From NCBI GenBank assembly GCA_015233015.1, contig JADFYO010000031.1, positions 1-40,529 on the forward strand: a stretch of 40,529 nucleotides of DNA. Direction: 5' to 3'. Below are positions 1 through 40,529 of this stretch, piece by piece. A program made the translations under genes and the position numbers. How positions within the stretch are numbered: position 1 is the stretch's first letter; every line of letters begins with the position of its first letter. The stretch is from Nitrospirota bacterium. Lineage in GTDB: Bacteria; Nitrospirota; Thermodesulfovibrionia; Thermodesulfovibrionales; Magnetobacteriaceae. The notes under the pieces are model-generated. The model had not been told where the DNA came from and ran no database searches. It saw only the letters and a list, made by a program, of their open reading frames with translations.

Positions 1-122
1 ATATAGCCGAGAAATCAGGTATCGAAATCATATTTAAGAGTAATATAAAGGAAGCCGATATCAGGGATTCGCTTATCGTTGACGCCATGTTTGGAACGGG
101 CTTAAACAAACCGGTAAAAGAC
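1..122. repeat. Inverted terminal copy of 38321-38442
   Basis: Base by base this stretch is the exact reverse complement of 38321-38442, an internal piece of the NAD(P)HX epimerase/dehydratase gene. Identity stops abruptly at base 123, where the IS-like sequence begins. It contains no start or end of a gene. An exact inverted piece of a distant gene at a contig end is the usual look of an amplification chimera or assembly mis-join; a real duplication is possible but less likely. Confidence 0.95.
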
Positions 123-273
123 CCGATGACACCGCTCCATATTCACCGGCAGCCCCCCTAACGCCGTCATCCCTGATTTACTTTCATCTTTGCCGTATTC
201 ATATTTTAGCGTCCCTTGTGCCATAATAGTTCACCTCGTTGGTGCTAGTTTTTTTGTTTCGCAACTTATTCTG
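123..273 (-). mobile_element. IS1380-like element, 5' fragment with transposase N-terminus
   Basis: An ATG at 224 opens a minus-strand frame with a good ribosome binding site (GAGGTG about 8 bases upstream). Thirty-four codons remain before the chimeric junction at 122/123. The peptide begins MAQGTLKYEYGKDE and continues with the string TALGGLP, which resembles the N-terminus of IS1380-family DDE transposases; that is recognition from memory. The matching C-terminus appears at the other end of the contig in the same orientation. A possible terminal inverted repeat is CGCAACTTATTCTG at 260-273, which loosely mirrors CAGAATCCAATTGCG at 40113-40127. The rest of the gene lies outside the window. 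Confidence 0.5.
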
Positions 274-277
274 ACAT

Positions 278-291
278 CCCGTGTTCACGGG
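278..291. promoter_or_regulatory. Short perfect palindrome near the IS boundary
   Basis: CCCGTG-TT-CACGGG forms a perfect 6-bp stem just outside the presumed IS end. It could be a hairpin at the junction or an operator. On the minus strand no U-run follows it, so it is not a typical terminator. The rest of 225-415 holds no gene that I can see. Confidence 0.35.
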
Positions 292-415
292 TTACAACTA
301 GGTTTCCTTCTTTTTTTGATGGTGAATCAAGGTATACCTGTGTCGTACTAAAGTAGAAATGCCACATCCGGTTAGTAAAAAAGACATATCGCCATCTTTT
401 TTATAGCGTGAGTTC

Positions 416-1939
416 TTAACCTTTCAATATCATCCGGTTGGTCTTTGAGCGGGTCTCACCAATCGGTGTTACCCTTACCGCTGGTTTGTCATGTACCGGG
501 CATTTGTTTTCGCATATGCCGCACCCGACACAGAGCTGTGTATCCACTATTGGGCGCTTGAATTTTCTGACAGTCCCGTCTCTTAATATCAGTTCCTCCT
601 CTTTAAACCATATCGCCTTTGGAGATGTCGGGCATACCTCCTCACATACGATACAGTCAATGTTCATCGACCAGGGAAGGCATCTGCCGTGGTCATAAAA
701 CGCCGTCCCTATCTTAGTAGGTTTTATGTCAGGCTTCTTTCCAATCTTTTTTTCAACCGTAAGCGGCATAATTGCCCCCGTTGGGCAGACATGTCCGCAT
801 AGGACACAGTTGTACTCGCAGTAGCCTATCTTATTGTGCAGTACCGGAGTCCACAGCCCCTCGAGGCCGCCCTCTAAGAGCGCCGGCTGAATGACGTTTG
901 TCGGGCATACCCTCATGCACTGCCCACACTTTATGCAGCGCCGCAGGAAATCCTCCTCTTCGATTGAGCCGGGCGGGCGGATAAGGCCGCTTAAAGGCAG
1001 GTTCTTTCCATTAACCGCGCTCCTCATCATGGGAAACAGCACCGCCGCTCCAATGACCGTCTCGATTATCCTCCTGCGGCTCACGTCCACCGGCCGGTGA
1101 ACGGAGCTTGCCTCCTTTGACAGGCCATAGTGAATTGCCCCCTCCGGGCACTGCTCTACGCAGGTCATACACAGGTGGCATTCGCTGTACCGGAGCTGCC
1201 CGTGCGGTTCACATCCACCGTGGCAATACCTCAGACACCGCTGGCAGTCTGTGCATTTATCGACATCGCGGCGAATTCTCAGCACCGACGCCATAGACAA
1301 TAACCCCATAAACGCCCCCAATGGGCAAAGCACACGGCACCAAAACCGAGTTATGAACCTGTTCGCCGCAAGTATCACTAAGAATATAACCGAAACCAGC
1401 ACCCCGCCAATAAATAACGGCTGTTTGATATATATCCCTCCCGATATGTAATTGGCCGCCGGCAATATTCCAATTGTAAAGGAGCGCGTCAGAAGGGCAA
1501 TTGGGTCAAATAGTCCAATTTGCAAGGCGCCGAATATGGCCAATACGCCTAGTGCCGCGAGTATGTAGTATTTTATGCGGTACACGTCTCGGTAAGCATT
1601 AGTTCTGTAATCGTCCACGGCGCGGCGCTTGTTGAACAGGTGGCTAATCCACTGGTTTAATATGCCAAAAGGACACACCCAGGAGCAGAAGAACCGTCCA
1701 AAAAATATCGTCGGAATGATTATCAAAAGAGAAAGTGCCAGTCCTTTATAGACGGTAAAACTCGTAAAAAATGCCGCGGCGGCTACGAGCGGGTCAAGCT
1801 CTAAAAAGAGCGGCGTCTCATATCCCTTCAAATGCCGGAAGTCTGTTATATAAAGCAACGCCAGAAATAGGGCGAAGAAAAAGACAGAATACACCCGCCT
1901 CACGTTTAAAAGCGTTATGAGTTTTTTCCCTGGTTTCAT
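416..1939 (-). CDS. NapH/NapG-type membrane polyferredoxin
   Basis: Predicted membrane electron-transfer protein of 507 residues that reads as a NapH-like half fused to a NapG-like half. Residues 1-215 hold several hydrophobic helices with two membrane-edge Cys motifs of the NapH/CcoG type (SWVCP near 89, WCRVLCP at 200-206). Classical 4Fe-4S clusters follow at 229-243 (CTDCQRCLRYC) and 254-264 (CHLCMTCVEQC). Another hydrophobic segment begins after SRRR (287-290). The C-terminal half has Cys groups at 335-345, 374-385, 429-436 and 470-480. Its start overlaps the stop of the DUF362 gene by ATGA, so the two are translationally coupled. It probably passes electrons between quinones or a reductase and a periplasmic partner. 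No nitrate reductase gene is nearby, so the true partner is unknown and a nap name would be misleading. Confidence 0.85.
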   Translation of the reverse strand: MKPGKKLITLLNVRRVYSVFFFALFLALLYITDFRHLKGYETPLFLELDPLVAAAAFFTSFTVYKGLALSLLIIIPTIFFGRFFCSWVCPFGILNQWISHLFNKRRAVDDYRTNAYRDVYRIKYYILAALGVLAIFGALQIGLFDPIALLTRSFTIGILPAANYISGGIYIKQPLFIGGVLVSVIFLVILAANRFITRFWCRVLCPLGAFMGLLSMASVLRIRRDVDKCTDCQRCLRYCHGGCEPHGQLRYSECHLCMTCVEQCPEGAIHYGLSKEASSVHRPVDVSRRRIIETVIGAAVLFPMMRSAVNGKNLPLSGLIRPPGSIEEEDFLRRCIKCGQCMRVCPTNVIQPALLEGGLEGLWTPVLHNKIGYCEYNCVLCGHVCPTGAIMPLTVEKKIGKKPDIKPTKIGTAFYDHGRCLPWSMNIDCIVCEEVCPTSPKAIWFKEEELILRDGTVRKFKRPIVDTQLCVGCGICENKCPVHDKPAVRVTPIGETRSKTNRMILKG

Positions 1940-2931
1940 ACGGTGAACTCCTCAGAGGCGAGGGATTTCCAGTCAGACGTGCCGACGCCGCGCTGCTCTG
2001 CGATTTGAATATAGGGCACATCGGCCGCCTTTAAATCGAAAAAAGAGAGGCAGTATGTATCGATAGCGACCTCGTCAGTGCCTGCGATTATTGTATCTCC
2101 AATAGCGGTGTCTGAGATGCTGCCGCCGGTCGGGCCGTTTGTCTTTAGAATGCGTGTGGCGTCCATTATGGTCAGCGTGGGTCTTATCGCTGTTGCGAGG
2201 TCTGCGATAGAGGTGTTTATGTCCTGATGGAGGCGGTTTCTCTGCCCGCCAAGCGTGCCGTACCAGTTTTTCATGGAAAGGGTACACTTACTGAGGGAAT
2301 GATGTTTCGCGATGGGTATGTTTATCACTTTATCGACCTGATGAAAGAATGCCGACACCGGCCATATCTTCAGCATTTCGCCCTTTAAGTCGGTATCGAG
2401 AAAATCGCTGCCGGTAGTGAATTTCACCTTACCTCCGGCCTTTAAGACGGCCGATTCTATCCCTGAGCGCGCGAAACTCCTGTAGGGGTCGTTTATCGAT
2501 ACATCGGTAACCCAGACAGAGGCCGCCTTTGCCTCGACGCAGAGCCGGACGACGGCGGCAACCACATCGGGATTTGTGTTTGCGGCAAGTTCGGGCTGCC
2601 TGTCCCAGCCAACGTTGGGTTTTATGAGGACCTTATCTGCCGGTTTGATGAATTGGCCTATGCCGCCGAGTTTATCGATGGCAGCCCGGACCATTTTCTC
2701 TGCGTCTTTGCCGTGGACGACGGCAAGTTTGGGCAGGGCGGCCGATGTGTCTGAGACGCGATAATTCTTGAACGTATATATCTTACCTGTACTGCGCTTT
2801 ACTGGTTCGCTCGAGTGAAAGACCAGGGCAGCAGTGCCGCAGACCGCAGAGGCAGCCGCCGCCGTAGAGAGTTTTATCAGGAACTCCCTGCGGCTGAGCT
2901 TACGCGCCTTATCATTCAGCTTTGACGGCAT
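1936..2931 (-). CDS. Tat-exported DUF362 protein
   Basis: A 331-residue protein of the DUF362 family. The N-terminus carries a twin-arginine signal (SRREFLIK at 13-20, then an Ala-rich hydrophobic stretch), so it is probably exported folded. The body from about residue 75 to 290 matches the family, with strings such as VLIKPNVGWD and a C-terminal segment on the fate of the protein's substrate pocket that I cannot interpret. DUF362 proteins are often found with ferredoxins and here the gene is coupled by ATGA to a polyferredoxin. The biochemical role of the family is poorly defined. Bases 2746-2872 of this gene are repeated in inverted form at the right end of the contig. Confidence 0.85.
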   Translation of the reverse strand: MPSKLNDKARKLSRREFLIKLSTAAAASAVCGTAALVFHSSEPVKRSTGKIYTFKNYRVSDTSAALPKLAVVHGKDAEKMVRAAIDKLGGIGQFIKPADKVLIKPNVGWDRQPELAANTNPDVVAAVVRLCVEAKAASVWVTDVSINDPYRSFARSGIESAVLKAGGKVKFTTGSDFLDTDLKGEMLKIWPVSAFFHQVDKVINIPIAKHHSLSKCTLSMKNWYGTLGGQRNRLHQDINTSIADLATAIRPTLTIMDATRILKTNGPTGGSISDTAIGDTIIAGTDEVAIDTYCLSFFDLKAADVPYIQIAEQRGVGTSDWKSLASEEFTV

Positions 2932-2949
2932 ACGGGTTCACTGGCGTGC

Positions 2950-3411
2950 TTATCTATTTTGCGGGACGCCCTGCGTGTTATCTTTTGTTTGAAAGGAAAA
3001 CCGCACGACGCGCTGTTTTTCGCCGCGCCGTTCAAACACGAAAAATACGTCATGGAGGGCTGCCTTATTTATGTTTAATGTGCCTGCGTAACCACCGGGG
3101 ATCCTATAAAGCGGCAAGTTTATTCTTGGCATAGTGCCTGACACTCCATAGGTTGCCCCGATGTCGGTAATGCCGGTCACCTCTCTGTTTGATGAGTCAT
3201 TCAGCTCGAACAATACCTTGTTAGTGCCCACAGCGGGCAGCGTGTCAGCAACCACGGTCATCGTCACCAGATAGCCGTCGATATAGCCGATCATCACCAG
3301 ATTTGCGGCTGAGGACGGCGGCACAAATGCAATAATAAGCAGTGCGCTCAGGCAAATCATAATGCCTGCTGTCATGCGGCTGTGCCGGCTGATGCCGTTG
3401 TCTTTCATCAT
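2950..3411 (-). CDS. Exported YtkA/FixH-like beta-sandwich protein
   Basis: A 153-residue protein with an N-terminal hydrophobic segment ending in SSAANLV, consistent with a signal peptide. The mature part has the pattern of a YtkA-like or FixH-like immunoglobulin fold: AVGTNKVLFELNDSSN, then a Met-Pro (GTMPRINLPLY), then GGYAGTLNI and a final strand FFVFERRG. The family call is from pattern memory and is tentative. The gene lies 18 bp upstream of the DUF362 gene on the same strand and is probably the first gene of the three-gene unit. Such domains often sit with metal or redox membrane systems. Two adjacent ATGs (3411, 3408) make the exact start uncertain and no strong Shine-Dalgarno is seen. 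Confidence 0.6.
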   Translation of the reverse strand: MMKDNGISRHSRMTAGIMICLSALLIIAFVPPSSAANLVMIGYIDGYLVTMTVVADTLPAVGTNKVLFELNDSSNREVTGITDIGATYGVSGTMPRINLPLYRIPGGYAGTLNINKAALHDVFFVFERRGEKQRVVRFSFQTKDNTQGVPQNR

Positions 3412-3477
3412 TACATAAGTCTAACATTTTTCTTTGAAATAAGTCAGGCCCCCGATGTGCCTCCCGATTCGGCGCGG

Positions 3478-3508
3478 TTGACTGATGGAGTGTGAAATCT
3501 GTTATAAT
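3478..3508 (+). promoter_or_regulatory. Sigma-70-like promoter of the DJ-1 family gene
   Basis: TTGACT at 3478-3483 and a perfect TATAAT at 3503-3508 with a 19-bp spacer lie upstream of the ATG at 3534. The spacer is longer than the ideal 17. Confidence 0.55.
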
Positions 3509-3533
3509 CAATCAAAAAACAGAGGAGGCATCT

Positions 3534-4109
3534 ATGGCGTCAGTATTGGTAATCTTAGCAGATGGATTTGAGGAAATAGAGGCAGTTGCCGTGATAGACG
3601 TTCTCAGAAGGGCTGAGATAAAGGTCGTTGCCGCCGGAGTTAAAGACGGCCCGATTACAAGCGCAAGGGGACTAAGGGTAATACCTGACGCGGCACTTGA
3701 CACAGTGAGGGCGCTGGATTTTGATATGCTGGTGCTGCCGGGCGGTATGCCCGGGACAGAAAATCTTGCAAAGGATGAACTGGTAAAGAAGATGGTTCTT
3801 GAAATGTCAGAAGGCGGCAAGTATTTGGCGGCTATATGCGCCGCGCCCTATGTGCTTTCCGAGGCCGGCATTCTTTCAGATAAAAAGGCAACAAGCCATC
3901 CAAGTTTTCAGCAAAAAATCAGGGCTGCCTGTGTTTCGGCTTCGGAACGCGTAGTAGTTGACCATAAGATCATAACTAGCCAGGGTGCCGGAACTGCCGT
4001 TGAATTTGCCCTGCAGCTCGTTGAAACCCTGGTTGGCAGGGAAAAGGCCGGAGCAATTAGTGTTGCGATGGTCTGCGCCAACGCCGGGGTCGAATATAAA
4101 AAGGTCTAA
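3534..4109 (+). CDS. DJ-1/PfpI family protein (YajL-like)
   Basis: A 191-residue member of the DJ-1/ThiJ/PfpI superfamily. The start at 3534 is chosen because AGAGGAGG lies 5-6 bases upstream; the in-frame ATG at 3492 would put the ribosome site inside the gene. The N-terminus MASVLVILADGFEEIE matches the DJ-1/YajL group, with the conserved acidic residue at E16. The nucleophile elbow AAICAAP carries C102, corresponding to Cys106 of human DJ-1. Members are linked to oxidative-stress protection and have disputed chaperone or deglycase activities. The gene converges on the GGDEF gene and the two overlap by 4 bases at their stops. Confidence 0.92.
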   Translation: MASVLVILADGFEEIEAVAVIDVLRRAEIKVVAAGVKDGPITSARGLRVIPDAALDTVRALDFDMLVLPGGMPGTENLAKDELVKKMVLEMSEGGKYLAAICAAPYVLSEAGILSDKKATSHPSFQQKIRAACVSASERVVVDHKIITSQGAGTAVEFALQLVETLVGREKAGAISVAMVCANAGVEYKKV

Positions 4110-5032
4110 AAGAGACTCATAGAGACAACCCTGTTGCGGCCTTCACGTTTGGCGGTGTAGAGAGCGTCGTCGGCTTTTTTGAGGAGATGTTCACAGGTAT
4201 TCGTTATTTCGCACAATTCGGATACGCCGAGGCTAATCGTAACTTTTGCAGATGTCGTGGTGGTGGTTGCAGAGGCATCTATGGTTGTAAAATTATTATC
4301 CTGAGTTTCGACATTTTTTCTGATACGCTCGGCAACCATCATAGCGCTGCTTATTGTGGTCTCAGGAAGGATACAGCAGAACTCCTCTCCACCGTATCGC
4401 GCCAGCATATCGTTGACCCTGAGCATTTCTATTGCTGTGGAGGATATCTTTTTCAGGACAAAATCCCCATACTGGTGGCCGTAGGTATCGTTTATTGACT
4501 TAAAATGGTCTATATCGAACATTATCAGGCTTAACGGATGGCAATATCTCTTGTGGCGGTCAAATTCATCCTTAAGGCGGGATTCAAAATAGCGCCGGTT
4601 ATATACGCCGGTAAGGCCGTCTTTGATGTTAATTTCGCGTATTTTCCTATCATAAGCGGCTATTTCTGTCACATCCTGAATGACAATGAAGGCGTGGCTT
4701 ATGGCATTATCCCTTTCTCTTATAGGTCCCATTGTAACGCTTTGCTGCATGGACTGAAAACAGGAGACGTTTTTGGGGAATTTAAACAAATATTTGTGGA
4801 GTTTTTGCGACATGAACACAAAATTGCCGAATTTAAAAACAGACTTGATGCTGCGGTCAAAATACTTTGTATAAACATCGGGGAAAAAATCTCTAAGCTG
4901 CGATCCTACGATATCCCCACAGTCAATGCCGCTGTGTTTGGTCATCCAGCGGTTCCAGTAACAAACCCGCAAATCTTTGTCCAGTATAACGAGACCGGCA
5001 TTTATGACATCAAAAACCTGTCTGTAGATCAC
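4106..5032 (-). CDS. PAS-GGDEF diguanylate cyclase
   Basis: A 308-residue soluble sensor enzyme predicted to make cyclic di-GMP. A PAS domain covers about residues 3-120 (NAGLVILDKDLRVCYWN). The GGDEF domain starts at DGLTGVYNRR (138) and has the metal and substrate signature MFDIDHFKSIND and the active-site loop GGEEF at 214-218. RVND at 205-208, five residues before it, is a product-inhibition I-site. A Thr/Ala-rich insert (ASATTTTTSAK) sits near residue 255. The ATG overlaps the stop of the CheC-like gene (ATGA), so it is the third gene of a receiver-CheC-GGDEF operon. Active cyclase function is likely because all key residues are kept. Confidence 0.92.
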   Translation of the reverse strand: MIYRQVFDVINAGLVILDKDLRVCYWNRWMTKHSGIDCGDIVGSQLRDFFPDVYTKYFDRSIKSVFKFGNFVFMSQKLHKYLFKFPKNVSCFQSMQQSVTMGPIRERDNAISHAFIVIQDVTEIAAYDRKIREINIKDGLTGVYNRRYFESRLKDEFDRHKRYCHPLSLIMFDIDHFKSINDTYGHQYGDFVLKKISSTAIEMLRVNDMLARYGGEEFCCILPETTISSAMMVAERIRKNVETQDNNFTTIDASATTTTTSAKVTISLGVSELCEITNTCEHLLKKADDALYTAKREGRNRVVSMSLF

Positions 5033-5676
5033 TCGTACTGTTTCCAGAAAGCGCGCAAGGCATCTTTAAGCGTATGAATCGAATCGAGGTTGTTTAGCAG
5101 AAACAGATGTCCGGACAGCTCACGGTCATTTATTCTGAAAACGGTCTTCAGTAAAATTACTCTGCTGGTTTCGCTCTCGAAACGATTTTCAACAAGTGCC
5201 TCGACCAATTGCTCTCCAGATATTACCCTCGGCGGAACAAACGTTACCAAATCCTTAAGGAGCTCCGCCAACTTGCTCACACATGCCCCTATCAGAATAT
5301 TGCCGATTTCTATCAACATCTCGTTATCAAGTTCATCGGACATTTCAGCGTCAACTACCGTGTCCGCATCTTCCCTGAACATAGCAATCAATTCCAGCTC
5401 GGCCTCATGTGGAAACGCCAGCAGGGCAACACCCCTGGATTTTCCCCAATAACTTTGCTCCACTATCTTATAGCCCTTCAGGTCTCCTATTTCAGAATTA
5501 ATGAATTCAGTCAAACTCTCTTCCTTATTAATTTTAATCGAGGGCACACTCAACACAATAAACACGTTTATAACCTCGGCAAGGTCGGCTGAGGCCTGCC
5601 CGAATGCAATATTCATTAACTCCTGAAGCGTGTCTACTTCTATTTCGGAAAACGTATAGTCGTTGTTTATTTCCAC
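5029..5676 (-). CDS. CheC-type CheY-P phosphatase
   Basis: A 215-residue protein of the CheC/CheX/FliY phosphatase family. CheC proteins have two active sites with the pattern E-x2-N. Both are visible: LQELMNIAFG near residue 20 and EMLIEIGNILIG near residue 120, each followed by an amphipathic helix. Its substrate is probably the receiver protein encoded 10 bp upstream, whose phosphate it would remove. No CheA, CheB, CheR or receptor is in the window. The downstream partner is a diguanylate cyclase, so the set may serve c-di-GMP control and not swimming. Classification is confident; assigning CheC over CheX is less so. Confidence 0.85.
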   Translation of the reverse strand: MEINNDYTFSEIEVDTLQELMNIAFGQASADLAEVINVFIVLSVPSIKINKEESLTEFINSEIGDLKGYKIVEQSYWGKSRGVALLAFPHEAELELIAMFREDADTVVDAEMSDELDNEMLIEIGNILIGACVSKLAELLKDLVTFVPPRVISGEQLVEALVENRFESETSRVILLKTVFRINDRELSGHLFLLNNLDSIHTLKDALRAFWKQYE

Positions 5677-5686
5677 GGCATCACCC

Positions 5687-6058
5687 CTATATTCCTTGAA
5701 TTTTGATCAGAGCCTCTTCGACGGTGGCCTTAACCGGAGGTTTTTTCAGAATCGAAGAGATCCCTAACGCGGTAACCTTTTCTGCTGTCTTTGCCTGAAT
5801 ATCTGCTGTCAGGACAATTATAGCTGCCTTAGGGTCAAATGCCTTTATCAATTCGATTGCCTCGAACCCGTTCATCACAGGCATTGTCAAATCCATAAAT
5901 GTTACATCGGGGCGGTAATTCTTATAAGCCTCCACCGCCTTTGCCCCATCGCTGGCCTCAAAGAATTCATAGCCCTTGTCCTTTGGGATACACCCTTTGA
6001 TAAAAAACCGGGCAGATGTTGAATCATCCACTATCAGTATCTTTTTTATTGTAATCAT
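5687..6058 (-). CDS. Single-domain response regulator (CheY-like)
   Basis: A 123-residue stand-alone receiver. The acidic pocket D11/D12, the phospho-acceptor D56 (FMDLTMP), T84 (VLTAD) and the Lys pair at 105-106 followed by PP are all in place, so phosphorylation should be possible. There is no output domain. The ATG at 6058 has GAGGGAT a few bases upstream. It is the first gene of an operon with a CheC-like phosphatase and a PAS-GGDEF protein. The kinase is not in the window. Confidence 0.92.
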   Translation of the reverse strand: MITIKKILIVDDSTSARFFIKGCIPKDKGYEFFEASDGAKAVEAYKNYRPDVTFMDLTMPVMNGFEAIELIKAFDPKAAIIVLTADIQAKTAEKVTALGISSILKKPPVKATVEEALIKIQGI

Positions 6059-6108
6059 TTCTAATCCCTCTTTTGAAATTCTTTGGCAAATTTTTCTGGC
6101 GTATGTTC

Positions 6109-6123
6109 GAGATTATTAATCTC
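6109..6123. promoter_or_regulatory. Palindrome GAGATTA-T-TAATCTC upstream of the receiver operon
   Basis: A perfect 7-bp inverted repeat around one central base lies about 50 bp upstream of the receiver start codon and about 100 bp upstream of the divergent TPR promoter. This is a plausible dimeric operator. No regulator can be named. Confidence 0.4.
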
Positions 6124-6160
6124 TAAAACCACCCTTCGTACTCTAAGACCACCTTTTGTG
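6121..6160. repeat. Two 20-bp tandem repeats in a divergent intergenic region
   Basis: CTCTAAAACCACCCTTCGTA (6121-6140) is followed directly by CTCTAAGACCACCTTTTGTG (6141-6160), 16 of 20 bases identical. It lies between the receiver operon and the TPR gene and could be a tandem binding site. Confidence 0.45.
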
Positions 6161-6220
6161 CTGCTCTCTGATGGGAAAATAACATTAACTCATTAATAAT
6201 GTCAATATGTACTACGATTC

Positions 6221-6250
6221 TTGCCGTCAATCCTGTGAAAATTATATAAT
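6221..6250 (+). promoter_or_regulatory. Promoter of the TPR gene
   Basis: TTGCCG at 6221-6226 and a perfect TATAAT at 6245-6250, spacer 18 bp. The predicted transcript start near 6257 leaves a leader of roughly 16 bases containing the GGAGGG ribosome site. Confidence 0.6.
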
Positions 6251-6272
6251 AAAAGGATGGAGGGAATGTCGG

Positions 6273-6920
6273 ATGAATTGCTCTGTTTTTAAACTCAGTG
6301 CCGTTACTCTTGTCTTGTTGCTGGTTGTTTTTTTACCTTTACAGTCATTCGGCGAAAATGCGGCAGAGTCGTATTTCAGCCGTGCAACAAAGTATATGGA
6401 AAAAGGGGCTTACGACAAGGCCATTGTCAATTTCACCAAGGCATTGAAGATTAACCCAAACTTAGCCGAGGCGTACTACAACCTTGGGCTTATATACGGT
6501 AAAGAAAAGCATGACTTTGACAACGCAATCGCCGGCTTTAGCAGGGCGATACAGATTAACCCCGGATATGCGGAGGCGCATAATAACCTGGGACAGGCAT
6601 ACCTGATAGGGAAACACGACTATGACAAGGCAATAGCGGAGTATTCCGAGGCGGTAAAGATTAACCCAAATTATGCCGAGGCATACTATAACAGGGGGGT
6701 TGCTTATTATGAAGGTAAACATGACAATGACAAGGCGGTGAACGAGTATTCCGAGGCGATAAAGATTAACCCGAATTTTGCGGCGGCGTACTACAACAGG
6801 GGTATTGTGCTGATGAGTATAGGCGACAAGGCAAGTGGATGCCGCGATATTAACCACGCCTGCGAACTGGGGATGTGCCAGTATGCCCAATACGCAAAAT
6901 CTACGGGTGATTGCAAATAG
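6273..6920 (+). CDS. Exported TPR-repeat protein
   Basis: A 215-residue protein starting at 6273, preceded by GGAGGG with an 8-base spacer; an upstream in-frame ATG (6207) lies before the promoter and is rejected. A hydrophobic signal peptide (VTLVLLLVVFLPLQSFGEN) is followed by four to five TPR units of about 35 residues with very regular consensus (YDKAIxxFxxAIKINPNxAEAYYNLG). Several units carry the extra string GKHDYDKAI or GKHDNDKAV, so the repeats arose by recent internal duplication. A Cys-containing tail (GCRDINHACELGMC) closes the protein, a form seen in Sel1/TPR lipoprotein-like proteins. It is probably a periplasmic protein-interaction scaffold with no assigned partner. Confidence 0.85.
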   Translation: MNCSVFKLSAVTLVLLLVVFLPLQSFGENAAESYFSRATKYMEKGAYDKAIVNFTKALKINPNLAEAYYNLGLIYGKEKHDFDNAIAGFSRAIQINPGYAEAHNNLGQAYLIGKHDYDKAIAEYSEAVKINPNYAEAYYNRGVAYYEGKHDNDKAVNEYSEAIKINPNFAAAYYNRGIVLMSIGDKASGCRDINHACELGMCQYAQYAKSTGDCK

Positions 6921-6921
6921 T

Positions 6922-7821
6922 TTATTCCTTCCCCAGGAATACCTTCAACTCGTCCAATGAACCGGCTTTCCTGATAAGGTTTTTGAGTGCCTCAAGTTTA
7001 TCGACGTTATCGACAGCTTTGACCATGCCCATAATCTCAAGCCCGGCTGAACCAAATTTGAGTTCAAGGCCTAACTCTACCGCCTCAATCAATCCTTCAT
7101 ATTTCCCCTTCTCACGCCCCTCAGTTATGCCGCGTTCACGACCCTCGGTTATGCCGCGTTCACGACCCTGCCTGAATCTTACATCCCTTTCTAAATCATA
7201 TACTAATGCCATTGCCTCAGCCTCCTTAGACACTTCGTCCTGCAAGTCCCTCAACTGTGACAGGACTTCCACCTGCCTTACATATTTGCCCCGGAGTGTT
7301 TCCTCCGGCACCAGTTCCTTTAATCGATTTAGTATCTCCCGTACAAATATTTTAACACCTTTCTGCCGATAATTGCACAAGATTGAGATTATCACCTCTT
7401 CCGGGATGTCCGAGTATAAAAATTTCTCGCAGTCAATGTCGCGCATATCGATTAGATTATATTTATGGGTCGTTGTCTTTGTTGAAATGCTGTCTTTCAT
7501 CGTAAGCGGCTCGTTACCGATATAAAACACGTATTGCATAGGCATAATTCCATGGACTTCGGTCAGATAAACCCAGTATCGCAGCTCCCTGTAAACCATT
7601 TTTGAATAGTTTGTTGACTGAAACTCGATATGAAGCAGGGAACTGGAACCATCGCCCATCTCAACCAATAAAATAAAATCGGCCTCGCGTTCGTTAGTTA
7701 TCTGAAGTTTAGTCTCTATCGCCGTGGATTTGACAATATCCAGCCCTATTACCTCTGTTATCAGGGTATCGACGACATCTTTCAGGATTTCTTTTATGAT
7801 CTTGTCGTAAGGTTTAGACAT
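6922..7821 (-). CDS. Rpn/PD-(D/E)XK nuclease-family protein
   Basis: A roughly 299-residue protein from the ATG at 7821 (MSKPYDKIIKEIL); a GTG at 7884 would extend it by 21 residues into the neighbouring gene. It matches the recombination-promoting nuclease / YhgA-like group: an N-terminal PD-(D/E)XK fold with EADFILLVEM and HIEFQ as core strands, and a charged helical C-terminus. The C-terminal region contains RERGITEG twice in tandem, encoded by a 24-bp DNA repeat, as is typical of this family. Members are DNA endonucleases of mobile character and are often present in many copies. There is no partner gene of known function; the upstream membrane-protein gene is on the same strand. Confidence 0.75.
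   Translation of the reverse strand: MSKPYDKIIKEILKDVVDTLITEVIGLDIVKSTAIETKLQITNEREADFILLVEMGDGSSSLLHIEFQSTNYSKMVYRELRYWVYLTEVHGIMPMQYVFYIGNEPLTMKDSISTKTTTHKYNLIDMRDIDCEKFLYSDIPEEVIISILCNYRQKGVKIFVREILNRLKELVPEETLRGKYVRQVEVLSQLRDLQDEVSKEAEAMALVYDLERDVRFRQGRERGITEGRERGITEGREKGKYEGLIEAVELGLELKFGSAGLEIMGMVKAVDNVDKLEALKNLIRKAGSLDELKVFLGKE
7113..7169. repeat. 24-bp tandem repeat inside the Rpn-type gene
   Basis: Two full 24-bp units (7113-7136 and 7137-7160) and a 9-bp partial third unit encode the RERGITEG repeats. The units differ at two bases. Copy number may vary between strains because the repeat keeps the reading frame. Confidence 0.85.
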
Positions 7822-7876
7822 CGGTGGTATTGTAACATTTGTAGAAGGTTGAAATATATCATTGTGACAGCCCCCG

Positions 7877-8689
7877 TCAACCACAATCAGAAGGAACTAT
7901 AGGGTCAGGCATAGACTTCATGTCTATTGATTGAACCTTACTTTGTGGCTCCGCGTCGGCAATGTCGTAGAAAAGATAATCGAAATATCCTTCAAAGTAC
8001 TTTACAACAAGTTGGTTGTTTGTTTTGAAGCATGCACCAATCTTGTCTCTATGAAATGACCATCCAAAAACAACCTCATTTTGCCTATCGGTAAATTTAA
8101 AAATCGTCATTTGAATAAATGGTAGAACAGTATCATCCAGATATCTTATATTGTATCTTGTTTTCATATCTGATGTAAATCTATTTATTCGTTGCTTAAC
8201 ATGATCATCATCTGGAATATGCGACGAAGCAATATCTGTCCAAATACATTCGTTGTTTGATATAACTTGTTCTTTTGCTTCAAGCCATTTTTCATAATAA
8301 GTTGCTTGTAGTTTTGTATTATATCGAAACATAGTATTTTTAACCTCACTTGATAGTAAACAGGTATCGGTACAATATTTAAATCCCACACCTGCGTTAG
8401 GGAATGTAAATATCTGATCCGTTCTTTGCAACATCGTTGATATTTCTTTTACAGTGTTCAAGATGTTTTCATGTAACTGCCTGGTTTCTTCTTTAAGGCT
8501 ATTTGAATTTACTAATACTTCAAGTTTAAATGCTAATAAAACTGGATATATGATAAAAAATATTGAACGCATTACATGGTCATTTTTCACAAATAGCTCA
8601 TCGTAATAACTCCACACACTAGCAAGATAAACAACAATATATGCAAAATACAATAAAGTACCACGAGATAAAGAACAACGCTGCCTCAT
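7877..8689 (-). CDS. Two-helix membrane protein of unknown function
   Basis: A 270-residue protein. The start at 8689 is chosen because GGGAGGG stands 8-9 bases upstream; the ATG at 8761 has no comparable site. Two hydrophobic helices (TLLYFAYIVVYLASVW and SIFFIIYPVLLAF) are followed by a coiled-coil-like stretch and a soluble domain ending with strings such as FGWSFHRDKIGACF and VVKYFEGYFDYLF. I do not recognise the family with certainty; the terminal part recalls domains attached to conflict or signalling proteins. Base composition is visibly more AT-rich than in the flanking core genes, which suggests transfer. Confidence 0.65.
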   Translation of the reverse strand: MRQRCSLSRGTLLYFAYIVVYLASVWSYYDELFVKNDHVMRSIFFIIYPVLLAFKLEVLVNSNSLKEETRQLHENILNTVKEISTMLQRTDQIFTFPNAGVGFKYCTDTCLLSSEVKNTMFRYNTKLQATYYEKWLEAKEQVISNNECIWTDIASSHIPDDDHVKQRINRFTSDMKTRYNIRYLDDTVLPFIQMTIFKFTDRQNEVVFGWSFHRDKIGACFKTNNQLVVKYFEGYFDYLFYDIADAEPQSKVQSIDMKSMPDPIVPSDCG

Positions 8690-9081
8690 TGATTTTACCC
8701 TCCCAATAATCTTCAAACTCACTGCAACAGCAAACCATACGTCTCGAAGAGACAATAACATTGTAAATGATAGTACACATTATGTCAATAAAAATATTTT
8801 AAATAATTATCCATGAGACAATAATGGTATCAATAATTGTATAACTACTTGATTATATAGAATAATAGTACAATATCATATATAATGCTCAATAGTAGGC
8901 AGGTAAGTTGTGCTCATGTTACGCACAGGTAACATTAAGTAATAAATAAGGTTACGCAAAAGTAACATCTCTGGAGGTGCAAATATTTGAGAACCAGTAA
9001 ATACAGGCGTAAATCAAGGAGTTTTGAGTTGTCAGCAGCGTATTTTACGCAAACAGCGGGAAGCCGCGATAGCTCCCAACA
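8690..9081. other. AT-rich intergenic stretch without a convincing gene
   Basis: This region is strongly AT-rich between 8762 and 8900 and contains two copies of a GTTACGCA-type palindrome (8917-8968). A 44-codon frame from a TTG at 8987 with a GGAGGT upstream exists, but it runs antisense into the next gene and is not accepted. No RNA gene was recognised. Confidence 0.6.
8917..8968. repeat. Paired imperfect palindromes, TGTTACGCA..GTAACA
   Basis: TGTTACGCACAGGTAACA at 8917-8934 and GGTTACGCAAAAGTAACA at 8950-8967 are direct copies 33 bp apart, about three helical turns. Each has GTTAC/GTAAC dyad symmetry. The arrangement fits a cooperative operator or a mobile-element end. No regulator gene is adjacent. 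Confidence 0.6.
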
Positions 9082-9843
9082 CTATCCAATCGTCTCCACA
9101 GCGGCAAATTTTGGCTCGTGAAGAGGCATCAGAATATCAGCCATATCCCTGACCCTGAGCATTATGTCATAGGCGGCGTAGGGATTTACTACCGTACCCG
9201 ATGGAATTACCTCCAGACCCATGCCCCTTACCGGAGGCGGCGGGGCAAAATTCTCCATTATACAGCAAAACCCCGTGATTACTGCTTTGCCGTCTTTTGT
9301 GTCTATTATAACGCTCATCCCGCCTTCTGTATGCACAGGAGTGTGAAACATACGAATGCCGGGCACTACTTCAATGTCCTTGTCTGTCGTTATTATCTGC
9401 CCGTTTTCCTGCACCCCTAAGATGTAATCCTCCATGTAGCGGTAATCGAGGGGATGCGGGTCCAGAATTGTCTGAATCTCTTTCTCGTGGACGTAGATGC
9501 GGGCGTTGACGCATTTATCGTCATTTTCGCAGTGGTCATTGTGCAGATGCGTGTGAATAATCGTGTCTATCTCTTCCGGCGAGGTGTCCCACCGTGCAAG
9601 ACCGTCTTCTAAAGACTTGTAAATCCTGCCGCCAATCGCCTCCTCCCGTGCCTCAGAACGCGCCGGCCTTAACTCACCCGTATCGACTAATATTTTACGC
9701 CCGTTGCCTTCTATGTACCAGCTGTATATAGGTATCGTGTAAGGCTGCCCGAAGCCGAACTGATACGTCATCATAGTCTTGTCAAAGAGTTTAGTGCCAC
9801 AGACAATAGGATGTATCTTATATTGGCTCATTGAACTTTTCAC
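9082..9843 (-). CDS. Metallo-beta-lactamase-fold hydrolase, AHL-lactonase-like
   Basis: A 253-residue zinc hydrolase. The motif HTHLHNDH gives the dinuclear zinc-site residues, and the downstream HTEGG, ITGFC and LHEPKF segments fit the remaining positions of the N-acyl-homoserine-lactonase-like branch (AiiA/AttM relatives). The substrate cannot be assigned; many members act on other lactones or esters. The start is a GTG at 9843 whose bases overlap the OsmC stop (GTGA); an ATG at 9831 is an alternative. It is the second gene of a coupled OsmC-MBL pair. Confidence 0.85.
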   Translation of the reverse strand: MKSSMSQYKIHPIVCGTKLFDKTMMTYQFGFGQPYTIPIYSWYIEGNGRKILVDTGELRPARSEAREEAIGGRIYKSLEDGLARWDTSPEEIDTIIHTHLHNDHCENDDKCVNARIYVHEKEIQTILDPHPLDYRYMEDYILGVQENGQIITTDKDIEVVPGIRMFHTPVHTEGGMSVIIDTKDGKAVITGFCCIMENFAPPPPVRGMGLEVIPSGTVVNPYAAYDIMLRVRDMADILMPLHEPKFAAVETIG

Positions 9844-10322
9844 TCCGTATCGTGGGTTAGTTCATATTTAACATTCACTACTACATCGCTTCTTAGGGAA
9901 TGATATACGCCGCAGTATTTTTCCTGCGACAGGGCAATCGCCCTTTTAACCTTCTTCTCAGTCAGATTCTTGCCGGCAATGTGAAGCATTATGTCGAATT
10001 GCTTATAGTACTGCGGGGGTGTTTCCGGCTTGTAACCTTTGATGTCTGCCTTGAAAGATGACAGCTGAACCTTCATCTTCTGTAAGAAAATCACACAATC
10101 AGTGGAGAGACATGCCCCAAGGCTGAGCATCAGCGGTTCTGAGGGCTGACATCCCCATTCGACATTTGCGTCTATGTCTATTTCGTATCCCTTTTGGGTC
10201 CTCGCCAGGAAAATATAGTCTTTCTCCCAGGTTATTGTCCCGCTAAGCACCGTCGATACCTTGGACTTGTACCCGTCTAATGACCCTTCTAATGTTTGAA
10301 CTATGTCGTCACTCATTATCAT
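9840..10322 (-). CDS. OsmC/Ohr-family protein
   Basis: A 160-residue OsmC-fold protein. The two reactive Cys of the family are seen in GACLSTDCVIFL and in SQEKYCGVYHSL. Members reduce organic peroxides with thiols; some of this subgroup act in sulfur metabolism or are uncharacterised. The ATG at 10322 has GAGGG six bases upstream. It precedes an MBL-fold hydrolase with overlapping stop and start codons, so both probably act together. Confidence 0.85.
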   Translation of the reverse strand: MIMSDDIVQTLEGSLDGYKSKVSTVLSGTITWEKDYIFLARTQKGYEIDIDANVEWGCQPSEPLMLSLGACLSTDCVIFLQKMKVQLSSFKADIKGYKPETPPQYYKQFDIMLHIAGKNLTEKKVKRAIALSQEKYCGVYHSLRSDVVVNVKYELTHDTE

Positions 10323-10441
10323 CTTTAACCCTCATATATTTAAAAAATAGCCGCCGCATATGTAGCAGCTCTCTTATCTTAGGAAAAACCGGTTACAAAA
10401 GTCAAAGACGCCGACTGAATTGTGCCGAAATCGGGCACCGG

Positions 10442-11674
10442 TTATGGCCGAACGAGTTGTTTAGCCATCTCTTTAAGCAGACGCAGAACCAGCGGCGGGT
10501 CATACTTATAAAGCACATCGAAGTCTGCTGCGCCGATGGGCAGCAGTAAGGTGTTGTCAGTTAGAGTCGTCGCGGTTTCCGTCCTGTTTAATTGCATCAG
10601 CATACTGGTTTGTCCAAAGAGCTGCCCCTCGCGAAGTTCTTTTATAACGTGACCATCGCTTCCGGTTAATTGAACCGCCCCGCCGAGGATATAGTACATT
10701 TCGCTGCCCGCGTCTCCCGTTTTAAATACGTCGGCGGCGGCGTTATATAATCTGGCGTATTTATAGAGCAGTGCGCTGTGAACCTTGCCGCTGTGGGTTT
10801 CAATTAAATACTTCAGCGACACGATGTCTGCTCTGTGCATATTTGCGGTGAACTCTACCCCTATCAGAAGGATAAAAAACGACATATATACCCATAATAT
10901 TATCAATAAGATTGTCTTAAGAGAGCCGAACGCAACCCCGAAATGGGGATTGGCGACGATATAATTTGCAAACGATGGTTTTACCACAGACCATAAAAGA
11001 GCAGTAAGGGCCACACCGGCAAAGATATTCCAAAAACCCGTGCGTACAGGTATCAACACGTAAAAAAAAGCGATAAGGGCAGCTATCGATATCAGCAGAT
11101 TTGTGCTCAGGCCGATTATCTGATAAATAAACGGTACCTGTTTAAAAAGATAATACATCAACTGGGAGTAAACAATCTCCCCGATTACGAGGGATATGAG
11201 AATCAGGAGGAATAAGAACACTACTAAGACATTAATGGCAAGTTCTATAAAAAACGGCCGCCGGTTATCTTCTTTAAAGATATTCGCAAAGACAATCCTC
11301 AGAGTTGACATAAGGGGGATGATAGACCAGACACAGGCAACGACACCGACAAAGCCCCATGTCCCATTCAGGCTTGAGAGCGCCTTTACTTCTGTCATTA
11401 TCGTGCCCTGCTGTTCGTGCAGCAGGATAGAAGTAATCTTCCTGAGACCTTCGGCAGCCCCGGCAGATGACGTAAAATAGTTTACTAAGAATAACATAGC
11501 GAGAATCAACATGGGGATTGAGGCAAAAATCCCGTAATAGGCCAAAGCGGCCGAGGACATGAAGTGATTGTTTTTTATAAACGATTTTATGGATTCGACG
11601 AAAATGACATACAACCTGGCTGTACTGCTCAAGGCTCTAAAGCTGCCCGAATGCCTGCCGGCGTCATTGCTCAA
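10442..11674 (-). CDS. YihY/BrkB membrane protein fused to a cyclic-nucleotide-binding domain
   Basis: A 410-residue protein. Residues about 30-280 form the six-helix YihY/BrkB region (SAALAYYGIFASIPMLIL near the start, IILWVYMSFFILLIGVEF near the end). After a linker, residues about 310-405 form a CAP_ED/cNMP-binding beta-roll (DVFKTGDAGSEMYYILGG, REGQLFGQTSMLM, then the PTAT-like TETATTLT). The roll lacks an obvious Arg-containing phosphate cassette of the RxA type and shows GQTSML instead, so nucleotide binding is not certain. The start is probably a TTG at 11674. The function of BrkB proteins is not settled. There is no sign of a frameshift between the two parts. Confidence 0.85.
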   Translation of the reverse strand: MSNDAGRHSGSFRALSSTARLYVIFVESIKSFIKNNHFMSSAALAYYGIFASIPMLILAMLFLVNYFTSSAGAAEGLRKITSILLHEQQGTIMTEVKALSSLNGTWGFVGVVACVWSIIPLMSTLRIVFANIFKEDNRRPFFIELAINVLVVFLFLLILISLVIGEIVYSQLMYYLFKQVPFIYQIIGLSTNLLISIAALIAFFYVLIPVRTGFWNIFAGVALTALLWSVVKPSFANYIVANPHFGVAFGSLKTILLIILWVYMSFFILLIGVEFTANMHRADIVSLKYLIETHSGKVHSALLYKYARLYNAAADVFKTGDAGSEMYYILGGAVQLTGSDGHVIKELREGQLFGQTSMLMQLNRTETATTLTDNTLLLPIGAADFDVLYKYDPPLVLRLLKEMAKQLVRP

Positions 11675-11783
11675 CGCCTTTTACCCCGCCACGCCAATAC
11701 TCCCTGATAAAGAAACGTCATCATACCCTAATTTATCATACTTTTGACGGCTAAATAAAGTAACTGCCGTGGCGTTATTGGTA

Positions 11784-11814
11784 TTGACAAGGCATAGAGT
11801 TGTTCTGCTATGTT
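11784..11814 (+). promoter_or_regulatory. Possible promoter of the DUF2318 gene
   Basis: TTGACA at 11784-11789 and TATGTT at 11809-11814 with a 19-bp spacer. If real, transcription would begin near 11821, four bases before the in-frame ATG at 11825, giving an almost leaderless message. Confidence 0.35.
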
Positions 11815-12283
11815 TATAGGGCGTATGTGCAAGGGGACGAACTTTATCGGGACATATGTTGCAGCCATTGCCATTGTTGCGACGGCCCTCATGTTTCAGG
11901 GCTGTACAAATAAAAGGGATTTCAATAAGGCGAAGTTCAATGGCGATCGTTTTCAGGTAAGCAGTGCAGAGTTTAAAGAGAAAACCCCTGTTTTTTATTC
12001 GCATATGGACGGCACGAAGGAGATACATTTCTTTGTAGTCAAGGTAAACGGCCAGATGTATTCCTATTTCGACATATGCAACTCGTGTAAGCAGCACAAC
12101 CTGGGCTACAGGGCGGAAAAGACATTTCTCCAATGCAGAAACTGTCAGGTAGCCATACCCTACGAAGAGCTGAAGACCGGCCTCGGCGGCTGCTATCCAG
12201 TTCCCCTTCATGGAAAAGAAGAAGGCGGCATGTATTCCATTACGCTGTCAGAAGTCCTCAGGGGCAGTCAATATTTCCCGTAA
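11810..12283 (+). CDS. DUF2318-type iron-sulfur-like lipoprotein
   Basis: A 157-residue protein with a signal peptide and a lipobox (MFQGC). The mature domain matches DUF2318: a Cys pair in ICNSCK, then a second pair in QCRNCQ and the signature GGCYPVPL, positioned as metal ligands. DUF2318 proteins are thought to be membrane or periplasmic Fe-S or metal proteins, often with metal-uptake systems. Here it is a single gene with no FTR1 or P19 partner nearby. The first ATG (11810) overlaps the candidate -10, so the ATG at 11825 is an equally good start. A longer antisense frame covers the same bases and is rejected. Confidence 0.8.
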   Translation: MFIGRMCKGTNFIGTYVAAIAIVATALMFQGCTNKRDFNKAKFNGDRFQVSSAEFKEKTPVFYSHMDGTKEIHFFVVKVNGQMYSYFDICNSCKQHNLGYRAEKTFLQCRNCQVAIPYEELKTGLGGCYPVPLHGKEEGGMYSITLSEVLRGSQYFP

Positions 12284-12319
12284 TGCATGTGGCTCAACAG
12301 CGGAGGATTTCTGGTGCGC

Positions 12320-12351
12320 TTGACAATTTATGCTGATTTATGGATAAATCA
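12320..12351 (+). promoter_or_regulatory. Promoter with overlapping perfect palindrome
   Basis: TTGACA (12320-12325) and GATAAA (12343-12348) with a 17-bp spacer. TGATTTAT-GG-ATAAATCA at 12334-12351 is a perfect 8-bp inverted repeat that covers the -10. This is a good repressor-site geometry for the gene at 12434. Confidence 0.5.
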
Positions 12352-12433
12352 ATAAGGCGGCGTGATATTTATCAGAGTTTGTCAGGCAGCGCCAAAGGGA
12401 TTTTACTATAAATGCGGTTTTAAGGAGGAAGAA

Positions 12434-12907
12434 ATGATAAAGTTTGAAGAGATTACATCGTTTGTGTCGTCGGCTATCGACAAATATTTTGGGCCTAAGA
12501 CGATATGGCCTGGCATTACCGACGAAGTTCGCAAAACCAGCCTGAAACTTGCAAATACAGTACAATCTGTTTATGACCAATCGCTAAGCGCGATATTAGG
12601 GCAATGCGATAAACCCGGCACCGAAGAAAAGAATACACACGAATGCGGCTGCTCAAAAAACAGACAGGAAGCTAAACAGCCTGACGCTTCACCGGCGACA
12701 TCCAATAAAGCCCCTGAAATCCGCTCAGCAGACCCTGAAATAACCAAAGCGGCAGAACCTAAGACTAAGGAAACAGCTGCATCCTCCGACCCCCAAGCGG
12801 CGGCAACAAAACCACCGGCACGCAAACCGCGCGCAAAAAAGGACACTAACGCCGAACCCGCAGGAACTAAACCGGCAAAGACACGAGCAAAAAAGTCTAA
12901 GACCTAA
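12434..12907 (+). CDS. Hypothetical protein with Lys/Ala/Pro-rich H1-like tail
   Basis: A 157-residue protein starting at 12434 behind TAAGGAGGAA, a strong ribosome site. The first 55 residues look helical (FEEITSFVSSAIDKYFG). A small Cys/His cluster follows (HECGCSK, with an earlier Cys in GQCDKPG). The last 80 residues are low-complexity and rich in Lys, Ala, Pro and Thr, ending KTRAKKSKT, like histone-H1-type or AlgP tails. DNA or polyanion binding by the tail is an inference. The N-terminal part was not recognised. The stop overlaps the stop of the convergent small gene. Confidence 0.75.
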   Translation: MIKFEEITSFVSSAIDKYFGPKTIWPGITDEVRKTSLKLANTVQSVYDQSLSAILGQCDKPGTEEKNTHECGCSKNRQEAKQPDASPATSNKAPEIRSADPEITKAAEPKTKETAASSDPQAAATKPPARKPRAKKDTNAEPAGTKPAKTRAKKSKT

Positions 12908-13078
12908 TCTTTTTTGTCTTCGACGGCCTTGTCTTTGATAGAAATATCCCTAACGAAGTCGGCGCAGCGCATGTCCTTGCCGCTTATAAGGAACTTCTTT
13001 TTGCAATCTCCTCTCCACGCGCATACGGTGCATATGGTGCCTGTATCAGCCACAGGCGGCAGCCTTGTTGTGCGTCAT
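12904..13078 (-). pseudogene. Small four-Cys protein gene, start codon apparently out of frame
   Basis: Reading from 13053 (GTG) to the TAG at 12904 gives a 49-residue protein with ICTVCAWRGDCKKKF and DMRCADFVRDISIKD: four Cys in a CxxC-x5-C pattern plus one more, followed by a charged end. The open frame extends upstream to 13075 through RTTRLPPV, where it meets TGA. The ATG at 13076-13078 is one base out of register; removing a single A would give MRTTRLPPVADTG as a natural N-terminus. Either the gene has a one-base insertion or the GTG at 13053 is the true start. The protein resembles short Cys proteins I have seen in anaerobes but I cannot name a family. It lies just downstream of the iron alcohol dehydrogenase gene. 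Confidence 0.6.
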
Positions 13079-13096
13079 TGTGTTTTATCCCTCATC

Positions 13097-14290
13097 TTAT
13101 AACCTCTCAAAAAGTATTGACCTGATTTCCTCTTTGCTCAGCCTTACGTGGCTCTCTTTATTTGAAGTTTCGGCGGCAAGCCTGTCCAGATCCTCCAGTT
13201 TTATGCCATATGCGCAGAGACGCCGCATTTTTAATTGTTCTGTCCATGAGTAAAGTTTTTCTGTCAGGGCGTCAAGGGCCGGGTCAATTGCCTTTTCGCC
13301 GGTTATCAATGAGCCGATTGCCGCATATTTTTCGATTGCGGCTGAACCTGCGGCCCTAAGGGCTGCGATATTGGCCCTGGTTGCCGCCCCTGCCATAGTC
13401 CCGCAAATCACCCCGTGGGGTATGTCAAAACGGCCGCCTACCGAGGAGGCCAAACCGTGGACAACCCCAAGCCCGGCATTCGCAAGCGTTATTCCCGACA
13501 TTGCGGAGGCATATGCCATTGCGCTTTTGGCGTGAATATTGGCCTCACCAGTCATACAAGCTGCCTCCATATTTTCTATGGCAAGCCTCAATGCCCCAAT
13601 GGCAAGCGAATCGGTCATCGGCGACGCCTTCACCGACACATATGACTCCATCAGCTGCGTAAATGCGTCCATCGCGCAGGCCGCCGCCACATCAGGCGGA
13701 CATGACAGAGTAAGCTCAGGGTCTATCAGCGCTATATCGGGAACGAAGTTGTCATGGCGCAGGGATTTCTTAAACCCTTCAGGCCCGACGCGGCTTAGGA
13801 CGGCGTTTTTCGTTGCCTCGCTTCCCGTCCCCGACGTCGTTGGTACGGCGGCAAAGGGGATCTTCCTACCGCTATGTGCTGCAGGGTCTCCAACGCCTTC
13901 AAGATATTTTAATACGCTCTCACCAAGGGGAAGCATCGCCGAGATTGCCTTTGCGCCGTCTATCACGCTCCCGCCGCCTATGCCCACAACGGCATCGATG
14001 CCGCAGCCGCCGAACTCTGAAACGGCGGCGTCAACCATCTCAGGCGACGGCTCCCTGGTTATTTGACAGAGATAGCATTTAATGCCGTCTTTCCCCAGAG
14101 AATTCAGCAGCGTGTCAAGCCTGCCGGTTTTCTTCAGCGACGACCCTCCGGTTACGATTAACACAGTAGTGCCAAGCCGCGAAATAACCTTTGGCAGAAT
14201 AGAAAACACCCCGGCGCCAAAATATATTGAAGGGGTTTTGGTAAAATTAAATGCCTGCGGACCTACCACATTGACCTGTCTGCCGGACAC
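13097..14290 (-). CDS. Iron-containing alcohol dehydrogenase family protein
   Basis: A 397-residue group III dehydrogenase. The nucleotide-binding GIGGGSVIDGAKA and the AVPTTSGTGSEAT region are typical. Metal-site residues are partly visible: an Asp in CAMDAFTQLMESYVS and two His in GVVHGLA and DIPHGV. The position usually held by His (DALTH) is Gln here (DAFTQ), which appears to be a subgroup trait but could change the metal. The start is a GTG at 14290, overlapping the upstream ABM gene by 28 bases. The substrate is unknown; possible aldehydes and alcohols of central metabolism. Confidence 0.88.
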   Translation of the reverse strand: MSGRQVNVVGPQAFNFTKTPSIYFGAGVFSILPKVISRLGTTVLIVTGGSSLKKTGRLDTLLNSLGKDGIKCYLCQITREPSPEMVDAAVSEFGGCGIDAVVGIGGGSVIDGAKAISAMLPLGESVLKYLEGVGDPAAHSGRKIPFAAVPTTSGTGSEATKNAVLSRVGPEGFKKSLRHDNFVPDIALIDPELTLSCPPDVAAACAMDAFTQLMESYVSVKASPMTDSLAIGALRLAIENMEAACMTGEANIHAKSAMAYASAMSGITLANAGLGVVHGLASSVGGRFDIPHGVICGTMAGAATRANIAALRAAGSAAIEKYAAIGSLITGEKAIDPALDALTEKLYSWTEQLKMRRLCAYGIKLEDLDRLAAETSNKESHVRLSKEEIRSILFERL

Positions 14291-14571
14291 ACTACCTTGT
14301 GCGGAGTGCCTTTGCGTGGTTTAGCCATCATTGGTTCGACAGTTTCTCTCCATTGTTTGTAGTGAGAGGTCTCCTTATGTGCCTTTGAGGACGCCTCGGA
14401 TTCATAAGCCTCATAGAGGATAAAATGTGCAGGGGCTTCGCTGCCCTGAAGAATGTCGAATCTCATATTGCCAGGCTCGGCAACGGAATTCTCGTGGTTT
14501 TTGCGCGAAGCCGCAATAAACGCGTCAATATGTTCTGGTTTGACCGATACCTCAACCACCGTGACTATCAT
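14263..14571 (-). CDS. ABM-domain (antibiotic biosynthesis monooxygenase-like) protein
   Basis: A 102-residue ferredoxin-like-fold protein of the ABM/LsrG/YgiN type: VTVVEVSVKPEHIDAFI at the start, EPGNMRFDILQ and FILYEAYES in the middle, and HKETSHYKQW. Members are cofactor-free oxygenases or isomerases on quinones or small metabolites. GGGAGG lies about 10 bases before the ATG at 14571. It overlaps the iron-alcohol-dehydrogenase gene by 28 bases, a pairing often seen, so both may act on one metabolite. Confidence 0.85.
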   Translation of the reverse strand: MIVTVVEVSVKPEHIDAFIAASRKNHENSVAEPGNMRFDILQGSEAPAHFILYEAYESEASSKAHKETSHYKQWRETVEPMMAKPRKGTPHKVVCPADRSMW

Positions 14572-14723
14572 ACTTCAAAATCCTCCCGTTCATTTTCTTC
14601 CCGGCGCATCATTGCCCGGCATAATTAATAATCATGGAAGCAAACAGTAATTATTGTATCAGCATTTCGGCAAATATTTCAATCTCCGGAATCATGCGCC
14701 TATCTCTCATTGAACTATATTTC

Positions 14724-17700
14724 TTATCTCCATCTTACCCCTAAAGCATACGAAGTGCCATTATAATAAGAATACATATAGCCGTCTGTCCACGCTACAA
14801 GGGCGGCGCCATTCGAATACCATTGGATATAGTATGTGGCTGAACCCGATGTTCCCGCAGATATGCTTCCTGATGTCGACCCAAACCACGAGGCATATTG
14901 ACTGTAGATGGAGCTAATCTTTGAGGCTGCATAACCAAAGGTTTTCCATGTTATACCTAAGCTGTACAACTGGCCGTTATAATATGTATACATATTTCCA
15001 TCTGTCCCGGCTACAAGGTAAGCGCCGTTGGTATATAATTGGTAATAGGCTATCCAGGATGTTCCCGTCTGAATGCCCCCGGATGTTGACCCAAACCACG
15101 AGACATATTGACTATAAATTGCATTAAATGCCGCAGAGGCTGCGTCGCTGTCCGGCATGATTGATGACGTAAACGCTGCGGTTACACTTTTAGCCGAGAC
15201 AAGCGTAACGGTACATTGAGAACCACTTGTCGAATCACACCCGCTCCAGCTTGAAAACGTATAGCCTGAAGCCGCAGCTGCCGTCAGGGTTACTGCTGTG
15301 CCGGAGGCGTATGTGGCAGAACATGCAGAGCCACAGCTGATTCCAGATGGTGAGCTTGTTACTGTACCGCTTCCGGTTTTGCTCACACTCAGCGTATAAG
15401 AAGAGCTTGACGATGAAAATACCGCAGATACAGACTTATTAGAGACAAGCGCAACGGTACATTGAGAACCACTTGTCGAATCACACCCGCTCCAGCTTGA
15501 AAACGTATAGCCTGAAGCCGGAGTTGCCGTCAGGGTTACAGACGTGCCGGAGGCGTATGTGGCAGAACATGCAGAGCCACAGCTGATGCCCGATGGTGAG
15601 CTTGTTATTGTGCCGCTTCCGGATTTACTCACACTCAGCGTATAAGAAATTGACGACGAAAACTGTAATTTTGCTATGAAAACATCATAGGTACCTTTCA
15701 GCGTTGTCTGATAGGCGCCGGTTGTCGCAGGGAAATCTGATGAGGTTGTATATCCGGTCACATAGGCGTCGCCTGAGGAATCTATCGCTATGCCGGCGCC
15801 TAAATCACCATGACTGCTGTTGCTGCCGCCAAGTAAGGTAGAATAAACAAGGGCTGTGCCGGTGGAGTTCAGTTTTGTTATGAAAACATTGCTGGCTCCT
15901 TTCAGAGTAGTCTGATAGGCGCCGGTTGTCGTAGGAAAATCTGATGAGACTGCATATCCGGTGACATAGGCATTACCTGAGGAATCTACCGCTATGCCGC
16001 TGCCGTCATCCGAACTATTGCCGGCAAGAAAGGTAGAATAAACAAGGGCAGAGCCGGTGGAGTTCAGTTTTGTTATAAAAACACCAGACAGCCCTTTCAG
16101 AGCAGTCTGATAGGCGCCAGCTGTCGTAGGAAAATCTGTTGAGTACGCATCTCCGGTGACATAGGAGTTGCCTGAGGCATCTACCGCTATGCTAGTGCCA
16201 TAGGCAGCTTTAGTACCGCCTAGATAAGTAGAGTACACAAGGGCGGTACCGGTGGAGTTCAGTTTTGTTATAAAAGCATTACCGTATGAAAAAACAGTAC
16301 CGAACGCAGTGTAAGTGGCATTCATGGTAGTCTGATAGGCGCCGGTTGTTACAGGAAAATCTGTCGAGTACGCCTGTCCGGTGACATAGGCGTTGCCTGA
16401 GGAATCTACCGCTATGCCATAGCCATAATCACGATCTCTACCGCCAAGAAAAGTAGAGTACGCAAGGGCAGTGCCGGCGGCGTTTAGTTTTGCTACAAAA
16501 ACATCATAGTCTCCTCCTACAGTCGTCTGAAAGGCGCCGCTTGTTACAGGGAAATCTGTTGATCGTGTATATCCGGTCACATAGGCGTTGCCTGAGGAAT
16601 CTACCGCTATGCCATAGCCACCGTCATAGCCATTCCCGCCAAGGTACGTAGAGTAAACTAGGGCAGTGCCGGTAGAGTTTAATTTTGTTATAAAAACATC
16701 ACAGACTCCTTTCATCGTGGTCTGATAGGCTCCGGCTGTGGGAAAATCTGTCGAGTATGTTTCTCCGGTCACGTAGGCGTTGCCGGCGGAATCTACCGCT
16801 ATGCTACGGCCAATATCACCACTAGCGCTACTGCCGCCAAGGTACGTAGAGTAAACAAGGGCAGTGCCGGCGGAGTTTAGTTTTGTTATAAAAAGATTAG
16901 AGGTTCCCTTAATAGTAGTCTGAACGGCGCCGGTTGTTACAGGAAAATCTGTTGAGGTTGTAAATCCGGTCACATAGGCATTGCCTTGGGAATCTACTGC
17001 TATGCTACGGCCAAAATCACCGCTACTCCCGCTGCTGCTACCGCCAAGAAAAGTAGAGTATGCAAGAGTAGGGTCAATAACCAATGCCTTATTCCTGTCA
17101 TATCCCGCCACATTAAAGCTAACCAGATTGTCTTTGCCAACATGATATTTGCCTTTAATTTCCTTTTTGACACCATCTATTTCCTGATAGACGAGGGGTT
17201 TGTGCATGAGCATCTTACCGCCCTTTGCAGCGATTATCAGGTTACCGTCTTTATCAACCTTTAGTGTTTTCACCCCATCGATCTTGAGGGCAATTTGATT
17301 ATAATCGGCATTAGGCGCTACGACGAAATCGTATTCTATCTGCCGCTGATTGCCGTAAACCACCAGATCGACGCCGGGATATACCTTCTCGTATTTCACT
17401 TTTTTGTATGTCGGCACATTAGTACGCCATTTCTCCGGGTCATTTCCTATGAAGTAGCTGGATTTCCCCGGAAGTTCGTCAATGCCGGCTATCGATTTAG
17501 CGTCTGTGTCAGGATTGACAAATTTAATACGAATGGAGGCCGTTTTTATCTTAGCTTTCGCTCGCTGTTTCTTGTCAGGAGTTGTCATTGACAGAACAAA
17601 CTCCTGCCGGGTCATGAAAAGCGTATAGCCTTGTCCTCTGGCAAAATATTTGACTTCAGGGTCTGTCTGCCCATCGTTTGCCTCAAAGGCAATCGGCAGT

Positions 17701-17840
17701 TTCCCGTATGACTCGGCAATCCGGGCATTATCCTCAGCGGCCACACCCGCCGGGACATTCGCATATGCTAAAGCGCCTAGGCAAAAACCCGTTACTAATA
17801 AAGTCACGATTGAGGCTACTATTTTTCTTATACTTATCAT
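14724..17840 (-). CDS. Large secreted SBBP beta-propeller protein with C-terminal repeats
   Basis: A 1038-residue exported protein. A signal peptide (VTLLVTGFCLGALAYA) is followed by the N-terminal domain often seen with these propellers (residues about 35-265). Seven SBBP repeats of about 65 residues follow (core SIAVDSSGNAYVTGYTxSTDFP), enough for one seven-bladed propeller. Two nearly identical bacterial-repeat domains of about 76 residues follow (YTLSVSKSGSGTITSSPSG; Cys pairs GISCGSAC). The last 140 residues are two copies of a Tyr/Ser/Gly-rich unit (IYSQYASWFGSTSG, TDGYMYSYYNG) that I do not recognise. AAGGAGG precedes the ATG at 17840. It is probably a cell-surface or extracellular matrix protein. 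The tRNA-Ala gene is 58 bp upstream on the same strand. Confidence 0.88.
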   Translation of the reverse strand: MISIRKIVASIVTLLVTGFCLGALAYANVPAGVAAEDNARIAESYGKLPIAFEANDGQTDPEVKYFARGQGYTLFMTRQEFVLSMTTPDKKQRAKAKIKTASIRIKFVNPDTDAKSIAGIDELPGKSSYFIGNDPEKWRTNVPTYKKVKYEKVYPGVDLVVYGNQRQIEYDFVVAPNADYNQIALKIDGVKTLKVDKDGNLIIAAKGGKMLMHKPLVYQEIDGVKKEIKGKYHVGKDNLVSFNVAGYDRNKALVIDPTLAYSTFLGGSSSGSSGDFGRSIAVDSQGNAYVTGFTTSTDFPVTTGAVQTTIKGTSNLFITKLNSAGTALVYSTYLGGSSASGDIGRSIAVDSAGNAYVTGETYSTDFPTAGAYQTTMKGVCDVFITKLNSTGTALVYSTYLGGNGYDGGYGIAVDSSGNAYVTGYTRSTDFPVTSGAFQTTVGGDYDVFVAKLNAAGTALAYSTFLGGRDRDYGYGIAVDSSGNAYVTGQAYSTDFPVTTGAYQTTMNATYTAFGTVFSYGNAFITKLNSTGTALVYSTYLGGTKAAYGTSIAVDASGNSYVTGDAYSTDFPTTAGAYQTALKGLSGVFITKLNSTGSALVYSTFLAGNSSDDGSGIAVDSSGNAYVTGYAVSSDFPTTTGAYQTTLKGASNVFITKLNSTGTALVYSTLLGGSNSSHGDLGAGIAIDSSGDAYVTGYTTSSDFPATTGAYQTTLKGTYDVFIAKLQFSSSISYTLSVSKSGSGTITSSPSGISCGSACSATYASGTSVTLTATPASGYTFSSWSGCDSTSGSQCTVALVSNKSVSAVFSSSSSSYTLSVSKTGSGTVTSSPSGISCGSACSATYASGTAVTLTAAAASGYTFSSWSGCDSTSGSQCTVTLVSAKSVTAAFTSSIMPDSDAASAAFNAIYSQYVSWFGSTSGGIQTGTSWIAYYQLYTNGAYLVAGTDGNMYTYYNGQLYSLGITWKTFGYAASKISSIYSQYASWFGSTSGSISAGTSGSATYYIQWYSNGAALVAWTDGYMYSYYNGTSYALGVRWR
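15165..15650. repeat. Two near-identical tandem copies of a ~240-bp coding unit
   Basis: The DNA of the two bacterial-repeat domains is almost the same, including the long shared stretch around CACTTGTCGAATCACACCCG at 15226 and 15466. The spacing is 240 bp. This indicates recent duplication or gene conversion and a likely weak point for assembly. Confidence 0.8.
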
Positions 17841-17898
17841 TATGGAGTCCTCCTTGTTTAGCTTATTGTGTCTCTGTTCAGGGTGAATTGGCGTGAAT

Positions 17899-17971
17899 TG
17901 GACGGTAGGGGATTCGAACCCCCGACCCCCACGTTGCGAACGTGATGCTCTCCCAGCTGAGCTAACCGCCC
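17899..17971 (-). tRNA. tRNA-Ala (anticodon CGC)
   Basis: The minus strand folds as a full cloverleaf of 73 bases. The acceptor stem is GGGCGGT with ACCGTCC and discriminator A73, with one G-U pair. D-arm GCTC...GAGC, anticodon stem TCACG/CGTGG with loop TTCGCAA giving CGC, and T-loop TTCGAAT are all present. CCA is not encoded. It lies between the PAP2 gene and the SBBP gene. Confidence 0.93.
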
Positions 17972-18049
17972 ATTACTCCTCTATTGTTTCATAATGACGC
18001 CGGTAAAATCAACCGCCATAAATAGACTTATGTAAATTAACCCGTGCTC

Positions 18050-19321
18050 TCAGTTGTATGAGATGGTTCCCTTGGCGCCGGACAGGTTAATTGATTTATT
18101 TCTGAATGATTCAGGAAGCACTAATTTCCCGTTGTTTAATTTGATAAAAATGTGTTTCGGTATGTTGACATGCGGGTCAGGGGTCTGTATTGTAAGATTC
18201 CCTTCTTCTACATCGATACTAAGCGCGAAAACGCCGTTTGACGCCGCTCCAACTAAAACGTTTAAGTTTGCCGTTAGTTCTGAATATACGCCGTGAGGCT
18301 TAAACTTATACCTGAACTCAGGCAGTAAGAACCTCTTTCTCAAATCAAACGATTCCTCTATGTCATTGCCCGGCAGACCAGCCCCATGCGCCATCCCCGA
18401 TATCGTCAACACCCCATGATTTACTAAAGACATGTTGATATTACATTTCGAACATCTGATCGATATATTATACGGCGTCACGTACGCCTTATCAACCTCA
18501 TGATGGATGTCCTTAAAAACCGGCGTTGTCAGAAGTACCCATGAGATGATGACGGCGGAGATAACGCTGTACGCTGAAACGACAAATGCCTTTTTGCGAA
18601 AATTTAATGGTACGGGCTGCTCCGTGTCTTCATGTCCCGGTATTCTGAGTATAAAATAGTAAAGCACCAGCGCGCTCGAAAATACGATAAACGCCGACCA
18701 CAAGACATCTGACAGGAAATGCCCGCCCATCGACATTCTCGTAACCCCAAGCAGTGTACCGTAGAGAAATGCCAGCGCAAGGGATAAAAATGCAATCGCT
18801 CTTTTTTTGCGGCGAAACAGAAAATAAAAAACAAAGAAATAATAACCTATCGAGGCATGTCCAGAGGGAAAGGACTTACCCCTGCCGCCCGTGCCCTTTT
18901 CCAGCACCTTCTGATAGTCCCACTTGCCGCCAAATGCCTTTATCTCAACCGGCCGCGGCCTTCCCCAATAGTTCTTCAGCGTCATATTTACTAAAAGGCC
19001 AGGAGCTATCGCAAGCGTAAGGATCAAAAATATCGAATACAACCTGTATTTCGTGTATTTGTCCGTTATGTACCCAAGTATAAGCACTACGGTAGAGGCT
19101 ATGGCCGTCAGAACGGCAGGCACCGAGGCATAGCTGTATAGCTGTTTCCATGGAAAACGGTTCGCCAAAAACCACGTCATCTTCGATGAGGACGCCCCAT
19201 AGAAATACTCCTCGATCCCAATATCGATAGAGGTCTTAAAAAGTATAACCGTGGTTACTAAGACGATTCCAAGCAGGACGCACACATCCGGCAGCCACAA
19301 GGATCGATATGTCCTGCTCAT
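18050..19321 (-). CDS. PAP2-family membrane phosphatase with C-terminal beta domain
   Basis: A 423-residue protein from the ATG at 19321. Residues about 10-230 are a six-helix PAP2 phosphatase with all three signature parts: KNYWGRPRP, SFPSGHAS, and TRMSMGGHFLSD. Typical substrates are undecaprenyl diphosphate, phosphatidic acid or lipid A; none can be chosen here. After another helix (residues about 240-260) comes a soluble domain of about 165 residues, predicted beta-rich and outside the membrane (CSKCNINMSLVNHGVLTISG), that standard PAP2 proteins lack. It follows pgi on the same strand by 23 bp and is probably in the same transcript. Confidence 0.9.
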   Translation of the reverse strand: MSRTYRSLWLPDVCVLLGIVLVTTVILFKTSIDIGIEEYFYGASSSKMTWFLANRFPWKQLYSYASVPAVLTAIASTVVLILGYITDKYTKYRLYSIFLILTLAIAPGLLVNMTLKNYWGRPRPVEIKAFGGKWDYQKVLEKGTGGRGKSFPSGHASIGYYFFVFYFLFRRKKRAIAFLSLALAFLYGTLLGVTRMSMGGHFLSDVLWSAFIVFSSALVLYYFILRIPGHEDTEQPVPLNFRKKAFVVSAYSVISAVIISWVLLTTPVFKDIHHEVDKAYVTPYNISIRCSKCNINMSLVNHGVLTISGMAHGAGLPGNDIEESFDLRKRFLLPEFRYKFKPHGVYSELTANLNVLVGAASNGVFALSIDVEEGNLTIQTPDPHVNIPKHIFIKLNNGKLVLPESFRNKSINLSGAKGTISYN

Positions 19322-19344
19322 CGTCAACGGTCAACGCCTAACCC

Positions 19345-20946
19345 TTACAACGCCTGACCCATACATTGAAACCTTGATTCGGTAATAGAATCAGAACGTA
19401 TTATCTTTATCCCGCGCCCGGGATTATGCCCGGCCCGCAGCAGTATCTTAAATACCAGCTCGGCCTCCTCCTCCGCCCCAACGGCCAGGGCGGTCTCCTC
19501 AGCGGTAAATGCCTTGCCCTTGTTTGCGTTCAGATGGTTCAGCACGGCTTGTTGCAGTGTAACCACTGCCCCTGCAGCCTTTTTCCCCGCCTCAACTCCC
19601 GGTTGATGATATGCGTTTATATTTATCATAGAGGCATAAAAACCCACCGCCCTTTCATATAAGGCAATGAGTACCCCTAAGGAAAACGCGTCTATCTTGT
19701 CAATTGTGATGGTCATGGATTCCCTGTTGCTGCCAGTCAGCGCAGAACGTGTGCCGAGGGCAAAGGCGCTCAGGTAGTCCCCTGTGGTGAAGTCTCCCTC
19801 GACAAACATCGAATCTCCTTCTCTGTCTTTGAGGACTTCGACAAATGTTACAAAGAAATTGTTAACGCCGTCTCTGAGCTGTTGAATATAGGCGTGCTGG
19901 TCTGTAGAACCCTTATTGCCATAGACGGCTATTCCCTGATTTACAATTGTGCCGGCAAGGTCTTTCTCTTTACCCAGGGATTCCATGATAAGCTGCTGCA
20001 GGTATTTTGTAAACAGATGAAGGCGGTCCTTATACGGCAGAATGACCATGTCCTTAGCTCCCTTTCCTTTAGTGGCAGAGTGCCACATTAAGGCGAGGAT
20101 TGCAGATGGATTTTCCATCGTTGTCCTTGAACGCGTTGCCTCGTCACACTGTCTTGCCCCCTTGAGAACTGAATCTATGTCAAGTCCCTGCAACGCGGCC
20201 GGCAATAGCCCCACGGCCGATGTCTCAGATGTTCGTCCTCCTACCCAGTCCCACATCGGGAAGCGCTGCAGCCATCCCTCAGACACCGCAATCTTATCAA
20301 GCTTACTGCCTTTGCCAGTAACGGCAACCGCGTGTTTGGCGAAGTTCAATCCCTTCGCCTCGTAGGCGCGCCTCGCCTCGAGCATTCCATTTCTTGTCTC
20401 GAGGGTTGAGCCGCTCTTTGAGATAACCAAAGAGAGGGTCTGCCCAAGTCCACGGTCAATCTGGCCAAGCACGAAGTCCATGCCGTCGGGGTCTGTGTTG
20501 TCGAAGAAATAAACAGACATCGGGTCTCGCGGCGTGCCGAGGGCAGCGGCGGCAAACTGCGGCCCGAGGGCTGAACCGCCAATCCCTATGACCAGGACAT
20601 TCTTAAAAGGTTTTCCCTCCCCGGCCACTATCTTCCCTGTATGTACGCTCTGTGAGAATTCCTTTATCGCGGTTAGTGTATCCAATATTTCCGACTTGAT
20701 CTCTTTGTCAGGGGCAAGGTATGGGTTTCTTAGCCAGTAGTGCCCTACCATGCGGCCTTCGTCTGGATTTGCTATCGCTCCTGCCTCAAGTTTACACATA
20801 TCGTCAAAGGCGTTTTGCACAAGAGGCTCCATTTTCTTTAAATAACCTCCGGTGAATTTCATCCTGCTTATGTCTATCATCAGGCCAAGTGCTTCATTGA
20901 CATATAGATAATCCTTATATCGTTTCCAATACTCCGTATTTTTCAT
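19345..20946 (-). CDS. pgi: Glucose-6-phosphate isomerase
   Basis: A 533-residue isomerase that interconverts glucose-6-phosphate and fructose-6-phosphate. The start at 20946 has GGAGG seven to eight bases upstream; a 67-residue extension to 21147 is open but would run over the promoter of the divergent gene and is rejected. Conserved strings are [31 protein letters not shown] and [10 protein letters not shown]. The C-terminal half has [11 protein letters not shown], which carries a catalytic Lys/His-Glu type region of the family. The length suits the longer plant- and cyanobacterium-like branch. Confidence 0.95.
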
Positions 20947-21086
20947 GCCATAACCTCCATTGATTGCTAAAGTATTTAAGATGTTTACCGGCGTCCGGCC
21001 TCGCTGCTTAATATAACAGTTTTTTCCATTTAAGTAAAGAACGCCCGGGGTAAACACATAAGTGTGTTTGCCGATAATTATTGTTA

Positions 21087-21116
21087 TTGACAACATAGCT
21101 ATATATTTAGTATATT
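21087..21116 (+). promoter_or_regulatory. Promoter of the tandem secreted-protein genes
   Basis: TTGACA at 21087-21092 and TATATT at 21111-21116 with an 18-bp spacer, in an AT-rich stretch. The start of transcription would be near 21123, about 54 bases ahead of the ATG at 21177, which has GAAGGAGG upstream. Confidence 0.6.
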
Positions 21117-21176
21117 TAACCGTGGGCATGGATAACGAAAAGAGCATGGAGAGGCTATAATGAAGGAGGGGCTGTT

Positions 21177-21707
21177 ATGAAGAAGAGTTTGATATTAATT
21201 TTGGCAGTCTGTATGTTAATTGCCATGAGCGGCCCGGCCATTGTCGAAGGGTCAACAAACGTTTACTATTACATGCCATATCTAACGACGGTAAGCGGGG
21301 CTGAAGTTTACTGTATGGCGTCGAACTTTTCAACGGATGACGTTACATCCACCACATTTGCAGTTATGGCAAGCGCTGTAAGCCAGGCGCCGCAAACGGC
21401 GAGGACATTCCCCACTATTAATAACATCGCAAAAGGCAGGACACAACAGATAAGTTTTATAGGCCAGACTGTAACTGTGGACGGTACTACTCAGGTCGTT
21501 GATCTGTCCTCAGATACCGGAACGAACAGCTCGTATGGCGGTACGCTTCATTTTTCGTCAACCGGCTCAACCGGCATCAATTGTAAGACATTGTTGATGA
21601 CCTGTTTTCAGGGAAACACCTCTCCGAAGCGCAATTTAGTGGGATATATTTGCGAGGACGACAGCACCTCCGGCCCGGGAAACACCAAAAATGTCATAGG
21701 CTATTAA
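21177..21707 (+). CDS. Secreted protein, family shared with the next gene
   Basis: A 176-residue protein with a signal peptide (ILILAVCMLIAMSGPAIVEG). The mature 155 residues are paralogous to the C-terminal third of the next protein: both have a YYMPYLTT/YSFPYMHT start, a Cys after VY (GAEVYCMASNFSTD), a RTQQISF/RTAQLVF segment and the end CFQGNTSPKRNLVGYIC. Three further Cys (CK, TCF, YIC) could form disulfides. I do not recognise the domain. GAAGGAGG precedes the ATG. The protein is likely exported and could be a surface or envelope component. Confidence 0.75.
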   Translation: MKKSLILILAVCMLIAMSGPAIVEGSTNVYYYMPYLTTVSGAEVYCMASNFSTDDVTSTTFAVMASAVSQAPQTARTFPTINNIAKGRTQQISFIGQTVTVDGTTQVVDLSSDTGTNSSYGGTLHFSSTGSTGINCKTLLMTCFQGNTSPKRNLVGYICEDDSTSGPGNTKNVIGY

Positions 21708-21731
21708 CTGCCCGATTGAGGTAATTGACAA

Positions 21732-22841
21732 GTGAAAAAGAGACTATTTCTGTTAGTAAAACTTGTGGCAGTGTCTGCGTTTGCCGTCATGATTCCTGTT
21801 TACGCGATGGCCGTTACTACTTACTCTGTTTATATAACAAAGGCAGGGACTGGTGGAGGCACCGTAACTCCCTCCATAGGCACGATTACCTGGATGGGTG
21901 TTGCAGGGGTAACGACCGATAACGCAACAAAGGCCGATAACAGTACAAACACCGTCTATTTTTATGTGACGCCGAGCTTGGGGTCGACATATTTGAGCTG
22001 GTCGGGCTGCAATTCCGTATCAGACAATGGGACATGCACTCTTTCTCTGGCTTCTGATAATCAGAGCCTGACAGTGTATTTCGGCGGCACAAGCACCTAT
22101 ACCCTTACGGTTAAAAAGACAGGATTTGGCTCGGGAACGATAGTTCCCTCTTCCAGCACTCTTACATGGGACAACACCAGCACTACAGGCACGGCCGTTT
22201 ATAACTCCAACCAGACGGTTGCTTTGTACCAAACGCCGGGTTCGATATCGAGATTTTCATACTGGGTAGGCTGCGACAGTGTCTCAGACAACGGCACATG
22301 TTCTATAGCTATGAAATCAAATGTGACCGTTACGGCCAGATTTTCAGGTTATCATAATGTTACTTACAGCTTCCCTTATATGCACACGGCACCTGGTGCG
22401 ATCGTTTATTGTATAGTATCGAATTTTTCTACTGATAACGCCACAGGAGACGGTCTTACCATTATGAGCAGCGCTCAGCAGAGCGTATCCCAGACACTTC
22501 ATGAGCTGCCATCCGCCTTCAGAATTAACAGAGGCAGAACAGCGCAGCTCGTCTTTAATAATCAACTGGTTGCCATCAAAAACGATAACCTGACGGTGTT
22601 CAATATAGGAGACAACAACAGTGTCAACATTGCAGCCGATACCTGTGCCAATTGCTCTTATGGGGCAAAAATCAGCTGGACGTCTAATCTGGCTGCGATG
22701 ACCTCCGGGGTTGATTGTCTGAGTTTATTGATGAGTTGTTTTCAGGGCACTACGGTTCCCAAGCGCAATCTGGTTGGCTATATTTGTTCTGACGACAGTA
22801 CAAACGGCCCGGGCGGCCGGGGAAATCTAATCGGTTTTTAG
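21732..22841 (+). CDS. Secreted protein with two repeat domains and the same C-terminal domain
   Basis: A 369-residue exported protein starting at a GTG (21732) with TGAGGT about ten bases upstream. A signal peptide is followed by two bacterial-repeat domains of about 85 residues with paired Cys (SGCNSVSDNGTC and VGCDSVSDNGTC), of the type also found in the SBBP protein. The last 150 residues repeat the domain of the upstream gene (ending CFQGTTVPKRNLVGYICSDD). It is thus a paralogue that gained N-terminal modules. It is 24 bp from the upstream gene and probably in one transcript. Its stop is 4 bp from the stop of the convergent PLD-like gene, with no terminator between them. Confidence 0.78.
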   Translation: MKKRLFLLVKLVAVSAFAVMIPVYAMAVTTYSVYITKAGTGGGTVTPSIGTITWMGVAGVTTDNATKADNSTNTVYFYVTPSLGSTYLSWSGCNSVSDNGTCTLSLASDNQSLTVYFGGTSTYTLTVKKTGFGSGTIVPSSSTLTWDNTSTTGTAVYNSNQTVALYQTPGSISRFSYWVGCDSVSDNGTCSIAMKSNVTVTARFSGYHNVTYSFPYMHTAPGAIVYCIVSNFSTDNATGDGLTIMSSAQQSVSQTLHELPSAFRINRGRTAQLVFNNQLVAIKNDNLTVFNIGDNNSVNIAADTCANCSYGAKISWTSNLAAMTSGVDCLSLLMSCFQGTTVPKRNLVGYICSDDSTNGPGGRGNLIGF

Positions 22842-22845
22842 CCGC

Positions 22846-24462
22846 TTATTCGTGACCAGTCCTGAAGGATTCACATATCTTATTTGCCTCTGTCATGAAG
22901 TCCCAGGCAACCCTTCCATCCCTTGTAACCGAAAGCACTTCGTCTGAGTGTATGCTCGCCTGGTACCAGTTGTATGATTCCGTTATGACTGTGTAGTTGT
23001 CAAAAACCGCAAACTTATGGTGCAGGGGCGAGTAAATGCTCTCATGGTAATAGACGAAAACAAGGTCCATCCAATTATCTTTGAGCCGCTGCGCTGGTTC
23101 CTTCAGCGGACGCCACTTGCTTTTATCCCATGTTTCAGGCAGCGCCCCTGTATGGGCTATCATTCCATTTAGGATAATTTTCACCTGGACGCCCCTGTTG
23201 CGGGCGGTAATAAGGGCTGACACGACATCTGTTTCGTGATGGTCATAAGAGGATACGCCGGCCAGCCATCCTATGTCGAACATGGATACGACTATCGAGT
23301 GTTTGGCATTGTTTATCTCGGTTATTATCACATCCTGCGGACGATAGTAATCTCTGAAGTGGGTGTAATAGCTGCCGAAAGTATAGTAAAGATTGTATCT
23401 GCTTTCGGGAGTTACTTCTATTCTTTGAATGACGCCGCCCTTTATCGCGCAATAGATATTGGAGTAGAGCGTGGCAAACTCCCTCGAGTAATAGACGAGA
23501 CCGTTTTCCCAGTTGCCGCCCCAGAGGTGAAAGTGCAAGTTATATGAACTTGAGTGGACGACCTCGCCGTCGAAAATTATGAATTTCGTATGCATACTGG
23601 CTATGCCATAGGACGGGTCGCTGGGGTTGTTTCTTACTATGCCGCAAATGGCAATGCCGGCGCGCCTCATTTTCGCGATGTTTTCTGTGGCGTTCATCGG
23701 ACTTACCGCCGACCACTCGGCATAGACCTCAACCTCCACCCCCTTATTCTTCGCGTGAATCAGGTGTTGCGCAACATGGTAGTTGTCCGGGTCAAATATG
23801 GCCATATGAATATAGTGGCGGCCGCTCATGTCCTCTTCTTTTCGTTTTATTACCCAGTCGATGTGCCTGTGCAGTTCGTGAATGGGGTGGTCATCGCTCC
23901 ATGTGTTTCCTCTGGTAAAGTAGGGCCTTATGGGAAGGTGTTCATAGTCGAAATTAATCCTGTTAAGGGCATTTTGCACGTCCTGCCGATTAAGTTCACA
24001 GGTCTGATACGTGTTAATGGTATTAAAATCAGGGGCGTTAAAGTCGCCTATGTCAATATAGCCCCTGTGGAAATCATCGAGTACGGCGAATTTGTAATCA
24101 TACTGAGAGGGAATCGACACGCCGTCTTTGTGGATTACATAGGAGAACTTTATATGAGTAATTCGTCCGTGCAGCCCCTCGTAAGGGAAAAGAGGGAGTT
24201 GATTGGTCTGCCATTTTTGCCAATTGTCGCCCCAGTGGCCGCAATGGTCGGCGTTCATTAAGTAATACTCCACGGCATTGTCTTCTCTGAAGACTTTAAG
24301 CACAACGCGAAGTGCCTTGTCGGCAGCGTAATCCTCGAAGGCAAACCCTATGCCGCCGGGAAAGTTTGAGATCTTCCAGTTTTGAGCATTGTTAACAAAA
24401 CGCCTCCCTCCAATCCATTTATAGCTTGGGTGGCAGTACTGTTCCGCAAATACCTTTTCCAT
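22846..24462 (-). CDS. Phospholipase-D-like protein with two HKD motifs
   Basis: A 538-residue protein. Residues about 200-540 form a bilobed PLD superfamily domain with two HxK(x4)D motifs: H291/K293/D298 (HTKFIIFD) followed by SSSYN, and H481/K483/D488 (HHKFAVFD) followed by ESYNW. Both lobes look catalytically complete. Residues 1-180 are an extra beta-rich domain with many aromatics (ADHCGHWGDNWQKW) that resembles a carbohydrate-binding fold only by its appearance. No signal peptide is seen. The substrate could be nucleic acid or phospholipid. It is the last gene of a three-gene operon, two bases after the Fic gene. Confidence 0.85.
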   Translation of the reverse strand: MEKVFAEQYCHPSYKWIGGRRFVNNAQNWKISNFPGGIGFAFEDYAADKALRVVLKVFREDNAVEYYLMNADHCGHWGDNWQKWQTNQLPLFPYEGLHGRITHIKFSYVIHKDGVSIPSQYDYKFAVLDDFHRGYIDIGDFNAPDFNTINTYQTCELNRQDVQNALNRINFDYEHLPIRPYFTRGNTWSDDHPIHELHRHIDWVIKRKEEDMSGRHYIHMAIFDPDNYHVAQHLIHAKNKGVEVEVYAEWSAVSPMNATENIAKMRRAGIAICGIVRNNPSDPSYGIASMHTKFIIFDGEVVHSSSYNLHFHLWGGNWENGLVYYSREFATLYSNIYCAIKGGVIQRIEVTPESRYNLYYTFGSYYTHFRDYYRPQDVIITEINNAKHSIVVSMFDIGWLAGVSSYDHHETDVVSALITARNRGVQVKIILNGMIAHTGALPETWDKSKWRPLKEPAQRLKDNWMDLVFVYYHESIYSPLHHKFAVFDNYTVITESYNWYQASIHSDEVLSVTRDGRVAWDFMTEANKICESFRTGHE

Positions 24463-24464
24463 AT

Positions 24465-26087
24465 CTATCTTTGTATCATATATGAGTAATTTAAACCCTT
24501 GTTATTGTGGATATAACCACCTTCGTGGGATACCACACAACAGTTAAAATAGTCGCAGTCATAGTGGTATTTGTGCAGTTCGATGGAGAAGTCTATATCG
24601 AATGCCCTTGCGCCGCCTATATCCGACGGTATCTCTTTTATAAAAAAGCTGTGTTTGATATTAAATACGTGTTCCCAATCGCCGCGTTCCACTTTTGAAA
24701 ATCCACAGTAAACCGTCATATTATACAGGTAGTGTTCACTGGGAAACACGACCATACACCTGTCGTGAATGCTGCTGAAGAGCAGGTCGTCTCCTTCCAC
24801 TATATAAGCGTTAAAGTGTACTTCCAGCCTTTGCGGCCTGTCGTCGATTTGGCGGAAATAAAACCCCGAGTCAAAGGACACGTTATATATCTGCTTTTCC
24901 AGGAAACCGAGATGCTCCAGTTTCCACCTTTCATAAAAGTATGCCTCTACGGCGATATTTATCCTGTTCCTGACATAATCGTACATGTCTTCAATCGAAC
25001 CGCCATAGCGAGGCAGGGCCAATACCTCCTCGTCCTGGGAAAAACTTATCGGCGGGATACCTTTTTTTAGCAGCATATAGTTCAGAAAACACTTGCCGAC
25101 GCGTCCGTTAGAATCCCAAAAAGGGTGAATGGCGATGAACATGTAATATGAACGGGACAGGTCAAAAATAAAGGTATTCAGGGTATGAAAGCTCTGGCTG
25201 GTTTCCCATACCACATGCCCGAGGTCCTTGATTTCTCTGTCGAAGTTGCCGTTATCGAACGTAACGCCATTTTTATCGGGAAAATCGAACGGCCTGAAAC
25301 TCCCCGCGTTAGGTACGGTGTCCCTGGACATTGTCAGATGGATCTTTTTTAACAGATCAAGACCGATCTCGGTATAGGCATGAAGGGAGGAGAATGTCTC
25401 ATTGTACATTTCTAAGAAGTTTTTATTTCCAATGACTTTTAATTCCTGGGGGGAAAGCGCATCCTCATGCCCGACCGTGCCTTTCATTATGGTCATAGAA
25501 GAGCACCCCAGATGCAGGAACAACTTCTGAAATATTGCCGTATTGACGTTCCACGCGGTCTCCTCGCTCATTATTTTAAAATACTGCTTCAGGTCAAGCC
25601 GTATGGGATGTGTTACGACAGGCGTGTCCTCATCCGCGTTCCGGCCAAGGATAGCACAGAGCTGCCGTATTATTTGGGCAGAGTTCATTGCCGCAGCGTC
25701 TTCACTGGAAAAATCTGTAAACTCTTTTACCTTCGCTGAGTATTTATCAAATCTCTCTGCAAGCAGCAGGTATAAATGTTCCGCATGGTCATGTTTTAAG
25801 GTGCCAAGGGCGCTTAACAAATCTATGTTTACGCCGTATCCCCTATAGCCTAAGGCATTGATGACATCGCATTTCCTGTCGATTTCCGCAATGGTACGGT
25901 CATAGAGTGCCTTGTTGTAGTGCCATTTCATATAGTAGTAGAGGAGATTTTCTGTGTCGTAGGCTTCCTGATACTCCAGTTCGCCAAGTTCACGCAGTAT
26001 ATGTTGAAAGTTCCCATTTAACTTATCGAAGATTGCCTGACAGTGGTTGTCCCACTGATATGCTAAGACAAAAGATACTGGCGGCAT
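24465..26087 (-). CDS. Large Fic-domain protein
   Basis: A 540-residue protein with a Fic fold. The active-site loop reads HPFWDSNGRVGK at 321-332. The canonical form is HPFxxGNGRxxR, so H321, the acidic residue, N327, G328 and R329 are kept while the first Gly is Ser and the last Arg is Lys. H, N and R at the ATP site suggest it can still transfer a nucleotide or similar group to a protein, but activity is not certain. No clear inhibitory SxxxE(G/N) helix was found by eye. The N-terminal 250 residues and the C-terminal 150 residues (beta-rich, from YNVSFDSGFYF) are unrecognised. It lies between the EEP gene (44-bp gap) and the PLD-like gene (2-bp gap). Confidence 0.85.
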   Translation of the reverse strand: MPPVSFVLAYQWDNHCQAIFDKLNGNFQHILRELGELEYQEAYDTENLLYYYMKWHYNKALYDRTIAEIDRKCDVINALGYRGYGVNIDLLSALGTLKHDHAEHLYLLLAERFDKYSAKVKEFTDFSSEDAAAMNSAQIIRQLCAILGRNADEDTPVVTHPIRLDLKQYFKIMSEETAWNVNTAIFQKLFLHLGCSSMTIMKGTVGHEDALSPQELKVIGNKNFLEMYNETFSSLHAYTEIGLDLLKKIHLTMSRDTVPNAGSFRPFDFPDKNGVTFDNGNFDREIKDLGHVVWETSQSFHTLNTFIFDLSRSYYMFIAIHPFWDSNGRVGKCFLNYMLLKKGIPPISFSQDEEVLALPRYGGSIEDMYDYVRNRINIAVEAYFYERWKLEHLGFLEKQIYNVSFDSGFYFRQIDDRPQRLEVHFNAYIVEGDDLLFSSIHDRCMVVFPSEHYLYNMTVYCGFSKVERGDWEHVFNIKHSFFIKEIPSDIGGARAFDIDFSIELHKYHYDCDYFNCCVVSHEGGYIHNNKGLNYSYMIQR

Positions 26088-26131
26088 GTTATCGTACCTC
26101 GCGCTTTATATGTATGTTATTTATATGTATA

Positions 26132-27649
26132 TTATTCGATGACGGCATAGACCCCTATATGGTCGCTGAGAGATGGAGCTTTGAGAATAAGCTCCGCACG
26201 GTGAATTCTTACGCCGCCCCTGACCATTATATAATCAATTCTGGTAAAAGGATTTGCCGAGCTGAACGAGTTCCCACCGGTTTTATGGCATGACCTGTAG
26301 GCATCCATATATCCCTGCTCTTTGAGATATGATATGACAAGCGAGTCCTCGACATCGTTAAAGTCGCCCGCTATTATGGTGCAGTAAGCGCCGTTGCCAT
26401 AAATGGCATCGAGAGATTTCAGCAGTTTCTCCGCCTGAGCCAAGCGAACCTTTGGGTTTTCGCTGTGGTCGAGATGAAGGGAGGCAAAGACAAATCTGCG
26501 TCCATAGATTTCGACCTCGGCGGCGGCCGCAAAACGCTCCATCAGGGGACAAAGCCCCTCGGTAAGGCCCTTATTTAAGTCAATCGTCTGAGGATTTTTC
26601 ATGGCATACCTTGACGACACCGCCACCCCCTCCGGATACTTATCCATAAACAGGTGGCAGTAGCTGTAGTGGGTTCTATAGTAGTAGCCCGTTGTCTTTG
26701 TCATTAACACGGCAATTTGGGCGCTTGTTTCCTCAATCCCCGCACCGTTTATGACCTCCTGATAGCAGCAGATCTCAGGGTCGTTGGCGCTCAGTTCACC
26801 GGCTATTTGTCTGAAACGCTGCGCGTCGTTTGTGCCGTGGGTGCCGTGGAGATTGAACGAGCAGACGCGCACTACCGTTGGATTTAAGGCGCGGTATTTC
26901 TGAAAATCTTCTTCCGTTAATATGCCTGTTGTGGCATTTTTCGTGAATCTGTCGTTAATCCTGTAAACATACTCCTTTATGCAGTTATACTCTTTTGCGA
27001 TGGTCTCGGCGGGCGCTCCGGCCCTCAGAAGTCCGATCATCTCGAGACGCCGCAAAACGGGGTCTTCCATGTTCATATTATCTAACCAGTGCCTGATGTT
27101 CGACCCGGAGAGAATGCCATATACACCGTTATGGGAGAACGCCGAATGTACCCTGTAAAGGTATTGCACGTCAGTATGTAAATCTGCGGCAATTTTCTCC
27201 GGCGGCACCCCTGTTCTCAGAAGTCTGACCATCTCGAGGCGTCTGAGGACATCGTCGTTGCTGCTGAGTATATCTATCCATTTAGCTCCTGCGAGTTCTT
27301 TGTCCAGTTCGACGCCCACACCCTGAGCGCTCATGGCTATCCACATATCGCTTAATTCATTCGCCAGTACATCGTCACCTTCAATAACCTTTCTCAGCTG
27401 AAGACGAAAAGACGCCTGAGCGTCCGGGTCGAAGGGTAAGTCGGCTGCGTCCTGCATAGCCTCTTTCAGGGATTGCCGCTGTTTAAGTTTGGGCTTGATT
27501 TTGTCCATGATGGCCTTTGCCCACATAAGGGCTTGCTCATCTGCGGATATGGCCGCAGGTGCGTCTTTCTCTGCTTGCGGCTGAAGCAGGTTCGGTATAA
27601 AAGGCATAAGAAAGCCGGAGATACCGTATAATAAAGTTCTGATGTCCAA
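26132..27649 (-). CDS. Endonuclease/exonuclease/phosphatase protein with helical repeat region
   Basis: A 505-residue protein. The first 22 residues are hydrophobic (LLYGISGFLMPFIPNLL), then a helical domain follows (ADEQALMWAKAIMDKIKPKL) that resembles the all-helical N-terminal modules of bacterial conflict proteins. Residues about 140-270 hold two copies of a roughly 63-residue helix-turn-helix-like unit (VLRRLEMVRLLRTGVP and VLRRLEMIGLLRAGAP). Residues about 275-505 are an EEP domain with QEV, HLDHS, GDFND (428-432), IDYIM and SDHIGV ending at H497. The start is a TTG behind AAGAGGG. It begins the EEP-Fic-PLD operon. Known EEP proteins cut DNA, phosphoinositides or sphingomyelin; the substrate here is open. 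Confidence 0.83.
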   Translation of the reverse strand: MDIRTLLYGISGFLMPFIPNLLQPQAEKDAPAAISADEQALMWAKAIMDKIKPKLKQRQSLKEAMQDAADLPFDPDAQASFRLQLRKVIEGDDVLANELSDMWIAMSAQGVGVELDKELAGAKWIDILSSNDDVLRRLEMVRLLRTGVPPEKIAADLHTDVQYLYRVHSAFSHNGVYGILSGSNIRHWLDNMNMEDPVLRRLEMIGLLRAGAPAETIAKEYNCIKEYVYRINDRFTKNATTGILTEEDFQKYRALNPTVVRVCSFNLHGTHGTNDAQRFRQIAGELSANDPEICCYQEVINGAGIEETSAQIAVLMTKTTGYYYRTHYSYCHLFMDKYPEGVAVSSRYAMKNPQTIDLNKGLTEGLCPLMERFAAAAEVEIYGRRFVFASLHLDHSENPKVRLAQAEKLLKSLDAIYGNGAYCTIIAGDFNDVEDSLVISYLKEQGYMDAYRSCHKTGGNSFSSANPFTRIDYIMVRGGVRIHRAELILKAPSLSDHIGVYAVIE

Positions 27650-27682
27650 GTGCCCTCTTCTTATGTTGAAGTGCCCTCTTTG
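27642..27682. repeat. Direct repeat AAGTGCCCTCTT at the start of the EEP operon
   Basis: The 12-bp string occurs twice, 22 bp apart; on the minus strand both copies read AAGAGGGCACTT and the nearer one supplies the ribosome site of the EEP gene. The second may be a duplicated start region or an operator. The rest of 27683-27812 shows no gene. Confidence 0.55.
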
Positions 27683-27812
27683 GGTGTCGAATAATTTTGA
27701 CTACGTATGATACCACATAGCACTATTATTATTCAATAGCAAATTATGCCATGACGTATTAATTTTATACATGCGTTTGTGTTGATGCTCAATCTGGAAT
27801 TACCGATGGTTT

Positions 27813-28307
27813 TTACCGGCCACAGTCTGATGTCGAACCCTTGATTTTCTCTATTGCGTGAGGCAGGACATCGAGTATTACGGCGAGGGTTTCCCTTACC
27901 GCTTTTACGCTTCCCGGAAGGTTTACTATCAACGCGCTGCCCCTTATGCCTGCCGTTGCCCTCGAGAGCATGGAGCGGCGTGTCGCCGTAAGGCCTTCGG
28001 AGCGCATTGCCTCCCCAATGCCCGGCACTTCCTTATCTATAACCTCGAGAGTGGCGTCGGGCGTTACGTCTCGCGGAGACAGGCCAGTCCCGCCTGTTGT
28101 CACCACAAGGTCAACCCTTTCACACATTGCGATGAGCCGTGCCTTTATTTGTTCCTTTTCGTCAGGGATTATTTCTGTGAAGAGAACTTCGGCCCCGATG
28201 CCCCTTAGTAATTCGCACACCAATGGGCCGCCTTCATCAACCCGCCGCCCCATAGCGCCCTTGTCGCTAATTGTCAGTACGGCTGCCGTTATTGCCAGAC
28301 ACTCCAT
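27813..28307 (-). CDS. mogA: Molybdopterin adenylyltransferase (MogA/MoaB type)
   Basis: A 164-residue protein of the MoaB/Mog family that activates molybdopterin by adenylation before molybdenum insertion. The signature TTGGTGLSPRDVTPDAT and the end NLPGSVKAVRE are typical. The ATG at 28307 is only about six bases beyond the candidate -10 (28314-28319), so the message may lack a leader. A MOSC-domain protein gene, usually its companion, lies 2 kb away on the same strand with an unrelated gene between. Confidence 0.93.
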   Translation of the reverse strand: MECLAITAAVLTISDKGAMGRRVDEGGPLVCELLRGIGAEVLFTEIIPDEKEQIKARLIAMCERVDLVVTTGGTGLSPRDVTPDATLEVIDKEVPGIGEAMRSEGLTATRRSMLSRATAGIRGSALIVNLPGSVKAVRETLAVILDVLPHAIEKIKGSTSDCGR

Positions 28308-28313
28308 ACCGCT

Positions 28314-28370
28314 ATCTTAACACATCAACAAACGATATAGACAGAACCTCGGCAGTTATTTTATGATACA
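28314..28370 (-). promoter_or_regulatory. Promoter box of mogA, shared with the MOSC gene
   Basis: On the minus strand the extended -10 TGTTAAGAT ends six to seven bases before the ATG. Upstream conserved pieces CTGTCTAT and ATCATAAAAT match a copy at 30847-30902 in front of the MOSC gene. No strong -35 is seen, which suggests activator use. Confidence 0.5.
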
Positions 28371-28414
28371 CCCGTGGCAGCCAAGGGAAAGACGCCGCCC
28401 GCTTAAGATGAAAT

Positions 28415-30334
28415 ATGACGGAATCTGAAAAACATACAAATATAACTGAATTAACCCATATTATTGTTATATGTATGCTTGGTGCTATTGCATATCACAA
28501 TACCTTAGGCGTACCTTTTACCCTTGACGATTTCAGTAATATTGTAGAATGTAAAGAGATAAGGAATCTTAATGATTTTATTAGTTTAAAACTGCTCACC
28601 CATGGAGAATACGGTTTCAGGGCAAGATTCGTTGGATATTTTACGTTTGCTCTTAATTATTGGTTCAGCGGGCTTAACGTGAGGAGTTATCATGTCGTTA
28701 ATATTTTAATACATATTATCAATGCGTTTCTTATTTACAGGATGATTCTTTTGATACCAAAAACTCCGTTTTTTGCGGATTTTACCAAACATCAATCAAT
28801 AAGAACGCTGGCATTTTTAGCCTCCGCTTTTTTTGTAGTCCATCCGGTTCAGACCCAGTCGGTAACGTATCTGGTCCAAAGGTTCGAGGCCCTTGCAACA
28901 ACTTTTTATTTAGTTTCCATAATTTTTTTCATAAAATTAGGAACGAGTTCAGGGAGAACCCGTATTTTTTATTTCATTACCTGCTTCATATCGACTGCAC
29001 TATCTATGAAAACGAAGGAAGTAGCCCTTACCATACCAATGATGATGCTGATGATGGAGTTTTTATTTTTTACCCCTGTGAAACGTAAGAACAGATTAAT
29101 CGTTCTTTTGCCAATCCTCTTATTGATCCTATTAATTCCACTGGCAGTAGTACATGGAGATATAAAGCAGTTACCAAATTCATATAATATTGTCAATAAT
29201 GACATGTCCACTTTCCAACGAGTTGACGACGAAGACATGTCCGGTTCCCAACGCGTTGACGATGAAAACGCATCGAATGCACCAAGTTCAAACAGAAAGG
29301 TTAAGGCTGTCAAGTCGTCTCATTACACTTACACTATATCTCAGTTTGCCGTTATGCTGACTTACTTAAGGATATTATTTTTCCCATTACATCAGAACCT
29401 GGATTACGATTATCCCATGTATATCAGTTTTTTACGGTTTAAGGTGTTAGCAGGCGCCCTCACTGTTATGGCCATAATTTCAATTGCGGTTTATTTCATC
29501 TATCGTTCGGGAAAACATAACGGAACTGCTAAATATTACCAAAGACTGTTCAGCTTAGGAGTAATTTGGTATTTCATTACTCTTTTAGTTCAGTCTGGTT
29601 TAGTATCCATAGCCGACCTGATATTTGAACACAGGCTGTATCTGCCGTCTATAGGCTTTTTTATAGCCTTGTTTGCATTATTGGAATTATTTATGATAAA
29701 TAAGCCCATTTTTTCAAAAATAAGAAAGGAGGCTTTGTTTGCAGTCCCGATTGTGATTTTATGTATTTTAACTATTCAAAGAAACAAAGTATGGCAAAGC
29801 AATATAACTTTGTGGGAAGACACCGCAAAAAAGAGTCCTAATAAATGGAGATGCGGGTTCCTTTTAAGCAAGGCATACGCTGACGCGGGAAGAATTGACG
29901 ACGCCATTGCCGAATTACGGCGAACCATTATGGTTGCGCCCCTGAGGCACCAGTCTTATAATAATCTTGCAAATCTTTATATGGCAACCCGTCAGTATGA
30001 CAAATCGCTTATAATTTTTGAACAGTTAGTACAAATTAAACCCTGGTCGCCAGAGGTGCATAATAACTTGGGCGTTGCTTACTTATTAACAAATCAGAAT
30101 GAAAATGCAATAGAAGAATTTAAAAAGGCATTACAAATAAAATCTGATTATGTCGCGGCGTATAATAATCTTGCCATCGCCTACCATAACCTTAAAAAAG
30201 ATAAGCACGCTCAGGTTATAACCGAGAGGGCTATTTCTGTAAACAAAGACACTGCAGAACCAGATGAAAACATCCAGGTACTTAAAAATAACTTACAGAT
30301 GATTAAGCCAAACGATAATACAACCACTCGTTAG
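28415..30334 (+). CDS. Polytopic membrane protein with C-terminal TPRs (TMTC/GT-C-like)
   Basis: A 639-residue protein. About ten membrane helices fill residues 15-455, with strings usual in TMTC-like or PMT-related proteins (YHVVNILIHIINAFLIY, FFVVHPVQTQSVTYL). Residues about 470-630 hold four TPRs (VHNNLGVAYLLTNQNENAI). Relatives are thought to be O-mannosyl- or other dolichol/polyprenol-linked glycosyltransferases, but this is not proven for bacterial forms. A hydrophilic loop near residues 255-300 contains an 11-residue tandem repeat (DMSxxQRVDDE). The gene is AT-rich compared with its neighbours and stands on the opposite strand between mogA and the MOSC gene. The start ATG at 28415 has only a weak ribosome site. 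Confidence 0.82.
   Translation: MTESEKHTNITELTHIIVICMLGAIAYHNTLGVPFTLDDFSNIVECKEIRNLNDFISLKLLTHGEYGFRARFVGYFTFALNYWFSGLNVRSYHVVNILIHIINAFLIYRMILLIPKTPFFADFTKHQSIRTLAFLASAFFVVHPVQTQSVTYLVQRFEALATTFYLVSIIFFIKLGTSSGRTRIFYFITCFISTALSMKTKEVALTIPMMMLMMEFLFFTPVKRKNRLIVLLPILLLILLIPLAVVHGDIKQLPNSYNIVNNDMSTFQRVDDEDMSGSQRVDDENASNAPSSNRKVKAVKSSHYTYTISQFAVMLTYLRILFFPLHQNLDYDYPMYISFLRFKVLAGALTVMAIISIAVYFIYRSGKHNGTAKYYQRLFSLGVIWYFITLLVQSGLVSIADLIFEHRLYLPSIGFFIALFALLELFMINKPIFSKIRKEALFAVPIVILCILTIQRNKVWQSNITLWEDTAKKSPNKWRCGFLLSKAYADAGRIDDAIAELRRTIMVAPLRHQSYNNLANLYMATRQYDKSLIIFEQLVQIKPWSPEVHNNLGVAYLLTNQNENAIEEFKKALQIKSDYVAAYNNLAIAYHNLKKDKHAQVITERAISVNKDTAEPDENIQVLKNNLQMIKPNDNTTTR
29201..29266. repeat. 33-bp tandem duplication in the membrane-TPR gene
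   Basis: Two units, 29201-29233 and 29234-29266, each begin GACATGTCC and end GACGA(C/T)GAA. They encode DMSTFQRVDDE and DMSGSQRVDDE in a hydrophilic loop. Confidence 0.9.
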
Positions 30335-30344
30335 CGGTACTGCA

Positions 30345-30389
30345 TTTCCCTTAATATGGCTTTCCCCTTAATATGGCTGCCGGGGCAGC
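30345..30389. other. Short tandem repeat and hairpin between convergent genes
   Basis: TTTCCCTTAATATGGC (30345-30360) is followed by TTTCCCCTTAATATGGC (30361-30377). GCTGCC-GG-GGCAGC at 30376-30389 can fold to a stem but without a U-run. It may act as a weak bidirectional end for the membrane-TPR and MOSC genes. Confidence 0.4.
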
Positions 30390-30841
30390 TATTGGTCATG
30401 AACTATTATTTTATCTCCCGGCTTAACTTCGCCGCCTTCTATGACGCGGACGAAAATCCCCTCAGACGGCATTACGCAGTCCCCGGCCTGATAGTATATA
30501 GCGCATCTGTTATGGCACTCCTTGCCGATTTGCGTTACCTCTATCTCGACTGACGCTCCAACAGACATTCGGGCACCTATGGGCAGGGTGGGAAGCGTTA
30601 TGCCTTCAGTTGTAATGTTCTCCGCGAAATCGCCGCAGTTGACATCGAGGCCGGCGTCCTGCATTTTTTTTATACTTTCAACGGCAAGAAGGCTGACCTG
30701 CCTGTGCCATTGCCCCGAGGCATGGGCATCCCCGTCAATCCCGAAGTCCTTTATCAGCATGGCCGATTTAACGGGTGACTTTCTCTCGCCCTTTTTCTTG
30801 CTGGTATTTACCGATATTATTTTGCCAATTCCTTCGCTCAC
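30389..30841 (-). CDS. MOSC-domain protein
   Basis: A 150-residue MOSC (molybdenum cofactor sulfurase C-terminal) protein. The pattern GIDGDAHASGQWHRQVSLL, the region CGDFAENITTEG, and the Cys in GKECHNRCAIYYQAGDCVMP, which could hold sulfur, fit the family. MOSC proteins are thought to deliver sulfur to molybdenum or other metal centres. The start is a GTG at 30841 about six bases past a -10-like TAAAAT; an SD is not visible. Its usual partner mogA lies beyond the inserted membrane-TPR gene. Confidence 0.88.
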   Translation of the reverse strand: MSEGIGKIISVNTSKKKGERKSPVKSAMLIKDFGIDGDAHASGQWHRQVSLLAVESIKKMQDAGLDVNCGDFAENITTEGITLPTLPIGARMSVGASVEIEVTQIGKECHNRCAIYYQAGDCVMPSEGIFVRVIEGGEVKPGDKIIVHDQ

Positions 30842-30846
30842 TCAAA

Positions 30847-30902
30847 ATTTTAACACATCCCAACAGAATATGGACAGTATTTAGTAGATAATTTATGATA
30901 CA
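30847..30902 (-). promoter_or_regulatory. Promoter box of the MOSC gene, twin of the mogA box
   Basis: On the minus strand ATCATAAATTA, CTGTCCATAT and the extended -10 TGTTAAAAT are arranged as in front of mogA. The -10 ends just before the GTG start, so the transcript is probably leaderless. Confidence 0.5.
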
Positions 30903-30965
30903 ATTGTGTCTTGAGATACTGTTATGACAGAGGATTGACTAAAACCGGAGAGGGGTGGGCCAAAT

Positions 30966-32753
30966 ATGACAATAAATATGATTAAACATATAGTTAACGA
31001 TATGACGAAAGGTAAGGCGGGATATAAGGCGGGGAAAACGCTGCAGAGTGCTATCTTTATTGTTTTGTTCATGGTTTTGTGCCAAACACTGGGTCTGTCT
31101 CCCGTAGTTAAGGATGCATGGGGTATGGACAATCCCCTTCTGCCTCTTGTCGATAAAACCGTCAGTTTTTTTCAGCCACTGGTGCTGAAAATCGACAATG
31201 TCACAGGAGATAACGTTACCCTCGGCGGTGATGCACCGGGGAAGGCCGTGAAGGGCACCAGGTTTGACATCTTCAGGGAAGACATTATGTTCTATCACCC
31301 TGTTACAGGCGAACCTCTGGGGCATTTCGAGAACCTTACCGGCACGATTGAGATAACCGGCAAAAAATCTGACGGCACGGCTTTGGGCCGCCTCATAAAA
31401 GGCACTCCGAAAAAAGGCGACATCGCGCGCCTGTCAAAGTCAAAGGTCAAGGCCCTGTTCTCCCAGGATAAGTCCATCGATTGGTTCCTCGGCGACGTTT
31501 ACTACAGGCAGCTAAAACAAAGCGGACGCTTTGAGCTTTTCGATACCGCAATTGACGCACAGAACGCTGACGCGCTGTTTGAGGAGGCAAAAAAACTGGG
31601 TGCCGATGTGCTCATCCTTATTGAAGGCTCAAAGAAGGAAGCGATTGGGGATGAAGACAAACTGTTAAAACAGCGTATCTTCTGGGTCTCTGACCGTAAA
31701 GAGGTATTTTCGGATACCGTGCCGATTTCCGAGTCGTATCATCAGGAAGTGCTTGCCGCGGCAGACATATTCCTGTCCGTGATGAACGACCCTGTTCTTA
31801 CGTATCATCTGCCCACTTCGTACGACCTTATGGCAATAGGCAGCATTTATGGCGGCGGCGACATCGTGCTTATCTTTAGTTCCGGTTCTGATTTGTCTGT
31901 ATATAAGCCTGGCGTTGACATGAACAGGATAATGGAACTAAAGGGCGACAAGATGAGCGATAACGTGTATATTGACGTTATTGACATAAATAAAGACGGT
32001 AAAGACGAGATAATCGTAACCTCGATGGCGCATGACGGCGCGAGGGCGTTTATCTATGGCGTTGACAATGGCCAGCTCAGTATCTTGTGGCAGTCACGCG
32101 GCTTTTTAAGGGTCTATAATAATAAGCTCCTGTTCCAGCGCTACTCTCCCAATGAAGGGCAAACCGGCATTGCTCAATACATAACCTGGGACGGCTCTTC
32201 TTTTAAGGAGGAGGGACAGCTGCCGCTGCCGGCCGGGGTTAATCTCTATGATTTTGTAATGCTCGAGGCCACATCCGAAACCGTTGACAAACAGCGTGAT
32301 TCTGTTATGTTATATTACGACAGCGCTGACCACCTCGCCGTGAGAGATACCGCGGGGACACATCTGTGGCGGAGCAAGGACAACATGGGCGGCTTTACCA
32401 GAGAGTACACGATACCCGGCCCGACTAACCTTACAGAAGGAAGCAAATGGCATATAGCCGATAAGATGTATTTGTATCGCAATAAAGCCGTTGCTGTCAG
32501 GAGGGAACCGCTTGCTTTAGTCTCGGCGTCATTAGGCTTTAAGAAATCATATATAACGAGCTATGGATTTAATGGCATCTCTGTCGAGGAGAACACGCTT
32601 GTCGGGTCTGTCCCCGGGAATATCATAGACTATGCGATCTACAAAGACCTGATATATGTGTTATCGAGACCGATGCTGGGGCTTAATTTCTCTGGTATGC
32701 TTAAAGGAGAGAACCCTCTCGTGACCAACCTGTTCATATATAAATTGCTGTAG
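30966..32753 (+). CDS. Secreted FG-GAP-like repeat protein with FlgT-like domain
   Basis: A 595-residue protein, start at 30966 behind GGAGAGGGGTGG. A hydrophobic segment at residues 25-45 (SAIFIVLFMVLCQTLGL) is a likely signal anchor. Residues about 65-130 look like the C-terminal FlgT-type SH3-like domain (VTGDNVTLGG, HPVTGEPLGHFENLTG). Residues 140-270 recall a TolB/peptidoglycan-protein-like region. From about 290 to 595 comes an FG-GAP-like propeller containing a calcium loop DINKDGKDE. It stands 15 bp ahead of uppS and is probably co-transcribed with the isoprenoid operon. The function is unknown; an envelope role is suggested by position. Confidence 0.75.
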   Translation: MTINMIKHIVNDMTKGKAGYKAGKTLQSAIFIVLFMVLCQTLGLSPVVKDAWGMDNPLLPLVDKTVSFFQPLVLKIDNVTGDNVTLGGDAPGKAVKGTRFDIFREDIMFYHPVTGEPLGHFENLTGTIEITGKKSDGTALGRLIKGTPKKGDIARLSKSKVKALFSQDKSIDWFLGDVYYRQLKQSGRFELFDTAIDAQNADALFEEAKKLGADVLILIEGSKKEAIGDEDKLLKQRIFWVSDRKEVFSDTVPISESYHQEVLAAADIFLSVMNDPVLTYHLPTSYDLMAIGSIYGGGDIVLIFSSGSDLSVYKPGVDMNRIMELKGDKMSDNVYIDVIDINKDGKDEIIVTSMAHDGARAFIYGVDNGQLSILWQSRGFLRVYNNKLLFQRYSPNEGQTGIAQYITWDGSSFKEEGQLPLPAGVNLYDFVMLEATSETVDKQRDSVMLYYDSADHLAVRDTAGTHLWRSKDNMGGFTREYTIPGPTNLTEGSKWHIADKMYLYRNKAVAVRREPLALVSASLGFKKSYITSYGFNGISVEENTLVGSVPGNIIDYAIYKDLIYVLSRPMLGLNFSGMLKGENPLVTNLFIYKLL

Positions 32754-32768
32754 AGCCCGGAGGTGCAA

Positions 32769-33482
32769 TTGACAGACCATACCATACCCAAACATGTGGG
32801 TATAATAATGGACGGTAACGGCAGGTGGGCAAACCAGCGTGGAATGCCGCGCGTGGAAGGACACCGCAAGGGTGCTGGCAGGACAAAGGAGATAATCGAG
32901 GCCGCCGCCGACATAGGTATTAAAACCCTTACACTCTATGCCTTTTCCATAGAAAACTGGAAGCGGCCGCACCATGAGGTTATAACGTTGATGGACCTGC
33001 TCGATTTTTATCTTAAAACCGAAATAGAAGACCTGTTAAACAAGGGTCTGGTCTTTAAGGTTATCGGCAACAAGGAAAAACTCCCTGACAACATACAATA
33101 TCTGGTAGAAGAGGCAGAGCGTATAACCGGAGGTAACACCGGCATGAACCTGATGATGGCAATCAGCTATGGCGGCAGGGATGAGATAGTCAGGGCGGTG
33201 AAGAGATTTATCGAAAAAGGCGGCGATATGGACGAAGTCAACGAGGAGTCCTTCGAGGAGAACCTTGACACGGGGGGCGTTACACCGGTGGATTTGATAA
33301 TCAGAACCGGAGGAGAAAAGCGAATAAGCAATTTTCTGGTCTGGCAGGCCGCTTACGCAGAGTTGTTTTTCACCGATACGCTCTGGCCCGACTTTACAAA
33401 AGAGGAATTTATATATGCGATTGAAGACTATAAGCTCAGACAGCGCCGGTTTGGCATGATACCTGACAAGGCTGAAACATAA
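32769..33482 (+). CDS. uppS: Isoprenyl transferase (undecaprenyl diphosphate synthase)
   Basis: A 237-residue cis-prenyltransferase that builds C55 undecaprenyl diphosphate for cell-wall synthesis. Signature strings are IIMDGNGRWA with the catalytic Asp, YAFSIENWKRP, and RTGGEKRISNFLVWQ near the end. The start is a TTG at 32769 because GGAGG at 32759-32763 lies at the proper distance; the GTG at 32763 is part of that ribosome site. It begins the uppS-cdsA-dxr-rseP-ybgC run. Confidence 0.96.
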   Translation: MTDHTIPKHVGIIMDGNGRWANQRGMPRVEGHRKGAGRTKEIIEAAADIGIKTLTLYAFSIENWKRPHHEVITLMDLLDFYLKTEIEDLLNKGLVFKVIGNKEKLPDNIQYLVEEAERITGGNTGMNLMMAISYGGRDEIVRAVKRFIEKGGDMDEVNEESFEENLDTGGVTPVDLIIRTGGEKRISNFLVWQAAYAELFFTDTLWPDFTKEEFIYAIEDYKLRQRRFGMIPDKAET

Positions 33483-33486
33483 CCCC

Positions 33487-34281
33487 ATGCTCTTTAAAAG
33501 AATAATTGTTGCAGCCATACTGTTGCCGCTGCTCTATGCGTACATAATGTATCTGCCGGATTGCTATTTCCTGATGCTGATGTTTGTCGCGGCGATTATT
33601 TGCATGGAGGAATTCCTCTTAATGTACGGCATCAAAGGACTCCCGCGGCACGTGTTTTCTGTGGTTGGGTTAATTCCGCTTTTCATGACATACAAATATA
33701 ACGAGATACCGGCCTATGTGTTTGCCGCGATATTTATGGGATGCGTCACTCTTCGGCTGTTTGACCGTAAAGGCCCGGAAGGTGCCCTCATTGACATAGC
33801 CCCATTTCTCACTGGCTTATTATACATACCGGTATCTCTTTCTTATTTTATCAAACTAAGGGCAATTGGCCCGGAGATTATACTGTTTTTAATGTTTGTG
33901 ATATGGGGTGCGGACAGCGCCGCTCTATACACAGGCAAGGCGATAGGCCGCAGAAAACTCTATGAGCGCGTCAGCCCGAATAAGACCGTGGAAGGGGCTA
34001 TTGCGGCACTCATAGGCGGTGCTGCCTCGGCGGTATTATTAAAAATTGGTTTCAAAATCAGAATGGATTATCTGACAGCCATAGGGATAGGCATAGTGTT
34101 GGGGATATTTGGGGTCATAGGGGACCTAATCGAGTCGATGTTTAAAAGGGAAAGAAACATAAAGGACTCGGGGAGTTTTCTGCCGGGGCACGGCGGGATG
34201 CTGGACAAAGTAGATGGGATGCTCATATCCGCACCTGTGCTGTATTATGTAATACTGTTTATTAATAAATATTATGGATAG
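33487..34281 (+). CDS. cdsA: Phosphatidate cytidylyltransferase
   Basis: A 264-residue membrane enzyme that turns phosphatidate and CTP into CDP-diacylglycerol. About eight helices are seen, and the C-terminal signature reads SMFKRERNIKDSGSFLPGHG followed by GMLDKVD. The consensus ends DR[LIVMFT]D; here Lys replaces that Arg. The start is four bases after the uppS stop and the 3' end overlaps dxr by 8 bases. Confidence 0.93.
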   Translation: MLFKRIIVAAILLPLLYAYIMYLPDCYFLMLMFVAAIICMEEFLLMYGIKGLPRHVFSVVGLIPLFMTYKYNEIPAYVFAAIFMGCVTLRLFDRKGPEGALIDIAPFLTGLLYIPVSLSYFIKLRAIGPEIILFLMFVIWGADSAALYTGKAIGRRKLYERVSPNKTVEGAIAALIGGAASAVLLKIGFKIRMDYLTAIGIGIVLGIFGVIGDLIESMFKRERNIKDSGSFLPGHGGMLDKVDGMLISAPVLYYVILFINKYYG

Positions 34282-35482
34282 AGGCGTAAAACATATAACA
34301 CTGCTGGGCAGCACAGGCTCGATAGGGCGGAGTGCGCTCGAGGTTATTGCGGGAGCAGGCGACATTTTCAAGGTAGTCTCCCTTGCCGCCAATAAGAGTG
34401 TTGAGCTGTTAAAACAGCAAATTCTTGCCTTCAGGCCGGAGGTCGTGGCAGTAGCCGACGAAAAAAGCGCAGCGGCACTCAGGCAATGGGTCAAAGAGAC
34501 CGGCATTAACGGTATCGATGACCGGCCGCTTAATGTACTCAGCTCACAGGAGGGCGTTTGCGAGGCGGCGGCATACGAGAAGGCGGACTTTGTCATATCG
34601 GCAATCGTAGGGGCCTCCGGGCTAAGGCCGACCCTTGCGGCAGTTAAAGCGGGTAAGGACATAGGGCTGGCCAATAAAGAAACCCTCGTCATGGCGGGTG
34701 ACGTGATAATGGAAGAGGCCAAAAGACACAGCGTTAAGATATTGCCCGTCGATAGCGAACACAGCGCCATATTTCAGTGCCTCGGGGGACGCCCCAAAGA
34801 GCACATAAGGGGGCTAATCCTTACGGCCTCAGGCGGGCCGTTTTTTGGCAGACGCAGCGACGCTCTCAAACACATCACCGCTGCCGATGCCCTGAGACAT
34901 CCCAACTGGAGCATGGGAAATAAGGTAACCATAGACAGCGCAACGCTGATGAACAAAGGGCTTGAGGTGATAGAAGCACACCATCTGTTTGGCTTTCCAG
35001 CGGCGTTCATAGATGTGCTCATTCATCCGCAGAGCATTATACACTCGCTGATTGAGCTGGTTGACGGCAGCCTGATTGGGCAGTTTTCTGTCCCCGATAT
35101 GAAAGGACCGATTGCATATGCTATGTCGTATCCTGACAGAATGGAAGGTGTGATGAGGCGGCTGCGGCTCGAGGAAATCTCCGCGTTGACGTTTCACACG
35201 CCCGACACTGAGACATTCCCTTGTCTCGTGCTTGCATATGAAGCGCTCAGCTCAGGCGGCACAATGCCGGCCGTCCTGAATGCGGCAAACGAGGAGCTGG
35301 TCTGGTTGTTTTTAAATGGAGTTATTAATTTTACTTTAATACCTGTTATTATAGAAGAGGTGATGATGAGGCACAACGTAACCGGGGCCGGGCTGGACGC
35401 CGTGTTTGAGGCGGACAGATGGGCAAGGTGTGAGGCAGATAGAATTGTGAAAGAAAACAGCGGCGGGGGTATCTTAAAATGA
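34274..35482 (+). CDS. dxr: 1-deoxy-D-xylulose-5-phosphate reductoisomerase
   Basis: A 402-residue enzyme of the MEP isoprenoid pathway, using NADPH to form 2-C-methylerythritol-4-phosphate. The N-terminal GSTGSIGRSALEV is the nucleotide-binding site, and VDSEHSA, MNKGLEVIEAHHLFGF and IHPQSIIHSL cover the metal and substrate residues. It overlaps cdsA by 8 bases and rseP by 4 (ATGA), showing tight coupling. Confidence 0.96.
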   Translation: MDRGVKHITLLGSTGSIGRSALEVIAGAGDIFKVVSLAANKSVELLKQQILAFRPEVVAVADEKSAAALRQWVKETGINGIDDRPLNVLSSQEGVCEAAAYEKADFVISAIVGASGLRPTLAAVKAGKDIGLANKETLVMAGDVIMEEAKRHSVKILPVDSEHSAIFQCLGGRPKEHIRGLILTASGGPFFGRRSDALKHITAADALRHPNWSMGNKVTIDSATLMNKGLEVIEAHHLFGFPAAFIDVLIHPQSIIHSLIELVDGSLIGQFSVPDMKGPIAYAMSYPDRMEGVMRRLRLEEISALTFHTPDTETFPCLVLAYEALSSGGTMPAVLNAANEELVWLFLNGVINFTLIPVIIEEVMMRHNVTGAGLDAVFEADRWARCEADRIVKENSGGGILK

Positions 35483-36561
35483 CAATAGTGTATGCGGTAC
35501 TGCTTTTAGGGGCATTGATATTTGTGCATGAGCTTGGGCACTTTATCTGTGCAAAGGCAGTGGGGATAAAGGTGACGAAGTTTTCTCTGGGGATAGGGCC
35601 AAAGTTGATAGGCAGGAAATACGGGGAAACGGAGTATGTGCTGTCGGCCTTTTTGGTGGGCGGCTACGTGAAGATGCATGGGGAAGAGATGGTGGGCATC
35701 GATGACCCCCAGGAAATAGAGGAAAAGGAGAGGGCATTCTTTACCCAGCCGGTTTATAAACGCGCTATTGTAGTCTGTGCCGGTTCATTATTTAACATAT
35801 TTTTTGCGGTTTTGTTGTTTACCGTCATATTTTTTAGTGGTGTGCCGAGGTATCTTTCGGTAATAGGCGACGTATCGAAAGGCTCACCGGCATCGATAGC
35901 GGGACTAAAAACCGGCGACATGATAACGAAAATCGGCGGCACTCAGATACAATACTGGGAGGAGATGACGGAAATCATACACGGCAGCCCGGGGCAGCCT
36001 CTCGACTTCACAATCAAGGCGGCAAACGGCACAGAGAGAACGCTCACAATAACGCCGGAGGGCAAGGCGGTAAAAAACATCTTTGGCGAAGAGGTGCGCA
36101 CGGGGCTGATTGGAATATCTCCAAGCGGAGATTCCAATAAGGTGACTTACGGCATCTTTGAATCTATCGTTATGGGATTTAAAAAGACATGGGAAGTGAT
36201 TGTACTATTGCTGGTTTCCATAGTAAAACTCTTTCAGCGCGTCATACCGGCAAACACAATAGGCGGCCCTATTATGATATTTCAAATGGCAGCCAAACAG
36301 TCGTCGGGCGGCCTTCTGAGCTTTATAATGTTCATGGCCGTAATCAGCATAAACCTCGGAGTGTTTAACCTGTTTCCGATACCAATACTGGACGGCGGGC
36401 ACATGGTCTATCTTGCGATAGAGGCTGTAACGAAGAAACCGTTAAGTGAGCAGGCCGTTGCTATATCACAAAAGATAGGGCTTGCGCTTTTGCTGATGCT
36501 GATGGCCTTTGCGATGTATAACGATGTGATACGCATATTTACGGGAGACAAACTGCCGTAG
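35479..36561 (+). CDS. rseP: Site-2 protease RseP
   Basis: A 360-residue zinc membrane protease that cuts transmembrane substrates such as anti-sigma factors. HELGH in the first helix and NLFPIPILDGGH in the last form the active site. One PDZ domain lies at about residues 125-200 (SKGSPASIAGLKTGDMI); the E. coli protein has two. The gene is coupled to dxr by ATGA. Confidence 0.94.
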   Translation: MTIVYAVLLLGALIFVHELGHFICAKAVGIKVTKFSLGIGPKLIGRKYGETEYVLSAFLVGGYVKMHGEEMVGIDDPQEIEEKERAFFTQPVYKRAIVVCAGSLFNIFFAVLLFTVIFFSGVPRYLSVIGDVSKGSPASIAGLKTGDMITKIGGTQIQYWEEMTEIIHGSPGQPLDFTIKAANGTERTLTITPEGKAVKNIFGEEVRTGLIGISPSGDSNKVTYGIFESIVMGFKKTWEVIVLLLVSIVKLFQRVIPANTIGGPIMIFQMAAKQSSGGLLSFIMFMAVISINLGVFNLFPIPILDGGHMVYLAIEAVTKKPLSEQAVAISQKIGLALLLMLMAFAMYNDVIRIFTGDKLP

Positions 36562-36570
36562 GTTCAGACG

Positions 36571-36981
36571 ATGCCTGACACAATCGACATAAGGATATAC
36601 TACGAGGACACGGACTGCGGCGGCGTGGTTTACTATGGCAAGTATCTTGGGTTTCTGGAGAAGGCGAGGACCGAATTCCTTGAAAAGCGAGGCATAAAAA
36701 TCCTTGATCTGATGAACGAGGGAACATATTTCGTTGTCGTAAACGTAGATATAAGGTATCACAAACCGGCAAGATACGCCGACATAATAACCATTCATAC
36801 GGAAATAGAGGAAGTAACATTTGCTTCGATAACCTTCGCGCATAATTTATACGTAAACGGCACGGAGATAAAAATATCGACCGCAAAGGTAAGGCTGGCA
36901 ACCGTCGGGACTAGTCCCAGTGAGACGGACATGAAACCAAAGAAGATGGCCAAAGCAATGATTGAGGCCCTGCGGGCCTAA
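36571..36981 (+). CDS. ybgC: YbgC-type acyl-CoA thioesterase
   Basis: A 136-residue hot-dog-fold thioesterase. YYEDTDCGGVVYYGKYL carries the catalytic Asp of the YbgC/4-hydroxybenzoyl-CoA thioesterase group. It follows rseP by 9 bp. In many bacteria YbgC sits with the Tol-Pal genes; these are absent here, and the place after rseP suggests a lipid-related envelope role. Confidence 0.88.
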   Translation: MPDTIDIRIYYEDTDCGGVVYYGKYLGFLEKARTEFLEKRGIKILDLMNEGTYFVVVNVDIRYHKPARYADIITIHTEIEEVTFASITFAHNLYVNGTEIKISTAKVRLATVGTSPSETDMKPKKMAKAMIEALRA

Positions 36982-37159
36982 GACTGTATCAGGCCTTACA
37001 CGAAGCGTTACTTATCCCATATTGTCCAAAAATTATGAAATAGCGATTTGCCGCAGAGTTCATCTCTCTATCCATCACCCATACGCAGCGAAAAAGCCCC
37101 CCGTCCCCGCCAGACCTTCAAACTGGAAGCGCCCTCTGCTCATCATCCTGCTCCCGGGA

Positions 37160-38725
37160 TTAACCGTTGAGCAGGAAATTAATCGCCTGGCTGATGTTAT
37201 CGATGAGGTCTGAGGCCACGGTCGAATGCACTCCGGTTTTCGACGCGGCAACTTCGCCGGTCAGGCCGTGCAGATAAACGCCTAGTATCGTAGCGTAGAG
37301 TGGCGGAAGGCCCTGTCCGATAAAGGATGCGATTATACCGGTCAGGACATCGCCAGCCCCCGCCGTAGCCATCGAGGGGCTTCCCGTTGGATTAATAAAT
37401 GTGTTTCCCTCGGGGTCAGCCGTAACCGTAGGCACTCCCTTGAGCACGATATATGTTGTAGCCTCGGCGGCAAACAACGCGGCCGTCTCTATTCTGTTCC
37501 TTTCTATCGCTACGCATTTGGTTGTCATATTTGATTTTGCGTCGCTTAAAATCCTTGCCATCTCAACCGTATGCGGCGTTATTATCACGGGCGAGGCCGA
37601 GGTGTTCAGGGCGCTTATCCTGTCCTGATATTTCATTAACGCCAGCGAACTTATCCCGTCGGCATCAAGGACTACCGGCACGGGGGAGTTGGCTATTATC
37701 TCCTTTACTATCTCCACGGTGTCATTATCGACACCCATGCCGGGGCCAAGGGCTATAACGTCACAGCGCCGTTCAGCGAAATCGAGGATATCGTTGACGC
37801 ACTTTTTAGAGAAATTCCCCTTTCCCTTGTCAGCAAGCGGCATGGTCATCTCCTCGGTTACTCTGGCCTGGCAGGAATCCATCGTGGACGCGGGAACCCC
37901 TATCGTTACAAGCCCGGAGCCTGTCTTCATCGAGGACTTGGCTGCCAATAGCGCTGCCCCTGTCTTGCCGAGGCTGCCGCCGACGACCAGTACATGTCCA
38001 AAATTTCCCTTATAGGCATACGGAGGCCTCGATGGTATCAGCTTTGACATAAATCCCTTTTCGATAAGGTCGCAGTTTATCGTATCTGAATTCAGGAACT
38101 GGTATGGGAACCCAATGTTTTCGACAAACAGCTCTCCCGTATGTTCTTTTCCCGGATAAAGCAAGTGTCCGCGCTTTGGCAGCCCGAAGGTTACCGTGGC
38201 ATTAGCCCTGACGGCCTTGCCGAGTACCTCGCCGTTGTCTGAGGATATGCCGCTTGGTATATCTACTGACACGACTGACCTGCCCCTTGAGTTTACCGTA
38301 TCTATGGTCTTTGCGATTGCGTCTTTTACCGGTTTGTTTAAGCCCGTTCCAAACATGGCGTCAACGATAAGCGAATCCCTGATATCGGCTTCCTTTATAT
38401 TACTCTTAAATATGATTTCGATACCTGATTTCTCGGCTATATTATACTGAAAACGGCATTCGTCGTTAAGCCCCTCGATGTGTGAGGCAATGAAAATGCG
38501 TACGTTGAATCCGTTATTGAACAACTCACGGGCCGTAACTATACCGTCCCCGCCGTTATTGCCGGGGCCGCACAATACAGACACATCGCAAGGGGGGAAC
38601 TTTTCTGCGATACGCCCGGCCGTAACCACGCCGGCACGCTCCATTAATACCATCGCAGGGATTCCAATATCTACGATAGTCTTTGCGTCAATCTGTTGCA
38701 TCTGCCTGCCAGTTACTACTTTCAT
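37160..38725 (-). CDS. nnr: Bifunctional NAD(P)HX epimerase/dehydratase
   Basis: A 521-residue repair enzyme for hydrated NADH/NADPH. The N-terminal 220 residues are the epimerase (YjeF_N: GPGNNGGDGIVTARELF, FGTGLNKP, VDIPSGISSDNG). The C-terminal 280 residues are the ADP/ATP-dependent dehydratase (VVGGSLGKTGAALLA, ALGPGMG, TAGAGDVLTGIIA). Bases 38321-38442 reappear inverted at the left end of the contig. It is the third gene of pdxJ-acpS-nnr, 16 bp after acpS. A 178-bp gap (36982-37159) separates it from the convergent ybgC; no clear terminator was seen there. Confidence 0.94.
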   Translation of the reverse strand: MKVVTGRQMQQIDAKTIVDIGIPAMVLMERAGVVTAGRIAEKFPPCDVSVLCGPGNNGGDGIVTARELFNNGFNVRIFIASHIEGLNDECRFQYNIAEKSGIEIIFKSNIKEADIRDSLIVDAMFGTGLNKPVKDAIAKTIDTVNSRGRSVVSVDIPSGISSDNGEVLGKAVRANATVTFGLPKRGHLLYPGKEHTGELFVENIGFPYQFLNSDTINCDLIEKGFMSKLIPSRPPYAYKGNFGHVLVVGGSLGKTGAALLAAKSSMKTGSGLVTIGVPASTMDSCQARVTEEMTMPLADKGKGNFSKKCVNDILDFAERRCDVIALGPGMGVDNDTVEIVKEIIANSPVPVVLDADGISSLALMKYQDRISALNTSASPVIITPHTVEMARILSDAKSNMTTKCVAIERNRIETAALFAAEATTYIVLKGVPTVTADPEGNTFINPTGSPSMATAGAGDVLTGIIASFIGQGLPPLYATILGVYLHGLTGEVAASKTGVHSTVASDLIDNISQAINFLLNG

Positions 38726-38741
38726 GAACTCAGTGCCCTCC

Positions 38742-39110
38742 TCATTTTTCCAACACTACCACAGCTACGCTGTATCGTTTTTGGTGGCTGATGCTCAGGT
38801 GGCTGCCGTTTATCGCGTTATCGGCAGTGAACGCCCTGGCGGCGTTATGGAGCATTAATGACGGCTTACCGGCAGCGTCAACTATGACCTCGATGTCCGT
38901 AAGGGCGGACATGGCACCGCCTGCCGCCTTGATGAAGGCCTCTTTTGCGGCAAACCTCCCGGACAGGGAGCAAACCGGGTCACTCTTTGTAAGGCAATAC
39001 TGAAGTTCGCCGCCGGTATAGATACGCCCGAGGAAATTCTGTCCCCAGCGCTGGTGTGCCGCCCTTATCCTCTCATTCTCGACAATGTCAACCCCTATGC
39101 CGAATATCAT
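38742..39110 (-). CDS. acpS: Holo-[acyl-carrier-protein] synthase
   Basis: A 122-residue phosphopantetheinyl transferase that loads acyl carrier protein from coenzyme A. FGIGVDIVENERI at the start holds a metal-binding Asp and FAAKEAFIKA the catalytic Glu/Lys region. Its ATG overlaps the pdxJ stop (ATGA). Confidence 0.94.
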   Translation of the reverse strand: MIFGIGVDIVENERIRAAHQRWGQNFLGRIYTGGELQYCLTKSDPVCSLSGRFAAKEAFIKAAGGAMSALTDIEVIVDAAGKPSLMLHNAARAFTADNAINGSHLSISHQKRYSVAVVVLEK

Positions 39111-39832
39111 GTAAGCCTTGCTTGTGTTATCAGTTGTTTCATTTGCCTTACGGCTTGCTCCATGCCGACGAGAACAGCCCGTGAGACTATGCCATGCCCT
39201 ATGTAGAGGCCGCTTACTGACTTAATGGCCGCAACTGCCTGCACGTTATGATAGTTAAGCCCGTGTCCCGCGTTTACCGTAAGCCCAAGTTCCACTGCCT
39301 TGCCGACTGCCGCCAATATCTTTTGAAGTTCCTGTTTTACCATTGACGGAGTTGAAGCGTTTGCATACTGGCCTGTGTGGATTTCCACTCTGTCTGTCCC
39401 GGTTGACAGAGAATGTTCTATATCTTCGGGAGATGGATTGACAAACAGGCTTACCTCGATACCGGCGCCGTGAAGCCGGGCAACGGCATACGTCAGACGC
39501 TCCATTTGAGAGGACACGTCAAGGCCGCCCTCGGTAGTGAGTTCCTGTCTCTTTTCCGGAACCAGCGTAACCATTGCGGGCGCTGCCGCGATTGCCTTTT
39601 CAATCATCTCGTCAGTCGCCGCCATTTCAAGGTTCAACGGGACGGTAATCATACGGCGCATCACGTCAAGGTCACTGTCGTTTATGTGTCTTCTGTCTTC
39701 CCTCAAATGGATTGTTACCCCGTCAGCCCCGCCGAGGACGGCAAGGACTGCCGCGGCAGCCGGGTCAGGTTCTCTGCCGAGCCTTGCCTGCCTGAGTGTT
39801 GCCACATGGTCAACATTAACGCTTAAAATCAT
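39107..39832 (-). CDS. pdxJ: Pyridoxine 5'-phosphate synthase
   Basis: A 241-residue TIM-barrel enzyme that joins 3-amino-2-oxopropyl phosphate and deoxyxylulose-5-phosphate. The start at 39832 has GGAGG four bases upstream and begins MILSVNVDHVATLRQAR, the family's normal N-terminus; an open 34-residue extension is rejected. HLREDRRHI and NAGHGLNYHNV hold active-site residues. Its substrate, deoxyxylulose phosphate, is shared with the Dxr pathway encoded nearby. Confidence 0.95.
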   Translation of the reverse strand: MILSVNVDHVATLRQARLGREPDPAAAAVLAVLGGADGVTIHLREDRRHINDSDLDVMRRMITVPLNLEMAATDEMIEKAIAAAPAMVTLVPEKRQELTTEGGLDVSSQMERLTYAVARLHGAGIEVSLFVNPSPEDIEHSLSTGTDRVEIHTGQYANASTPSMVKQELQKILAAVGKAVELGLTVNAGHGLNYHNVQAVAAIKSVSGLYIGHGIVSRAVLVGMEQAVRQMKQLITQARLT

Positions 39833-40112
39833 CCTGCCTCCAAGAGCGCTGGTAACGCGCCAATATATATAATAAAATATCAGACACGAGAAAGGAAATA
39901 CATTCATCCTAAATCCACCATCAAAGTAAGGCACGGTTTCAGTTTTAGGTTTTTGGGGGATTGTGACGAGAGGGTTCAGAGGTTACTTCCATTTGCGACG
40001 GGTTTTATAGCAGCCCTAACGGCCCCAAATACCTATGAATTTACCTTAATGTACTCAACTCTCCTGATTAGATAAAAAACTATGTCATAAAACCTCCATA
40101 TGCGTCATGGAG
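39833..40112. other. Region between pdxJ and the IS fragment
   Basis: No convincing gene. CTCCAT (40094-40099) and ATGGAG (40107-40112) form a 6-bp stem with a 7-base loop at the presumed IS boundary. Confidence 0.5.
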
Positions 40113-40402
40113 CAGAATCCAATTGCGCGATTTTCCGCCGCGCTTCTATTAATAATGACCATGATGGATGGTCGCCGAATATGCGAATCATAATTTCGCG
40201 CGACCTCTCTATTACCCTTCTATGAAGATAATGCCCAGACGCATTGCCTTCATTCGCTTGTTAATCCACGAATGCCCAAGTACCATTCGCTTCATGAGGA
40301 CGTTAAGGTTATGTGCCACCACCATGCAGCATTCTCTCCAAAATCCCCCGATGGTAACCGCCCTCCGGCAAAATCATTCTTCACTGCGTCATGCGCCTGC
40401 TC
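40113..40402 (-). mobile_element. IS1380-like element, 3' fragment with frameshifted transposase C-terminus
   Basis: The minus strand reads EQAHDAVKNDF, AGGRLPSGDFGENAAWWW, the family's C-terminal signature region, then after a one-frame shift near 40315-40325 continues AHNLNVLMKRMVLGHSWINK and RMKAMRLGIIF to the stop at 40212-40214. Both parts match IS1380-like transposases as I remember them, so a small deletion has broken the frame. A hairpin (GGTCGC..GCGACC) follows the stop. The presumed element end CAGAAT at 40113 loosely mirrors the left fragment's end. The bases after 40402 are the chimeric copy of the DUF362 gene. Confidence 0.6.
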
Positions 40403-40529
40403 ACTCTCTACGGCGGCGGCTGCCTCTGCGGTCTGCGGCACTGCTGCCCTGGTCTTTCACTCGAGCGAACCAGTAAAGCGCAGTACAGGTAAGATATATA
40501 CGTTCAAGAATTATCGCGTCTCAGACACA
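40403..40529. repeat. Inverted terminal copy of 2746-2872
   Basis: These 127 bases are the exact reverse complement of 2746-2872 in the DUF362 gene. Identity ends sharply at 40402, where the IS fragment takes over. A repeat of exactly 127 bases equals a common largest k-mer of de Bruijn assemblers, which supports a graph junction and not biology. Confidence 0.95.

Follow-up and report, generated by a model that had tools for sequence, protein, structure and literature searches.

The two neighbouring genes at positions 21177-22841 of the window (the whole stretch of 40,529 nucleotides analysed here) encode proteins with a common C-terminal domain, which was found in 18 of 19 searched genomes of a single bacterial family, the Magnetobacteriaceae. 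We propose, with about even confidence, that this domain is the C-terminal part of surface-coat proteins that make up a family spanning the lineage. They would be exported by a type II secretion system (T2SS), and the modular members would display cargo. Export, location and assembly are what we infer.

The first gene (21177..21707, plus strand, ATG start) is an open reading frame (ORF) for a putatively exported protein of 176 aa, called the solo copy (domain profile match, E 2.3e-54). Judged by eye, its residues 1-25 (21177..21251, plus strand) are a putative Sec-type signal sequence with lysines followed by a hydrophobic stretch. The shared C-terminal domain, a predicted beta-sandwich, occupies positions 21252..21704 (plus strand), as seen from the alignments A1, A3 and A4 and an AlphaFold2 (AF2) model. 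Its conserved cysteines are residues 46, 136, 143 and 159 of the solo product (P0001). After a gap of 24 nt follows the gene of the modular copy (21732..22841, plus strand, GTG start; identified as ORF and by BLASTP). It encodes a putatively exported protein of 369 aa, which by eye also appears to start with a Sec-like signal sequence. Two repeat modules with 42% identity to each other (21810..22091 and 22089..22352, both plus strand) precede the shared C-terminal domain (22350..22838, plus strand; profile E 1.0e-52), which carries two additional cysteines in this copy. The second module is a divergent InlB B-repeat (PF18998) and passes the Pfam cut-off with 23.8 against 23.6 bits. The first module alone gave no Pfam match and is linked to InlB only by its identity to the second. 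In a BLASTP comparison of both products 73 of 168 residues are identical (43%, E 1e-43), and the match covers the C-terminal part of the modular product. The initial annotation had given the coordinates of both ORFs correctly. Its common part of about 150 residues with conserved cysteines, of which there are four, was borne out, as was the presence of one solo copy beside one with two repeat modules. It had also placed a shared motif at the end of both proteins. The motifs CFQGNTSPKRNLVGYIC and CFQGTTVPKRNLVGYIC are indeed present, but they do not form the very end. In each protein 17 residues follow, the last of which is Tyr or Phe.

The pair is flanked by pgi and a PLD-like gene, both of which lie on the opposite strand. 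A promoter-like site (TTGACA-18-TATATT; 21087..21116, plus strand), which is a consensus match only and agrees at 11 of 12 positions, ends 60 nt 5' of the first ATG. No such site was found between the two genes. Transcription from one promoter, as claimed originally, is plausible on these grounds, but the region contains 8 promoter-like sites compared to 3.7 (sd 2.1) in shuffled sequences, so that several of them are due to chance. Several other genes of the window were recorded. On the minus strand (window 22846-27649) an odd cluster of PLD-like, Fic/DOC, HTH and endonuclease/exonuclease/phosphatase genes is located, which is perhaps defence-related. A protein of 1038 aa with DUF7948 and an SBBP propeller (window 14724-17840) contains two InlB B-repeats without the shared domain and carries another short repeat twice at its end. 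A protein with TPR repeats is encoded at window 28415-30334. It looks similar to proteins encoded after the T2SS-linked solo genes in several genomes, which we take to be TMTC-type glycosyltransferases.

The profile search with the shared domain, which had been proposed as a check, revealed a lineage-wide family. The source genome (G000; 3.78 Mb, 99% complete), which by kinship falls into the genus Ca. Magnetominusculus, gave 14 matches, which represent 13 copies, as two matches are the halves of one frame-broken copy. Nine copies are solo, essentially the domain alone, and four are modular. Since the same domain occurs in 13 copies of this genome, a chance likeness of the two window proteins is excluded. 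Their designation as tandem paralogues fits insofar as two copies are adjacent, but these are only 2 of the 13 copies and do not stem from a local duplication. Alignment A1 comprises 12 of the 13 copies, with the split copy on contig C121 omitted, and A2 contains six of these. In total, 18 of 40 searched genomes (the source genome and relatives) carry the domain and all belong to one family. Within this family 18 of 19 genomes have it, with 1 to 44 matches each, G010 being the sole one without, and it is absent from the 21 searched genomes of other families. A sample of 295 genomes of the phylum gave 10 matching genomes, nine of the family and one weak match elsewhere. With two peptide patterns, 41 relatives at 38 loci were found in the GTDB contig collection, all from Nitrospirae, Ca. 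Magnetominusculus or Ca. Magnetobacterium. The organisms with the domain include Ca. Magnetominusculus xianensis HCH-1, Ca. Magnetominusculus sp. LBB02 and Ca. Magnetobacterium casense MYR-1. The group which bears it takes in magnet-sensing species, which does not necessarily apply to every genome. A scan of viral contigs with the solo copy gave no relative.

The domain is C-terminal in all 83 near-full-length copies, with at most 62 residues after the aligned domain; this count refers to copies extracted from the fetched loci and not to every match of every genome. Its N-terminal partners are unrelated propellers and repeats, or there are none. Alignment A4 contains 82 of the 83 extracted domains, while the 33 rows of A3 are made up of 31 of 32 domains from named contigs and the two from the window. 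L095, which is cut at its 5' end, was omitted from both. Of the 82 domains of A4, 81 contain four cysteines and 80 have a C-terminal Tyr (67), Phe (9) or His (4). Two copies are broken between reading frames (G000:C121 at about 6495-6970, L013 and L014, and L062 at 5899-6518), which could be decay or an assembly error. The stretch G008:C11:62000-81900 (L185) carries a same-strand run of eight domain genes, a single solo gene and seven longer ones, of which one is cut by the end of the stretch. A gene for a FecR-domain protein is interspersed among them. Six of the long proteins begin alike, and the one that was scanned has BNR repeats.

A tree of the 82 domains was used to judge the age of the pair. 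The window solo copy falls into a clade of 9 rows (97/87) together with solo copies of G002, G005, G006, the MAG MYbin6 and four genomes of genus g3. The modular copy belongs to a clade of 10 rows (94/92, just under the star of the tool), which contains modular members of pairs from both genera and one row cut at its 5' end (L064). Both clades are sisters (96/92). As each of them spans two genera, the pair was inherited rather than formed in a recent local event and is older than the split of the two genera. A duplication followed by module gain, as suggested before, agrees with the sister position of the clades, but the split is old and the tree accommodates loss of modules as well as gain. 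With labels on 78 of the 82 rows, at least nine changes between the solo and the modular state are required. Cruder labels gave 11 changes, and this number dropped to 9 when the four cut or borderline rows were left without a label. On contigs C77 and C55 of the source genome the domain follows an SBBP propeller and an NHL-type propeller, respectively, and the DNA of the two domains shows 92% identity over 479 nt. This alignment spans the domain start to the stop codon, and farther downstream only separate matches of 42 and 27 nt occur. The DNA match and the number of changes on the tree point to cassette-like copying of the domain.

For the two window products nothing significant except the repeats was detected in Pfam. 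The 82 family members of A4 match 20 Pfam families in all at E <= 1, and no family was matched by more than 3 of the 82. The best single match was DUF5719 (E 6e-4, one of 82 domains), possibly a further distant link. NCBIfam and PDB, searched by sequence or profile, gave nothing below E 0.1. A match of the shared domain to a known pilin, adhesin or enzyme family, which would have spoken against its novelty, was not found in Pfam, NCBIfam or the PDB sequences. The domain is thus undescribed with regard to its sequence, since no family in these three collections covers it, whereas the extracellular location claimed for it we infer. AlphaFold2 predicted an all-beta fold for the solo domain (33 sequences; mean pLDDT 93.4, pTM 0.88). 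For the whole modular protein (6 sequences) the C-terminal domain was modelled poorly (mean pLDDT 56.7, positions 180-343 under 50), and the repeat part alone reached block means of 65-93. The four cysteines would form two disulphides, with C46-C143 and C136-C159 as predicted pairs in the solo copy. A distant branch of the family (A5, four sequences) has two cysteines only, which correspond by motif to the first and the third. This suggests a 1-3 and 2-4 pairing as the most likely one.

The links to type II secretion and to Slr4-type proteins come from DNA outside the window. The link to secretion was found on contig C117 of the source genome, where two solo copies come after a T2SS operon. 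Pfam identified T2SSK, T2SSM_b and Secretin as well as a pseudopilin-type N-methylation motif in this operon; the remaining gsp names were read from sequence and gene order. At E < 1e-150 the gspD subfamily was detected in 16 of the 19 family genomes and in none of the 21 outside. In 13 of 15 testable genomes the next same-strand ORF (>= 90 aa) 3' of gspD is a domain gene. G017 was left out of the 15, as its contig stops 78 nt past the gspD match, and G011 and G015 have no domain gene after gspD. In G000, G003 and G004 a small ORF of 90-165 aa on the opposite strand separates gspD from the domain gene or overlaps, and these ORFs were taken as spurious. Among the loci selected for the domain, all 21 with gspD have a domain gene as the next same-strand ORF; they come from 14 genomes, several of which are seen twice, and were chosen for the domain. 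G010 (92% complete) lacks both the domain and the family gspD, and in G001 (84% complete) and G002 (75% complete) the domain is present and the family gspD was not found. A secretin with 30-31% identity occurs in 2 of the 21 genomes outside the family. Five genomes of the family possess a second secretin (29-31% identical), including the source genome (G000:C85:9102-10958, 29%), so that there are other routes besides the C117 system. The window pair has no adjoining T2SS genes. As 48 of 69 loci gave no T2SS hit, most copies are not located beside T2SS genes.

Weak profile matches led to longer proteins with the same C-terminal element in G012 and G299, which represent the distant branch. In hhalign, family and branch matched with E 1.3e-10 and a probability of 96.9. 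In the reverse genome search the branch profile recovered the window solo copy at E 4.4e-8 and matched 13 of 395 genomes of the phylum, namely 11 of the family, G251 and G299. The branch domain of L127 alone matches the Slr4 model (PF19526; E 2.9e-8, 33.8 bits, cut-off 25) at model positions 258-344 of 370. The branch proteins L114 and L121 gave E 1e-12 and 2.7e-18. When isolated, the domains of L127 and L114 were above the cut-off and that of L121 just below it (24.3 bits against 25). No Slr4 match was detected in the window pair or in 82 scanned family members. The kinship of the window family to Slr4 would be distant and transitive through the branch of long proteins. Slr4 itself occurs in 1 of 19 genomes of the family, so the window family is not simply found beside classical Slr4. 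L114 (G012:C93), a long Slr4-like protein, has an internal hydrophobic segment like a sorting tail, and we take the gene beside it to be exosortase-like. With the help of a knockout and electron microscopy, Slr4 has been demonstrated to be an S-layer protein in Pseudoalteromonas tunicata. The slr4 gene is located immediately downstream of a T2SS operon (PMC7821379).

If the proteins form such a coat, each of them would cross the inner membrane by Sec, fold into the beta-sandwich in the periplasm, held by two disulphides, and exit the cell via the T2SS peculiar to this bacterial family. Outside, the domain would assemble on the cell surface into an S-layer-like or matrix coat. The solo copies would be plain coat subunits, and in the modular copies propellers or InlB-type repeats would be held in the coat by the same domain. 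Against this, Slr4 has about 59 kDa, and a solo subunit of 150 aa would be small for a lattice.

The domain might instead be a module of the ASRT/ASRAH kind that binds sugars outside the cell and tethers exported proteins to a surface polysaccharide or glycan without a protein lattice; we regard this as somewhat unlikely. In the VIA comparison the best solved fold was TM1070 (1nc7, ASRT family; Z 8.6, rmsd 3.2, 106 aligned), with 5.9 for the next row and galectin-type and SPRY domains in many of the following rows. A Z of 8.6 is little above 7 to 8, which the tool note gives as the typical best for models with no clear match, and absence of a family from the VIA list is no evidence against that family. 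Foldseek with the domain model against the PDB gave nothing at E <= 1e-3. For ASRAH domains, which bind sugars as the authors argue, two hallmarks are given (PMC2739507): strand 2 ends with an invariant Asn, and a Trp stands where strand 1 starts. The Asn is present: all 33 rows of A3 have N25, all 82 rows of A4 have the equivalent N28, and model strand 19-25 ends at domain N25. By contrast, none of the 33 A3 rows shows the strand-1 Trp or the ASRT signature SHEshChhN. The distant branch A5 has an invariant Trp, and some copies of the source genome have a Trp two residues ahead of a conserved Pro, a place unlike that of the ASRAH Trp. PF07100 did not match the window pair and was not among the Pfam families hit by members of A4 at E <= 1. 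In hhalign against 13 ASRT sequences (A6, 13 of 16 ASRT loci) the family was not significant (P 0.064 and 0.082) and the branch borderline (P 0.0016, probability 16). The best solved fold, which is like that of ASRT, a predicted sugar binder, would speak for binding no less than for a lattice.

The position of solo copies next to T2SS genes, the occurrence of one domain on several unrelated N-terminal modules and the cassette-like copying would also fit a domain which is mainly a T2SS export tag, with proteins released to the medium and modules that do the work. This is quite unlikely, because 9 of the 13 copies in the source genome are essentially the domain alone, which makes the domain itself a product and not only a tag. 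Its distant relationship with a coat protein likewise argues against this reading. In our view the solo and modular pair also resembles a pilin and a two-domain adhesin. A pilus or fimbria of chaperone-usher style, with solo copies as shaft and modular copies as tip adhesins, would agree with the common C-terminal beta domain of such pairs and its conserved C-terminal aromatic residue. The usher search rejects it: PF00577 occurs in 0 of 19 genomes of the family, the source genome included, and the E. coli control was positive. Moreover, the isolated domain is predicted with high confidence over its whole length, so there is no sign of a missing strand, and we consider such a pilus highly improbable.

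Apart from the surface coat, which we prefer, the sequences give a hint of glycosylation. The motif D-N-x-S/T occurs 195 times in 102 distinct domain proteins compared to 19.6 in shuffles, 76 times in 342 neighbouring control proteins (47.6 in shuffles) and 27 times in 14 GspD proteins (3.4 in shuffles). After D-N, x-S/T follows in 195 of 233 cases in the domain proteins and in 76 of 474 in the controls. In the domain alignment the motif is found at 12 columns, with 107 D-N-x-S/T against 10 D-N that lack S/T, or 37 against 10 when the three commonest columns are removed; homologous sites inflate these counts. The 195 sites are encoded by 139 different 12-mers, so the excess does not derive from one DNA repeat. 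The excess in the N-terminal modules is due to a single cluster, which consists of orthologues of the longer window protein. In the other 12 module clusters, one protein each, x-S/T follows 1 of 7 DN. The window solo copy has no D-N-x-S/T site. With the protein of a genus relative as query, which matches Pfam STT3 and the PglB core, a PglB/STT3-like enzyme was found in 16 of the 19 family genomes, including the source genome, while the Pfam STT3 search gave 12 of 19 and missed the latter. The PglB/STT3-like oligosaccharyltransferase of the source genome (L218, G000:C116:80711-82897) has 727 aa, is 76% identical to that of the genus relative and contains the motifs WWDFG and DTDSLN. PglB of Campylobacter prefers an acidic residue at -2, and others are relaxed (PMC4894442). 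An Asp at -1 of a glycosylation site would be unusual. Together, the PglB-like enzyme and the enriched motif may hint at glycosylation of the domain proteins.

Combining these points, Magnetobacteriaceae might possess a surface display in which one disulphide-stapled domain is both coat subunit and graft for cargo, exported by one family-specific T2SS in up to 44 copies per genome and N-glycosylated at D-N-x-S/T via the PglB-like enzyme. We consider the combination as a whole unlikely. If true, it would be unlike known C-terminal sorting. The literature found says little about the outer surface of magnetotactic Nitrospirota, and concrete targets for surface proteomics and imaging are provided by a single domain family that reaches 44 matches in a genome and is linked to an export operon. 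If the coat itself exists, Slr4-type coats exported by T2SS would reach beyond Gammaproteobacteria, and a natural modular display domain for type II secretion would be at hand.

Compared with known systems, the likeness to the divergent InlB B-repeat (PF18998) is limited to the N-terminal modules of the longer protein; it is accessory and says nothing of the shared domain. ASRT/ASRAH domains (PF07100; TM1070) have the Asn at the end of strand 2 in common with the window family, the predicted fold of which is likewise an all-beta sandwich with TM1070 as the best solved match. Unlike them, the window family is putatively exported and bears cysteines, and it shows no significant sequence match, no ligand signature and, in A3, no strand-1 Trp. 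C-terminal sorting domains (T9SS CTD, PEP-CTERM, GlyGly-CTERM) presumably are similar in that one C-terminal element is found on unrelated exported proteins. In contrast to these, the shared domain is predicted to be fully folded and also stands alone, and the two products have no NCBIfam match. Slr4 of Pseudoalteromonas and other marine Gammaproteobacteria is similar in two respects. The distant branch matches its model, and the position of its gene directly downstream of a T2SS operon is that of the T2SS-linked paralogues here (13 of 15 testable genomes), though not that of the window pair. The window family differs from Slr4 by the lack of a direct match and by a second cysteine pair, which the four branch domains of A5 do not have, and its members often stand alone and occur in multiple copies.
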